Positions 1 through 64,000 of a stretch of 64,000 nucleotides of DNA are shown here, one piece after another. A model generated the notes under the pieces. It saw only the letters and a list, made by a program, of their open reading frames with translations. It did no database searches and was not told the origin of the DNA. Position 1 is the stretch's first letter; each line of letters begins with the position of its first letter. The stretch is taken from the NCBI GenBank assembly GCA_947462335.1, contig OX381721.1, positions 6,448,001-6,512,000 on the forward strand, written 5' to 3'. This DNA comes from Harmothoe impar (Eukaryota; Annelida; Polychaeta; Phyllodocida; Polynoidae). Position numbers and translations under genes: made by a program.

Positions 1-78
1 TGTCAGATTCCGCAATCCAAAAATTACACCTGAAAATGTGAAATTCAGAATTGTATACCGGGGTGTTCCCTTTTGCAG

Positions 79-935
79 CAGTAAACCTGCCCGAGGGTGT
101 CACCGCCAACAACAAACCTGCCACGCCCACATCAGCACCAACACCCATTCCGGAGATGACAACAAACAAAGCCCCCGTGCCTGACAGCAAGAAAGCAACC
201 AAGGTCCTTTCCAGGAAGCCAACTACCGGTAGTGTCAACATCATACCTGCCCCTGAACAGGACCCATGCACTAGAAAACGTACCAATCCGACGCTCATCA
301 CCAGCTTCAAAAAACGACCATCCAAGAAGTTTAAAGTTCTCAAAAAGTCCAACATCTCACACTTCAAGTCCAGAGAATTTATAGAGTCCAGTGATGACAG
401 TGATAATGAAACTACCACATCCATCAATGTCACTAAGAATGACGCTGCCGTCAACCTACCTAATTCTGCATTAAAAAGACCAGAGTCTTCAGTCAGCAAC
501 TCAAAACCACTAGACATGCCCGTCTCAATCTCCGACCAGGTCGAGCTCGACTTACAAATGAGTGACGATGATGATGAACCTGAACACCCACCATCCACAG
601 TGCCTTCCCCCCGTGACGACACTAGAGCCTCATCGTCATGCTCCAACACCAGCATTTTTTCAACCAAAGATCGCAGTGTGAAGTCAGAGGTACACGTAGT
701 GAAACATGAAGCCTATGACCCCGTACCCAGCTCAAGCAAATCTACTACGAGCCAAGTCAAGTACACACCCACCCCAATTGCCAAGAAGAGTCCAAAGAAG
801 AGTCCAAAGAAGGAGAAAATGATCCCACTCTCTGACATCTTATTTGGTGTATACCAGTTAACATTAAATGTTGACCAAGACACAGGACGAGATTTCTACA
901 GATATCTCACACGCAACAATTTAATAGCAAAGTGA
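79..935 (+). CDS. 3'-terminal coding exon of an unrecognised, probably nuclear protein
   Basis: An open frame of about 285 codons ends in TGA at 933-935. I start it at 79 because the sequence just before reads as a splice acceptor (CCCTTTTGCAG ending at 78) and there is no convincing ATG; the first codon would be split across the junction. The protein is rich in Pro, Ser and Thr. It has acidic Ser/Asp clusters at about nt 386-410 and 558-587, and a basic KKSPKKSPKKEK run at about 780-818 that could be a nuclear-localisation signal. VKSE (678-689) and VKHE (699-710) both fit the SUMO consensus psi-K-x-E. The last 40 or so residues (from about nt 815) are more hydrophobic and look folded. This composition suits a chromatin or DNA-repair protein, but I recognise no domain and assign no function. 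Upstream exons lie outside the window. Confidence 0.6.
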
Positions 936-1279
936 ACAATCATAAACATCATGCTTGCATGTGAATTTTTTTAACTAACCACGTCAATTGACATATGAAA
1001 ATATATTTATACCAATTGTCTTTATTATCACCAATGACTTGTATCAAATCAATTGTACATAAGATATACTTATATTAACAATATTCCATGTACCGGTAAA
1101 AACAAATCATCCAAAATACTAATCTAATTCTGCTACTAGCCACCAGAGGGCTCCAGTGATAGTTCTCTCACAACAATTGTTACCATGGCGACTGTTACTA
1201 AGCAACCAACAGGAAATGACTTATACAAAATGTGATCCCTAGAGGTACTTAAGCTTAACCAATAACCTTCACAAATCAT

Positions 1280-1316
1280 CCTGAAGAAGAGTTATAAATA
1301 ACTCGAAACGTTGATC
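1280..1316 (+). ncRNA. Hammerhead-ribozyme-like motif (Penelope-type), degenerate or minimal
   Basis: CTGAAGA (1281-1287) fits the hammerhead CUGANGA box. It is followed by a stem of up to 7 bp, GAGTTAT paired with ATAACTC (1289-1295 with 1298-1304), then GAAAC (1305-1309) and GTTGATC. Penelope-like elements are known to carry very short hammerheads with this box-stem-GAAA order. Against self-cleavage, there is an extra A at 1288 between box and stem II, stem III is minimal, and I see no good stem I. It is probably a retroelement remnant; activity is not implied. Confidence 0.35.
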
Positions 1317-1371
1317 CCTCCTACATAATGCCTACCACATATACAACATAGGTTTACTGTCAACATTTATA

Positions 1372-1377
1372 AATAAA
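1372..1377 (+). terminator. Poly(A) signal AATAAA, likely 3' end of the gene to its left
   Basis: This canonical AATAAA lies about 440 bases after the stop codon at 935 and is the first one in the interval. The implied 3' UTR (936 to about 1395) is AT-rich and contains the hammerhead-like motif at 1280-1316, so the 3' UTR may have acquired a retroelement-derived segment. Confidence 0.5.
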
Positions 1378-1637
1378 AGCCATCTTTAACCCAACTTACA
1401 GTGTCTGGTTTTGTGTGAAATATTATATTTACTAGTATTTTCTAGTTCCTTTACCTTAGTGACCTTTATAGAACCCTGAACATGATAATATATTTAAGAC
1501 AGTTATTTCTATGCAAAAAGCAGAGAAACCCATGTAGTAAGAATTATTCCTACCCACTATTTAAGATTTCCTGCAATTGGGGATTGTATGTGGTATATGA
1601 ATATAGAGTTACAGTGGCCCACTGCTAAAGTCTGAAG

Positions 1638-1757
1638 CAGTGGCGGATCCAGGATTGTCTGGAGGGAGGGGGCCCAAACCTGGCAAACCAGGAGTGACTA
1701 TCTGTTTCCCGTGCGCAAAGCACATCAGCTATACTAGGGGGTTTTGGGGGCATGCCC
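1638..1757 (+). repeat. Dispersed repeat starting AGTGGCGGATCCAGGA, copy 1
   Basis: It opens with AGTGGCGGATCCAGGA and closes with TACTAGGGGGTTTTGGGGG then CATGCC. The same opening and closing blocks recur at 15341-15436, separated by diverged sequence, so this is a dispersed element. No coding potential is seen. Confidence 0.55.
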
Positions 1758-1889
1758 CCAAGACAATTTTGTTGATCTAGATTTGAAATGGTGCATTGTT
1801 ACACATTTTAGGACACAATATTTTAAGACTCATCCCCTTCCCCCCATCCAGATCAGGGACCCTCAGTCAGGCCCTATGAATCACACTCC

Positions 1890-3820
1890 ACAATCTCTTT
1901 CCCTTCTTTCTTCCCTTCTTCCTCTAGTACTTGCCAGAAGATGGCACTTAGCTGACCAGGGGGTCTATCCATTGAAGTGCACTGGGTTGTGATTTTGACA
2001 CCTCACACTTAGGCATTGCAGGCAGTTTGTGGTGGGATTGGGTAACCAGATCAGAAGAGAGGCACATGCAAAGACCTTTTATTTCAAAACTGGACTTCCA
2101 CGAATGAGCATTCTATCTCCATATTCATGAAGGCAAAAACTAATGGCACATTAAACATTAGCAGATCCAGGGGTGCCCCAAAAAGGAAAGGACAAAGAAG
2201 AGAGGTAGGGGGCAAATTCTCCCTGGGTGGGGGCCCATCATATTCTTGTCAGTTGTCAGCATCACCCTGGCCTATGGTCCCGGCAGTGTATGGACCCCTA
2301 CTACTTCAGTTTCCTAGTGCCCTCCACCTTCCCTCTGGGCCACCTTCTGGACCACCTCCCTTCTTCACATGCCACTCCCAGCACCCCAACACCTCCTTTT
2401 AGCGATTTCACCCCTCCACCTAACGATTCCACCCCTCCTATCAGGGTTCCCACCCCTCCTTCCAGGTTCCCACCTCTCCTCCTGGGGCTTCAACCCTTCC
2501 TCTTTGGGCTTCCACCCTTCAATCTCTGTGGTCTAATTACCTCCATTCACACCCTGAGACAAGTGAGCATCACTATCACCTGAAAGCCTGGCAATGCCAG
2601 ACTTTCAGATGAGAGTGCTTTTGGCGACAGTGACTCTCACTTGTCTGAGGGTGCAGGGTCTCCAATCCCCCAACCCAGAGCCCCCATCCCTTCTTCACAT
2701 GTCAAACTCATGGTTATGATCAGGATAGTTTGGAAAGGGCTGACATGCGTGAATGAGTTTGAGGGGGGCAAGGTCTTTCTTCTACCATACACATCACATA
2801 TCCGCTCCTCACCTACAAGCCCTCATCTCCTGTCCCATGTCCACCCCTTCCAGGCTAGCTCCACCTGTGTCCTCCCTGCCATGTATGTCCTGCCCTTAAC
2901 TAGCTCCTCTCTCCCTGTCATGTTCTGCCCTCTCCTGTATCGTCTCCTTCCCCATGACCCACTCTATTCACGTATCTCTACCAAAATTTGCCTTTACGTC
3001 CTCCTGCATCCTCCTCTTACTCCCCTGTTCTACCCTGCAAAAATTGGGGAGAGGGACATAAGGAGGGGAAATCAATGGAATGGGGGGGGGGGGGTCAGGA
3101 AAAGGGGAGGCAGTTAGGTAGGGGAATGGGAAAGCAGAGGAAGAGGAAAGCATTCGTAGAAGAAGGGCAGCATGAAAGAAAAGGACAAGGAAGCAATAGA
3201 ATGCAAGGCAAGAGAGGGGCATGGGAAGGGGCATGGGGGCAGTGTGATGGAAGGTGGGCGGGGGGGGGGGTGATGTCCCAGGGACTAAATATCAAGAATC
3301 ATACATCCCCAGCACTACAATTCAGAGTGTGGGTATGATTGAATATGGGAGAAGAAGGGTGGGAAATGGGCTGGACATAGTTCTCCCCTCTCCTGCCTTT
3401 ATCCCCCTACCATCTGAATCCCCTTGGTCTCCCATATCCCAAACATTGCCTTCCCTCGCCTACCACATCCATTGCCCTCCCATATCATCTGCTTTCCTCG
3501 TATAATCCCCTCCCATCATATAATCCCCTCCCCTACTATAGCCCCTTGCTTCCCCTGCCATATCATATCTTCTCCAATCCCCTCCCACATCTCTCTCCCT
3601 TCCCTCCCTGACCACGATCCCCCTGCCCTACATTATCCCCCTCCTCCTCCATCCCATATGCACTCCCCTCCCAATCCTGCCATGTTCTCTTCTCACTTCC
3701 TCACCATGTCCTGTCCTATCTCTCTGTCCTCTACTCCCCACCAGGTCTTGCCCCACACCTTTGTCCTCTCCTCCCCACCATGCTCCTTCCTACTAAATGT
3801 CCCTCGATCTTTCTAACTGT
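1890..3820. repeat. Long polypyrimidine/polypurine low-complexity tract
   Basis: The plus strand is dominated by C/T (CCCCTCC, CCTTCCC and similar) at about 1890-3030 and 3370-3800. It switches to purine-rich G/A at about 3040-3290, with G runs at 3081-3094 and 3258-3270. The overlapping open frames on both strands are Pro/Ser/His-rich in one direction and Gly/Lys/Arg-rich in the other, which is what such composition gives by chance. I see no gene here. Confidence 0.7.
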
Positions 3821-5094
3821 GGCTGCCCCCATCTATATATAGTCCTTTTCTTATGGTACTAGGTGTATGCAAATGTACAAAATACAATACAAAATGTTAC
3901 TTCTATATTTCTACTGCCAATGATTATCAAAACATTTTTTTCCCTAAAAAAAGTGTATTTCTCAAACCAAATGATAGCGGCTAGGTATAGCCCTAAGTCT
4001 TATATTACATCCCAAAATGAGTGAGAAGGCACCACCATTTCAAGTCTAGAACATCAACATATTCTTAGGGGGCATGCCCCCCAAACGGCCTGCTGCCCCA
4101 AACTGCTGCCATTCATTTGCTGTGGTAGGGGGTAACAGACATCACCTCTAGGTTGGCCAGGTTTGAGTATATATGTCATGGCCATTATTGGACATACATA
4201 GGAATTCCCTATATGTACAGTTCTACCCTTATTACTTTGATAATCTAGAATATCTTTTGGGGTTGTTATTCCCAAAAGTAAATAATTATAAATCACAAAA
4301 TGACTGTATTGTAGACACTACAGTAACATCTAATTTAGGATAAACCGATGGGGAAGACTGGGGTACCACAACAAATTAGGGCCCTTTTTGCTAATTATGT
4401 CACATATAAGAATGATATTGTCATTAACTATTCCTTTTTAAGCTATCATGAGTGCATGAATACATCCTTGCCCTCAAAAGTGTTTTAAATGCAAGATGGT
4501 GACAGTATAGTGTTATTTTCCCGTCAAAACGAGGCATATTTCATGGATAATCTCATTAAAAATTCAAAATGGCTGCCATATTTCTTCTTGAAAATGGCAT
4601 GGTTGTATTCCTTGACCTCATAAAAGTACTTTTTGCATTTTTATTTGTGTTTCTAAGTTGATTAGAAGCTGAGATAGACACATTTTTAGTTTTCGGGAGT
4701 GTACTGGCGGCCATCTTGAATATCTCAAATTGCCCAAGGATGAGAGCTCCACACCCACCCTGATAGTCTTACCTAGACCCTATACATCAATAATCAGAAG
4801 AGAAAAAAACTTTATACCAGAAGTTGAGGTTGGGCTACAAAGGGGGCTTCTACTTCTAGACTATATTACCTAGCATGGGTTCTATCCTCTTTACCTCTTT
4901 TTCTTTCCTCTTACGAGAAAAGAAACTACTGATTATCATGTATACTCACCTAAACAATAGCCTCTGGCTACTAGATATAGTAAAAAATTCTAACCCTTCA
5001 TTCATAATCTATAGTGTGTTAGGTAAGTTATACATAGAAGGACTAGGTTCCTATATGAGCCTCCTCCTCCTATTTACATTATTGCTACAAAGGC
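3821..5094. other. Intergenic DNA, no recognised feature
   Basis: AT-rich sequence without a supportable coding region. A short GGGGGCATGCCCCCCAAA block near 4070 resembles the end of the AGTGGCGGATCCAGGA repeat. A Leu/Phe-rich open frame at 4875-5186 runs into the LINE 3' tail and has no recognisable domain. Confidence 0.5.
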
Positions 5095-5213
5095 TTAATT
5101 GCCTTTTATTACCTCCGCTCATCGGAAATTGCTGGTGTATGTTTAAAACGGTCTTCCAGGCCACACATTCTTGCCAGGATAAATAAAAGAAATTCAAATC
5201 AAATCAAATCAAT
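5095..5213 (+). mobile_element. 3' end of a truncated LINE with an (AAATC)n tail
   Basis: The segment ends TAAAACGG...CTTGCCAG-GATAAATAAAAGAAA and then three AAATC units (about 5193-5213). A very similar ending, TAAAACGG...CTTGCCAG...TAAATAAAAGAAATAAC, occurs at about 33848-33890. A shared 3' end with a short simple-repeat tail and no conserved 5' part is typical of 5'-truncated CR1/L2-type LINE copies. The parent family is not identified. Confidence 0.45.
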
Positions 5214-5217
5214 ACTG

Positions 5218-5370
5218 GGGGCTGCACCTGGACAGATCAGTCCGAGATAAGAAAAGCTTTTTAACTTCAACATTGATTTCTAGTTTTCACCAGATACTCA
5301 GCTGTGCCTGAGTGCACTGAGACATCTGTATGGTCCCGCAGCTTGACCAAACTGCCGAAGAGGAGCTCCT
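5218..5370 (+). repeat. Dispersed repeat (GGCTGCACCTGG family)
   Basis: It contains GGCTGCACCTGG, then AGATCAG, a 'GATTTCTAG' block and CAGCTTGACCAAACTG. The same ordered blocks recur at 15086-15225 and, inverted, at 38745-38890; a shorter related segment is at 14560-14680. It looks like a SINE-sized dispersed repeat of unknown origin. Confidence 0.55.
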
Positions 5371-5443
5371 TAGAAGGACTTAAACCCGCAGATCTTACTG
5401 CACGTCCAGTAACAGTCAACCTGAAGTCGAGATAGGTACTCAG

Positions 5444-5445
5444 CA

Positions 5446-5537
<92 letters not shown>
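5444..5537. repeat. (AT)n microsatellite
   Basis: About 90 bases of nearly pure alternating AT with one AAAT interruption near 5480. A Tyr/Ile alternating frame on the minus strand is an artefact of this tract. Confidence 0.97.
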
Positions 5538-5540
<3 letters not shown>

Positions 5541-5682
5541 GCGCTGGGGGTTTGAGAACTGACAGGATACAGCTATTGCTATTTTAATCATATGGATATC
5601 AGAATACCACACTTTCCATGGAGTAGTTATATTCACCCCTTCACAGGCTATGCCACCACTGGTGGCCATGAGAAACCTAATA

Positions 5683-8224
5683 CTAGGGGGGGGTGATAAA
5701 TCTACTTTTCTTCAGGGACAGGCTCAAACTATGCATTTGGGTCCAAAAACACAGGAAATCACAAAAATAATATTTTCGGACCCCTGTGACCCCCCTGTAC
5801 ATAGGCTCCGAAGATCGGCCAGATAGTGAGAAAACAGCCAAAATTCAGGCTTTCAGATTCCTTCTAAAATCAAATCATGACTTCATGAAAATGGTCAGAA
5901 ACCTTCATTTGGGACCCAAAGAGACCATTTAAAGTCATATTGTTGTGATTATAGAGGTGTTTCCCCCTCTAGGGAGGTAGTTCGTCCTTGGTAAAATACC
6001 GATAAATCAGCTATTTTGAAGGCATTTGCTCCCTTACAATCACGTCCCTATACTGCCATAAAAGATCCTCAGGACACCTAATCAGGCAGATTAAACCCTT
6101 CTGGAGGGTCCCCTCTTTCTGTCAACTCCCTTCTATGACCCCCCCCCCCCCCCTCCCAGCATGCACCAATAGCCATCAGATAACTCTCCCCCCCCCCCCC
6201 CAATCGCCTCTATAATTACCCTATACTGAAATAATGTATTAACATAAGACCTGCCTGATACTTTGAACCTTTCTTGAGGGCTCCCTGTTCCTGTTAACCA
6301 CCCCTTATGACCCACCTCCACCCCATCCCCACCCTCACCCCAAACTAATAGCCATGAAATAACCCCCCCCCCCCTTGCTCCATATTACACAGTATAACCA
6401 TCAGCCCAACCCTCCCTCCATGTGGCACAGTGCACAGCATTGCCTCTCATGGTATGTATCATGCCTAGGAGTGGGACAGTGGTGTGGTTAAAAGAGGGCC
6501 CCCCCCTCCAAAAAAAAAGAATGAGTGAGCTGGGTCCTTGAGATCACCCTGGTAGGTGTATCTATTACAGCTGGTAGAGGGATACTGTACTTCAAGTCAA
6601 ATTTGGGTTCAATATTTGGTTTAATATCAAGATATGTATTCATCTGTCCTCAAAGTTTGATATTAGGTTCTACCATATACCCCATATAGGGGATTGCATA
6701 GGTCTACCAAGAACCATGCCTATGTTATATTTTCATATATCTGAATATTATAGCAGCACCCTGAGATGTTACATGTATGCCCGTCTTTGACAAAATCTGA
6801 TCTTTAGCATTGCAAATGAGGTATCAGGGTTACCTACCCCTCCCCATAATTGCAAGGTTTATTATTGGCTTCAATAATATTTAGAGTTCAGAGTATTTAT
6901 CCAACACCTCAGAGAATTGAATTAAATAATGAGCTCTTGTCTTATGTCTAGGATACTAACCATGCAAGGTGTAGACTAAGAGATATGGACACCAGTCCTT
7001 ATTTGGAGCCATTTGCAGGCTCCCTCACCCCCTGAACCCTCTACCATCCATCATTCTATGCAGTTAACCACTTGGTTAAGGAGGAGAGTCAGGGTTTTAA
7101 TTTATCGTTGTATCAGGTTATTGGTGATGTTAATATTAGATCTCTGCTATAACTATTATAGAATTATTATGTATAATAAGTGTAACAACATGAAGCAGTC
7201 ATCTTGACCATGAATACACATGGGGTAAGGTACTAAGCATAGAATGGAGGGGGGGGGGGCTGTGATCATTGGTAGGGTAACTCAAAATGAATATAGAGAC
7301 CTTTGAAAAGGGTATTATCTATCTGATCTAAACTCATTTTAATATCTTGACATTTCAAATACATTGAAGCAAAGGCCCTCCAAGACTTGGGTTATATTCA
7401 TGCAATCACAAAAATATAACCTGTATTAGTCTCTTTGGGTCCCTTATCAGTTTTCTGTTGAGGTTGTAAAGCCATTCATGCATGTATGATAAATAGATTA
7501 TAAGAGGTCTGATGGTTGGAGTTCTTAGATGGACTGAGGTAGCCCTCCTCTTATGTCTGTATAGGCTAAGGGAGGAGGTCTGGGCCCCCTCCATATCCCC
7601 CACCCCTTTTTTAAACACACCACTGTCTTACTCCCAAGACAGGCTAAGGTGTCTCTGAATGACTATTGATGTTCAAAGATCCTGATATTCTGAGTACAGT
7701 GTAATATAGAGGCGAGGGCGGAGGGGGGAAGGGAGTTATCTGATGGCTACTGGTGCATGCTATGGGGGGGGGGGGGTGTTAGGGGTCATAGGGGGTAGTT
7801 AACAGAAACAGGGGGCCCTCCAGAATGCTTCATTATGATGTTTTACGGCACCTGATTGTATAGGAGCAAATGCCTTCAAAAAAGCTGATTTATCAGTATT
7901 TTACCATGGACGCACCCCCTCCCCAGAGGGGGAAACACCCCTATAATTACAACAATATGACTTTAAACGCTCTCTTTGGGTCCCAAATGAAGGTTTCTGA
8001 CCATTTTCATGAAGGCATGGTGAGGTTTGAGTAGGAATCTGAAAGTCTGAATTTGGGCTGTTTTCTCACTATTTGGCCGATCTTCGGACCCCATGTACGG
8101 GGGGGTCACAGGGGTCCGAAAAAAATATTTTTGTGATTTCCCGAGTTTTGGGTCCCAAATGCATAGTTTGAGCCTGTCCCTGAAACCGTACGACAAAATT
8201 AGCTATTTAACACCCCCCCCCTAC
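5683..8224. mobile_element. 2.5-kb fold-back DNA element with long terminal inverted repeats
   Basis: The left arm (5683 to about 6235) and right arm (about 7690 to 8224) are inverted copies: landmarks such as GATCGGCCAGATAGTGAG, GGTCAGAAACCTTCATTTGG and GAAGGCATTTGCTCC are found in order on opposite strands. The ends are G-rich (CTAGGGGGGGG against GTAGGGGGGGG). TAATA flanks both ends (5678-5682 and 8225-8229), a plausible 5-bp target-site duplication. About 120 bases of the arm are repeated in tandem inside it (about 6080-6200 and 6240-6370). The 1.45-kb core (6236-7690) has no transposase-like frame, so this is a non-autonomous element. The superfamily is not assigned. Confidence 0.7.
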
Positions 8225-8269
8225 TAATACCTTTAAAAAGTGTAAAATCCAAACAAATGAATTGAAAAG

Positions 8270-8622
8270 GATAATGACGGACTCCAAATCAGCACTGAAG
8301 ACACTGCCGATTTTATAAATAATTTCTTTTGTGAAGTTGGTCCCAAACTGGCTGAATATCAGAATAAAGAGTGGACCTTTGAAGGTGAACTATGTGATAC
8401 GGACATGCCTGATATTGTCATATCTGAGGAAGAAGTTATCGCTGTGACAAAAAGAACTAAATATTAACAAATCCTCATCTTTTGATTATATATCAACTAA
8501 GGTGTTTAGAGACTCAGTATTGACAGCCCTAAAAAGATTCACAAAAACTTTTAATTTGTCTTTGAGTAAGTCTAAGATCCCCTCTTCCTGGAAACAAGCT
8601 AAAGTCACCCCCCTTCTAGTAT
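8270..8622 (+). pseudogene. Decayed LINE ORF2 fragment (linker to start of reverse transcriptase)
   Basis: It encodes ISTEDTADFINNFFCEVG and then, after a stop and frameshift at about 8464, FDYISTKVFRDSVLTAL and IPSSWKQAKVTPL. The ADFINNFFCEVGPKLA block parallels CCDFINTFFAEVGQKLA in the intact ORF2 of this window, and the SSWKQAKVTPL block parallels PKDWKSATVVPIP, so this is the region just before RT motif 1. The sequences otherwise differ, so it belongs to another, older LINE lineage. Too short and broken to be functional. Confidence 0.75.
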
Positions 8623-8639
8623 AGGATTTTACAGTGTAT

Positions 8640-9467
8640 TCCCAAGAGGTGCACTCCAAAAGTAGTAAATTGAGCCATAATCTGATGACGAATCAAATTT
8701 TAAGCTGAATTCCAGGAGCTGAGTGAAATAAAATAGCTAGGATATGAGGTATGGCCATAAGAAACATTCTGTTTCATTTTTAACACAATTGATTATCAAG
8801 CCCTAATCACCGGACTATGCCACTTTAAAGTCTGCCATAAGACTAGAAGTCACCTTGATGTGAACAGACTGGTGTTGTGTCGCCTTGTGTTGAGGGCAGG
8901 GTGGGGAGATAGGGGCAGGGATACCGTATTCAATGTAAGGCCAGCTTTTTTTGATAACTTGGTTTTCGGGCTTTTGGCTCCAAATTTTTGGAAGGGCACA
9001 GGCAAAAAAAAAAAAAAAAAGCTGCTCTATGGGGGGCACTAGATCACAAAATTTCCCAAAGGGCAGAGGCAAAAAAAAAGCCTCCTTCTACCTTTTGCTG
9101 GTCAACATGTACTTTTTTTTTTTCGGTATAATTCTCAAAAAATCTCAGAGAGGAAAGGTAGAGAAAACAAAAACTTTTTCTTTTGCAAAATGCCAAAAAA
9201 TCTCGGCGGCGGATGTAATCCAAATTATCAAAAAAAACAGCCTAATAAGTGCACAGTGCGCTTATTGAAAAAAATTCTAAAAAGAAATTTCAAAAATTAA
9301 TTCTTATAAGCGAACACCCCACATCTATTTCCCCCAATTGTTTTGCTGTTGCAGTACCATATCTAAACTAGTAACGTGTTTCTAGTAGTACCATTATATT
9401 ATGGACATTATTTGGACTCGAGCATTGACATAATTTAGGGGTCTTGTTGTCTAAAATCAGCCCAAAA
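8640..9467. other. AT-rich repeat-derived DNA with A-tracts
   Basis: No gene seen. It contains long A or T runs (9004-9020, 9071-9079, 9114-9123), a TACCGTATTC block at 8922, and a GTGCACAGTGCGCTTATT block at 9249-9266 that matches the right part of the MITE at 10401-10585. It is probably a decayed relative of that MITE. Confidence 0.4.
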
Positions 9468-9575
9468 CCCAGTGGGCACAAAATCCAGTCCAATGTTGAA
9501 TCAACATTGAATCAATGTTGAATCAACATTGACAACCATTTATCAATGTTGATTCAATGTTCTGTGCCCACTGGG
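9468..9575. mobile_element. 108-bp palindromic MITE (CCCAGTGGGCACA family), copy 1
   Basis: It begins CCCAGTGGGCACA and ends TGTGCCCACTGGG, with an interior of inverted and direct AATGTTGATTCAA-type motifs that can fold on itself. Two other copies of identical length (108 bp) are at 28681-28788 and 42910-43017. It is non-coding. Confidence 0.85.
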
Positions 9576-9697
9576 AAAGGGGTGTGTGCACTAAGTGGGG
9601 GATATAATGTCAAATGCGGTAGGGGTTTTGGTACAGTCAACAGGCACATGTTATATGTTAATGTGACTCTGATGTCAAAAGTTTGGTCAAATCTTTT

Positions 9698-9953
9698 AAT
9701 CCTTTAAGAACAGATGTCACTAAAAGATGACATTTGTCGTCATGATACACCAATGCAGCCTAAGCGAGTAACTCACCCATGCAGCACTGGTGCAACTTGT
9801 GAAGCCTCTGAGATTGTCTCAATCCAATAGGGTCGGCATGATGCTTGAATGGAATCCTAGTAAGCTAGGCCTACTCACCAGGGCTGCATTCATGCATCAT
9901 GCCGACGAAGGCTATGGTGTATCAAGGGCATTATGTGGTCCTTAAAGAGTTAA
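9698..9953. mobile_element. Double-hairpin element (GCATGATGC family), near-complete copy
   Basis: It is bounded by TTAATCCTTTAAG and CCTTAAAGAGTTAA. Inside are two hairpins whose stems carry GCATGATGC/GCATCATGC and TGCAGC/GCTGCA and whose centres carry GAGTAACTC or CTCACC. The two hairpins face each other around a GGGTCGGCATGATGC junction. This is the most frequent repeat of the window. Confidence 0.75.
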
Positions 9954-9959
9954 TCCACC

Positions 9960-10215
9960 CGGAGAGCTGACTTTTGGAAGATGGATGAGAGAGGGATGAG
10001 TGAAGGCTGAAATTGGGGATCGCACCATGCGCGTGTTTGAAACACATCCCATGCCATTTTAGTGTTTCTCATTTGACAGGTATTGATCATGCTGAAATCA
10101 GAGATCCATTCATTGAATTCGCTTTCATTAAATGCAAATGGCCAATGGATTTTGATTTTTCACTGATTATTCCAAATAAATCTGGACAAGGTTAGTTTGA
10201 TTTATTACCACAAAG
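9960..10215 (+). repeat. Dispersed repeat (TGTTTCTCATTTGACAG family)
   Basis: It shares ordered blocks (TGTTTCTCATTTGACAG, ATTCATTGAATTC, CTGATTATT then CAAATAAATCTGGA, TTAGTTTGATTTATTACC) with 18270-18730, where they occur twice, and partly with 21040-21260. A 60-codon frame crosses it but is not conserved between copies, so I do not call it a gene. Confidence 0.55.
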
Positions 10216-10400
10216 AAAAATAGAAAAATAAACTATTTTTGGGGGCATTTTGCAAGAAATAAATCCTGAAGGGGAGTCATGTAGTGTCAGAATTAAGCTG
10301 ACTCTCAACAAAACTAGGGAGTTGACATATTGGGCCATCATTAGCAATAATTATCTTCCTTTATGATATACGTGACTTAATGACAACAATACTTGGCAAT

Positions 10401-10585
10401 TACCGTATTCGACGTAATAAGCCCACACCCCCTAATAAGCGCACACACCCTGTTTTTGGCTGATTCTTATACTAGAAATAACCAATAATATCTTAATTTT
10501 TGACTCCAATTAAACTCTTAACTACTAAAAGGTGTCCATAATAATTTTTTAGGCGCACTGTGCGCTTATTACGTCGAATACGGTA
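10401..10585. mobile_element. MITE with CCGTATTCGACGTAATAAG inverted ends and TA duplication
   Basis: The left end TA-CCGTATTCGACGTAATAAG is mirrored by CTTATTACGTCGAATACGG-TA at the right end, a perfect inverted pair of at least 19 bp. TA on each side suggests a Tc1/mariner-type 2-bp target duplication. There is no coding capacity. Confidence 0.85.
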
Positions 10586-11335
10586 GGTGTGTAGTTGGGT
10601 TTATTCCATAATACGTACAGTGTAGATCTCAATAGCACTGTAGTACCAACCAGAGTGGTGGGGGACTGCAGTGTGGGCTCTTATATGTATAGTGGTAGCA
10701 GAGCGCCACACAGTGACCACAGTCAGTAGTAGCCTACAAGTCTATTAATGCATAGTAGTAGATGAGAATTGTATAGATGAAATCCCCTTTATGTGTGTTA
10801 TCCCCGATATGTATATGTAAATTAATAGCGGTTTACCCCTTAAGGCTGACCAAAAAAAAATTGCTGGTGAAGGGGCTGGGACATTTTCATAGGAACCCTC
10901 CCAGGGCCGAGCCTTTGCTGATTCCCATAGAGTTATGATGACTATAGTCGATGCTTGGCCAGCCATTGCATCTACTATAATCGATGTGTCATATCGGGCC
11001 ATCGTCTATTAGCATTTATATAATAGAGATCTGCACCAATAATAACCATGAGCTAAGTGACAAAGGTAGTAGCAATAGGTGTGTAAGTTGGGTTTATTCA
11101 TGCATCCAAACAGTGTAAATGTTACTACTGCTGCAGCCTGACCCAGAGTGGTCAGTGCCTGCAGTGTGGGCTCCCTATATACACAAACAGTAGTGAAGTG
11201 CCACCAGTGGTGACAGTAGGTACTAGCCTACAAGTCTATACATGCATTGTAATAGATGATAATCATATACAATAAATGAGATGTAGTATGTGTTATACCC
11301 AACTATACATGCATATTAATTGCGGTTAAGTCTTC
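10586..11335 (+). repeat. Two direct copies of a TGGGTTTATT repeat around a spacer
   Basis: Blocks TAGTTGGGTTTATTC, CAGAGTGGT, CTGCAGTGTGGGCTC, a short 'GCCAC' block, TAGCCTACAAGTCTAT and TTAATAGCGGTT occur in order at about 10590-10835 and again at 11085-11330. A third copy lies at 49355-49610. The spacer (about 10840-11010) carries an ATGATGACTATAGTCGATG block related to 19430-19620. The direct-repeat layout could be a short LTR-type element, but I see no primer-binding site or polypurine tract. Confidence 0.5.
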
Positions 11336-11432
11336 ATAATATCACAGATGCTCGGCCCTAAAGGGTTAACAGCCCCCTGGACTCAATGAACGCTGGGGGA
11401 TAGGGCCTTGTATGAACATGTTGTTTAACTAG

Positions 11433-11666
11433 CTATACCGAGTGTTGGAGCTGTCATATGCAGCTGGGTGGATGATGGATGTAGAAATATCCAATATAAA
11501 CTCAGAATACATACAACAGGACCGGCCACTTCCACCACAATGCTGAAGGTGGTGCACCATGTATGCGTAGAAGGACCACTTAGGATATCATTTATGGAAA
11601 AACACTTTGTTAGGCAGGAATTTCCCATGCGGAATAACATTTGGATCAATTGTACAAATACTAGCG
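11433..11666 (+). CDS. Weak candidate internal exon
   Basis: An open stretch of about 78 codons is bounded on the left by a possible acceptor (TTGTTTAACTAG, ending 11432) and on the right by a strong-looking donor (CGG then GTAAGTG, starting about 11667). The peptide is Thr/Cys-containing and not low-complexity. I recognise no domain, no partner exon is visible, and the opposite strand is also open over the same span, so chance is a serious alternative. Confidence 0.2.
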
Positions 11667-11724
11667 GGTAAGTGTCAGATCCACAGCCCAGGTAACCCTT
11701 AAACCTTCTATATAAGTCTATTTT

Positions 11725-11902
11725 TACCGTAAAACCCCTCCTTTAAGACGACCTCACCTTTAAGACAACCCCCCTGTATGTGAAAAAACTTTACAATGGT
11801 TTCCTCTTGAATCGTATATAAGAAAACCCCACCTTTAAGACGACCCCCTAGTTGGGAAAAAAAAATCTCAAAATCAGGCCATCAGGCCAGGGTTTTACGG
11901 TA
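11725..11902. mobile_element. MITE with CCGTAAAACCC ends, copy 1
   Basis: TA-CCGTAAAACCC at the left and GGGTTTTACGG-TA at the right, with internal repeats of CTTTAAGACGACCCCC. It is related by its ends to 14419-14546, 16788-16994, 38460-38677 and 48486-48711. Non-coding. Confidence 0.8.
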
Positions 11903-12399
11903 TTTGGAATTTTCTTTTGCTTTTAGTCGATTTTTTCCCCCTCAAAAGTCCAATTTGATTTATAAGTGAGGTTATGAAAAAATATATACTTTTTAGGGGC
12001 TAAATACTATTAACTCTAAATACCGTGAAACACCCTATTTCTAGAATTCTTTTTCCCTTTAAGACCTACTTGTTTCTTTACAAGTAGAGGGTCATCGTAA
12101 TAAGGGCAGAATATCATGAATAATACTCAATAGAGCCAGGCAAAAGGTTCTTTAGGGGGGCCTAAACGCCAATTTGACTTATAAATGAGGTTTTCCAAAG
12201 GTTCAATGAATCTAGCTAGTTTTATGGTATGTTGTCATCTTTTTTACTTTAATATGGAGTCACTACAGTTGACCTTTAAGCAGGCAGTATCAAGTTGTCG
12301 CTAGATTTATTGAAACTACGAATGAAACTTCAAGGTCTCAGATAGGTAAATATTGGACTGGTAAACAGCAAACAAAATTTCACAAACCTAAAAAATGAC

Positions 12400-12539
12400 T
12401 ACCCAGTGGCGCCACCCCTAAAGTGTCAGCAGAACCAGCACAGCACCCGCTGCTGCCGTGTGTAGGCCTGGTTTGTGGTTTTCTACTCATGACGACAATT
12501 TGGACTGCAGCCGCTTTGCTGAGCCAATGATTATAAGAA
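12400..12539 (+). repeat. Dispersed repeat (TACCCAGTGGCGCCACC family), copy 1
   Basis: It contains TACCCAGTGGCGCCACC, GTCAGCAGAACCAGCACAGC, TGGTTTGTGGTTTTCTACTC and GACAATTTG. Well-conserved copies are at 29575-29720 (same strand) and 40451-40620 (opposite strand). I find no polymerase III boxes or tail. Confidence 0.75.
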
Positions 12540-12574
12540 GTGCCAACACGGGTGTCATCTTAGTGCTCTGTTAA

Positions 12575-12796
12575 CACAATCTCCCAGCAGATTCTTCCAT
12601 CTGCTCCTACCGGCACTACTTCCTTCTCTTCCCAAACGTGGCGGATCAACAGGGAAACTTGCCTATGCCATCCTTTTGATATACATTTATACAACAATGA
12701 TTCGAATCAAATATGTCAAGAGATAAGTAGAGAGCAAATGTCTAAAATTATTGCTCATGGCAGAGTCTTATGTGAGACTGTACTGGGAGAGTTGTG
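12575..12796. mobile_element. Fold-back element with CACAATCTCCCAG ends, copy 1
   Basis: CACAATCTCCCAGCAG at the left is mirrored by CTGGGAGAGTTGTG at the right. The interior (ATTCTTCCAT, ACTTCCTTCTCT, ATTCGAATCAAATATGTC blocks) is shared with 44200-44603. Non-coding. Confidence 0.6.
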
Positions 12797-13297
12797 CCTA
12801 CAGAAGAAAGGAAGCATTAACACCCTAAGGGCCGCTCAATGATTTAATGCTAATTATGAAATTTGTCCTCCTCATCAGTCATGAACTGTCTTTCAAGTAT
12901 CATGTCAACCCTATTGTGCTGATATACTCGCAATTATTTTTGCAGAGATTGTATTTATGCATGACAAACAAAATGTTCTAATGACAAAGGGCGCATCAGA
13001 TTAAAGCACTAGGGTAGATTCACCATGAGTCAGACACATACCCTGAGACGGACAGTGAAATTTGAGGATACTAATGTAAACTACGACTTCCAGTCTATGT
13101 TTTTTGGATAGAATAACACTCAAACTTTACCCTAGTTCAAAAATGAAGAGCGTAAAATGGTCAAATAACCACAAAATCAAGTGTCCGTCTCAAGGTATGT
13201 GTCCGACTAAGTGTTGCATGGAGGGTTGACTCACCAGTGCTGCATTTAATTGCAGTTACACTGCACCTACTGAACTGTGAAGTGCTGAACAAGTGAC

Positions 13298-13501
13298 TTA
13301 ACCCCTTAAGGACATGATGATGGCTTAATGCATCTCCCCAGAGCTGCAAGCAAGCATCATGCTGACCCTTCAGGGTTGAGACATTCCCGCAGTTTCGGCA
13401 TGATGCACCAAGGCAACACCAGTGAGTTACTTGCCAGGGCTGCATTGGTGCATCATGACGACAAATTCATATTTAAGCGACATCTGTCCCTAAAGGGTTG
13501 A
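13298..13501. mobile_element. Double-hairpin element (GCATGATGC family)
   Basis: It runs from TTAACCCCTTAAGGAC to GTCCCTAAAGGGTTG and includes CATCATGC, GGCATGATGCACC, CAGTGAGTTACTTGCC and GGTGCATCATGACGAC in the family order. The left hairpin is partly deleted. Non-coding. Confidence 0.75.
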
Positions 13502-13611
13502 AAAGAGAGAAGCATCAATCTGCCTGTAGTGTGGTTTTTGTCACTGAGGTGACATGGTGCAAACGGACAGCCTTAGCACGGTGACAGATATTTCTGTCAC
13601 TACTCACCCTG

Positions 13612-13955
13612 TTAGCACAATATATTATGCTTGAAGAATAAGATTTCAGGGGATATCCTCTTCTTCATGCAAAGACAGGGACTCCCCTGGTCCCCCAGAT
13701 AGATAGCTAACCCTATGCCTAACCCTAACTGCCATCAGAAAGAACTAAGCTAACCCTAACCCCTACCCTAGTCATTGGGCAGGTATCCAGTGTAGTTGGA
13801 TTCTAGATGAAGCATCCCCTGGGGGACTGGTGGATCATCAAGCATGATGGTTTCTTACAGAGCATCCCATGGAGATACAGGTGAGGCCCTGTCTATGGTT
13901 GAAGCATAAGATGTCCCCAAAAAACTTATGCTTGAAGAATAAGATATTGTGCTAA
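13612..13955. mobile_element. TIR element with telomere-like core
   Basis: TTAGCACAATAT at the left is mirrored by ATATTGTGCTAA at the right. Just inside each end lies a direct copy of TTATGCTTGAAGAATAAGAT. The centre (13711-13770) holds five or so CCCTAA-type units interrupted by other sequence. Non-coding. Confidence 0.6.
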
Positions 13956-14165
13956 TATGGTGCACCACTGCTGGACTATTTTGGGAGGCTCACTCAGGCT
14001 CTGTGACGGCCCACCCTTTTACATGACAACATGTCATCTATAATATCTGAACACTTTGTTGAAACGCATGATTACCCTAGTAGATAAATATTTAAATCGA
14101 TAGCCTGACTGCCAATTAGTCTTGATTAAGTAGATCATCCACAATGGTGCTACTATGGGCCATAC

Positions 14166-14400
14166 TACACTGAAAAGGTAAACTTGTCTCCAGACTCTTT
14201 TAATGACTGTCATAAAATTGACAAGTTAACCAGGTTACCATCCGACAAAGCCATCTCCAGACTAGTCTAGGTGGCAAGGAAGCGGGTCTTTTAGCTGGGG
14301 TGGTCAGACAAAAGACCCAATTGGCATGTGCCAGCATAAAACCCGACCTTTAGCGGCTCCAGATTCTATTTGTAGCTATCCCAGAGAATGTATTTAGAGC
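14166..14400. mobile_element. CACTGAAAA-ended fold-back element, truncated copy
   Basis: It starts CACTGAAAAGGTAAACTTG then TCTCCAGACTC and retains GGTTACCATCC, ACAAAAGACCCA, GGCATGTGCCAGC and CTCCAGATTCTATTTG, as in the complete copy at 31363-31628. The right terminus is missing. Confidence 0.6.
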
Positions 14401-14418
14401 TATCATGACAGGTTGGAG

Positions 14419-14546
14419 TACCGTAAAACCCCGGCTTTAAGAGGACTCCGCCTTTTAAGACGACCCCCTAATTTGAGATAAAAATCTGTCTTGAAGGAAA
14501 AATAAATAACAAAAAAAAATTGTCCTAAAGGCGGGGTTTTACGGTA
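14419..14546. mobile_element. MITE with CCGTAAAACCCC ends, copy 2
   Basis: TA-CCGTAAAACCCC and GGGGTTTTACGG-TA form perfect short inverted ends. The copy is 128 bp with an A-rich centre. Confidence 0.85.
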
Positions 14547-14559
14547 GGTAACTTTGTAT

Positions 14560-15225
14560 CCGGCTTACTGATAGTGTAGCGTACGGAGGGTAGCACCTGG
14601 CCAGGGAAAAGGGAGCTTTTCATCCTCAACATCGATTTCTAGTTCCCTCTGGCCCTTTTAGGGCTGCATACCTGGTAATTCTTTAAAGTGGGCATATCCG
14701 GTGTTTTATACCAATTCGAGATCCTACATAAATATGTTCCAAACACTGTAAAAGTGTATTATTTATGGATTGGAGTATATTAAAATGGGATCCATGGGCA
14801 GTTACAGATCAGAAAGCCGGTCCCATGGGGTCCCATCATAGTCTTTTCTAGTGTGTTTTCAATGGGGCAACAAAATTGTGCACGATTTTGTTCCAAAATG
14901 ACCATATTTTGGGCAATCAAATCAAATTTGAGGGGGAATGGAATAGATAGGAATTTAATATGTTATTTAGGAACATTCTGACTCATCTTTAGGGAAATTT
15001 ATTTTATTGTCCCACACATTGGATACAATAACTTTAACACTACTTAAAGTGGGTGTATGTTCCTGAAGGTGTTAAGTACTGAAGGCTGCACCTGGCCAGA
15101 TCAGCGTGCGGAAAAGGGAGCTTTTTTTGATTTCTAGCTTCCACCAGACACCCAGCTGTCCCTGAGTGTACTGAAACATCTGATAGCTCTGGCAGCTTGA
15201 CCAAACTGTCCTCAGAAGCTGGTGG
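14560..15225 (+). repeat. Repeats of the GGCTGCACCTGG family (partial and fuller copies)
   Basis: 14560-14680 carries AGCACCTGGCCAG, GGGAGCTTTT and GATTTCTAGTTCCC. 15086-15225 carries GGCTGCACCTGGCCAGATCA, GATTTCTAG and GCAGCTTGACCAAACTG. Between them (14680-15085) is AT-rich sequence in which I recognise nothing. Confidence 0.5.
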
Positions 15226-15340
15226 GAATGAAAAGGATAAATACTTACAAGATTAAATGTTCAAATGGGTTAGCCATTACTTCTGTAAAAGATATAAACA
15301 TCTGTATGTCACCACCTTCATGTAGCAGGCATGGCCATAC

Positions 15341-15436
15341 AGTGGCGATCCAGGATTTTCCAAAAGGGGGGCACCGCGAAAGTGAAGCACAGCGCATGAA
15401 AATTACAGAAGCCATACTAGGGGGTTTGGGGGCATG
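15341..15436 (+). repeat. Dispersed repeat starting AGTGGCGATCCAGGA, copy 2
   Basis: It opens AGTGGCGATCCAGGATTTT and closes ACTAGGGGGTTTGGGGGCAT, matching both ends of the copy at 1638-1757. The small frames over it on both strands are chance. Confidence 0.55.
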
Positions 15437-15729
15437 CCGCCATCTTTGTGTAGCAGGCACGGCCATACCTCACCAGCTTTGATTGTTCAGACATCATAGT
15501 ATTTTTAGGCAATTATTGTATGATAAATACAAAGTCTCACTTAGCAGGTTATATAGCTTTCGAAAGACTAAATTATCTACCCAAATCTATGAGCCTATGT
15601 TTCATTTCAATTCAGTGTATATAAACGGAGCCACAAAAGATAAGTGATATCTCATCCTTGTGGCCACCACACAAAATACAAAGTAGTCAGGCTCTGATAG
15701 CCACTATGTATTCAATGTTGTTGCCTTGG

Positions 15730-15975
15730 CCAACTCATATTTTAAGTACAAAGTCATATCGGAAATAGGATTACTACTGGCTGCCTAGCCTGGACAAGAG
15801 TAAAGCAGATAAGACCTGCCCCCATGTTGGCCTGGGTCTCCTGTCGGTGATAGAGCGCTCACCCCAACCCCTGGTGGGCGGGCGCAGGTCTTGGTGTTGC
15901 TCCAGGGCGTAGGTCAGATGATCAATATGAATCAATGACATCGGTAAGGAACACTGACTGCCTGATTATAAGCCA
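15730..15975 (+). repeat. Dispersed repeat (GTCATATCRGAAATAGGATT family), copy 1
   Basis: It shares GTCATATC then GAAATAGGATTA, TGTGATAGA-type and TGGTGTT-type blocks, and ATCAATGACATCGGTAAGGA with 19165-19415. An inverted, diverged copy lies at 37695-37925. It is SINE-sized, without recognisable polymerase III boxes. Confidence 0.5.
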
Positions 15976-16787
15976 TCTGATGTTAACCATTTAGTGACTG
16001 TACATTGTCTTAGCACACCATGCTTTTGTCAGCATGCATGAAGAAAGTGCCACCGAGTAATTCTCCACTGCTACCTTAATGAATCATGCAAATTCTATGG
16101 GACTGATTCACTCGTAAATGTTTGGCATGATGCACGCAATGCAATGTTTGTATCAGTACAGGATTATGCCATCTACATATATCTATCCCACAGCTGGGTT
16201 GGGAGAAGAAAACAAACTACCTGTCTGTATAAGATATACAAAGCAATCACACTTAATGACTTGGTATAAGTTAGATATTGATATGCGTGAGTAGCTGCAT
16301 AACTGTTATAAGCTTGGACATTATGTTGAGCTCCTGCCTTCGATAATCAGCCTTGGCTTATGACACTTTTACAGCAACTAACTCGTACCATATGTATTAC
16401 ATGGACGTGAAGACTTGAGGTGTAATGCTGTCCTCAAAGTGTTAGGCCAAACATGATGACCAGCAGCCTTGATGTGAACAGACTGACGACCTGATGCTGT
16501 TGTCTGCCATGTTTTAGAGTCAAGCTGGCCCCACCTTGACCTCTATTCCCGAACGTCATCGCTGGCACCAAAGGTTGCTGGTTAAAATAGTTCCTGTGCG
16601 CTTGGTGCCGTAGTTTTAAAAGTGCAGATGGGTACCACGTAGGAATCCCCTGAAATAGACGGGGGAAGTGAAGTGGTCATGGCCCCTCAGATGCCAGTGA
16701 TGTCGCTTGGACGTGTCCAAGGACAATTTGGGGTCAGCTTGCTCTTAGAATGTGCTGTAGAGGGAATGAGGATGTAGGATAATGGGG
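15976..16787. other. Intergenic DNA, no recognised gene
   Basis: Low-copy-looking sequence with scattered remnants of the GCATGATGC family (about 16020-16150). I see no exon, RNA gene or complete mobile element. Confidence 0.4.
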
Positions 16788-16994
16788 CACCGTAAAACCT
16801 CTCTGATAAGCTGACCTTTTTTGTGGGATTTCAAGCCTGTTTCAACTTAAAGGATTGTCAGAGAGAGGGGGATCAACTTATGAGAGTGTTTTTTATTAAT
16901 AAATTACAGTTTAACCATGTTTTAAATTGACCCAAATTTGGCTTATAATATTCTTTCAAGGGGGGGGGGGCTTGGCTTATAAGGTTTCACGGTA
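16788..16994. mobile_element. MITE with CCGTAAAACCT ends, copy 3
   Basis: The left end is CA-CCGTAAAACCT and the right end is AAGGTTTCACGG-TA. The interior has GGCTTATAAT and GGCTTATAAGG repeats. The left flank is CA rather than TA, so one flank has mutated or the duplication is lost. Confidence 0.65.
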
Positions 16995-17164
16995 TGTCTG
17001 GTAACCTGCAACAGGAGAGTGATCTACTCTGAACGGTTCAAACCTCCAGGTCTCACTCTCCCAGCAGATGTTTGGTTCAGGTTCAAATCAAGCAATACCC
17101 AGGCAAATATCAGCGTCAGGCTAATATTACTATCATACAAGGGTTAGGCACTGCTGACTGCAAT

Positions 17165-17400
17165 AACAGGCTGGACTATTGCAAAATAGTTTGAGAGTCT
17201 GGCCATGTTGGAAGAGACTCTCCCCAGAGTCCAGCATTGCCAGACTCTGGCATAAGGATCCAGCATGGCCAGACTATTGAGCCATCTTGGGTGAGTAGAA
17301 GCTCTAGATGAGAGTCCAGCATAGCCTGGCCCTCACTAGAATGGCCCTTGATCCATCTATTATAGTCCAGCATTGCCTGACCCTTGTATGAATATAAAAT
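17165..17400. repeat. Degenerate tandem repeat (AGTCCAGCATTGCC)
   Basis: AGTCTGGCCATG, AGTCCAGCATTGCC, ATCCAGCATGGCC, AGTCCAGCATAGCC and AGTCCAGCATTGCC recur at irregular spacing. The minus-strand frame of about 90 codons follows this repetition and is not a gene. Confidence 0.6.
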
Positions 17401-17666
17401 TTGCGACACGGGCTGATGCTGATATTTGGCTGTGTGTGTATGAATTAACACACACTACTCGGCATTGGCTAAAGATTGCCTTCTGCATACATAGCAAGGG
17501 AAAAAAGAAAAACCAGGTCTCTGGGCAAGGGCTTTGGTCAACTGCCTGGTTTTCGACTCTGGATTTGCCAGGGAGAAAATATACGTATCCTGCATTAGTG
17601 CACTATTGATTGAAACACTTCCAAGGGCTGCCGTAATAAACGATGATGACAAATGCACCTTTGCTG

Positions 17667-18204
17667 CCCTTAACACTTTCGTCATGGTGCATGAATGCAG
17701 CCCTTAAGAGCGACTCACCAGTGCTGCATTCAAGCATCATGCCGACCCTACAGGGTTGAGACACTCCCATAGGGTCGGCATGATGCATCAATGCAGCACT
17801 GGCGAGTTACTCCCTGGAGCTGCATTGGTGCATATTTTAGTGACCATATATTCTATACCCGTATGCTCCCATATGGTCACCGTTATCCAGCAATGCAGCA
17901 CTGACGAGTTATGTGCCTCTACATGGGTGCCCAAAGTGTTGACTGTGTCGCCGTGTCGAATTTTAGCAAAAGTGCAGTGTCGTCGTGTCGAATTTTATAT
18001 ACTAAGGCCTTATATGGATGCCTGTGTCCGTCAAATTTTAAAAGTGCTGTGTGGCCCTTGTCGGATTTTAAAAGGGCCGTGTCGCCGTTTCCCACGTGTC
18101 AAATTTTACCCATGTAGGGGCACAGTTATTTTGCGGGGCTGCATTGGTGCATTATGATGACATTTTTTTATCTTTTAACAATATATTATCCTTATAAAGG
18201 GTTA
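17667..18204. mobile_element. Double-hairpin element (GCATGATGC family) interrupted by a nested insertion
   Basis: The family order can be followed from CTTAACACTTTCGTCATGG through AGCATCATGCCGACCCTAC and GGGTCGGCATGATGCATC to TGCATTATGATGAC and AAAGGGTTAA. It is broken by a nested element (17913-18123) and by extra sequence at about 17830-17880. Confidence 0.7.
17913..18123. mobile_element. 211-bp TIR element nested in another repeat, 6-bp target duplication
   Basis: GTGCCTCTACATGGGT at the left mirrors ACCCATGTAGGGGCAC at the right. AGTTAT flanks both sides (17907-17912 and 18124-18129), so the insertion into the older hairpin element is well supported. The interior repeats GTGTCGCCGTGTC and AATTTTA motifs. 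Confidence 0.8.
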
Positions 18205-18269
18205 AAGACTGGTTGTTATCTCACTGACTGATATGATTCTAATCAATGACTCCAATTACTGGTGTTTGG

Positions 18270-18730
18270 TTATATCTGGCCATACATCAAGAGTCCTGAC
18301 TTCTAGGTGATGTATGGGTGTTTGAAGACCGAAGGATGAAATTGGCGATTCCACCCGGACCGGTCCTGGACACGCCCAAAGCTGTTTTATTGTGTCTGGT
18401 TTGACAGCTACGGATCATTCTATGATTTCAGTTTTATTCAAATCAATTGCTGCTGGATGAATGATTTTGATCTTCTACTGATTATTGCAAATAAATCTGG
18501 ATAGAATCAGTAGATTTAATACCAAAGATGACATGGAGATCGTGTTAAGTGTTTCTCATTTGACAGCCATGGATCACGTTGAGTTTCAGTTTGAGGTTGA
18601 ATTGAACTGAGAGCAGAGATGAATTCATTGAACTCACTTTCATTGAATACAAATGCTGCTTGCTGAATAATTTCGATCTTCCACAGATTATTGCAATAAA
18701 TCTGGATAAGAGTAGTTTGATTTATAACCA
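18270..18730 (+). repeat. Tandemly duplicated TGTTTCTCATTTGACAG-family repeat
   Basis: Two head-to-tail copies of the ordered blocks GGTTTGACAGC or CATTTGACAGCC, TGGATCA, TTCAGTTT, CTGATTATT then GCAAATAAATCTGGATA lie at about 18390-18515 and 18545-18725. They match the single copy at 9960-10215. Confidence 0.6.
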
Positions 18731-19164
18731 AACTGAAATGGAAAGAATGCTAGCAGAACTTAAACAGCAGATGCTGTCCATGCATCGAATGATTAAAGGG
18801 GAGTCATGGCTCCAGTGTAGTTCATCACAGTAAATCTACTGTATAAACTCGGGAAATGAAACCTGACACTGAGGGCGTCTGTGGTCACCAGGACACTGAG
18901 ACAAGGAGAGGTACAGGGGCCCAGTGTAGGTTATATAACAGGTTGATGTAAGAGATAGGTTAGATAGGCCGCTCTGCCCAACTAGACTGGCTCGCCTGCC
19001 TTTTTTAAATTTTGCTGCCCTAAACAAGACAAGGAAATAAAGATTCCTTTACTTCCCCTGAACAGTTAACTCAAACCCAAAATAGTTTCTCATCATTGTG
19101 GTAATTATATAATATGAAAATAACAGTACCTGATCGATAAATATACTCTCCATATTCAACTTGG

Positions 19165-19620
19165 CCGAGTCGTGTATCAAATACAATGTCATATCAGAAA
19201 TAGGATTATGACCCCCCTAAGTCTGAGACGAGGGAGGATAGATAAGAAGAGACCGGTGGCGGGGTCGGGTACCTCCTGTCTGTGATAGACCAGTCACCTC
19301 GCCCTTAGGGCTGGGATTGGTCTCGGTGTTCGGCCAGGGATTGGGTTAGTTAGATCAATACCAATCAAGGATATCAGTGAGGAACACAGATTCTCTGATT
19401 GGTTGCAATCTGTTGACCCTTTGAGGGTGGCCAAAAATTATAATAGCCACCTCTGTGGCGGGAAATATTTGCAGGAACTTTCTGTAAGGGCAATCCCATT
19501 GAATTATGATGACCATAGTCTATGCTTTTCCTACCATGGCATTAACTATAGTTGATCATTAGCTAGCCAAAACATCAACTATAGTTGTTACTTGCCAACA
19601 AAAGCCCGGACTCCACAAGG
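19165..19620 (+). repeat. Dispersed repeats: GTCATATCRGAAATAGGATT family copy 2 and an ATGATGACCATAGTC repeat
   Basis: 19165-19415 parallels 15730-15975 block by block. 19430-19620 carries GAATTATGATGACCATAGTC and ACTATAGTTGATC and resembles the spacer at 10840-11010. I see no coding potential. Confidence 0.5.
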
Positions 19621-20698
19621 GTGACACAGGTACCTGCAAAACAGAGCGATCTTTTACCTCCTTTGTTCTGAAATGTTTCACCTGGTTTCGCAGCAGTGTC
19701 ACCAAAAGTGTCACCCTCCTCATGGTGACACTATGTAAATGTATAAATTAAGCCAAATAAACACTTTTTTTTTAAATCACCATGAACCCTTAAGGTCAGT
19801 TTTAAAAAGTTAGGGCATCGAGATTACCCATCGCCTGACGGCATGTGTTAGGATGTGTTAGGGAGCGTAAGGTTCTGTAAGGGTGAAGAAAGAGGGCAGG
19901 GCAAGGCTTGATCTTCATGTGTGACCCATTTGAATGACATACATGTGTTTGAAATCACACTTTTAAGAGCCTAGATATGGGTGCATAAAGTAGCATACGG
20001 CGGATAAAATACTAAGTTTGAAAAATGTATTTCTTTTTCATTTTTCTCACACGAAAATAGTCATCTTTTGGCACACTAAATCACAAAATTTCATAGATTT
20101 CAACCCCCATTGATCGCAAAATTATGGATGTATAACTGACTGTGTTGTATAATAGTTGTTATCCAATTCAAATGTTAATTGTATCAATTTAATTCAACAA
20201 AAAAAAAGTATGAAAAGTATCATATGAGGGTGATATACAACATGTCATATACCAAATGAAAGTTCCAGATGAGCTGTACATGAATATGGCAATATCACAA
20301 CATGTCTTGTGTGAGACTTTCAACCTGATTTGTTAAAAGGAGTTACATTTGCTGTCAAGACCATAACATCACCATCCATTGATTGGCGCATGATGCTTCG
20401 GGAATGTACTGATGCTGTAGGGTTGAATAATGCAATCAAAGCAGGACCTCGCATCATGATGACAAACCCTTTATGTGGCTCTTAACCCTTTAGAGTTGAG
20501 ACGATAAATTACAACCGTAAAGAATGAGTATAAGAGTCTGGAGAGAAATAAATTCCATGGAAAGGCCTTATCAACAGATGATATTATGGCCTAGCATAAT
20601 TTGTTTAGCATGTGTCTTGTAGTCTCCCAAGCTAGGTGTGGCTCTGATATGGTTAAAAGTGTTCAGATAGCTTCATTGCATATTTTTTACATTTATTA
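19621..20698. other. AT-rich intergenic DNA with decayed repeat remnants
   Basis: No gene recognised. A degenerate GCATGATGC-family remnant with CCTTTATG and TTAACCCTTTAGAG ends lies at about 20380-20515. Confidence 0.4.
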
Positions 20699-20993
20699 GG
20701 CCAAAAAAAAAAAAAGGTGTGTTTCAGGTTACATGGTCTGAAAATCTAGGGTATTTTTTCTTTTTTTTTTTCTTTTACTTTGGCCTGAAAAGTACCTAGA
20801 AATTGACTCGCGAACTGTTATGCCGACTCGCCGACGACCGCCTCGACTCGTGAATTATCAGAACAACTCTTAAATTGCCCCAAAACGACCGAAAGTATAA
20901 ATATTTGTTCAAAATTGGATAAAAATTTCGAGGGTCGGCCCTGTTTTCCTAGGTAGGGTCGGGTAACCTGAAACACACCTTTTTTTTTTGGCC
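20699..20993. mobile_element. PIF/Harbinger-type MITE, copy 1 (TTA duplication)
   Basis: The ends are GGCC then A-run, GGTGTGTTTCAGGTTA, and the inverse TAACCTGAAACACACC, T-run, GGCC. TTA flanks both ends (20696-20698 and 20994-20996). GGCC-type termini with 3-bp TTA/TNA duplications fit PIF/Harbinger. An inverted-orientation copy is at 57547-57861. Non-coding. Confidence 0.85.
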
Positions 20994-21039
20994 TTATCAG
21001 CATTTCATCATTAACTCCAATAACTCGGGTTTGGTTGAG

Positions 21040-21445
21040 TCTGTCGATGCATCAAGTTCTGACTTGTAGGTGATGAAACAGCTATTGATGAGCAAAGAAT
21101 AAAATTGGCGGTCACGTCCGGAACCAATTCAATGCAGTTTTGGTGCTACTTATTTTATACCTTTGGATCAAACTGAAATTGGAGATCAATTCATCGCATT
21201 GCCTTTAACATTTGAGCTTGACTCAAAGTTTGACTTTGAATTTGATATTGATTTATCAAGCTGGTTAGGGTTGGGGCCTCCTCATACATTGTGGTTACTA
21301 GCTTAGGCCAAAAAATAAAATAAAAAGGGTTGTTTCAGGTAACATGGAAGGAAAATGTAGGGTCGGTAGGCCTGATTTTTTTTTCTTTTTAACATGAATG
21401 TACTAGCCAACTATTTTGAATACCCGAAAATTGACCAAAAAAGGG
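21040..21445. mobile_element. Partial repeats: TTTGACAG-family fragment and a truncated Harbinger MITE
   Basis: 21040-21260 retains ATGCATCAAG, GATGAGCAAAGAA-type and AATTCATCGCATT blocks of the repeat at 18270. From 21306, GGCCAAAAAATAAAA then GGGTTGTTTCAGGTAACATG and GTAGGGTCGGTAGGCC match the left half of the MITE at 20699-20993; the right end is lost. Confidence 0.55.
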
Positions 21446-21535
21446 TAAAAATGACCCAATCTGTGTTTGTGTAAGGTGTGCCTGACAACAGACTTTACAT
21501 TACCATTATGGTGGTTGAAGTAGTGTGGACTCCTT

Positions 21536-21703
21536 AACCCTTTGATGGCAGCATAACCCCTTAATGCATCATTGGTCGTCATTATGCATGTAACTCACTA
21601 GTGCTGCATTTAAGCGTCATGCCAACCCTAACAGTCAGCATGATTGGTGCATCATGACGAAAAATGTCATATTTTAGCAAAGCGCCGTCCTTAAAGGGTT
21701 AAC
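21536..21703. mobile_element. Double-hairpin element (GCATGATGC family), internally deleted
   Basis: It runs from TTAACCCTTTGATGGC to GCGCCGTCCTTAAAGGGTTAA-like ends and keeps TCGTCATTATGCATG, CTAGTGCTGCATTTAAGC and TGGTGCATCATGACGA, but lacks most of the second hairpin. Non-coding. Confidence 0.75.
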
Positions 21704-21867
21704 TCTTTAAGAGCAGTAAAGTACAATATTTCATCATGCCCTTTTGCCAGCACCAATATATAGCATCAGCAAGTGACTGGATAAATTGCCAGGGAAGTGG
21801 AATGGTGACGCTAACACAGGGCTAGTAGCAGTCTATACGAAAACCTTTTCACCATGCAGGACATTTG

Positions 21868-22140
21868 GGCCTGTAGAAATGTCCTCTTGCAGGCCCAGCT
21901 TCAGTTTTGCAGGCCTGGGTATTGGCATGCTATCGCGTTATTTAGGAATTAAGTAAAAAGCAGGTATTTATACTGATAGGCATACAAGAATAGGGTTCCT
22001 CTGTATGTTACAATGACATTCATCATTTCTATATATGATTTACTGACGAATATTACAGAAAACATTCAAGCTTTCTGTTTTACACTGTAGAAACATTAAC
22101 AATGGTCCGATTTACAAGCCATAAAAATACCCATGTAGGA
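21868..22140 (+). repeat. Dispersed repeat shared with 30893-31165
   Basis: Blocks in common include TTGCAGGCC, GGGTATT or CAGGCCCG, GTTACAATGACATTC or its diverged form, GAAACATTAACAATG or GAAACCTTAATAATG, and TCCRATTTACRARCCRTAAA. Divergence is high. No function recognised. Confidence 0.45.
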
Positions 22141-22652
22141 AAGGATCCCTAGATTACAGCCAGCCATGCAGGATTTCCTACAGACTAGGCTACTGAATTA
22201 CTCACTGTGTTGCATTTACCAGTGCATCCTGCTGTCAGCTATGCATGACGCCATGATCTGCTTAAAGCCACATGAACCGATGAGTAGGGCTCAAAAATGA
22301 TTTTGCTAAAAGTGAACCAGAATGCTTAATAATGCTGTACTTCCTGTCCTAACTACTTCATTAAACAGTATTCCCCAGAACTTAGCTTAGATTTCAGCTA
22401 ATAATCAGTTTCTTGCTCAATTTAAGACGGCTATGGCATCCAAACAGGAGTGAACGTGTGTGCGCGGCGTCCCCGGTATTTTTACTTCTCATCGGTGTTA
22501 AAAGCACAGGAGGATTTTCAGCTTCAGCAGAGGACTGCATGAACTTCTTGTGATCACATATGGAGTAAAAGGCAAACAACCAGCTCAATAATAACGATTT
22601 GAGAGCGAAATTGGTATATTGACCACCGGCGAGCCCTGTACACAACAACAAC

Positions 22653-23966
22653 ATGGCGGAGGCTATGGACCGTGACGCGTTGACCACTCTACTGGCTGAC
22701 CTGTCCAAGGAACCTAAGGTATTGCGTTCAAACACCGGGGAGGTGAGTGGAGCCAAAGTCGGCCAAGCTATCACCTATCTACTGAAGGAACAGGAGGCAG
22801 CGACTGAGTCGGTGGAATTTGCACATACAGCCATTGCCAGCATTAAGAAAGAAAAGGGTGAGCTGGAGACTGAAGTCAAAGCGCTGCGGGCCAGATTGAC
22901 ACACACCGAGAGACAGGTTCGTGTTAATACTCTGGACATAGAGGAGCTAGGGGTGACACTCGCTATACAGGACCAACAATCAAGGCGTAAGAATTTGATT
23001 ATTGAGGGCATGCCCTTTGTACAAGGTGAAAACACAGAAGAGGTATCATATAGTCTCTTAAAAAAAGTGGAAAAAGACTTGGACATGTATGAAATTGATT
23101 ACGCCTACAGGCAGGGCCCTCCCACCTCACCCAGAAGATCCATCATGGTAGTCTTCCTAAAAGCGTCAACTAGAGATAGGATAATGTCGAACAAGAAATC
23201 CTTACATGGCACTGAGCATGGAAGTGTGTATCTTAGTGAAGACACAAACCAGGTGATCAGGCGTCAGAAGGCTGAAATCTCGACGGTAGTAAAGCTGGCA
23301 GAAGGAGCGGGTCTGGAGGTGAAACAGAGAGGACGAGGGGTCCTGTTCAAAGGTAGATACTACCCACATACCAACCTGAAAGACCTACCTGAGCAGCTTC
23401 AACTTGCAAACGCAAGAACACTTGTTACAGATCACTACGTGGCATACAACTCCAATTTGGCGCCCCTTAGTAATTTCTTCCCCTGCAAGGTCGAATATGA
23501 GGGGTACACCTACAGCTCGGTGGAACAAGGTCTCTCACATAAAAAGGCTCTGTTTGCAAGGAAAAAAGAAAAAGCTGGTGAAATCATGGACTCATTCACG
23601 GCCATGAGAGCCATGAAGATAGCAAAGACCATCGACTCACCAGAGTGGCGAAACCATGATGAGAACTATCTAAAAGAACTCAACGTAGCCAAATACGTCC
23701 AGAATGAGGAGCTCAGGGAGATTCTGAGAGCTACTCAGACCAGGCTTCTACTAGAGACTACAGGATCGAGGCACTGGGGCATAGGTGCGGGTATTCAGAG
23801 CAAGGCTCTAGAAAAAGGCACATGGAGAGGAAAGAACAGGGGGGGGTACATACTCATGGAGGTGCGTAAGGACCTGTTTGGCATTGAAAACCCCGCAGCG
23901 AAAAAGCAGAACGCCCCCCCCCCCCACTCCCACTGCCCCTCAGCAGCAACCAGCCAGCCGAGATGA
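22653..23966 (+). CDS. LINE ORF1 protein: coiled coil, RRM-like module and NADAR domain
   Basis: The predicted RNA-binding ORF1p of the retrotransposon has 437 residues in this frame. The ATG has a strong context (A at -3, G at +4). Residues about 45-110 are heptad-like, Glu/Lys/Leu-rich (coiled coil). About 110-210 resembles the RRM of LINE-1-type ORF1p (RRKNLIIEGMP, AYRQGP, RRSIMVVFLKAST, VYLSEDTNQ). About 213-246 looks like the small C-terminal domain. Residues about 256-410 form a full-length NADAR domain: APLSNFFPCKV, YSSVEQGLSHKKALF, VAKYVQNEELREIL, HWGIGAG, GKNRGGYILMEVR. The family's Ser-Asn-Phe, Glu, Trp-Gly and Gly-x-Asn positions are all present. NADAR (YbiA/DUF1768) proteins act on ADP-ribose-linked or related N-glycosidic substrates; its role here is inference. 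The frame leaves the protein's natural path at a 12-C run (23914-23925), adding a short unrelated end. Confidence 0.88.
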   Translation: MAEAMDRDALTTLLADLSKEPKVLRSNTGEVSGAKVGQAITYLLKEQEAATESVEFAHTAIASIKKEKGELETEVKALRARLTHTERQVRVNTLDIEELGVTLAIQDQQSRRKNLIIEGMPFVQGENTEEVSYSLLKKVEKDLDMYEIDYAYRQGPPTSPRRSIMVVFLKASTRDRIMSNKKSLHGTEHGSVYLSEDTNQVIRRQKAEISTVVKLAEGAGLEVKQRGRGVLFKGRYYPHTNLKDLPEQLQLANARTLVTDHYVAYNSNLAPLSNFFPCKVEYEGYTYSSVEQGLSHKKALFARKKEKAGEIMDSFTAMRAMKIAKTIDSPEWRNHDENYLKELNVAKYVQNEELREILRATQTRLLLETTGSRHWGIGAGIQSKALEKGTWRGKNRGGYILMEVRKDLFGIENPAAKKQNAPPPHSHCPSAATSQPR

Positions 23967-24492
23967 TACAGAAGTTAAGACAGCAACACCACAGGTACCT
24001 GAGCAGCCTCCTGCTCCCACGACTGTAGCAGCAGCAGTGCAAGTAACAACTCCAACCACCAGCGTGCAGACCCCCGTCACTGATGCTTCTACCATCACCA
24101 CTGCCAAAAAGCAAGCACCCCTCCCACCCAGAACTGTACCACCGCAGGATGCGAGACTCGATGAGGACTTGATCAATATGATAGCAAAATCCGCTACATC
24201 GGCTTATGCACAAGCCGCTGCGGGTTATAGGTCGGGAGGGGGTATACCCTTCAAATTGACCTCCCTGTCTCCCCATGTCATCACCCCCCCAAGGACACAG
24301 ATTGCCAGTACCAGCTTAACTCAGAGCAGTAGCATTCAAACCTCCTCCAGGGCTGAAGATGGTGGCTCACACACCAAGGTGGTGAAAAAGATGAGCAAAG
24401 TCGATCCACACAAAAAGAGCAAAGACAGTAGCCACCAGTTGCAGGACAGAATTAAAGGTTTCTTATCCGGTAAAAAAACCCCTACTAAGTAA
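23926..24492 (+). pseudogene. C-terminal tail of ORF1 in a shifted frame
   Basis: Immediately after the C run, another frame stays open for nearly 190 codons. It encodes a Pro/Gln/Thr/Ser-rich linker followed by a basic end (KKMSKVDPHKKSKDSS and FLSGKKTPTK). It has no start of its own that makes sense, and its composition suits a disordered, nucleic-acid-binding tail. Moving from the ORF1 frame to this one requires loss of one base (or gain of two), exactly what a change in the homopolymer would give. I read it as the original ORF1 end, disconnected by a C-tract slip, an assembly error or, less likely, programmed frameshifting. The joined protein is not written here. Confidence 0.65.
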
Positions 24493-25042
24493 ATACATAC
24501 CATGCTACGCGCTATGGCTCTATACAATAGGTAGAATGTCTAGAACATATATATGTAAACACCGTACAATCAGGGAATAGGGTCAACATCCTGCTATGTA
24601 ATCATTAGATCTATAAATACCCATGTATATTATTAGAAGCGTACAGCGGGCAGTCCCCCAGAGCAAGTGCTGACCCAGTGCATGTAAACGATTACATAAC
24701 TGATCAGCTGAGAGCCAGACAGAGTGCCGTGTGGATGTATACTATATTTTCTCTCTATGAAAAGATGTCTTTTCCTGAAGGTCAATATAAGATAATATGT
24801 CAAAAAAAGTTATTTAACATGCAATTGTACACATATCACGTTTAATTTAATTTTTTTAATTGTCTTTCTAGTCTGATTTTTTCCCCTTTTTTAAATGCGA
24901 ACTTTGTGATATGCTGGGGCGCATTGCTTCTCTTTGCCTGCCATAGCCATGATACCGGGTAGTATAAGATTCGATCACCTACATAAATCACCCTCATTTC
25001 ACCTCACCAATATATACCCCAGACCTTGTCAGTCAATTCTCA
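24493..25042 (+). other. LINE inter-ORF spacer
   Basis: A 550-base AT-rich gap separates the ORF1 tail from ORF2, with no frame matching a known domain. Such spacing implies that ORF2 is translated by reinitiation or an internal mechanism rather than by overlap, as inferred from other bicistronic LINEs. Confidence 0.5.
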
Positions 25043-27883
25043 ATGGTATTTCTACATAACATATGTATAGCCAAAGGTCTCCTGTTTACTTGTATTAACG
25101 CTAGATCGGCATATCCTAAAAGGGTTAATATTAAAAAGTTTATTTCTCATACTGATATAACTGGTGTTGTCGAGTCATGGCTAAATCCTACTATTTCTGA
25201 TAACATGATGTCTCTACCAGGCTACCAATTCTTCCGGCTGGATAGATACCCAGTCTTAGACAAAACGGCAGGTGGTTTAATGCTATATATGAGGGACACA
25301 TATACTGCCACACTAGATGAGGCCTCAAGTTGTATAACCTCTGACTATGAGATATTGTGTGTAGATATTGAAATAGGTAAGATTAAATATAAAATATACG
25401 TTTGTTATAGACCACCTAAAAGGGATAAAAACAGTCTGCAGTCTTTATACAAGAAGTTAACAGAGTTAAAGTCAACTGTCACTAGAAACAGAAAAATCCT
25501 ATGTATAGGTGATTTTAATATCGACTTATTGTCGCGCAAAGATATTGAGGACTCTGAGGTTTCACAGTTCTGTACTAATAATGATATGTGCCAATTAATT
25601 AATGAAATAACTAGACCAGCCTCAGGTACCCTTCTAGATCATATATATATTAATGAACGCATACACAACGTATGTGAATTCGGTACTATTGATTACCATA
25701 TTGCAGATCACACGCCTGTTTTTATTCTTATTAAATGTGAACGCACTAAGATAAAGAAAAAAGTGGTCAAAGCGCGTTCCTACAAGAACTATGACATGCT
25801 TGCTTTTAAAAATATGTTACTTGACGTTAAATGGGATGACATTGTTATAATTGAAAATCCTGATGCCTTTTGGAACAAAGTGATATCTGTGATACGGGCA
25901 TGTCTTGATACAATATGCCCCATAAGAACCCTTGTTCTACCGGTATATACACCCGAGTGGTTAACACCAGCAATCATACAAGAAATGCAATACAGAGACA
26001 CATTATATAGGGATGCGAGGCGTACTAATGATGTGGATGACCGTCGTATTGCAGATTTCTATAGAAATAGGGTAGAAAGCCTAATTTATTATAGTAGAAA
26101 AGAAAAAATAGACACCTTATTATTAAATAGGAAAAATGATCCAGCCAAATTTTGGGAGGGGATAAGAAAACTGTTACCTGTTAAGACTAAGTCAACCTTT
26201 TTGAAACTAAAGAATGGCCTAACCAACCAGCCTGTACCTACAAATGAATGCTGTGATTTTATTAATACGTTCTTTGCTGAGGTGGGTCAGAAGCTTGCAG
26301 CGGTGCTGCCACCTATTGACTCACATACACATTATAGAAATCCAGCGAATGTTCCTCTGTACTCCACCGATCTGTTGCATCCATTAAGCTATATAGAAAC
26401 GATTAAGCTTATAAAATCCATTAAGGATAATAAGCCATCAAGTATTAAGCACATTAAGTCGTATGTATTAAAAGATGCCTTCCTAAGCATACCAGACATA
26501 ATCATGCAAATGTACAATAGATGTTTGAGCGCGTGTCACTTCCCGAAAGACTGGAAATCTGCAACGGTTGTTCCCATCCCCAAGAAAAGTAATTCATTAA
26601 ATGTAAGTGACTTGAGACCAATTAGTCTCCTCCCCCTCCCTGGTAAACTATATGAAAAAATTATATGCTCTAGATTACAAAAATATATGGAGACTCACGG
26701 ACTCCTCACAAAATTCCAACATGGATACAGATCTGGCCATTCGACCATTACAGCTATAACAGCACATCTTAATAATATAATAGAGAACATAATTAATAAT
26801 AAATCAACCCTATCTCTCTACCTGGACTATAAGAAAGCTTTTGATACCGTTTCCCACTCTATTCTATTAAAAAAACTTGCAGGTTTTGGTCTTAGCGAAA
26901 GGACATGTAGGTGGTTTAGTAGCTACCTGACTGATAGGACTCAATGTACGGTAGCAAATGACTGTGTCTCTTCCTTTAAGCATGTAACATATGGGGTACC
27001 ACAGGGTTCAGTCTGTGGTCCTGTATTATTCTCTATTTACATTAATTCTTTACCTGATATTGATAATTTTGACATAACTCTTTACGCAGATGATGCGGTC
27101 ATTTCTGTGCATTCTCCTGAGAAAATGCAATCATGCCTAAATGCACTAGCCGTATGGTGTAAGAGGAATAGCCTCACGGTTAATGAGAAAAAAACAAAGT
27201 GGATGTACTATAATAACTTTAGGAATTTAAATCCTGTTTTAACCCTTAATAATGTTATTTTAGAAAAAGTTGAATCGTTCCCTTACCTCGGTGTAACCCT
27301 TGATACTGGTCTTAAATTCTTGGAACATAGAAAAAATGTACTCGCTAATAGCCGACATAAGTTGAAACAATTGGGCAAAATTCGACATCACACAGACTGT
27401 GACACTGCTTTAACTATATACACTTCAATGGTACTACCCACTTTAGATTACGCTGATTTTATATGGGATAGGGAAAATAAAGGGGAATCTGAAGAAATAC
27501 AGGGCTTACAGAATAAGGGCTTACGTACAGTATATAAAGTTAAATTAGAAAAAAACCCGGCTATGAACACGATTCAGTTGCATAAAAAAAGTGAATGTGA
27601 TTGGCTTATTAGTAGAAGGGACAAACACTTATTGTATTATGCCTTTACACTGGCTCAGTGTGACCAATATTTGGATACGAGGTCTATTGCCACAAGGTTC
27701 CACCAAGGAAAAAGACTGAAGGTGCTAAGATCATTAAAGCCTATTGTTATAAGAAGCTGCATGTACAGAGCCATATCTAGGTGGAATAACCTCAAACCTA
27801 CGTACACCATGATTGAGACACTTTGGAAGTTTAAATTAGCTATTGAAAAGGACTATCCTAATTGTTTTATAAATGCTGTATAA
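25043..27883 (+). CDS. LINE ORF2: apurinic-type endonuclease plus reverse transcriptase
   Basis: An uninterrupted 946-residue frame. ORF2p nicks target DNA and reverse-transcribes the element's RNA there. The N-terminal endonuclease/exonuclease/phosphatase domain (about 13-230) shows INARS with Asn19, VVESWL with Glu44, CYRPP (121-125), GDFNID (156-161), LLDHIYI (197-203) and ADHTPV (221-226). A linker follows with CCDFINTFFAEVGQKLA (about 403-419). The RT domain (about 500-760) has LRPISLLP, LDYKKAFDTVSH with the first catalytic Asp near 595, GVPQGSVCGP (651-660) and the LYADDAV box with catalytic Asp683-684. The C-terminus ends in the FK-rich stretch common in CR1/L2-like proteins (SRWNNLK...FKLAIEKDY). 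No RNase H domain is seen. The first ATG sits about ten residues before the endonuclease fold, so the start fits. All catalytic motifs are intact. Confidence 0.95.
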   Translation: MVFLHNICIAKGLLFTCINARSAYPKRVNIKKFISHTDITGVVESWLNPTISDNMMSLPGYQFFRLDRYPVLDKTAGGLMLYMRDTYTATLDEASSCITSDYEILCVDIEIGKIKYKIYVCYRPPKRDKNSLQSLYKKLTELKSTVTRNRKILCIGDFNIDLLSRKDIEDSEVSQFCTNNDMCQLINEITRPASGTLLDHIYINERIHNVCEFGTIDYHIADHTPVFILIKCERTKIKKKVVKARSYKNYDMLAFKNMLLDVKWDDIVIIENPDAFWNKVISVIRACLDTICPIRTLVLPVYTPEWLTPAIIQEMQYRDTLYRDARRTNDVDDRRIADFYRNRVESLIYYSRKEKIDTLLLNRKNDPAKFWEGIRKLLPVKTKSTFLKLKNGLTNQPVPTNECCDFINTFFAEVGQKLAAVLPPIDSHTHYRNPANVPLYSTDLLHPLSYIETIKLIKSIKDNKPSSIKHIKSYVLKDAFLSIPDIIMQMYNRCLSACHFPKDWKSATVVPIPKKSNSLNVSDLRPISLLPLPGKLYEKIICSRLQKYMETHGLLTKFQHGYRSGHSTITAITAHLNNIIENIINNKSTLSLYLDYKKAFDTVSHSILLKKLAGFGLSERTCRWFSSYLTDRTQCTVANDCVSSFKHVTYGVPQGSVCGPVLFSIYINSLPDIDNFDITLYADDAVISVHSPEKMQSCLNALAVWCKRNSLTVNEKKTKWMYYNNFRNLNPVLTLNNVILEKVESFPYLGVTLDTGLKFLEHRKNVLANSRHKLKQLGKIRHHTDCDTALTIYTSMVLPTLDYADFIWDRENKGESEEIQGLQNKGLRTVYKVKLEKNPAMNTIQLHKKSECDWLISRRDKHLLYYAFTLAQCDQYLDTRSIATRFHQGKRLKVLRSLKPIVIRSCMYRAISRWNNLKPTYTMIETLWKFKLAIEKDYPNCFINAV

Positions 27884-27910
27884 TTCATCATATAACATAC
27901 CTTCGATACT

Positions 27911-27930
27911 CATCTCATCTCATCTCATCG
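27911..27930 (+). repeat. CATCT short tandem repeat, LINE 3' tail
   Basis: Four CATCT-type units follow the ORF2 stop by about 27 bases. A simple-repeat tail in place of poly(A) is usual for CR1/L2/Jockey-group LINEs and probably marks the end of the element. Confidence 0.6.
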
Positions 27931-28680
27931 CCACTTTGTCTACCTACTATTATGTGATTGTATAGTTTTTTACAATACTTTCAAGAATTGTTGGCATATG
28001 GAATAGCATTGGAGTCATAGCATATCATATATAAGACCGCTAAAAGAAAAATGTAACAGTCAGGGGTGCTAGCGGCAGAAGGGCAATGCGCCCGAGCTAG
28101 TTTTTGGCCTACAAAGCCGATTAGATCCAAATAAATATACTTCAAAAAAAAAAGACTTTTGGAGTGCATGCTATAATTCCAACCATTGAATTTTAATACA
28201 CTGTATAAGGCTATACCTGTGTCATTTGACCCCTTTAATTACATTGTAGTGCCCATGATTGATATTTTATTGTATCCTATCCTCCAAATATGATATTGTA
28301 ATGATATTTTGAACATATTTAGATGCAAATTTTTTAAAAAAAGGAAAAATTCGGACCAAGCCACTTAAAATAGTTATATATAAAGAGGTAATTACTTTTG
28401 TGGTCTGACCACAGGAGGGGTCAAACCCACAGTACTGGAGAGGGGATGCAATCTGTGTTAAGGACATGTTTTGCCGTAGAAGCCTTTGTATAAGAAATAC
28501 CCACTGGTTGTACCATCATGTATAATGCTTTCAAGATGAGTGGGTGCTTAGCATCAAACCTAGCCGTAGAAGGCTTTGCAGAAATAAGTTCCAGTGTTTG
28601 CGTGCCTTTGTAGCAAGACAAACAGCAGCAATGGCAGTGATCTATAACATGTACATATATTTTCCGCTTTATATATTACT
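27931..28680. other. Intergenic DNA, no recognised feature
   Basis: AT-rich sequence with no gene, repeat family or RNA that I can identify. Frames on the minus strand are short and lack domain signals. Confidence 0.5.
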
Positions 28681-28788
28681 CCCAATGGGCACAGACAGTT
28701 AAATCAGCATTCAGAAGTGGTTGTCAACATTGATGCAAATTTGAATCAATATAGATTCAACCATGAACTGAATTTTGTGCCCACTGGG
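28681..28788. mobile_element. 108-bp palindromic MITE (CCCAGTGGGCACA family), copy 2
   Basis: The ends are CCCAATGGGCACA and TGTGCCCACTGGG. The interior has diverged more than in the other two copies, suggesting greater age, but the length is the same. Confidence 0.75.
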
Positions 28789-29574
28789 CTGGTTTCAGGA
28801 GTTTTCAGAGACATCTTGATCCTAGATATATACATAAACAGCCTTTAGCATAATAATACCGTGTTGGTGCATTGCACACATTTGATGCAAAACGATATAG
28901 GTACATGTAGCAGCCAACAGCAGGAATTTAAAATATGTTTTGTAAAGCTTTCTGTGCAGAAACAAACATCACTTCTGAATATTAGAAAAGATACCAGGCA
29001 GAAGCCAGATTGACAGTCCAGGCTACACCCCTGGGGTTCAATATTTCTACTTGGGCTTGGAGTCACTCTTGTTGAACTTGATCTGGGCAGTGTCAAGGTG
29101 TCAGTAAGTATATAGACACTGTGGGCTGGATGTTCAGGTCTCACACGGGTAAATATTAGACCCGGGGGAATTGTAAACAAGGTCACATTGAATATTAGAT
29201 CAGGTTGAATTCATGAGTGGAATTAGTTCAAACATCCTGAAAATCTCCTCAAATACTCTAAAGTGTGATCATGAGTCCTGGGATGATTTATTCCCATGAA
29301 TTTTCACAGGGATTTATTTTTTTATCAGCCTAGTAGAGAAAAGCATTAATAGATTCTTGTACGTACTATTTTATCAAGTCTGTGACATTGGAAATGTTTC
29401 TTTACATCTAAATATTAGGGCTGTACCATAGTGATGTTTATAAATGGAGAGAAATTAACATTGTGGCCACTTGATGGAATATGATGATTATTTGGCAAGA
29501 TAGTAGTGTGGATGCTTTGCCTAAATGAACTATATCACATAACTATACAGAGTTTAAGCACAAAGAGCACCCAA
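28789..29574. other. Intergenic DNA, no recognised feature
   Basis: No gene, complete repeat or RNA recognised. Confidence 0.45.
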
Positions 29575-29720
29575 TATGACACTGACCATTTAATTACCGA
29601 TAGTGCTACCCAGTGGCGCCACCTCTCAGGTGTCAGCAGAACCAGCACAGCACCAGCTGCTGCTGTGCGTGGCCCTGGTTTGTGGTTTTCTACTCATGTC
29701 GACAATTTGAGCTGCAGTCA
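29575..29720 (+). repeat. Dispersed repeat (TACCCAGTGGCGCCACC family), copy 2
   Basis: It matches 12400-12539 through GCTACCCAGTGGCGCCACC, GTCAGCAGAACCAGCACAGC and TGGTTTGTGGTTTTCTACTC. It shares an extra left block (TTAATTACC then GTGCTACCC) with the inverted copy at 40451-40620, which helps place the element's left end. Confidence 0.75.
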
Positions 29721-30892
29721 CTAATTAATTGTCATTAATTGAATTTACGAAAAGCTCTGCTTCAAAGATAGCGTGGTGTTAACTGTTGAGGGCTGCATTA
29801 GTGCTTCAATGCTTTTCTTTTGTTGAAATGATGCATGAATCTAGGGTTGCATTAAAGCGCTATGATGGCCCTTTCAAGGTTGTTTATACCTGCGTAGTAA
29901 CACAATACAAAGAGACACAATTACTATTTTATAAAAAAAGCACACAGTAAAATTTCAAATGGACTGTGGTTTGAACCAGGAGCGGTTGACACACGACACA
30001 AGCACACCCTAGCCTAGGTGGGATTATTTGAAACCACCCACCGCCGGATAACAATACATACAGGCGCGGGAGCAGTAACCCCGTACATACACATGTATAT
30101 GAACGCTGGCACCTAGTTATACAATTCTGCAGGGTCTGCATGATGCACCACTGTAACCTGTTTAGCAGATTCACAGAGCCTGCATTGAGTTTTGAGTTTT
30201 GGTAATTTTTATTGCACCATTCATTTACATGTAATTAGTGTGCATCAATGGACGTACCCTCGGTGATAACGTTATAATCCAATCTCATCAGGTCAGACTG
30301 TTTGTTCAAGAATATGCTGATCAGGCTCAATATCATCTTATCATATGGATACTGTAATTGGTACATTTAGGTGAAATAATTTAATAAATTGGTTAGTGCT
30401 ATATCTTCGCCTAAACCTATATGTCGTACATATGTTTAAAGTAGGAAAACACTAAATTCTGAATTCATCATAATAATGATTTGAAATTCTTGAAAAGGGA
30501 GGTGGGGTAAGTAGAAAGAAAGAGGCCAGTGGTGTCGATTTACCGCTAAGGTTAGGAGGTCAGAGAAACGCTGAACATGACCTTAGCATAGTAGAAGACA
30601 TTTCTGTCACTACCATTTCAGGATGTGTTTTTAATTTGGTCTCCATGATTCCCTCATGATGAAAACTATCGGCTCCTGTGCATTTACTAGAAGCAATGCA
30701 TGACCATTAACACATTAAAGCGGCTAATCTCTTGATGGATCGATTGATGATGTTATGCTGCTGGAAAGGTGTAAGTATCAAGAACATCATCACACATTAC
30801 TCTTCAGGCGCCCTATGTAGTGCCTGATTGCCTTTTGGCTTTTTAAACTACTCCAATCTGTACACTAATTTCTTTTATCTTGTACGACATTC
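29721..30892. other. Intergenic DNA with decayed GCATGATGC-family remnants
   Basis: Remnants with GCTGCATTAGTGC, GATGCATGAATC and GCATGATGCACCACTG lie at about 29770-29880 and 30125-30190. Around 30570-30630 a CTTAGCA...ACATTTCTGTCACTAC block matches 13570-13605. No gene seen. Confidence 0.4.
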
Positions 30893-31165
30893 GGTCCTGC
30901 AGATTTGTTATTCTGAAGGCCCGGATAAATGTTTGCAGGCCCGAATACCCAGAGGTAATAATTGTAATAAAAGTTTTATCATAAAGCTAAATTTTATATA
31001 GGAAGGGATGATGAATAGAGGTTACTGTTATATTCAAATCATTTTGATAATTACAATTGTGTAATTATGTGTGACTTTCTACAAAATATCAAGGCTAGTT
31101 AACTCTCTAGAAACCTTAATAATGTTCCAATTTACGAACCGTAAAAACTGGCATATAGACCGATG
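30893..31165 (+). repeat. Dispersed repeat, second copy of the 21868-22140 family
   Basis: It keeps GCAGGCCCGAATACCC, GAAACCTTAATAATG and CCAATTTACGAACCGTAAAA in the same order as the first copy. Both are strongly diverged and non-coding. Confidence 0.45.
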
Positions 31166-31362
31166 TCCGTCAGGTTTTCGTATAATGTTCTTATCAACAC
31201 AAGGTGTCTCTGATTGCATAAGCCGCTGTGTTTGAGACATGCCAGATGTTGTGGGTAGGGTGAGACTGAGGGGTCAGGCCCAACCAAATGTGTTGTAAGT
31301 AGGGCCAGAGCCCAGACTGATTGGCATAATGCCCCAGTGTTAGTTTGTAATACATGAATACA

Positions 31363-31628
31363 CACTGAAAAAGTAAACTTGTCTCCAGACTCGTCAAAGT
31401 TGCTATTATAGAATAAACAAGTCAAAAGTTGTCTAACCTATCAGGTAACCATCCCACAATTAGAATCTGGAGCTGGCAAATGTCAGGTTTTGGGCTGGCA
31501 CATGCCAAGTGGGTCTTCTATCTCCAGCTAGAAGACCTGCTTCCTTTTCACTTAGACAAGTTTTTGACTCGTTTATTTCATGACCGTCAATTCGAAGAGT
31601 CTGGAGACAAGTTTACTTTTTGAGTACA
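31363..31628. mobile_element. CACTGAAAA-ended fold-back element, complete copy
   Basis: CACTGAAAAAGTAAACTTG, TCTCCAGACTCG at the left mirrors GAGTCTGGAGA, CAAGTTTACTTTTTGAGT at the right. The whole interior is close to palindromic (ATAAACAAGTCAAAAGTTG with GACAAGTTTTTGACTCG, and so on), centred on GGGCTGGCACATGCCAAG. Related copies are at 14166, 35612, 44634 and 48860. Non-coding. Confidence 0.85.
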
Positions 31629-32313
31629 GCCCTGGCACGTAACTCATCAAAGTTGCACCCAGAATAATGCAAACCCTTTTTGCCTCATGCACAGATACGT
31701 TCACAAGTATACGTAGTTCCCCACTGAGAGTTATTTAACAGGCGGTGTGAAATAGCAGGCTACGTGATGTCATGACAGGCCAGACGTCTTGTGAATGTAT
31801 ACTCCTGCTATAATCTCCCTAATCCCATTATTCTACTTCCCTGATAATTTACCCAGACTGACGACAGACTCTGCATCATGTCAGTCTAGTCAATTAAGGG
31901 GAGGGAATTGGCATTCGGCTCTATTTATTGATATACTGTGATAGACTTTTCTGACATTCACTTTATACCTTATATTGCAGAATGGTTGTACTCTAATCAT
32001 AATAGATCTTCTATTAATACAGAAATGACGTCATTTCAGTCTAAGGAACTATATGGTCTAGAGGGTAGGGTTGACCAATTGGCATTTATCTTTTCTGCCC
32101 AGAACATCATCATATATTCTATGGGTGACCCACATGAAATGTGAGCATTCACTGTGAGCATTCACTTTGGTAATGTGTCTACCCCACAATGTTGGCATGA
32201 TGCCTGGTTGTTGTACTGGCGAGTTATTAGCCAGTGCAGTATCAACCCTAACTATATCACCTTGCTGCTATTGCAGGCTGTAATCACCCCTAAGTGGACT
32301 ACACATATATGGA
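31629..32313. other. Intergenic DNA, no recognised gene
   Basis: A weak GCATGATGC-family remnant is at about 32160-32245 (GTTGGCATGATGCC, GGCGAGTTATTAGCC). Otherwise nothing recognised. Confidence 0.4.
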
Positions 32314-32420
32314 CAGAGCTGCACGCTAAAGTCACCTCGTCACTGGTTACTGCATGAGCAGTGCCCTGGCACTGCAAGTGCAGTAACCAGTGACGAGGTG
32401 ACTTTTAAGTGACGCTCTGT
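32314..32420. repeat. Near-perfect hairpin, about 107 bp
   Basis: AAGTCACCTCGTCACTGG then TTACTGCA at the left is perfectly mirrored by TGCAGTAA then CCAGTGACGAGGTGACTT at the right (26 bp per arm, 32328-32353 with 32379-32404). Looser pairing continues out to CAGAG/CTCTG. It is either a very young MITE or a hairpin kept by selection or gene conversion. No sister copy is seen in this window. Confidence 0.85.
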
Positions 32421-32463
32421 ATTTATTTTCAGGGTATTTACAGTAAATAATTGGCAAACTACC

Positions 32464-32556
32464 ATGTTTGTTAACTTCCGCGATGTTTGTTGACTTCCGC
32501 GGTGTTTGTTTACCTCCATGAATGCGCCATTTTGAATTCCGCACATGTCACGTGAC
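32464..32556. promoter_or_regulatory. Candidate regulatory cluster: repeated forkhead-like sites, YY1-like site, E-box
   Basis: Three tandem units of about 19 bp carry TGTTTGTTAAC, TGTTTGTTGAC and TGTTTGTTTAC, each close to the forkhead consensus, with TTCCGCG between them. CGCCATTTTG (32525-32534) resembles a YY1 site and GTCACGTGAC (32547-32556) is a palindromic CACGTG E-box. This combination is common in animal promoters. No downstream gene is recognisable, so it could equally be a short tandem repeat. Confidence 0.3.
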
Positions 32557-33315
32557 CCTCGGTTACATAGCGACACTATGGCGACCCCATGGTGACCCCT
32601 GGCGACCACTGGGAGCGTGCAATACGGCCAGAGCGTGCAATATGGCTTAGGGTTATTGCACGTAACAAATGCATACGGCAATCCCATAGCTTTAACCTTG
32701 AAAGATCGTATTCACCATGAAATAAAGACATTTACATGGCCTACGCGTTTAATCATGGCCCAGCAAGAGAGGCATGTGACTCAGTCACAGCGTCAAGGGG
32801 TTCTGTCCCATGGCACCGTACAACATGGTTAAATGCGGTTCTGACAACAAACAAACATCAAGATAATTCACGATAAACCCAGAATATTCTTGTAAAAGAT
32901 AACACCCCAAATCTTGTGAAAGTAACATGGCTGCAGTCCCGCATGTTATTGATGCACGCTCACTGGCTGTTGTCAAGGAGATGATACCATCACCTAGATG
33001 TGCGTCACAAAATGTAGCGCCACTGACTTGGTCCCCTGACCAAGCCACGTAGCTTGGTGTATTCCGCCTATGAGAGAGTCACTGCAGTGCGTGTTAGAAC
33101 ACATGACATAACAAAAAAAATATATATATATATCAATGTTATGCTATTCTATGATTGTTCTATGGTATTGGCAACAACGATGTAGAGCACGTCTAAAATT
33201 ACAAAAGTATGTATTCATTCAAAAAAGAGAGACAATGGCCCTGTTAGGTATGTGTTCTGGTGTCGTGTCATGAGAGCTATGGTTACCTGGGATAGAAAAG
33301 TACCAGGGATAGACA
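32557..33315. other. Intergenic DNA, no recognised feature
   Basis: It contains short GCGACC-type tandem similarity just after the regulatory candidate and an (AT)-rich run at 33117-33131, but no gene or identified repeat. Confidence 0.4.
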
Positions 33316-33955
33316 GGCTTAAAGTCAAGTTACATGAGGCAACACACAACCTGACAACCCACCCTTAATGAAACTTACCTGCTAAGACAAGAAAGTAACC
33401 CGCCATCCCTACAATCTATGAAAATCGGCCCTTGCTAATCATATTCCCCCCATTTCTCTCTCTGCCCCTTCCTACACCCCCCTCCCTGACCTCCACCCCT
33501 CCCACCCCCACCCCTCCCCCTTACCCCTACTACCTCTGACTATGGAGGAAACACTCTTACTCTATCCTACACTACTGATCTAAGACTTAAGATCCTTGCA
33601 AGCAGCACACATTCATAATGTTATCATTTAGCACATGTATTACTAACCATATTATAGCATTATGCAGACCGAAATTCCTAACCTCATATATTTTACATGA
33701 TTGCATAAAAGTGATGAAAGTTTAAGTTGTATATACATTTGCAGGCTTCCCGGCTCATTGCTGAGCCGAGCAACCTGCAAATGTCATGACCTCTGGTCTA
33801 GTGACATGCACCGTCTGAAGACGGACAGGATCTGCAACATAAAACGGCTTTGTCCTTGCCAGTTTCTGTATAAATAAAAGAAATAACAAACAACAAAACA
33901 AGTTACTAGCAATAAGCTGCTAGCAACAAGTTGCCTCATGTAACTCGACCTTAAC
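33316..33955. mobile_element. 640-bp TIR-bounded segment containing a LINE-like 3' end
   Basis: GGCTTAAAGTCAAGTTACAT then GAGGCAAC at the left mirrors GTTGCCTCATGTAACTCGAC then CTTAAC at the right. Inside are a C-rich pyrimidine tract (about 33445-33535), and TAAAACGG...CTTGCCAG...TAAATAAAAGAAATAAC (33848-33890), the same ending as the LINE tail at 5095-5213. A LINE or SINE copy may have inserted within the older element. Confidence 0.5.
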
Positions 33956-35019
33956 AGCATGCTATGTGGTGATCAGACGGCTAATATGCCCCGGGTCTAG
34001 TAGGATGATGGTATTTACATCCCGTGCTATAGGTTAGTGCCAATCATTTATGAAGAAGCAGTGCTGGGGGCCATCACAAAACAAAATTTACTTTACAAAA
34101 CAAATTTCATTTACTGAACGTTATTACGTTATGATTAACTTTTTTCTAAAATAATTTACTTTAGTGTTTACTTACGGTAATATCAGCGTAAATTTCAAAT
34201 TTACACTGTTGTCTTCAAATTTAGGTTCATTTACCCATTCTTTGCACACTTGCTGGAATCATAGTGTACAAATGGACTCCAAAACGTTATAAAACGTAAC
34301 GTTTTAAACAATTTTAACTTAAATTTTGTTTTGTAACACTCCCTCTAAAAACCATGTAAAAAAATGTTTGTAACACCCTATTCTTTACGTTATGTTTTTA
34401 CGTTGTGTTTTGTAACAGCCCTACGCTGTTGTGTTCAAATTTAGGCAAATTAAGGGAAATTTACACTCTTTTTTTTCACACACCCTGGAAAAGTGGTGTG
34501 GCAGAATGGAGTCCATAATGTTAAAAAACTTCCATAACGTAAAATCTCAGAAAAAAACATTAACATAAAATTTGTTTTGTAACACCTCCTTACACAACAG
34601 CGTAACACCCCTTTTTTACGCTATGATCTTACGCTGAATTTGGTGTATGTTGCTTTTTTTGTTTACACATATTTAGACTTTGTCTATTTTTCTCACTGGT
34701 GTGGTTAGGTGAAAAGCTGCGCGGTACGCACAAGGTTTTTTCCCTTCAATTGTTGTATGGTACTTGACATTAAAAAGCATCCATGCCGTCCTCGTAGGGA
34801 ACTCACCAGGACTGTACATGCATATTGGAAACTAGGACCAAGTGGATAAAACACTAAATTGTTATATCATTGATTTTAGCGCATGTAGTCTCATCATAAA
34901 ATAGATGACTTCATCTATGGAAATGTGTACTTTAAGATTACAAATAGGTCAATACAACGGCTTGGTACTAGAGCCTTTTCATGACCAACGTAATTGCATT
35001 TTTGGTTTATTGTGTTTCT
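33956..35019. repeat. AT-rich region with repeated TTTTGTTTTGTAACAC and ACGTTA motifs
   Basis: At about 34080-34650, blocks such as AAAATTTGTTTTGTAACA, TTTACGTTATG and ACAAAACAAATTTC recur in both orientations at irregular spacing, so the segment can fold back on itself. It looks like a decayed palindromic element; ends are unclear. No gene. Confidence 0.4.
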
Positions 35020-35205
35020 AACCCTTTTAGGTTCGCACGATTCTTAAAATCAAAGTGCTGTTTCCTTTTCTGGTTTTATACATGAATGCAGCCTCAAGGG
35101 AGACAGTGCTGCAATCATGCATCATGCCGGTCACCCTAAGGGAGGGTATCATCCTACAGGAAAGATGCATTAATGCAGACCTGTGTATTAGACCGGTCAG
35201 AACTC
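35020..35205. mobile_element. GCATGATGC-family element, degenerate copy
   Basis: ATGAATGCAGCCTCAAGGGA, GTGCTGCAATCATGCATCA and GCCGGTCACCCTAAGGGAG follow the family order. It sits next to a second, better copy, so two elements lie nearly in tandem. Confidence 0.6.
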
Positions 35206-35269
35206 CTTGCATGAATTATGACAACAGAACAAATGCTACCTTAAAGTACTATGTAGCCCTCGAAGGCTT

Positions 35270-35522
35270 AAACCCTTTTACGGGGGATGTTGCTAAAAGG
35301 TCACATTTGTTGTCACGATCCAACAATGCAGCCCCATTGAGTAACCCGCCGGGGCTGCATTGGTGCATCATACCAACCCTTCGGGAGTGTCTCAACCACA
35401 TATGGTCGGCATGATGCTTTAGTGCAGCGCTGGCGAGTAACTTGCCAGGGCTGCATTCATGCATCATGACAATCAAGGGCATGATGCATTAATGCACTAA
35501 GCCGTCCTTAAAGGCTTTAAAG
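35270..35522. mobile_element. GCATGATGC-family double-hairpin element, good copy
   Basis: It runs from AAACCCTTTTACGGG to CCGTCCTTAAAGGCTTTAAA and includes both hairpins: GTTGTCACGATCC...GGTGCATCATACCAACCC, then GTCGGCATGATGC...GGCGAGTAACTTGCCAGG...GCATCATGAC. One of the clearest copies for defining the consensus fold. Confidence 0.8.
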
Positions 35523-35611
35523 GACTAATCAGACCCCCGAGGTAGACCTAGTGATGTACCACTCTATATGTACCGGATTATACCAAAGGGGTATTCCCCA
35601 CTGTACCCTGC

Positions 35612-35840
35612 TACATTCAAAAAATTAACTTGTCTCCAGACTCGTCTTAATGACAAGGAAGCTGGTCTTCTAGCAGGGGATAAAAGACCCACTTGGCATA
35701 TGCCAGCCCAAATCGGACATTTGCCGTCTCCAGATTCTATTTGTGGGATGGTAACCTAATAGGTTAGTCAACTTTTGACTTGTTTATTTTCTGATAGTCA
35801 CTTTGACGAGTCAGGAGACAAGTTTACTTTTTCAGTGTAG
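35612..35840. mobile_element. CACTGAAAA-ended fold-back element, copy with decayed left end
   Basis: The left end is TA-CATTCAAAAAATTAACTTG and the right end is CAAGTTTACTTTTTCAGTG-TA. The interior matches 31363-31628 (GGCATATGCCAGCCC, CTCCAGATTCTATTTGTGGG, GACTTGTTTATTTTC). TA on both sides fits a 2-bp duplication. Confidence 0.75.
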
Positions 35841-36358
35841 CATTTCTAACACTCAAAGGGTGGCGACTTGTTGGCTCTTATTTGGTGCTACATTATCTAT
35901 TTCACAGTTAATTGAGAGTGTTTTTTTAAGGTGTTTTATTCATTTATTGAGCATAGAAATGTACACGCTAATCTTCTTGTATCTCATCCAGATGGCATGT
36001 AGCGAATATACAGATATTGAGTGAAAACAAGAGATCGAAACATATGTAAGGCCTAATAGGATGAAATAATACCGTAAAAAATGGAATTACATGGTCAATA
36101 ATGATATGGATAGCATAGATGATTTTGGTGCCACCAGCATTTTTATCTAATACAAATGTGTTCAATGACTTGATCTCTGGTGTCAGTATGATTCATGACT
36201 CTCAAACTAAAGCTCTAAAATAAAACATGAAGAGAGTCCATGACCAAGGTGCAATCACCAGTTGTTTGCTGTTCATTGTTCGGTCATGAATGCCTCATCC
36301 ATCATAGAAAAGTCCAAATTCCTGATGGATTCACTGATTGAACCAAACATTACTTTAA

Positions 36359-37540
36359 GGGAGTGTTCATTAATCGGTTACAGGGGGGGGGGATGAAAAT
36401 GTCCAACCCCTCCTGAGGGGGGGGGACATAAACAATTCTGACCCCTCTTGAGGGGATGGGGCATAAGAAATTCAGCCCCTTTTAAGGAAGGTCGATACCA
36501 TTCAAAACGGGACCACTGCGCATGTTTCCGTGCATCTACCTTTAACATGTCAGAATGACTTCATATTTAGTAGGCGTATGGTCATATATACCTTCATTAC
36601 CCATGTAAACTTTTGGACAATTCTGACCAAAGTTAAGCTGTTTATCGACAATGTATTGTGTACAAGAGTTAAAGGTTTTGTTTATTTTTGCATTTCGGAC
36701 ATTTTGTTATCAACCACATTTATAAACTAATAAATGATATAATTCGGACTATAAAGGTAAATAGATTGCTTAAATATATCATGGGCTACATAATGAGACC
36801 ATTTCATAACATGATTATTAGCATTTTACCCATAATGTAATACTTCAAATATCTTATTTAGCACACTTTTGCAGTACTTCTTTACTTCAAAGGCCCAAAA
36901 CACCAAAATAATGCGCGGGACCCTATGTTAAATCAAGTCTTACTAATTTACAAATGATTTTTAATTTCATTTCATGAAGTTTAAGAAAAAAAAAATTCTA
37001 TTGATGTTAATCAATTTTGTGTTTAATTAATTATAAATTAATCCATATTTTCAACCAAACATGGTTTTTTTTTCCCAGAATGCCACATCACAGAACCATA
37101 AAAGTATTTTTGGAATAAAGAGAAATATCTGGGCCCTCATTGTGTAATGTTTCATCTTTTTGTGGTTGCAGGTTATGGCAAAATAGAAATATGGAACTTG
37201 TGATATTCTTTTCTATTTTTTAGAGAAAAATCGAAATATGTTAATTTTTCAAAATTCTGTATTTAATAAAGTAGCCTGGGACCCCCCTATTTTCTCTTCA
37301 GATATTTGTTCTAAATGATCTAAGGCACCTCTGGAGGAAATTTGGAGGAATTCTAAACTTTTTGAGTCAATGGTATCGACCTACCTCAAGCAAAAAGGCC
37401 TGCGCTTTACTGTAGTTCAAAGGTATCTTTGCCGAGGGGGGGCATGAAACATTCTACATGCTGTCAACGGGGGAGTAAAAAAATGGTGTGCCTCCGTGTG
37501 AAATATCACCACCCCCTGTAATTAATAAATGATCACTCCC
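36359..37540. mobile_element. GGGAGTG-ended Harbinger-like element with a nested insertion
   Basis: The ends GGGAGTGTTCATTAAT, then CAGGGGG, and CCCCCTG, then ATAAATGATCACTCCC, match the intact 299-bp element at 42389-42687. The copy is about 1.2 kb because an additional element occupies 36489-37382. The surviving outer parts keep the family blocks CCCCTCTTGAGGGG and AAGGCCTGCGC. Confidence 0.7.
36489..37382. mobile_element. Nested 0.9-kb insertion with AGGTCGATACCATT inverted ends
   Basis: AGGTCGATACCATT at the left mirrors AATGGTATCGACCT at the right. The interior is very AT-rich without a transposase frame. The surrounding Harbinger-like sequence resumes on both sides, so it inserted after the host element. 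No clear target duplication. Confidence 0.6.
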
Positions 37541-37569
37541 TGATATTGGAATCAAATTGACTGAGAAGA

Positions 37570-37925
37570 TCACAAATGCATGATGTATGAATGCAAAACT
37601 ACATTATAAGTTACTTGGAGTCCCTGCATTCAAAGAGTGTGCCAACAAAGGGCATAATTCAGTAAGGCGATTTTCTTCCCTCAACGGGTTAACAGATTGC
37701 TTGTGATCAGGGTATCAGTGTTCCTCACCGATATACTTGATTAGTATCGATCCCCGGACCCAAACTTGGCCAAACACAGATACCTGTACTGTTTTAACAG
37801 GGGGAGAGGGGGAGGGCTCTGTCAGTTGTATGAGACCACAGCACCATTTGTCATCTTTTACTACTTGTCTCAAAACCTTATATAGATATGACATTGTATC
37901 AGAAATATGAGATGGCCAGGTTAAA
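37570..37925 (-). repeat. GCATGATGC-family remnant followed by an inverted GTCATATC-family repeat
   Basis: 37570-37692 keeps GCATGATGTATGAATGCA, AAGTTACTTGG and CAACGGGTTAA. 37695-37925, read on the minus strand, parallels 15730-15975 and 19165-19415 (TATGACATTGTATCAGAAAT, GTATCGGTGAGGAACACTGA-like blocks). Confidence 0.45.
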
Positions 37926-38459
37926 CACATATCAGACCCAAAATATTTTTGTATTTTAGTATTACTTTGCTTTTCATGTGACTGTAGGTTCCAAGTTTAT
38001 AAGGGAATATCTGATTCATTATAACAATGTGATCTTATAAGCTTACCTTATACAAACCACTGTAGAATCTATTTCTGAGGGGTGTTATTGTAATTTGATG
38101 TGATAAAAAATCAGGGATATCAAAATTTGCCCAATTTTCCATTTTTAGTACCATCAGTCAATGCTAGACAAACAGAATCAACGAATGTTGGATGTATCAG
38201 AGTTCCTAGACCGATTCCTGTTACTTTGAATACAATTTCCACGATCTGGACTAGGGTCTGATGAGTGAGGAAGGTTGTTTATATAACTGGTTAATTGAGA
38301 TATAGCATTGATTATGTACTCCAGAATAATTATACAAAACAACAAAATCTGAATGTCAACTGGTAACCAGGTCAGAGGCTGGGAGGTTTGGCAGCACTGC
38401 ACACTGTGTTGAGTTCAGCATGCAGATGTCCAAAACATGGACTCATCTGTATTGACATG
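37926..38459. other. Intergenic DNA, no recognised feature
   Basis: AT-rich, no gene or repeat family recognised. Confidence 0.4.
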
Positions 38460-38677
38460 TACCATAAAATCTTGTGTACAAGCCTAACTCGCATATAAGC
38501 GGCACCCCGAGTTAAAGCCAATCCTATAATCCACACTGGCTATCTGATTGTGCCAATTTTAGTACTGTATCATAGTGGCAAAGACTCGCATATAAACCGC
38601 ACCCTGAATCTGGCCTGTTTTGCATCACCAATCTAATTTGCGTACTAGTTGTGGCTTATACGCGAGGTTTTATGGTA
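38460..38677. mobile_element. MITE with CCATAAAATC-type ends and CGCATATAAGCGGC interior
   Basis: The left end TA-CCATAAAATCTTG mirrors CGAGGTTTTATGG-TA. The interior repeats CTCGCATATAAGCGGCACCC and its variants. The same interior design occurs at 48486-48711. Flanking TA supports a 2-bp duplication. Confidence 0.75.
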
Positions 38678-38704
38678 CTAAATCAAATTAACACTTGTAA
38701 GTTC

Positions 38705-39010
38705 TTACACAAGTTTAAGGAGTTCCTGCTTCCCACTCAAGCTGTTTGGTCAAGCTGCCACAGCACCCACTGCAGAAGTGCACTCAGCCAGTGCTGGGCG
38801 TCTGGGAGAAACTAGAAATCAATATTGATGGTAAAAAAAACTCCAGATCTTAGACTGATCTGGCCAGGTGCAGCCCTTAGTGCACTACACCAACAGTAAG
38901 CCGGCTAGGAAGCTACCATACGCTGGCTTCAAATAACATTAAAGCACTGTGCAGCCCCTTAAAGGGCCAGAGGAAATCAGAAATCAATGTTGAGGATAAA
39001 AAGCTCCCTC
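38705..39010 (-). repeat. Inverted GGCTGCACCTGG-family repeats
   Basis: On the minus strand 38745-38890 reads GGGCTGCACCTGGCCAGATC, GATTTCTAG and GGCAGCTTGACCAAACAG, matching 5218-5370 and 15086-15225. 38945-39010 matches the shorter copy at 14560-14680 (GGGAGCTTTTT, TCAACATTGATTTC, CTCTGGCCC). Confidence 0.6.
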
Positions 39011-40450
39011 TGCCCCAGACTGAGCTACCTTCAGAATAAGCTCGTTCTACTGTGCAGCACATATATAAAGCTGAATTTAAGAATCGACATGAATCTTTTT
39101 TTCTTTTTTTTAGTGTAACTTTTTTTCTGTAGTTATCAGACTGGGCTCCTTATATATCATGGTGGTGCCCATATCCTTCTGGCTCCAAACAAAGGTCATG
39201 TTTTAGGCCAACTACCAAAGTGCAAGCCACAATACATCTGAGGTATGCCAGCTAGTCTGACGATAACATCCTGCCCGACGAAAGTCTGTCCAAATTGAAT
39301 CGCCATGTTACCCCCCTCTTCATGACATTTTCGACAGAGTGACCGATTTTTGCTCTGTCTCACCGTGTTGGGAGCAGAAAATGGTGATATTGTCTGTTGT
39401 TTTGTTACTTTTTTTTTGTCACGGAATGCTATAAACGACTGCGTTTTTTGCTCGGTCGGATGATTTTTTTTCAACCAATGGCAGTGGAATACCCGCTTTA
39501 GCTACTCTACTGTCACCTTAAATAATAGTAAAGAAAATACTTTCGGGACTAATTACACCTGTAATACCAATAATGTTGCTCTATAATCCAGGTTAATTGA
39601 AAATGTGAACATAATGTGAAAATATCAATCTAGATATGTATAACTAAATTGTGGAGGAATCAAGTAGCACTCTCCAATGCATAGGTTCTACTAACACGTT
39701 GTCATGTGTAAAGGTTGGATGTCACAGCTACTGAGATTCAGAATACAAGGTCAACATCCCAGAATAGTCAGGCAGTATAATGTCAGAAATATGTCACTGA
39801 ACTAACATGTCTCTCTAGAGGCCAATGCAGCAAGAAAAGGCGACTTTAAAAAAAAGGTGTTGATAAGTTTTAAGAAACATGATAAGAACATTTCTGAAGC
39901 TCTACTGACAAATACAGAAATATAAATTCAAAATCCTGCATTCAAATATATACTATTTGAAAGATAATTGTTCAGTGAATCTTCTGGTAGAAACTCTTTG
40001 CAAACATATTGCAGACAGTATTATGAGGGTTCTGCTAAAACCAATGTAAACACAACTTTATTGTGAAAACAGTCACCCTTTCTTGTTGCATGGGTCTATA
40101 GCAGTCAGTCAATAGCACTAAGTCACCTCAGCACAAAACCCCACCCAGGACAATTAATGTGTCTCTCTGTTTTCTATATTAACCCTTTAAAGACCATAGA
40201 CTGCTTAAATATGGTATGCTCTTTGTCATCAGAAATTGTTAATTTGCAGGCATAATTTCAACCGTGCTTCGTGGAGGCAATGCATCTGCCAGTCAGGCTT
40301 GAATAGATGGGTGACTGATTAAGGATGCATAATTTCATAATTCATAACGAAAAATTAGATAGATGACATTAACTTACTTTGCGTACCCTAAAGGTTTAAT
40401 GGTTCCCTCTCTTTCTAACAAAACACCAGGACCACGCTAACAGCAGCTTT
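39011..40450. other. Intergenic DNA, no supported gene
   Basis: A minus-strand frame at 39196-39474 (92 codons, Lys/Gln-rich with CRKCHEEGG) starts after a T/A-run and has no recognised domain, so I leave it uncalled. The rest is AT-rich low-copy sequence. Confidence 0.4.
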
Positions 40451-40620
40451 TCTTATAATCATTGATTCAGCAAAGCGGCTGCAGCTCAAACTGTCGTCAT
40501 GAGTAGAAAACCACAAACCAGGCCTACACACAGCAGCAGCTGGTGCTGTGCTGGTTCTGCTGACAGCTGAGAGGTGGCGCCACTGGGTAGCACCATGGGT
40601 AATTAATAGGTCATTGTCAT
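40451..40620 (-). repeat. Dispersed repeat (TACCCAGTGGCGCCACC family), copy 3, inverted
   Basis: On the minus strand it reads GGTGCTACCCAGTGGCGCCA, GTCAGCAGAACCAGCACAGC, TGGTTTGTGGTTTTCTACTC and GCCGCTTTGCTGAATCAATG. This is the longest of the three copies and shows both outer blocks. Confidence 0.75.
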
Positions 40621-40713
40621 TTCAACTGTCATCTTGGAAATGATAATCATGTGCAGTTAATATTATCAGTCACAGCGGTAACTCTGCCGCTTCATTGTCA
40701 ATCATTAGTTACT

Positions 40714-40953
40714 CAGGGGGCCCTTTCAGAACAGACTCGTCAGTCGTCATATTGCGATTTTCGTCAATATTGCAATATTTGCAATTGATGAGGGTATTTG
40801 TAGCTGGCAAAATGTCATATTTAAATCAATTTTCTATAGATTTGTATAGGAAATATTGTGAAAGAAGCTTTACTAGTGGTCGGCAAATAGGTTTTGTCAC
40901 GTCACCAGTTCAATACGATCACATCAGTTGTTCTGAATGAGCCTCCTGTGATG
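40714..40953. mobile_element. 240-bp TIR element (CAGGGGGCCCTTTCAGAACA)
   Basis: AGGGGGCCCTTTCAGAACA at the left mirrors TGTTCTGAATGAGCCTCCT at the right with a few mismatches. The GTCGTCATATTGCGATTTT block also occurs inverted at about 46575-46625. The frame over the element has no domain. Confidence 0.55.
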
Positions 40954-41972
40954 ATTTACTTGACTACGGCATAGCCCGAAAATATATAAAAGAGAAGAAA
41001 CATGTCTCAGGTTTAGTGCAATGATAAGAAACAAAAGGGTAAATGCTATCATCTTTAGTAGGTTCTAAAATGACCATTATTTATGTGTAGTATACTGTTT
41101 GCTGTATGGTAGTATAAAGACTCCCTGGACATGCTCCATTGCACCCACCACTCTCCCACCTATCCTACACACCTAGAACTATACCTGCGGTGTGGTGTGG
41201 TTGTGTTGTGGCAACCAACAAGTGACTCTCCCTCCAGCAACCACACACCATGTTTGTTATGCTTGACTATATTTTTTTTTTTCAGTTAATTGCCGGTGAC
41301 TAGTCATTATTACTTATATGAATAAATAGGGCGTAGGCCCAGCCACAATTAACTAAGGCCAAATCTATATATATATCTGACTCCGTCTATAATCATTCCT
41401 ATATATATATATTTCAGGATTTATAGGCGTCAGTAACACCATTGATTCCTCAATATGGAATTCATTATGGGTCTATTGTACTGAATTATATATTCATCCA
41501 TTCACACTGAAATTGTAAAGACCAAGGGCCTGCTATTATGACAAATCCCTTTAAATGTCAGGAGTAAATCATAGAAATGGTACAAACTGTATATAAGACA
41601 AAGGTAGGAGATGGCTGCAAACAATGGCTTAGAGTAATAGTATAGCATAGGCCTTGTTAGCATCATGAGCCCTGCCTAGTAACTCACGAGGGTCGTTTTC
41701 AAGGATCTCAACATAAGAGTGTATAGTCACTATGTGGCACTCACCCACAGTGATAGACTATGGTGCACCAGCCTAGTTCTTCATTTCACCTCGCCACACA
41801 AGCGGGTCATATAGACAAGATCTAAATGTGTGCAGACAACCAATAAAAGCCATAAACGGCATTACTGCGTCATCATAAACGGTGGGTACTAACGTAGAGA
41901 CCAGGATGTAAATACAACTCATCCTACTAAAACAGCTGTCTGATCATCACATAGCATGTGAATTTCATGTAA
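40954..41972. other. Intergenic DNA, no recognised feature
   Basis: Low-copy AT-rich sequence with short TATATA runs at 41367 and 41400. No gene recognised. Confidence 0.4.
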
Positions 41973-42110
41973 GGGGGGTAGGTGGATTTGGGATGGACCA
42001 ACAAAAATTGGACCCCTTGAAGGGGGGCTCAAAAATATTTGGACCCCTTTTTAGGGGTGGACCTAAAAAATTTCGACCCGCTCGCGGAAAATCCATCGAT
42101 TTTTAAGAAC
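41973..42110. mobile_element. Fragment of GGGAGTG-ended Harbinger-like MITE
   Basis: GGGGGGTAGGTGGATTTGGG, GGACCCCTTGAAGGGGGG, GGACCCCTTTTTAGGGG and TTTCGACCCGCTCGCGGAAA match the interior of 42389-42687. The ends are absent. Confidence 0.65.
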
Positions 42111-42388
42111 GAGATTTTCTTTATATACCATAGAGTTTGACTTAAAGGTCAATGACTGTGCATGTCAGGTAGACTGTTACCTGGTACAATCATTATATAG
42201 AATTAACTAGATATTATGACAGCAATTTAGATGAACCAGTGTCTGAGGAACTTGAGCTAAAAACAAGTGCCTCTTATTAGTTTTGCCTGTCAATATCATA
42301 TATACACGTGCACGCAGCTTTCAGTAATATACCCAAACGTGACACGAGTCACACTATATAATTAATAACAGCAATATATATATGGTTA

Positions 42389-42687
42389 GGGAGTGGTCAT
42401 TTTTTAACAACAGGGGGAGGTTGGTGGATTTGTGTGGACCCCTTGAAGGGGGGGGTGCAAAAAAAATGTGGACCCCTCTTGAGGGGGGGACCAAAAAAAT
42501 TGTACCCCTTTTTAGCGAAAAAGCCTGCGCGTTACTATAGCTCAAAGGGGTCTGCCGCGCTCAATTTCATCTTGCCTGAGGGGGGGACCAAAAAAATTTC
42601 GACCCCTCTAGCGGGGGGGACCAGAAAAATTTCGACCTGCTCGCGTGGAAATCCACCACCCCCTGTTGTTAAAAAGTGACCACTCCC
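42389..42687. mobile_element. PIF/Harbinger-like MITE, intact 299-bp copy with TTA duplication
   Basis: GGGAGTGGTCATTTTTTAAC then AACAGGGGG mirrors CCCCCTGTT then GTTAAAAAGTGACCACTCCC. TTA flanks each side (42386-42388 and 42688-42690). The interior has repeated GGACCCCT/AGGGGG palindromes and TTTCGACC blocks. The small frames on both strands are non-genic. Confidence 0.85.
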
Positions 42688-42909
42688 TTAGTACCGTGTA
42701 ATATTACCAATCTGAAAGGATGGCCCCGTTAATGATGGGAGGGGTCGGTGTATGTTTCTCTCATAAACACTCAGTTGTTATTGCTCTTATAGCCAACCCT
42801 TTGTTGTGAGCATGCTGTAGTAGTTATACCACAGTAAGAGGTCTGTATTCATTATATTGGCTGAGGGTGACGGCTGATCATGAGTCACAGCCGAGTGTAC
42901 TTGGCCTAT

Positions 42910-43017
42910 CCCAGTGGGCACAATATTTAACTCAACGTTGAATCAACATTGCATCAACATTGAATCAACATTGACAACCATTTATCAATGTTGATTCAAT
43001 GTTCTGTGCCCATTGGG
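42910..43017. mobile_element. 108-bp palindromic MITE (CCCAGTGGGCACA family), copy 3
   Basis: CCCAGTGGGCACA at the left and TGTGCCCATTGGG at the right. The interior is nearly identical to the right half of copy 1 (ACAACCATTTATCAATGTTG). Confidence 0.85.
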
Positions 43018-43132
43018 ATATAATGCAGGTATAATATACCTGGCTGTCTCATATGTTCTTGTGGTTTTTTTGTGGTATAAGATATGCCGTACGGTATTGT
43101 CATCAGTCAATACTCGTACATGATACATATAG

Positions 43133-43710
43133 ATGGAGCCCCGGTGAGTAACTCACCAACGCTGCATTCACGCATTGTGCAGGAATGGAGCCCCGGTGAG
43201 TAACTCACCAATGCTGCATTCATGCATTATGCAGGAATGGAGCCCCGGTGAGTAACTCACTAATGCTGCATGCACGCATTTATATGCAGGAATGGAGCCC
43301 TGGTGAGTAACTCACCAATTCTGCATTCACACATTATGCAGGAATGGAGCCATGGTGAGTAACTCACCAACGCTGCATTCACGCATTATGCAGGAATGGA
43401 GCCCCGGTGAGTAACTCACCAACGCTGCATTCACACATTATGTAGGAATGGAGCCCCGGTGAGTAACTCACCAACGCTGCATTCACACATTATGTAGGAA
43501 TGGAGCCCCGGTGAGTAACTCACCAACGCTGCATTCACACATTATGTAGGAATGGAGCGGCGCCCCGATGAGTAACTCACCAATGCTGCATTCACCCAAT
43601 ATGCTGGAATGCGGCCCTGGTGAGTAACTCACCAATGCTGCATTCACGCATTATGCAGAAATAGAGCCTTGGTGAGTAACTCACCAATGCTGCATTCATG
43701 CATTATGCTG
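43133..43710 (+). repeat. 52-bp minisatellite, about 11 units, derived from a MITE hairpin
   Basis: The unit is ATGGAGCCCCGGTGAGTAAC followed by TCACCAACGCTGCATTCACA and CATTATGYAGGA, repeated about eleven times with small changes and one insertion (GCGGCGCC at about 43557-43564). Each unit contains the GGTGAGTAACTCACC palindrome and GCTGCATTCAYGCATTATG, which are the loop and one stem side of the GCATGATGC-family hairpin found elsewhere in the window. Confidence 0.9.
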
Positions 43711-43744
43711 ATGATACCCAGTTAGTGCACCTCCCAATGGCAGG

Positions 43745-43977
43745 TGGCTGTGTCTCATGAGATCGTAACAATTTGATAGTCTATGAATGGGTGACGTCTT
43801 TGACCAGGTGACGTCTTTGACCAGCTAGCAATATGATGGTTGAAATGGGACCTATACAGAAAGAAGGGGGCCGAAAAACTTAAGGTTTATTATAGACCTA
43901 TATATTACAAATTCTAGTCAAAGATATCACCCGGTCAAAGACTATCCAAATGTTACTATTTCATGAGACCACAGCAG
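43745..43977. mobile_element. TIR element with CTGTGTCTCATGAGAT ends
   Basis: GGTGGCTGTGTCTCATGAGA and TTTGATAGTCT at the left mirror AGACTATCCAAA and TTTCATGAGACCACAGC at the right. It contains a double GGTGACGTCTTTGACCAG. A related left half is seen at 50205-50290. Confidence 0.6.
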
Positions 43978-44199
43978 GTGTGATGCATGAATGCAGCTCA
44001 GGCAAGTAGACTACACTCGTGAGAACTGCATTAAAGCATCATTTGACAAAATGTGTAGCACATCAAAGCACTAGTCACTAGGAAGACAAATTGAATTCCT
44101 CAGCACAATACATAATGGCATCTCATTTGTCCTTTGCAGCTGGAGCCCAACGCCTACACTGGTATGAGACAGCGAGGGCGGAGAACACAGTGAGAGGTA
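43978..44199. repeat. GCATGATGC-family remnant
   Basis: GATGCATGAATGCAGCTCAG, CTCGTGAGAACTGCATTAAA and GCATCATTTGACA retain one hairpin of the family. Confidence 0.5.
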
Positions 44200-44603
44200 A
44201 GATTTCAGCTCAATCTCCCAGTAGATTCTTCCATACGTTTCTACGGCACCACTTCCTTCTCTGCCAAAACGCCCCGGATCACCATGAAAACTTACCTACA
44301 CCATGCTTTTGAGATATGCATTTATACACATATGATTCGATTCAAATATGTCGGGGGAGTGATGAAGAACAACTGTTTAACATTTAAAAAACATAGATTA
44401 TGTTTTGATGGTCGAAATCTGACATATTCCTGGGAACAATTTTTAGTGTATGAAATGGCAGGGTGAGATGGCTATAGGAGAGCAGAGAAGTAGTACCTCT
44501 TTCCTCCCATGTTCCACAGGAGAGTTCCTGAAGTCCTGACCTTTTGGCTGAGTCGTATTTGAAACTGTGCTGAGACTGTGCTGGGAGAGTGATTTCAGTT
44601 GTC
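44200..44603. mobile_element. Fold-back element with ATCTCCCAG ends, copy 2
   Basis: GATTTCAGCTCAATCTCCCA at the left mirrors GCTGGGAGAGTGATTTCAG at the right. It shares ATTCTTCCAT, ACTTCCTTCTCT and ATTCGATTCAAATATGTC with 12575-12796. Non-coding. Confidence 0.55.
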
Positions 44604-44633
44604 AGCATTGCCATCCATCATTTCCATTGCATG

Positions 44634-45010
44634 CACTGAAAAAGTAAACTTGTCAGAAGACTCGCTTAGGTGACAAGGAAACATGTCTTCTTGTTGGAGT
44701 TATCTAATTGAAGACCCACTTGGCAAGTGCCAGCCAAAAACATGATGTTTGTCAGCTTTCCAAAGGATTAGCATGTTGTATGAATGCAAGCATGGCAAAT
44801 AGACTCACCAGAGCAACATAAATACATCATGCTGACAAGAGGTGTAAAGCACATTTATAGCAGTATGCAGCCATTAAAGGGTCTTCCATGATTGTAAATT
44901 TGACGACCCTAGACTTGTCACCTGGAGTGGGCCATTGCCTGGACTAACATTGTTGGTTAGATGACCCTAGTGCCGTTTTGTGGGATGGTAACCTTGTAGG
45001 TCCTTTGATG
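44634..45010. mobile_element. CACTGAAAA-ended element, broken copy
   Basis: It starts CACTGAAAAAGTAAACTTGT and keeps GAAGACCCACTTGGCAAGTG and GTGGGATGGTAACCTTGTAG. The middle is interrupted (44765-44880) by a GCATGATGC-family remnant and the right end is missing. Confidence 0.6.
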
Positions 45011-45545
45011 GACAACCATGAACTTGGTTCTTCTATGAGAATCACTAAGAATACACAAAAGTGTTCTTATAAGACGATTAATTGACAATTTTATGTGATT
45101 TAATTCCATCAGTGTGTCTACTGTTACAAGCGAGTCATGATTTCAGTTCAACCAACCAGGCAAATTAACTTGGTTATTGAAAAATGTGGGTGTGGCTCTC
45201 AGAGCTCAGGCCAGGTGTTTATTAAAGCGACATGAATTGACCATTATCCCATTTCTGAAGTTTCATGCAATTGATTCCATCTGTGAACTTTTATTCAATT
45301 GAGAAAATCACGACTGATTGTCATATGGACTTAGGCCTTAGTTACAATGGTTGTCAACTGGACTTAGGACTTAGCTACAATGAAAAAATGGTGATTCATT
45401 GATAAGTCTAAAACTCAGGGACTTATTTAAACTTTTGTCTATGCTGCTTCGACACCTTTATTAGAATAGCACAAGGCTTTTTGTAGTAAAGACCAGTTAT
45501 ATGATGCCTAGAATTTCATACTTATTCAAGATCAAGTTTTATGGC
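45011..45545. other. Intergenic DNA, no recognised feature
   Basis: AT-rich; a GTCAACTGGACTTAGG-type short duplication at about 45330-45380. No gene. Confidence 0.4.
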
Positions 45546-46470
45546 TTACACAGAGAAAACAAGTAGAATCACCCTGACTCCTGACTTGATCACCGAGATT
45601 ACTCTACCTAGGTCTCATAAGTGACTAACTAACATTAGCAGGACTCTATAATAACTCTATAATGACTCCTACACTGAAAACCCTATGGTGCAAAAGGTGA
45701 TCAGTGATGATGACCTTCAGTGATCATTTTGATTGTGGCCTGGCGGAGTGCCTGGTGCTCTTTAGAGTCATCATATGTGATGACCCCTGGTCATCATATT
45801 GATCATATTTTCTGGGATTGCAGCACAAGTCATTATGATCACCATTGGTAATCACTATTGATTACTTTTGTATTTTTGTTGTTTTGCCATATTTCTCATA
45901 TAAGAAAATGCAAGTTCTTAATACCCCTTCATCCATTAAACTCCTTTATCTGGGACATGTTTGTCGGCCATCAGTCCCAATAAGACATGTATGTATGCAA
46001 TACCAATGACAGTGGCTTCTGACACTTTGAGCTATAGCTGAATACACAAAAGAGGTGTCTATACTTTGGAAATGTTAACTCCTATCTAAATTCAGACCCA
46101 AAAATGATCAAATTACTTGTAATAGAGTCAAAATGAAAGACACTGAACATCATGCATATTATACAGGGGCAATGTAGCATTCAGTATTGCTATTGACACA
46201 GTTAATGGCCACAATGGTTCATGGACTACACATCAGTGTATAGTAAGGCCCCCTAGTGGCAGAAATATGACAACTGTAGGTAATCAATGTGATTATTTTG
46301 GGTCGTCATCAACGATTGATGACCCTGAGGTCATCATCACTGATGACCTTCCCATTGGATTGGGTTTCAGTGTATTCTAATGATTGGGAGTCACTTTAGA
46401 GTTACCTTAGTGATGGAGTCCAGACTCCCATTTGGGAGTCACCGTGATTCTACTTCGTTTCTCTGTGTAA
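45546..46470. mobile_element. Outer TIR element (TTACACAGAGAAA) holding a second TIR element
   Basis: TTACACAGAGAAAACAAGTA then GAATCACCCTGACTCC mirrors GGGAGTCACCGTGATTC then TACTTCGTTTCTCTGTGTAA. The outer part repeats ACTCTATAATGACTCC-like blocks. A distinct element sits at 45670-46374. Non-coding. Confidence 0.75.
45670..46374. mobile_element. Inner TIR element with CACTGAAAACCC ends
   Basis: TA-CACTGAAAACCC and, further in, GGTGATCAGTGATGATGACC mirror GGTCATCATCACTGATGACC and GGGTTTCAGTG-TA. TA on both sides suggests a 2-bp duplication. It shares its terminal bases, but not its interior, with the 31363 family. Non-coding. Confidence 0.75.
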
Positions 46471-48014
46471 GGAACATTTCAAGAGTTCATTACCCCAAGC
46501 GCTTATACAATACCCTTGCTCTTTTTGAAACTCGCGCTATTTCATTGGCCTGACGGGCCAATTGTCAATTGTCAATTGCAAAAGTTGCAGTATTGGCAAA
46601 AATCGCATTATGACGACTGACGAATCTTCCTGGTGATATTATGAGAAATGGTAGCAAGCATTACACCATGACCTTAAGGCAGTGTGTGCCCCTTCCGGTG
46701 TTAAAGAGCCGTCATTACAATATTGATCAAACTTACACAATTGTACGTGCAAAGATAATGTTGCTCGATATATCCCCAACAGGATGCAACAATATGCAGC
46801 TCTTAATGTGTTGATTCTGGGAATACCCACAGTCAGCTGAATCACCGGCCAGCTGTGTTTGACCCTTTGCAGAGTTTAGACTCTAGGTATGAATAACCCT
46901 TTGAGATCAGTATACTCATCAATGCTTTGTGTCAATTTGCCATCATTAAGTCAGTAATGCATTGACAACATTGGAGTATAATCATCCTTTTATTGGAGGT
47001 ATCAACTCGGTTAAGATGGCATGATGCATGAAGGCAGCCTGATATCATGATGCTAAATGATATAGTGCATTAGACCACTATCCTGTCCTTAAAGAGCCTC
47101 ATGCAACAGGCGGCCCTTAACAAATTCATGAGCCTATATTCAGGGAATTCCACCGGTCTCAATAAGCATACCAAATTAGTCAATACATCCCCCATGCAGA
47201 ATTCTAACAATGACCACACCTAGAGAAGTGGTGGTGTTAAGATAATATCCCCTACATATCTCATGTAAAGGTATTGCTCATTGCTACAGGCATCTGCTAC
47301 CTAATAGTGTTAATTACGAACAAATTGTATATGATTTAGGTATGCAGAGCTATGTTCATGGCATTCGAGTAATTGCCAATAAACGGATGAAAAGGTGGTG
47401 CTTAGGCCTTAGGGTTTCTCATCATCAAAGGCTGGAAATGACAAGGGAGGCTTTTGTCCTTTCTATATTCGCTGGGTAAAATATATAGGATGATACATGT
47501 TTTTCATGACCAAAATTCACACTTTAGTAGTGTAGAATTTATTGATCTTCAAAAGTGGGGAAAGTGTAGGTCATTTCTATCCCACTGCACTACTGGCAGT
47601 ATTATTTGAAACAAAATATGCCATATTTGTCCACTTTTATAATGTTTTTCATCGAAAGTTAGCAAAAGAAAGTTTCCTCAGAACCTGCTTTTTTGTAATT
47701 CACACGAAGATGAGAAACCATTTTACTCCTTTTTGGAGTGGCCCTGTATATATTATTAAACACATATTAATAGCATTTCTCATCAGAGGCAGTACGCGGC
47801 CCTTGACATTTCAATGACCCTAGATACTGGTTATTCTATCATTAATGATAAGGTACGTCAAACTATCCAATACAGCCCCCATGCGGAATTACAGAAATTA
47901 TCACACTTATACAACCGATGATTAAGGTAATTTTCCCCATTGGTGTGCTAGCAAGTACTGATGATTAAATACGTGCTTGCTGTTTTTGACATTTTAGCAG
48001 TTGTAGACCCTCGC
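46471..48014. other. Intergenic DNA with repeat remnants
   Basis: 46555-46640 is an inverted match to part of the TIR element at 40714-40953. 46975-47105 is a GCATGATGC-family remnant. A plus-strand frame at 47542-47817 (91 codons, aromatic-rich) has no recognised domain or splice context and is left uncalled. Confidence 0.4.
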
Positions 48015-48365
48015 TACAGATAATGATGCAGGAAAGCAGTCTGGCGAGTAACTCACCAGTGGTAGATTCATGCTTTATTGTGTTCTGGCTTTAGTTGTTA
48101 TGATGCATAAATGCAGGCGTGGCAAGTAACTCGCCAGGACTGCATTCATGAACATCTATTGTACTTTGAAAAATTAAACGAGTTAAGATTCCACCCAGAA
48201 CCAGACTGGATTGAGTTTTGTTAATACTATCGTACACAGGCGATGTTGTACATGGAGAATGAGTGAGGAAGATTAGCAAAACTTGTAACACAACGCTTCA
48301 CCCCTGTTGGCCATTAGACCCAATAAAACCCTTAAAAGGTTCATTAATGCAGTCATGGCTACAAA
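48015..48365. repeat. GCATGATGC-family element, degenerate
   Basis: GGCGAGTAACTCACCAGTGG, GATGCATAAATGCAGGCGTG, GCAAGTAACTCGCCAGGACT and GCATTCATGAACATC show two hairpin halves. The rest has diverged. Confidence 0.5.
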
Positions 48366-48485
48366 CGACAGAGAACATTAAAGCACTTTGATTTATAGTA
48401 ATATCAATGAATATATTGATTTAAAGCGTACATGGCATAGATATGAGTTTTCTCATTGATTTGCAGCCTTTTGACAGAGATAAAC

Positions 48486-48711
48486 TACCGTAAAACCTAG
48501 CGTATAAGCAGCGGCTAGTACGCGAGTCAGATCGGCTGTGTGGCTTATAGGATTGTCCCATGGTCAGGGTGTGGCTTATACGCAAGTTTTTGCTCCTATA
48601 GTACAGTACAAAAGTTACCATAATCAGATGGCCAGTGCGGCTAATAGGATCGGCCCAAACTCAGGGTGCGGCTTATACACAAGTTAGGCTTATACGCGAG
48701 GTTTTACTGTA
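48486..48711. mobile_element. MITE with CCGTAAAACCT ends and CGCGAG/GGCTTATA interior
   Basis: TA-CCGTAAAACCTAGCGTATA mirrors TATACGCGAGGTTTTACTG-TA. The interior repeats GTGTGGCTTATA and GTGCGGCTTATAC blocks. Same interior design as 38460-38677. Confidence 0.8.
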
Positions 48712-48859
48712 GCGCTGGTACAAACGATGAGGGAAACTGCTCGTAGATTATAATTACATGTGCATGTATCCCAGTAGCTAATCTCCATTCCCTAATAACC
48801 TACACGACACTCCACGTCCCATACTTACCTGTATTTCCATGTCACGACTCACAGACACA

Positions 48860-49122
48860 CACTCAAAAAATAAACTTCCAGACTCTTCCAAGTGACGGTC
48901 ATAGAATAAAAGAGTCAAAAACTTGTCTAAGTGACAAAGAAAATTGGTCTTCTAGCTGGAGATAGAAGACCTACTTGGCATGTGCCAGCCCAAAACCTGA
49001 CATTTGCCAGCTCCAGATTCTATTTGTGGGTTGGTAACCTGATAGGTTAGACAATGTTTGACTCGTTTATTTTATTACTGTCACTAAGATGAGTCTGGTG
49101 ACAAGTTTACTTTTTCAGTGCA
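48860..49122. mobile_element. CACTGAAAA-ended fold-back element, complete copy
   Basis: CACTCAAAAAATAAACTTCC at the left mirrors ACAAGTTTACTTTTTCAGTG at the right. The interior parallels 31363-31628 (GGTCTTCTAGCTGGAGATAG, GGCATGTGCCAGCCC). CA flanks both sides. Confidence 0.8.
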
Positions 49123-49279
49123 CGAGCTGTCAAGCCACTCAGGACAGTCTGCACGACCTGTGCGAGCCGCTCCTCCCTGTACGACACACAAGGTGTCATG
49201 TCGTGTCTACACGACCCCCACCCTGTCCTCTACTCACCTGTGCAGGCCCATAACTAGGACAAACGACCCCCCACCCTCC

Positions 49280-49610
49280 CTGTCATATCGGGCCATCGTC
49301 AATTAGCATTACACTAATATCTGAGATTTGATATGCACGATAGTAAGAAACACATTAGGTGTGTAGTTTGGGTTTATTGTACATATAGTATGCGATTTTG
49401 TGCACCTAGTACCCTACCCAGCTCTCTGTGTGTAGCCGGTAGTGTGTGCTCCTTATATACAAATACAGCGGTGGAGCGCCACTAGTGGCGGGTGTAGGTA
49501 CCAGGTAACAGGTCTGGAAATGCATTGTACTCGACTTTATAGGCGGCGACAATGCATGGTTTATGATATCCTTGTCAAGTACAGGTTGATTAATAGCGGT
49601 TAAGTATAAA
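49280..49610 (+). repeat. TGGGTTTATT repeat, third copy
   Basis: GTCATATCGGGCCATCGTC, AGGTGTGTAGTTTGGGTTTA, GTGTGCTCCTTATATACA, GGAGCGCCACTAGTGGCG and TTAATAGCGGTTAAG match 10980-11335 in the same order. Confidence 0.6.
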
Positions 49611-49754
49611 AATGATATCACATCCCCATGGTCCTGATGGAGCAAAGGAGTTCCACTCTAGCTGGTATGAAAGTGGAAATAATTAGCTTCATGTCAGTTT
49701 TACGGTTTGTAAATCTGACCATTTTTACGATCTCTACAGGGTAAACCATGAAAC

Positions 49755-51293
49755 ATATAGTTGGGGATCCAAGCAGGCAGAATGTCGTTATTTAAATCTG
49801 ACCTGGCATGGTGACCAAGACTAGATATGAAGGTTGGATAAGGGTAATTTGAGGGTGCTGAATCCGAATCTGCCATTTGTAAAGCTGTATCAAGGTCGGA
49901 ACAAGGTCAAATTTAAGGTCAAAGGTCACAATTTGATTTATGACACTCCATTGCTATCTAAATTATGATGTAGATAGGGAATTTCTATTTTATAAAATCA
50001 TCATACTCTCATATGGGATACATAGGTTGCCTGACCATGGTTGACCTTGGTTCAGATAAAGGTCACTTCCTCCAAGGTGGCCATGCACGCAAGCAATATT
50101 CACATGAACTCTGCTTCCACAAGGAACTTTGGGGTGGTAGGGAAAGGTGAAGTGGTGAGGTGGTAGGGACAGGTGAGGTGGTAGGGACAGGTGAGGTAGT
50201 AGGTGGCTGTCTCATGAGATCAATACAATTGGAAAGTCTTTGACCGGGTGATGTCTTTGACCAGGTGACGTCTTTGACCGGCTGACATCTTAGACCAATG
50301 CACAATGATTTAAATTTTTAGAGGGGGTAGGGTGGAGGAGGGGAATCGTTTTATGGGATTGTTATCAGGTCTAAACATACTTAATCATAATGAAGAAATA
50401 AACCATTAGATATTTTTTCTATTCTGATAAAATAACATTTTGCTAAATAGTCATAGACGTCACAACAAAATTATGGTAATAATGGTAGGTTGCCTCTCTC
50501 GCCGTCCCCTATCTCACTGGTCCTCGTGTAGGTCGCCTATCTCGCCGGTCCTCGTGTAGGTCGCCTATCTCTTTTTCTCGGGTTTGGCATTCAACTTTCG
50601 GTTCCTGTTCCACTTTGTATCTTATATGACACACAGTAAGGTCACAAGGTGTCCACAAATCTTGCTTTGTCCATAATAAATACCACAATTTAACCACACT
50701 GAGCACGTAGTCCACAATCTACTATTACAAATAGTCCACACCGCAACAAAGAAATTGTGTTCTGTGGACACTATTTTGATGAATTTGTGAGGACAAAATG
50801 TTTTCTGTGGACAATTCGTGATGCTTTTTGTAGGACAAAGTGTGCTTTGTGGACATAATTATTCTGATGGCTCTTTTGGACAAAGTTTGTTCTGTGGATA
50901 TTATGGCACAGAATGCTATTGAGAATTTGTGGTTTGAGGACACTTTGTGATGGCTGGCTGTGGACAAACTGTATTTTGTAGACACTTTGTGGGGAAAGAT
51001 TATGGACAAATTGTATTATGTGGACACTTTGTGATGGTAGACTGTGGACATAAAGTGAGGTGAACACTTTGTATCATGTGGACAATATGGGGCACAAAGT
51101 ACCCTTTACAATTAGTCTCTCCAAAACATGACCTTTGACCTTAATTTTGACCTTGTTCCGACCTAGCTATCATTTCATACATATCAGAAATGGAATCAGC
51201 AGCCTCAAATTACCTTAGTCCACTACCCATACCAAGTATTGGTTTCCATGTCAGCTCTTCCCAAGGATCCCAGACTGGATCCCCAACTAATAT
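49755..51293. mobile_element. 1.5-kb fold-back segment with arms of about 175 bp
   Basis: ATATAGTTGGGGATCC, AATTTGAGGGTGCTGAATCC and GGTCGGAACAAGGTCAAA at 49755-49932 recur inverted at 51122-51293 (CCCCAACTAATAT, CAGCAGCCTCAAATTACC, TTGACCTTGTTCCGACC). Between the arms are a GTCCTCGTGTAGGTCGCC short tandem (50515-50570), a CTTTGACCGGGTGA block (50225-50290) and a GTGGACA minisatellite. No transposase frame. Confidence 0.6.
50750..51090 (-). repeat. Degenerate GTGGACA...TTTGTGATGG minisatellite
   Basis: Units with GTGGACACTTTGTGATGG, CTGTGGACAAAGTGT and TTTTGTGGACA recur about 8-10 times with strong variation. Two overlapping minus-strand frames of about 95 codons (Ser/His/Lys-rich) follow this repetition and are not genes. 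Confidence 0.65.
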
Positions 51294-51363
51294 GCCATCG
51301 TGCTATAGGGGCAATTGGAATTATAAAGTTGTGCACAAAGCCAGTCAGTATTTGCATCATTTT

Positions 51364-51823
51364 CACTGAAAATTCCACCATTGAATTAATTTAGAACCAC
51401 TTTATTGAAACACGAACCACCCTGAGAAGAGGACTAGTTACAGCCTGCTGTGCTTACCGTGTTCTCACCTGCCCCCTACACTGATATTCCTAGGCTCCCT
51501 ATACGCCCAACCTCTCAGTCACTAGTGCCTAACCTAGTTAGTAATTTTTTGGCTCCCTATACGACTAATCTAGGTAAGTTATTATTGTCAGTTGGTCAGT
51601 ACTGACTAATCCACCTTAGTCTTTTTATTTCCAGGGGGAGCCACTGAGTGGCCCCAGCTAGTGGTATACAAATACAACACAACAATGATGAACCTAGGTT
51701 AGCCACTACTGACTGACCCCTCGGTCATTTTTGAATATAACTTTGCCATTATGACTAACACTCATATGACCAACCTAGGATAGTCTGTACTGACTAACCC
51801 TTTCAACCTGTGGATTTTCAGTG
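51364..51823. mobile_element. TIR element with CACTGAAAATTCCAC ends
   Basis: CACTGAAAATTCCAC at the left mirrors GTGGATTTTCAGTG at the right. The interior repeats CTAACCTAGTTAGT, AATCTAGGTAAGTT and AACCTAGGTTAGCC blocks, which are self-complementary. It shares CACTGAAAA ends with three other element types in this window. Confidence 0.6.
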
Positions 51824-52583
51824 CACGCCCTTTGTCAGTTTACAGGTGGGTCTTAGGTAGCCACTCTCGTAGCCCTACTGTAGTACACTAGGTCTGAAGG
51901 CACATATACAGGAACGGGCGTCCATTTAAAGACGAAATTAAGTCTAGGTCTCAGGGGTCGAACTTGTTACTGCACACCTAACCTGAACAGGAAAGTTTTG
52001 ATCACGTGGCCGTGCTAATTTACGCAGGTCACAACGCTAAGGAGAGGGTTTAACCTTCATGAATATTTTTCTTAGAGTTCTGTTCAATTTGTAAACCGTA
52101 CTTATGTTGCCTGGTGAGTACACTGCATGAACTATATAATTTAAGCAACTTACTGTACATATTTACTTGATTCACTGCTTAAAATGTCTAAAAGAATTGA
52201 AAGGCAATCAATCAGCTTCGTTTTTTGCTTAAATTTGCTTAAATTGGATTGTTCATGCAGTTCTATGCTAGTTAACTTTGACCTCACCTGGGACTGGTGC
52301 CTGGTGTCCCATACACACCTGTCCCCCCCCCCCCCCGCGTCCTATCAGCAAGTAGGCGTCTAGGTACAGTCACACCACCCATGGGTCCTCGTGGGAAAAA
52401 CGCCAGCCCAGTCGGTCAAGACAGGGAGAAAAAATGAAAAATATTCTTTTTTACAAAAGAAATTATTTTTCACGAATATCTCGCCATGTCAGACAGGGTA
52501 TTTTTAAATAAATAAGGTCAGGAAAAAATCCACCACCCATGGGTCCTCTTTACATAAACACCTGTACACGCCACCTGATATCA
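51824..52583. other. Intergenic DNA with one weak repeat
   Basis: 52290-52400 (C-run, then AAGTAGGCGTCTAGGTACAG and GGGTCCTCGTGGG) resembles 53180-53290 (C-run, then AGTAGGTGGCATCCAGGTAC and GGGGGTCTGCTC). No gene. Confidence 0.4.
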
Positions 52584-52874
52584 GGGAGTAGTCATTTTCT
52601 AACAACAGGGGGGGGGGGTGGATTTGAGGGGGTGGACAAAGAAATTTAGACCCCTTAAAAGAGGGGACCAACAAGATTTGGACCACTTGAACAAGGGGAC
52701 CAAAGGAATTTGGACCCCTCTTGAGGGGGGGGCACCAAAAATAAACCTTTTCAGTGAAAAAGGGGTCGGCAGCGCCAAATTTAAACTCGCCTGAGAAGGG
52801 ACCAAAAGAATTTCAACCCCCTCGCATGAAAATCAACTGCCCCCCCCCGCTGTTGTTAAAAGATGACCACTCCC
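52584..52874. mobile_element. GGGAGTG-ended Harbinger-like MITE, copy 3
   Basis: GGGAGTAGTCATTTTCTAAC then AACAGGGGG mirrors GCTGTTGTTAAAAGATGACC then ACTCCC. The interior has GGACCCCTCTTGAGGGGGGG and TTTCAACCCCCTCGC. Flanks TCA and TTA no longer match exactly. Confidence 0.8.
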
Positions 52875-54262
52875 TTAAGTAGTGAAACTTAAGCTAATGT
52901 TGTTGTTGCTTTAGGTCACCCTGTCAGATGACTAGAATGTGGTAAATGCCATGTAAATATCACAAAAAGTATGCAATGCCGTCTAAGCGGCCTTAAGTAG
53001 CATTCACGGAAATCACTGTTGCTTGAAGTGTGACTTTAAGCAGTCCCAAATTCACTGAAATTACAACATTCATGCCGTGGGATAAGCTGGAGAGTGCTCA
53101 TCCCCTTCACAAAGTGAGCATGCATCAATATAGGTAATATCTGTAGGGCATTAGGACGGAGTGTTGGACACCAGTGACCAAGTAGAGGTGGTCAGAGGGC
53201 TGGGGCCGGTATCTGGTAGACCTGCCCCCCCCCCCCAGTAGGTGGCATCCAGGTACCGACACTCCCAGACGGCCCGGGGGTCTGCTCCCCTGTTGGACAG
53301 GGCAAATCCTCTAACTATCTCACCACAATCGTGGTTTTATACACATCCAGTGATTCTTATTCAGCCTTTTCCAGAGAATCCGAATCTGCTTGGGGCCATC
53401 CTGGCATTTGCATATTAAGGCCCCCTAATGGGCGTATTAATTAGATCAGGTAAGTTACCTTATTTACCATGGTATTTATAGCAAAAAGCAGCCACATATA
53501 TTTATATCGGGTCAGTTCTTAGACAAATAGCGCGTGTGAATAGAATTACACCAGAATTTGAGACTAAGGGTCAGTACTCCACTACCTGTACACCTGTACA
53601 TATGATGAGCTGGTAAGCGCTTTCTTCATTATTTTCACTTTCAGTTGCAATTAGTTTGAGGTCATACTGTATATTGCCTGTATTAACAGGACAAAATCGT
53701 GTTCAATAATAAAGTCTATATTTAATGCGCAAGGAGGAAATACAACTGCAGTGGATGGTGATAACCGAAATAGGAAGTACACGGTGGTAGAAGGGTTAAA
53801 AACATTATATTGCGTTTTTTAAACATTTTAGTACTTTCATTTTGAAGCCCCAGCACCCCTATATATAGGGCTGAGTACCTGTCCCAGCTCCACTTGGACT
53901 GTCGCTGGAGGGGTACCGAGATATGCACCTTTAAGTCAGCAGGTGTCCCCTACTCACATGTCACGTCCCCAGGTTGTATTGGTTATACACCTGTACAGAC
54001 CCCTACACAGGTAGGTGTGTGGTGAGCTGCGTCTGTCTACTCACCTGTACACCGTATCACATGTACACCGTGTCCAATACTCACCTGTCCCCGCCTACCT
54101 CAGTTACACGTGGGCCACACTTTGAGCAACTTTAATTTGAAATAAATTAAAATTGCTGGAAATAAATCAATGTGTGCACACACATGTTATTACTTCGTTG
54201 AGAGGTCTCTCGCTTAATTTACTCACCTTTACACAATGTCTTCCTCCTGTCCTGCCCTCTAT
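52875..54262. other. Intergenic DNA, no recognised gene
   Basis: CT-rich patches with CTCACCTGTACA-type short repeats at about 53940-54110, and the C-run repeat at 53180-53290. No exon, RNA gene or complete element recognised. Confidence 0.4.
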
Positions 54263-54535
54263 AACTGCAGTTGATATCAAATAATTTCCTTCAATCTGCC
54301 ACAAGAGCAGCCATTTTGAAAAGATGGGTGTTCTAATACTTTTATTTTCAATCAAGTAGAAATGTATGTTTCCATACATTTATGTTGCATCCAAAAGCAT
54401 AGATCTACTCCAACTCTGGTATTTTTTCTGGAAAAAAGTGGTTTCTGCGCTCATCCGTTTAATGTTATCCATATCTCCTACTCACTGCCACCCCACCCCT
54501 CTACCTACAGGTTGGACACTGCACACACCGATGCT
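54263..54535 (+). repeat. Segmental duplication, copy 1 (satellite-linked spacer)
   Basis: Blocks CTGCCACAAGAGCA, AAAGATGGGTGTTCT, CATACATTTATG, TGGTATTTTTTCTG, ATCCATATCTCCTACT and CCCCTCTACCTACAGGT occur in order here and at 56003-56268. Both copies lead directly into the 57-bp satellite, so spacer and satellite were duplicated together. Confidence 0.8.
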
Positions 54536-54612
54536 GTCCAGTGAGCTGATCTATAAGCTACATTTGGCTTGCAATAGTGCAACACTCATGCTGTCCAGTG
54601 AGCTGCTTTGTA

Positions 54613-55513
54613 CACTGCAAAAAAGGTGCTTAGGTTCTAAACATGTTTAGGTCTAAACATGTTTAAAGTCTAAACATATTACTAGGTTTGTGTCTTTGAA
54701 ACCTGATGTTTAGGAATTAAACACTTTTATTCTAAACATCTAAACATTTATATTGAATATGTTTAGATGTTTAGTATTTAAACAGTATGAAAAATTGGTG
54801 TTTAGGATGTAAACATGTAGTGTTTAGATTATAGTTTATCAGACACATACCAGATGGCAGCTCTGTGGTTGACTGTACTTTCTACAACCACTCAAATGTT
54901 ATAGTGGCTCTAAAGGTGCTTATATCTGAGTTAATCAACTTAAATTGCATGGGATACAGAAGGATAATAATGCACATTGCTGGATTCAAGGGTTGAATGC
55001 TATATCACTATGATTACGATGCAAGATACATCTGCTACATAGACACCTCTTTTAAGAACTCTAAGAATGGATATAGGATTATCTTCCCTGAAGGTCTGTT
55101 GTATTGACTCAAGGTTGTGTCTATGTTAAAATAGAGGCCTATGTGAAATAGTGATGCACATATTGCCCTAAGGGGGGGGGGGGGGGCTGCTAGAAGTCTC
55201 TTCAAGACACTATATGGAAATAAAATTATTTATTTATTTAGATATAGATAGGCCTATCTAAACATAATAATAATAATCTAGGCACACCACTTTTATCCTT
55301 AGACACCTGACATATAAACACAATAGTATACTAAATTCTTGAATTCTAAACATTTCATTGTCCTAAACACTTTGCCTTAAACACATAAATGTCTAAGCAC
55401 TGAGCTAAACATATTATAGGTCTAAACATGTTTAGAAACATATTGTGTGGACGAAAACGGGGCAGGAATGTGTTTAGGATTGTGTTTAGGATCTAAACAC
55501 CTTTTTTGCAGTG
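54613..55513. mobile_element. 901-bp TIR element with CACTGCAAAAAAGGTG ends, inserted in the satellite
   Basis: TA-CACTGCAAAAAAGGTG mirrors CACCTTTTTTGCAGTG-TA. The satellite resumes directly after the right TA, and the empty site reads CTTTG-TA-TGAGC, so the 2-bp TA duplication is secure. Both sub-terminal regions carry many copies of CTAAACATGTTTAG and CTAAACA in both orientations (54625-54840 and 55310-55500). The core has no transposase frame. Confidence 0.88.
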
Positions 55514-55687
55514 TATGAGCTACATGTGGCCTACTATTGTATAACACCAATACTGCCTGGTGAGCTGCTCTATGAGCTGCATGTGGCCTGCTATAGTATA
55601 ACACTCATGCTGCCCGGTGAGCTGCTCTATGAGCTGCATGTGGCCTGCTACAGTATAACACTCATGCTGCCCTGTGAGTTGCTGTAT

Positions 55688-55854
55688 ACTGTGAAAGTAC
55701 TTATATTCACAGGTGTAAATTTTCGCTGAGGTGGCAAAAAAGATTAATGCGTGGATATTTATCCCATACTGTAGCATATAAGAATTTCGCGGATTTCTCA
55801 TTTCCGTAAATATAGCGAAAATATATACCCAGCGAAATAAAGTATGACCACAGT
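55688..55854. mobile_element. 167-bp MITE (ACTGTGAAAGTACTT) inside the satellite, copy 1
   Basis: ACTGTGAAAGTACTTATATT...GTAAATTTTCGCT is loosely mirrored by GCGAAAATATATACCC...AAAGTATGACCACAGT. Same length and same flanks (GCTGTAT and CAGCT) as 56985-57151, so the two arose by duplication of the surrounding array rather than by two insertions. Confidence 0.75.
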
Positions 55855-56002
55855 CAGCTGCTCTATAAGCTACATGTGGCCTGCTACAGTATAACACTCA
55901 TGCTGCCCGGTGAGCTGCTATGTAAGCTAAATGTGGCCTGCTATAGTATAACACTCATGATTCCCAGTGAGCTGCAGTATGAGCTACATGTGGCCTGCTA
56001 TA

Positions 56003-56268
56003 ACTGCAATTTATTTTAAAGAATTATATTTCATCTGCCACAAGAGCATCCATGAAAAAATGACAAAAGATGGGTGTTCTGTTACTGCTACTCTTTTTCT
56101 TGGTACAATTAGAAATGTTTCAATACATTTATGCTACATTCATAAGTATCTACAACAACTTTGGTATTTTTTTCTGTAAAAAAGTGTTTACAGCACTCAT
56201 CTGTTTAAGGTAATCCATATCTCCTACTGCCCCCCCCCCTCTACCTACAGGTGGGAGACTGCACACAT
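56003..56268 (+). repeat. Segmental duplication, copy 2 (satellite-linked spacer)
   Basis: Diverged copy of 54263-54535. It replaces satellite units between two stretches of the array and ends with the same CTCTACCTACAGGTGGGAGA transition. Confidence 0.8.
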
Positions 56269-56984
56269 CAGCTGCTCTGTAAGCTACATGTGGCCTGCTA
56301 TAGTATAACACTCATGCTGCCCAGTGAGCTGCCGGGTGAGCTGCTCTATGAGCTACATGTGGCCTGCTACAGTATAACCCTCATGCTGCCCAGTGAGCTG
56401 CTCTGTAAGCTACATGTGGCCTGCTATAGTATAACACTCATGCTGCCCGGTGAGCGGCTCTGTATGAGCTACATGTGGCCTGCTATAGTATAACACTCAT
56501 GCTGCCCTGTAAGCTGCTCTATATGAGCTACATGTGGCCTGCTACAGTATAACACTCACGCTGCCCTGTGAGCTGCTCTATGAGCTACATGTGGCCTTCT
56601 ACAGTATAACACTCATGCTGCCCTGTGAGCTGCTCTGTAAGCTAAATGTGGCCTGCTACAGTATAACACTCATGCTGCCTAGTGAGCTGCTCTATGAGCT
56701 ACGTGTGGCCTGCTACAGTATGACACTCATGCTGCCCTATGAGCTGCTCTGAATGAGCTACATGTGGCCTGCTATAGTATAACACTCATGCTGCCCTGTA
56801 AGCTGCTCTATATGAGCTACATGTGGCCTGCTACAGTATAACACTCACGCTGCCCTGTGAGCTGCTCTATGAGCTACATGTGGCCTTCTACAGTATAACA
56901 CTCATGCTGCCTGGTGAGCTGGTCTGTAAGCTACATGTGGCCCGCTACAGTATAACACTCATGCTGCCTGGTGAGCTGCTGTAT

Positions 56985-57151
56985 ACTGTGAAAGAACTTA
57001 TATTCACAGGTGTAAATTTTAGCTGAGGTGGCAAAAAAGATTAATGCGCGGATATTTATCCCATACTGTAGCATATAAGAATTTCGCGGATTTTTCATTT
57101 CCGTGAATATAGCGAAAATATATACCCAGCGAAATAAAGTATGACCACAGT
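56985..57151. mobile_element. 167-bp MITE (ACTGTGAAAG) inside the satellite, copy 2
   Basis: It differs from 55688-55854 at only a few positions and lies in the same position relative to the satellite unit. Confidence 0.75.
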
Positions 57152-57546
57152 CAGCTACATGTGGCCTGCTACAGTATGACACCCATGCTGCCCCGTGAGC
57201 TGCTCTCTATAAGCTACATGTGGCCTGCTACAGTATAACACTCATGCTGCCCAGTGAGCTGCTCTGTATGAGCTACATGTGGCCTGCTATAGTATAACAC
57301 TCATGCTGCACAGTGAGCTGCTCTATAAGCTACATGTGGCCTGCTATAGTATGGCACTCATGCTGCCTGGTGAGCTGCTCTGTATGAGCTACATGTGACC
57401 TACTATTGTATAACACTCATGCTGCCCAGTGAGCTGCTCTATGAGCTACATGTGGCCTGCTACAGTATAACACTCATGCTGCCCAGTCAGCTGCTCTATG
57501 AGCTACATGTGGCCTGCTACAGTATAACACTCATGCTGCCCAGTGA

Positions 57547-57861
57547 GGCCAAATTTAAAAAAATAGATGTGTTTCAGTTAACCCGACCCTACCTTGCAAA
57601 ACAGGGCCGACCCTAGACATTTTTATGCAATTTTGAAAAGAAATATTTATATTTTGGGCACATTTTGGGGCTATTTAAGGGTCAATCGGATAGTTCACGA
57701 GTCGAGGTGGTCATCAGCGAGGGGGCATTGTAGTTTGTGAGTCGATTTCTGGGTACTTTCCAGGCTAAAGTAAAAAAGAAAATTAAAAAGAAAAAAATCC
57801 GACCTACCTACCCTAGATTTTCAGACCATGTAACCTGAAACACACCTTTTTTTTTTTGGCC
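57547..57861. mobile_element. PIF/Harbinger-type MITE, copy 2, with TGA duplication inside a satellite unit
   Basis: The ends are GGCCAAATTTAAAAAA and CCTGAAACACACCT, T-run, GGCC. TGA flanks both sides (57544-57546 and 57862-57864), and joining the flanks restores the normal satellite text CAGTGAGCTG. It is an inverted relative of 20699-20993. The interior carries GAGTCGAGGTGG and GTAGTTTGTGAGTCGA. Confidence 0.9.
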
Positions 57862-57930
57862 TGAGCTGGTCTATAAGCTACATGTGGCCTTCTATAGTAT
57901 AACACTCATGCTGCCTAGTGAGCTGTCCCA

Positions 57931-58975
57931 AGTGACTCTGCTGTACCGCATCGTCCGTGTCCGATACTTCCCTTACATGCCCACAGATACACTCAACTGC
58001 AGCCACCCTGATACACCTCTGGCTTAGTTTCACCAGGTCGATCCAAGTTGTATGACAGGGTGCAATCTCTGACCGGCATGAGAGAAATGGCCAGGAAAGC
58101 TAATGGGTGTTTTATCACTTAATATTACTAATTTTGTCCTACTATCCATGTTTTTCTTTAAATAAGCCATTTTCTATCATGCCGGTCCCAGATTGTACCC
58201 AGTCAGAGATTGTACCCGGTCAGAGATTGACCCCAGTCACAGACCATCAAGTTGGTTGATCTAATCTGGTAATTTGTTCAGACTTAGTCCCTCTGCCCTC
58301 ACTTACACCTAGGCTGCCTGCAGGGCTGCTCCCCAAACAATCATATCATGTGGTACTCAGTTTCTGGGCCTCATAGATAGTTTCACCAAAAATGTATTGC
58401 CCCTTCAAATGCAGTCATTGTAAATAGAGCCTTGCTCCCCCAAAGCACTTATGTGCATGTTTAATGAAAAGCATCCTGTGATATTTTTTCTCTGTTAGTA
58501 TAGCTGAATATTATCTTAATCTGATTTACTGTATTATATTGTATTGAACTGTATTGTATTATCTTGTATGTTATCATATCAATGTCTCTCGACAGACCAT
58601 ACTATATTTTGTCCTGACAAACAGGGTCTAAGACAAAAAAAAAAGTACGCCCTCACCCTGTAAATACCCATTTTTGTTCATTTGTCATACTTCATGGTTT
58701 GCACATCACGCACATCAGGGATGTGGTAAGCAATCTCAAACAGGCCGGGGGCTGAAATGAATTCGGACCCTTTTTTAGCACTTTTTACTTGACCTTCTTC
58801 TTCGCGGTTGGTTAAACGTTTTGGGGACATGCCTCCCTCTCCTTAGTCTCAATCAGACCTAGATGGAACTATCTAGGTCTGAAAACCACCGGTCCATTCT
58901 GCAGGCTTCTCCCGGCAGATCCCAAACTGCTCAAAAAGGGAATACTGTAGAGGTCGAGGAAAACTTAGTCATTGG
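57931..58975. other. Intergenic DNA with short tandem blocks
   Basis: 58190-58245 has AGATTGTACCCAGTCAG repeated three times. 58740-58970 may be the body of the tRNA-like SINE on the minus strand. No protein gene seen. Confidence 0.4.
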
Positions 58976-59049
58976 ATCAGCCTGGAATCGAACCACAGAC
59001 CTCTCGCACCGGTGAAAAGGGATCTAACCGTTACACTACCAACCTATGT
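58976..59049 (-). repeat. tRNA-Glu-like head of a SINE, or tRNA pseudogene
   Basis: On the minus strand it has an A-box-like TAGTGTAACGG, then GTTAGATC, an anticodon region TTTTCAC (UUC, Glu) and a perfect B box GGTTCGATTCC. The acceptor ends do not pair and the anticodon stem is weak, so it is not a working tRNA. Such tRNA-derived heads are typical of SINEs, whose body would extend to lower coordinates. Confidence 0.6.
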
Positions 59050-60049
59050 CTGACTATTCTCCGCTCCCTACGTTACTGGATCGGTATGGTGCAGAGGGGG
59101 AGGATTACCCAGGTGTTTCACCCCTTTGGGCTCTCCACCAGGGTATGGGGAATCCGACCCCTACACTACTGACATTTGATGTCCCCAATCACAGTCGTAC
59201 ACACATCGACAGTCGACTGGCCTGTAATTACTACAGGCCAGTACAAACTACCCTCTTTCTGTCCACCCTCTCCTGCCGTAGTTGCCACACCCCTACACAT
59301 GTAGGTGCTGCTCCGGCTATTGGATATGGGACAGCCTGTACAGGGGCGGGGCACTCATCACACCATGTGACACCATGTACCGGTAACTAGCCACTCACCC
59401 AAGCAGCATCTATGTGGATAGCATGCATTAATGCATCATGCCCATTGTCGTCATGATGCATGGATGCAGCCCTGTCAGTGCTGCATTCCAGCATCATGTT
59501 GTCGACACTTTTCCTTTTTCTTTTTTTTTAAATTTAAAATTCATACCTTTCTAGGGGGATGTTTTTCTTTAAATAAAATACCTGCCTTGTCAATACATGT
59601 GACCAATCCATGTTTTACATCAATCATTCATGACGTTGCTTGTGTGTTGTACAGTATGTTGTGTTCATACATAGACTTTGACTTTTGGCTGTGAGAGATG
59701 TGACAGACTGTTAAGGTTAGCTAACTTGTATAGTTTCTACAGTATGAGTTTTTATAAATGAATGCGGACATTAAAAAATATCAACCCTCCCTTATGATGA
59801 CTCCTAAAGCTTGTAGTAAAGGGTCAGTATAATGCACAAATGCCCCGATTAGTTTCTCGCTGGTGCGGCATTGGTACATTATGCCATCCCTAGAGGACTT
59901 AACACATAGGCCTTATGAGCTGCACCTTGCCCCCCCCCCCCCTGTACAGGCTCCCCCCTGTTGGATACCCAGCTCACCACGCCCCCTACCGCCGGCAGGA
60001 GTAACCAGCAGCGTGCAGCGCTGTATACTCCCCTGGGTGTGTTGGGGAT
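59050..60049. other. Intergenic DNA with GCATGATGC-family remnants
   Basis: Remnants at about 59395-59505 (GCATTAATGCATCATGCCC, GTCATGATGCATGGATGCAG) and 59815-59900. A C-run lies at 59929-59942. No gene. Confidence 0.4.
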
Positions 60050-60400
60050 GGGGATGGGGGTCTCCATGTCGCATGTCCATTCCAAGAAATGGCCATGTCA
60101 CATTCTATATCGCTAAATAATAATGACCCTGGTCGATTTTAAGAAATATCCATGTCCCCTATCACTAAAGCTTTAAGCCACTAGGCCTCGTGTTGCTTGT
60201 CAATATTAAGAAAAGGCCACGTTGCTACAAACACATGTACTTGTATGAGGGTCTGGATGGGGGGGGGGGGGGGGTCCCCATGTTACATGTCGATTTTAAG
60301 AAATGCTCATGTCGCCATGTCCATTTAAAGAAATGGCAATGTCCCATATTACTAAGGCTCAAGGTGCCCATGTCGCCATGTTGATTTTAGGGGTCGACCA
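60050..60400 (+). repeat. Degenerate tandem repeat (GTCGATTTTAAGAAATG)
   Basis: CATGTCGCATGTCCATTCC, GGTCGATTTTAAGAAATATC, GTCGATTTTAAGAAATGCTC and GTCCATTTAAAGAAATGGC recur four or five times. An inverted fragment lies at 62600-62695. The GTGTCG/AATTTTA motifs resemble those inside the nested element at 17913-18123. A long G-run lies at 60258-60274. Confidence 0.6.
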
Positions 60401-60431
60401 ACATTGTACATTGGACGTGTACATGTATACT

Positions 60432-61640
60432 ACTCTGTGAGCTGCTCTGTGAGCTGCTCTGTGAGCTGATCTGTGAGCTGCTCTGTGAGCTGAGCTGTGA
60501 GCTGCTCTGTGAGCCGCTCCAGAGCCGCTGTGTAAGCTGCTCTGTGAGCTGCTCTGTGAGCTGCTCTGTGAGCTGCTCTGTGAGCTGCTGTGTGAGCTGC
60601 TGTGTGGGTTGCTGTGAGCTGCTGTGTGAGCTGCTCTTGATGAGCTGCTGTGTAAGCTGCTGTGTGAGCTGCTGTGTGAGCTGCTGTGTGAGCTGCTGTG
60701 TGAGCTGCTGTGTGAGCTGCTGTGTGAGCTGCTGTGTGAGCTGCTGTGTGAGCTGCTGTGTGAGCTGCTGTGTGAGCTGCTGTGTGAGCTGCTGTGTGAG
60801 CTGCTCTGTGAGCTGCTCTGTGAACTGCTCTGTGAGCTGCTCTGTGAGCTGTTCTAAGACCTGTTCCGTGAGCTGCTCTGTGTGCTGCTCTATGCGCTGC
60901 TCTGTGAGCTGCTCTTTGTGCTGCTCTATGAGCTGCTCTGTGTGCTGCTCTTGACGAATTGCTGTGTGTGCTGCTGTGTGTGCTGCTCTATGAGCTGCTG
61001 TGTGAGCTGCTGTGTGAGCTGCTGTGTGAGTTGCTCTGTGAGCTGCTGTGTGAGCTGTTGTGTGAGCTGCTGTGTGAGCTGCTGTGTGTGCTGCTCTTTG
61101 AGCTGCTCTGTGAGCTGCTCTGTGAGCTGCTCTATGAGCTGCTCTGTGAGCTGCTCTGTGAGCTGCTCTAAGTGAGCTGCTGTGTGAGCTGCTGTGTGAG
61201 TTGCTGTGAGCTGCTGTGTGAGCTGCTCTTGATGAGCTGCTGTGTAAGCTGCTGTGTGAGCTGCTGTGTGAGCTGCTGTGTGAGCTGCTGTGTGAGCTGC
61301 TCTGTGAGCTGTTCTAAGACCTGTTCTGTGAGCTGCTCTGTGTGCTGCTCTGTGAGCTGCTCTGTGAGCTGGTCTGTGAGTTGCTCTGTGTGCTGCTCTG
61401 TGTGCTGCTCTGTGAGCTGCTCTGTGAGCTGCTCTCTGTGCTGCTCTGTGTGCTGCTCTGTGTGCTGCTCTGTGTGCTGCTCTGTGAGCTGCTCTGTGAG
61501 CTGCTCTCTGTGCTGCTCTCTGTGCTGCTCTGTGTGCTGCTCTGTGAGCTGCTCTGTGAGCTGCTCTATGTACTACTCTGTGAGCTGCTCTGTGTGCTGC
61601 TCTGTGAGCTGCTATGTGAGCTGCTCCGGTTGAGTTGCTC
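60432..61640 (+). repeat. 12-bp minisatellite (GAGCTGCTSTGT)n, about 100 units
   Basis: Uninterrupted repetition of GAGCTGCTGTGT and GAGCTGCTCTGT with variants (GTGCTGCTCTGT, AAGACCTGTTCT). Because the unit is four codons, all frames that avoid stops stay open for long stretches: SCSV and CELL repeats on the plus strand, AAHR repeats for about 249 codons on the minus strand. These are consequences of the repeat. A larger duplicated block (GTGAGTTGCTGTGAGCTG, then CTTGATGAGCTGC) recurs at about 60600-60650 and 61195-61240. Confidence 0.95.
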
Positions 61641-61885
61641 CGGGGGTACACCTGTATACAGTGTCCAGTCCCCACCTGCCCCCTAGTGTCCTGGTCCCGT
61701 CTGCTTGTGGTGCTGACTCGGCCTCACCTGTACAAGGTATCATGTCTCACCTCTGTACACGTTGACCATGAGCTGCTCCCCCGCCCGGCCGGAGCTGCTC
61801 CTGCAGGCTGTGGTCACCTACGCGGGTAGCGGCGAGCAGCTCGGGCTGTGGGGCCGGGTGTGGGGCAGGCACGGCTCACTTAGCG
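61641..61885 (+). other. GC-rich flank of the satellite, no supported gene
   Basis: A plus-strand frame begins near 61762 and reads through GC-rich sequence (GELLLQAVVTYAGSG-like text) into the following TIR element, where it stops. No splice signal or domain is recognised. GAGCTGCTC motifs persist here, so it is probably satellite-derived. Confidence 0.4.
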
Positions 61886-62313
61886 GGGGCATGCTCCCCG
61901 GGGGGCCACTCCCTCAGATTTGGATACCATGTGTGAACACGATTTCAAGGGAAAGGGTCCGTTTTTGGGTCCTTGGCACGGGCCCGCAAGGGTCCTTGAT
62001 AAGGGGTGATCTTTGAGCAGATTTAGGGAGAAAGGGGTACATTTTAAGAGCTTTAAAGGGTAATTTTTACATTGTTTTCCTATAATATTTCTTGGTCACC
62101 CTTGAGAAGTGGATATTTTTCAGGATCACCCGTAATTAGGGTATATTTTCCAGGTTCATCTGTGATTTAGGTCTGTTTTCTGGCTAATTTTCCTTTGAAA
62201 AGGGGATGTATTTTGAAAAGTTCGCCCCTTGATAAGGGTACCAGATTCGAGGTGATGTTCACACATAGTGACTATAGGAAAGATAGGGAGTGGCCCCCCC
62301 TGGGGGCATGCTG
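61886..62313. mobile_element. TIR element with GGGGGGCCACTCCCT ends
   Basis: GCATGCTCCCCGGGGGG then CCACTCCCT and ATGTGTGAACA at the left mirror TGTTCACACATAGTGA, AGGGAGTGGCCCCCC then TGGGGGCATGC at the right. The interior has the runs AAGGGTCC, AAAGGGGTAC and CACCCTTGAG repeated in both orientations. Non-coding; target duplication unclear. Confidence 0.7.
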
Positions 62314-62951
62314 CAGGGCCGGCGGTAGGAGTAGGAGACACCGGTCAGTCTGCACACTTAACTGCTCACCACTCCCTCCCTCCCACCTACACTGAGCTGC
62401 TCCCGACATGCTCCCCACTAGTACTCCCTCCTGACGGCCACAGGCTGCTCCCTACCTACCTGCATGCATGCGGCGGGGACAGGAGCTGGTCAGTCCGCCC
62501 ACCTGACTGCTCCCCTCCCACCCTGAGTTACTCGTGAGTTGCTCCCCCGCCAGTTCTCACTACCTGCCTGACCCTCCTATATGGCTCTAGACCCCTAAAT
62601 TCGATATGGCGACATGGGCATTTCTTAAAATCGACATGCGACATGAGGCTTATTGACAGGGGACATGGACATTTCTTAAAATTGACATGGGACATGGGGA
62701 TCCCCCCATCAAGGGCCCCTCCTATGGCTGTGTGCGGCCTCTTACACCAGGCTGCTTACCTGTGGCGGCAGGAGGAGCAGGAGTTGGTCAGTGCGTCTAC
62801 TTCACTCCTCCCATCCACACCGAGCTGCTCGTGAGGTGCTCGCTACTAGTGCTCACTGCCCTGACCCACCTGCTATGTGCATGGGCCGTCCTACAGTGCA
62901 TGCCTCCCCCGGCAGTCCACCCGGCCTTGAGTCTTAGCGCTGCGGGGAATA
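62314..62951. other. GC-rich repeat-derived DNA, no supported gene
   Basis: Scattered ACTGAGCTGCTCC-type blocks and a fragment of the GTCGATTTTAAGAAATG repeat (62600-62695, inverted). Several overlapping frames exist on the plus strand, all Pro/Cys/Leu-rich with no domain. Confidence 0.4.
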
Positions 62952-62961
62952 CTCACACACA

Positions 62962-63001
<40 letters not shown>
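62952..63001. repeat. (CA)n microsatellite
   Basis: About 50 bases of CA repeats with two CTCACA interruptions at the left end. Confidence 0.97.
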
Positions 63002-63004
<3 letters not shown>

Positions 63005-63829
63005 TGAGCTGCTGGTGAGCTGATGATGAGTTGTGAGCAGCTCAGCGCGGGACCTACCACGGCCCACCCACACCTCCCCACCACTACAGCCACCACTACA
63101 GCCTCTAGCGCCGTAACCCTCACACCAACCACACCACACGGACTTACAACCACACAAGGGAGGCTTTAACACCAACAAATCAAGGTGCGGTAGCTGTTAC
63201 TTTGTTATCTTGTTCATCCTCTTTGTGATCCTGTTTGTTGTTATACCATTGGAGTACTTGCCTACGTTGAGAGTGGGGGAGGTGGTGATGGGTTTAGAGT
63301 TGGCCGGCGGCGGGACCTGCGGCCTCCCCAGGCCGTCCCCTCAGGTGTAGTGGTCAGCACTAGGTAAGGACCCCTGACAACCACCACCCACAATAAGTAC
63401 TAATAAATCCATCCTTTTTTTTCTTTCTTTTTTAAAATAATTTTTATTATGGTATATCTAGTATAGTATGTAAATACATACAACTAGAATCTGGCTTGCT
63501 ATGATACCGATCTGCAGCCCAGTCCTATTATTAGGCTTCATTAAACGCTGAACACTTTGGTGGTTGGAACACAAGTGGCTACTATGCCACTTTTAGATTC
63601 ACTAGTTTGGGCCACAAACCTGCTGCTAACAACACTTTTCTCATTTAATAGATTAGACTAGGTCAACTGACATAATTCCGAATGACTCGCTGAGATCCCT
63701 CCAGTGGTGAGAAAGGAGGGTGTTAGTCGTCCACAAGTCGCTTTCTCAGTTTCAGTTTTTTCGCACTGCGACATACCTGGCCATATCCGGGACCTTGTAA
63801 GAGTGTGACCACATCGGTAACCCTTTGAG
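63002..63829. other. Intergenic DNA, no recognised feature
   Basis: CCACC/ACAACC-rich patch at 63055-63180, then low-copy sequence with a T-run at 63413-63433. No gene or repeat family recognised. Confidence 0.4.
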
Positions 63830-64000
63830 GTCAGCTTAGCTTTGTCTTTGTTTTAGAAATGCACCGTTGGCGTATATGTTCAGAGGTGTATGAACCCTGT
63901 AGGGTGAGGCTGATGCGCTCCCACAAGGTCGGCATGATGCATGAATGCAATGCTAGCGTGATACTGACCATGACTGTATTCACGCATCTTTACGACAAAG
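63830..64000. mobile_element. GCATGATGC-family element, cut by the window edge
   Basis: GTAGGGTGAGGCTGATGCG, CCACAAGGTCGGCATGATGC, ATGAATGCAATGCTAGCGTG and ATTCACGCATC follow the family order. The right end lies outside the window. Confidence 0.55.

What the first reader, a model, noticed from the sequence alone, without database searches (positions are those of the whole stretch)
23421..23883. A complete NADAR domain fused to a LINE ORF1 protein
Residues about 256-410 of ORF1 carry every block I associate with NADAR/YbiA (DUF1768): LSNFFP, YSSVEQ, a Lys/Ala helix, KYVQNEELREIL, WGIG and GKNRGG...LMEVR. It follows a standard coiled coil plus RRM-like module in the same uninterrupted frame. 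NADAR proteins are linked to NAD/ADP-ribose metabolism, and some remove ADP-ribose from guanosine in nucleic acid. On an RNA-coating retrotransposon protein the domain could strip ADP-ribose placed on element RNA or DNA by a host defence, or process a nucleotide cofactor. That role is inference. NADAR domains may already have been noted near retroelements; I cannot check.
Basis: partly seen in the sequence, partly recalled or inferred. Interest (0 to 1): 0.9.

Follow-up and report, generated by a model that had tools for sequence, protein, structure and literature searches.

The report
Retrotransposon coat protein with ADP-ribose eraser
A jumping gene in this genome encodes a predicted RNA-coating protein fused to a domain of an enzyme family known to strip ADP-ribose from guanine, so the element would likely keep its own RNA or DNA copies free of that mark; such a fusion has been noted before in oyster elements, but its purpose is untested.

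The parts
22653..23966 (+). ORF1, 437 codons, ATG to stop
   Evidence: relatives P0001-P0008
22749..22985 (+). coiled coil, residues 33-111 (one long predicted helix)
   Evidence: its later part (from residue 67) aligned with the human L1 ORF1p trimer
22986..23252 (+). RRM-like domain, residues about 112-200
23253..23417 (+). CTD, residues about 201-255, ending where NADAR begins
   Evidence: 2ykp_A covers residues 67-255
23418..23882 (+). NADAR (YbiA-type) domain, residues 256-410
23523..23525 (+). E291, equivalent of P. nicotianae NADAR E43 and E. coli C7 E88
   Evidence: mapped by hand from the alignment and PMC11543638 section 12; 9 of 9 LINE rows and 45 of 45 other rows
23544..23546 (+). 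K298, equivalent of K50 and K95 (seven residues after E291, as in both)
   Evidence: 9 of 9 and 45 of 45 (P0008, not among the 9, lacks this helix in its gene model)
23754..23756 (+). E368, equivalent of P. nicotianae E125, the Glu that marks the YbiA subfamily
   Evidence: 8 of 8 LINE rows with a letter there, 44 of 45 others
23766..23768 (+). S372, where the sampled cellular and viral NADARs have Asp (P. nicotianae D130)
   Evidence: Asp in 45 of 45 others and in 6 of 8 LINE rows with a letter there
23775..23777 (+). W375, equivalent of W133
   Evidence: 6 of 8 LINE rows with a letter there, 44 of 45 others
23914..23925 (+). run of 12 C near which the frames of ORF1 and of the tail part
23878..24492 (+). 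open frame (+1 relative to ORF1) coding a P/T-rich tail like the one that continues P0001
   Evidence: no Pfam family
24493..25042 (+). 550-base spacer between the tail frame and ORF2
25043..27883 (+). ORF2, 946 codons: endonuclease and reverse transcriptase
   Evidence: Pfam Exo_endo_phos_2 1.3e-6, Exo_endo_phos 0.0005 (below its cutoff), RVT_1 3e-40; P0014 61% over 100%
26576..27301 (+). reverse transcriptase domain, ORF2 residues 512-753, with GVPQGSVCGPVLF and YADD
28144..28153 (+). A10 run, probable 3' end of the element
   Evidence: no exact repeat longer than 9 bp found between the two flanks

Best explanation
This is a LINE retrotransposon whose ORF1 protein, predicted to fold as an L1-type RNA-coating protein (coiled coil, RRM, CTD), carries a NADAR domain fused to its C-terminus, and in this family the NADAR is likely an ADP-ribosyl-guanine hydrolase that would clean ADP-ribose off the element's own RNA or first cDNA strand. 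Shown by sequence or prediction: the fusion, the L1-ORF1p-like fold, the NADAR fold, three kept catalytic-type residues, and recurrence of the same order of parts in other proteins. Inferred: that ORF1p trimerises as human L1 ORF1p does and so holds three NADARs along the bound RNA; that guanines of that RNA or of the nascent cDNA receive ADP-ribose from a host or environmental ADP-ribosyltransferase; that removing it lets reverse transcription or translation go on, which would make the domain a counter-defence or repair module. For this exact copy activity is uncertain, because an Asp found in every sampled cellular and viral NADAR is Ser and the C-terminal tail is out of frame.
Against: Ser372 replaces an Asp found in 45 of 45 sampled NADARs; by its D-x-x-W spacing it is, in my reading, the residue mutated with two others in nematode SNA-3 NADAR2 because of its role in YbiA activity (PMC9303266 passages). 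Adenine-side contacts of P. nicotianae NADAR (Y84, D86, R93) are not kept in the window protein, read by hand from the alignment. I saw no report of ADP-ribosylation of retrotransposon nucleic acid in the listing (12 of 76 shown) or in the passages read. E. coli YbiA and phage NADAR hydrolyse guanosine-ADPr in vitro yet do not rescue cells from DarT1 (PMC11125620 section 5), so chemistry does not give the physiological role. A second protein search with the alignment brought no further full-length fusion (both searches scored only 7997 candidates). No dN/dS was possible, since I have DNA for one copy only.
Confidence: 0.45

Rival explanations
1. The NADAR is used mainly as a binding or assembly module in the ORF1p RNP (for modified RNA, caps or partner proteins), with little or no catalysis.
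For: The conserved Asp is Ser here and Asn in P0007; [quoted passage not shown]
Against: E291 and K298 are in 9 of 9 LINE rows and E368 in 8 of 8 with a letter there; a pure binder would be expected to lose them over such distances (about 25% identity to the window for most rows).
Confidence: 0.25
2. The NADAR acts on a small nucleotide (riboflavin intermediates, NAD or ADP-ribose derivatives) and not on polymeric RNA or DNA.
For: The NCBIfam model that passes its cutoff is the riboflavin-intermediate N-glycosidase TIGR02464; YbiA N-glycosidase activity is reported in PMC9303266 (passages).
Against: In the 8 ORF1-type hits the domain is tethered to an RNA-binding-type module, which gives no plain advantage for a soluble metabolite; most animals do not make riboflavin (recalled).
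Confidence: 0.12
3. The NADAR protects the host cell or germ line from environmental guanine ADP-ribosylating toxins, so that carrying the LINE is useful to the host.
For: NADARs serve as antitoxins in bacteria (PMC11543638, PMC11125620); pierisin-like guanine ADP-ribosyltransferases occur in animals (PMC11209040 passages).
Against: No partner gene was seen beside the element, but I scanned only 3 of the 218 outside open frames listed, without a Pfam match above cutoff; ORF1p is thought to act mostly on its own RNA (recalled).
Confidence: 0.08
4. The domain is a captured passenger without function in transposition, now decaying in this lineage.
For: Ser372 and the frame change after ORF1; the window NADAR departs at 6 of 25 strongly conserved columns, against P0003 2 of 25, P0004 1 of 25, P0006 0 of 25 and P0005 1 of 14.
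Against: P0001 departs at 8 of 25, P0007 at 10 of 26, P0002 at 6 of 26 and P0011 at 4 of 26, yet E291, K298 and E368 stay in them; ORF2 is not more decayed than its three nearest relatives (48 of 449 private changes against 40 of 441, 56 of 457, 58 of 459).
Confidence: 0.1

Closest known systems
NADAR domains in ORF1 of Tx1 LINEs of Crassostrea gigas (PMC12477816, section 5 part 1 of 2 read)
   Same: NADAR/YbiA domain in a LINE ORF1
   Different: That passage names the clade Tx1 and points to one supplementary alignment, which I could not see. Here ORF2 is a 946-aa protein with a GVPQGSxxGPxLF box, unlike the boxes printed for 8c8j (GTRQGCPLSPLLF; human L1, recalled) and 8gh6 (GVRQGDPLSPILF; Bombyx R2, recalled), so probably the Jockey superfamily. 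I could not compare sequences with the oyster elements.
NADAR in Pol of Ectocarpus Gypsy elements (PMC12477816)
   Same: YbiA-family NADAR captured by a retrotransposon
Type II (L1-type) ORF1p, human LINE-1 ORF1p 2yko/2ykp
   Different: no NADAR. In the CR1, L2 and Jockey survey of PMC4120745 the ORF1 domains named in the section and passages I read are CCHC, RRM, CTD, coiled coil, PHD, esterase and zinc finger/leucine zipper, not NADAR
DarT1-linked NADAR antitoxins and P. nicotianae NADAR (8bau)
   Different: not part of a transposon protein; the acid equivalent to E368 is Asp (D171) in E. coli C7; Asp at the 372 position kept in 8bau
SNA-3 of nematodes (PMC9303266, passages read)
   Same: animal NADAR domains working on an RNP
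   Different: host trans-splicing factor with three NADARs, not a transposon protein
NADAR domains of Roniviridae RNA viruses (PMC11287256, passages read)
   Same: NADAR carried by a replicating RNA element, said to be associated with RNA repair
   Different: virus, not a retrotransposon; not compared in sequence

Membership tests
NADAR superfamily (PF08719) | significant match to the family model over its length | tested here: met
   E 2e-24, model 11-162 of 163
NADAR superfamily (PF08719) | YbiA-like fold | tested here: met
YbiA subfamily | Glu (not Asp or His) at the P. nicotianae E125 position | tested here: met
   E368
active guanine-ADPr hydrolase | residues equivalent to E88, K95 and the acid D171 of E. 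coli C7 NADAR | tested here: met
   E291, K298, E368 through P. nicotianae E43, K50, E125. The paper adds that a second conserved Glu (C7 E173) is not needed in C7, so the acid position rests on the structural equivalence it states
active guanine-ADPr hydrolase | Asp three residues before the Trp of the WGxG block (P. nicotianae D130), present in 45 of 45 sampled NADARs | tested here: not met
   S372 in this copy; Asp in P0001. This copy is therefore not filed as a proven active enzyme
active guanine-ADPr hydrolase | release of ADP-ribose from guanosine in RNA or DNA | not testable with these tools
   needs purified protein
Type II (L1-type) ORF1p | coiled coil, single RRM, CTD | tested here: met
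LINE (non-LTR retrotransposon) | ORF2 with endonuclease and reverse transcriptase | tested here: met
LINE (non-LTR retrotransposon) | 3' A-rich or repeat end and target-site duplication | tested here: inconclusive
   A10 at 28144-28153; no duplication longer than 9 bp
Tx1 clade (L1 group) | ORF2 reverse transcriptase closer to L1 than to other groups | tested here: inconclusive
   8c8j (human L1, recalled) 46.2 bits, 8gh6 (Bombyx R2, recalled) 45.8 bits, i.e. equal; box differs from L1; no Tx1 reference sequence was at hand
Jockey superfamily (CR1, L2, Jockey and others) | reverse transcriptase tree position | tested here: inconclusive
   box GVPQGSxxGPxLF shared with most of the 120 ORF2 relatives listed of 166 (20 of 120 did not match the search expression); the assignment of that box to this superfamily is recalled, no clade-labelled references were available and no tree was built

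The most novel reading that the evidence does not exclude
Animal cells mark guanines of retrotransposon RNA or cDNA with ADP-ribose as an unrecognised anti-transposon defence, and LINEs of at least two superfamilies have answered by fusing an ADP-ribosyl-guanine eraser to the very protein that coats their RNA.
Probability: 0.2. Interest if true: 0.95.

Novelty: new variant of a known kind. Interest (0 to 1): 0.62.

Why it matters
The roles of NADARs in eukaryotes, animals included, are described as unclear (PMC11125620, section 7), and no endogenous target of guanine ADP-ribosylation in animal cells came up in the passages I read. A NADAR fixed to a retrotransposon's own RNA-binding protein names a concrete substrate, the element's RNA or cDNA, and a simple assay, retrotransposition with and without the catalytic residues. 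If it works, ADP-ribosylation of nucleic acid becomes a candidate layer of the host-transposon conflict. If it does not, the fusion still shows that ORF1 proteins take up further modules, as they have taken up esterase and PHD modules (PMC4120745).

Tried and rejected
Chance or a one-off fusion: rejected, since 8 of 10 hits have the same order of parts (P0005 is cut short inside NADAR, P0008 lacks one helix).

A host NADAR gene beside a LINE: rejected, since one uninterrupted frame joins CTD and NADAR and relatives repeat it.

One origin of LINE NADARs: not settled. On the tree of 54 rows the 9 LINE rows need 2 changes of label; without the truncated P0005 the one-clade tree has a log-likelihood 8.3 lower, p-AU 0.083. 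No animal cellular NADARs were in the tree, so the donor is unknown.

Decay of this copy: ORF2 is not more decayed than three relatives.

Finding DNA of other copies: a scan of viral contigs with ORF1 found nothing; the same with alignment A2 could not run (no conserved stretch). Within the window ORF1 and ORF2 have no second copy by tblastn at 1e-3. The window's own genome could not be searched: the genome search answered that the machine was busy in 8 of 8 tries. So dN/dS and copy number remain undone, and the host organism is unknown.

Rows dropped: in the NADAR tree and residue survey I left out 8 of 51 fetched loci with partial matches (L009, L010, L035, L038, L046, L048, L049, L051) and P0008 (P0011 is a near-identical fragment that has the missing helix). 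The 45 other rows are 8 viral contigs, 35 bacterial or archaeal loci and P0009 and P0010; some are near-copies of each other (L001 and L045, L042 and P0010, L005 and L008). The loci were fetched by patterns that contain the EQ or the K-F/Y-x-Q motif, so conservation of E291, Q292, K347 and Q350 among them is partly built in; K298, E368 and the Asp are not in the patterns.

The tRNA and Rfam scans of the window gave nothing. Fold rows below NADAR and L1 ORF1p are generic RRM folds and were not used.

Full report
The observation. ORF1 spans 22653-23966 on the + strand, 437 codons, and ORF2 spans 25043-27883, 946 codons. ORF1 matches Pfam NADAR at residues 270-408 with E 2e-24, well above the curated cutoff, and ORF2 matches RVT_1 (3e-40) and Exo_endo_phos_2 (1.3e-6). 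NCBIfam gives the riboflavin-intermediate N-glycosidase model TIGR02464 just above its cutoff. Among solved structures the ORF1 sequence finds E. coli YbiA and the NADAR 8bau, which the fold search names as Phytophthora nicotianae NADAR with ADP-ribose. The element ends in an A10 run at 28144-28153 and shows no exact flank repeat longer than 9 bp. Within the 64-kb window there is no second copy of ORF1 or ORF2 by tblastn at 1e-3; a degraded remnant of another LINE lies at 8282-8615.

Recurrence. The protein search with ORF1 returned 10 proteins, from 7997 candidates scored. Eight, P0001-P0008, have a coiled coil and RRM-like N-terminal part before the NADAR; P0005 is cut short inside NADAR and P0008's gene model lacks one NADAR helix. 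Two, P0009 and P0010, are 281-aa proteins without that N-terminal part. A second search with an alignment of 9 fusions returned 9 proteins: six of the same, P0011 (a fragment with NADAR) and two ORF1-like proteins without NADAR, and no further full-length fusion. Pfam NADAR matches 12 of the 14 aligned members. The profile of the 9 fusions matches L1 ORF1p at 2.3e-11 and 8bau at 1.3e-29. P0001 shares 46% over 91% of ORF1 and its longest contig has 5515 bases; the best ORF2 relative, P0014 (61% over 100%), also has a longest contig of 5515 bases. That the two are the same contig is inferred from the equal length. If so, ORF1-NADAR and ORF2 have stayed together since the two elements split. For the other fusions I know nothing of the ORF2.

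Constraint. Between the window and P0001 NADAR keeps 77 of 155 residues, the RRM 42 of 85, the CTD 31 of 55, the coil 25 of 75. NADAR is thus held about as tightly as the RNA-binding core. No dN/dS could be done, as only one copy is available as DNA.

Active site. PMC11543638 (section 12 and passages read) names E43, K50 and E125 of P. nicotianae NADAR, equal to E88, K95 and D171 of E. coli C7; substitutions there impair guanine de-ADP-ribosylation (E88A only slightly in vitro, E88Q fully) and abolish rescue of cells. By the alignment, shifted by two to the published numbers, and by the spacing E to K of seven residues, these are E291, K298 and E368. In 9 LINE rows E291 and K298 are present in 9 of 9 and E368 in 8 of 8 with a letter; in 45 cellular and viral NADARs they are present in 45, 45 and 44. 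Against this, the Asp equal to P. nicotianae D130 is present in 45 of 45 of those and in 6 of 8 LINE rows with a letter, but is Ser372 in the window and Asn in P0007. The Asp of that block is, by its D-x-x-W spacing, among the residues mutated in SNA-3 because of their importance in YbiA (PMC9303266 passages; the equation of sites is my reading). The window's own activity is therefore open, while P0001 keeps the Asp.

Which LINE. PMC12477816 (section 5 part 1 of 2 read) reports NADAR in ORF1s of several Tx1 LINE families of Crassostrea gigas. The window ORF2 is equally far from 8c8j (46.2 bits) and 8gh6 (45.8 bits), which I recall to be human L1 ORF2p and Bombyx R2, and its box reads GVPQGSVCGPVLF where they have GTRQGCPLSPLLF and GVRQGDPLSPILF. 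Most of the 120 relatives listed of 166 share GVPQGSxxGPxLF (20 of the 120 did not match the search expression). That this box marks the Jockey superfamily (CR1, L2, Jockey and kin) is recalled. Type II ORF1s are known in CR1 and L2 elements (PMC4120745, section 7 and passages read), so an L1-type ORF1 with such an ORF2 is not odd in itself. A second LINE superfamily with NADAR is the likely but unproven reading.

Origin. On a tree of 54 NADARs the window and P0001 pair with support 100/99; the 9 LINE rows need two changes of label, and one clade is not rejected (p-AU 0.083, 8 LINE rows). Animal cellular NADARs were not available, so the donor cannot be named.

Mechanism. NADARs are the only hydrolase family found to reverse guanosine ADP-ribosylation of RNA in PMC11833690 (passages), and they reverse it on DNA (PMC11543638; PMC11125620 sections 5 and 7 read). 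Guanine-specific DNA ADP-ribosyltransferases exist in butterflies and in six edible clams (PMC11209040 passages). L1 ORF1p binds and packages element RNA (PMC5940361 abstract in the listing). Put together, the likeliest role is removal of ADP-ribose from guanines of the element's RNA or cDNA; each of these last steps is inferred. The binding-module rival gains from Ser372 and from SNA-3, whose first NADAR lacks the key residues.

Prior art. Seven searches of the paper library bear on NADAR with retrotransposons. Searches listed everything they found (1, 1, 6, 4 and 7 papers); two searches listed 20 of 104 and 15 of 11,798. Among all those listed, only PMC12477816 is known to me to link NADAR to a retrotransposon; of the others listed in these calls I read passages of PMC9303266 and PMC11287256 only. 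Subscription papers, supplements and Repbase were not searchable, so wider prior notice is possible.

Noticed in passing
P0012 (570 aa, protein search hit): An ORF1-like protein with coiled coil and RRM-like part, followed by a UPF0029 domain (Pfam 9.7e-22; Impact-type, recalled): another C-terminal module on an ORF1-like protein.
   Followed up: partly
window 8282-8615: Degraded remnant of a different LINE ORF2 (tblastn with P0111, 5.9e-17).
   Followed up: no
window 60433-61626 and 56270-57547: Large minisatellites: 12-bp unit about 99 copies, and a 57-bp unit with longer periods; the long open frames there are probably repeat artefacts.
   Followed up: no
window 40450-40620, 12399-12539, 29576-29717: About 142-bp repeats at 92% identity, possibly a SINE or MITE.
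   Followed up: no
window 42-932: 297-codon open frame rich in Ser, Pro and Lys, possibly a host exon; no Pfam family above its cutoff.
   Followed up: no
window 23914-23925: Run of 12 C near the end of ORF1, where the frames of ORF1 and of a P/T-rich tail part; sequencing error, real change or slippage cannot be told apart here.
   Followed up: no
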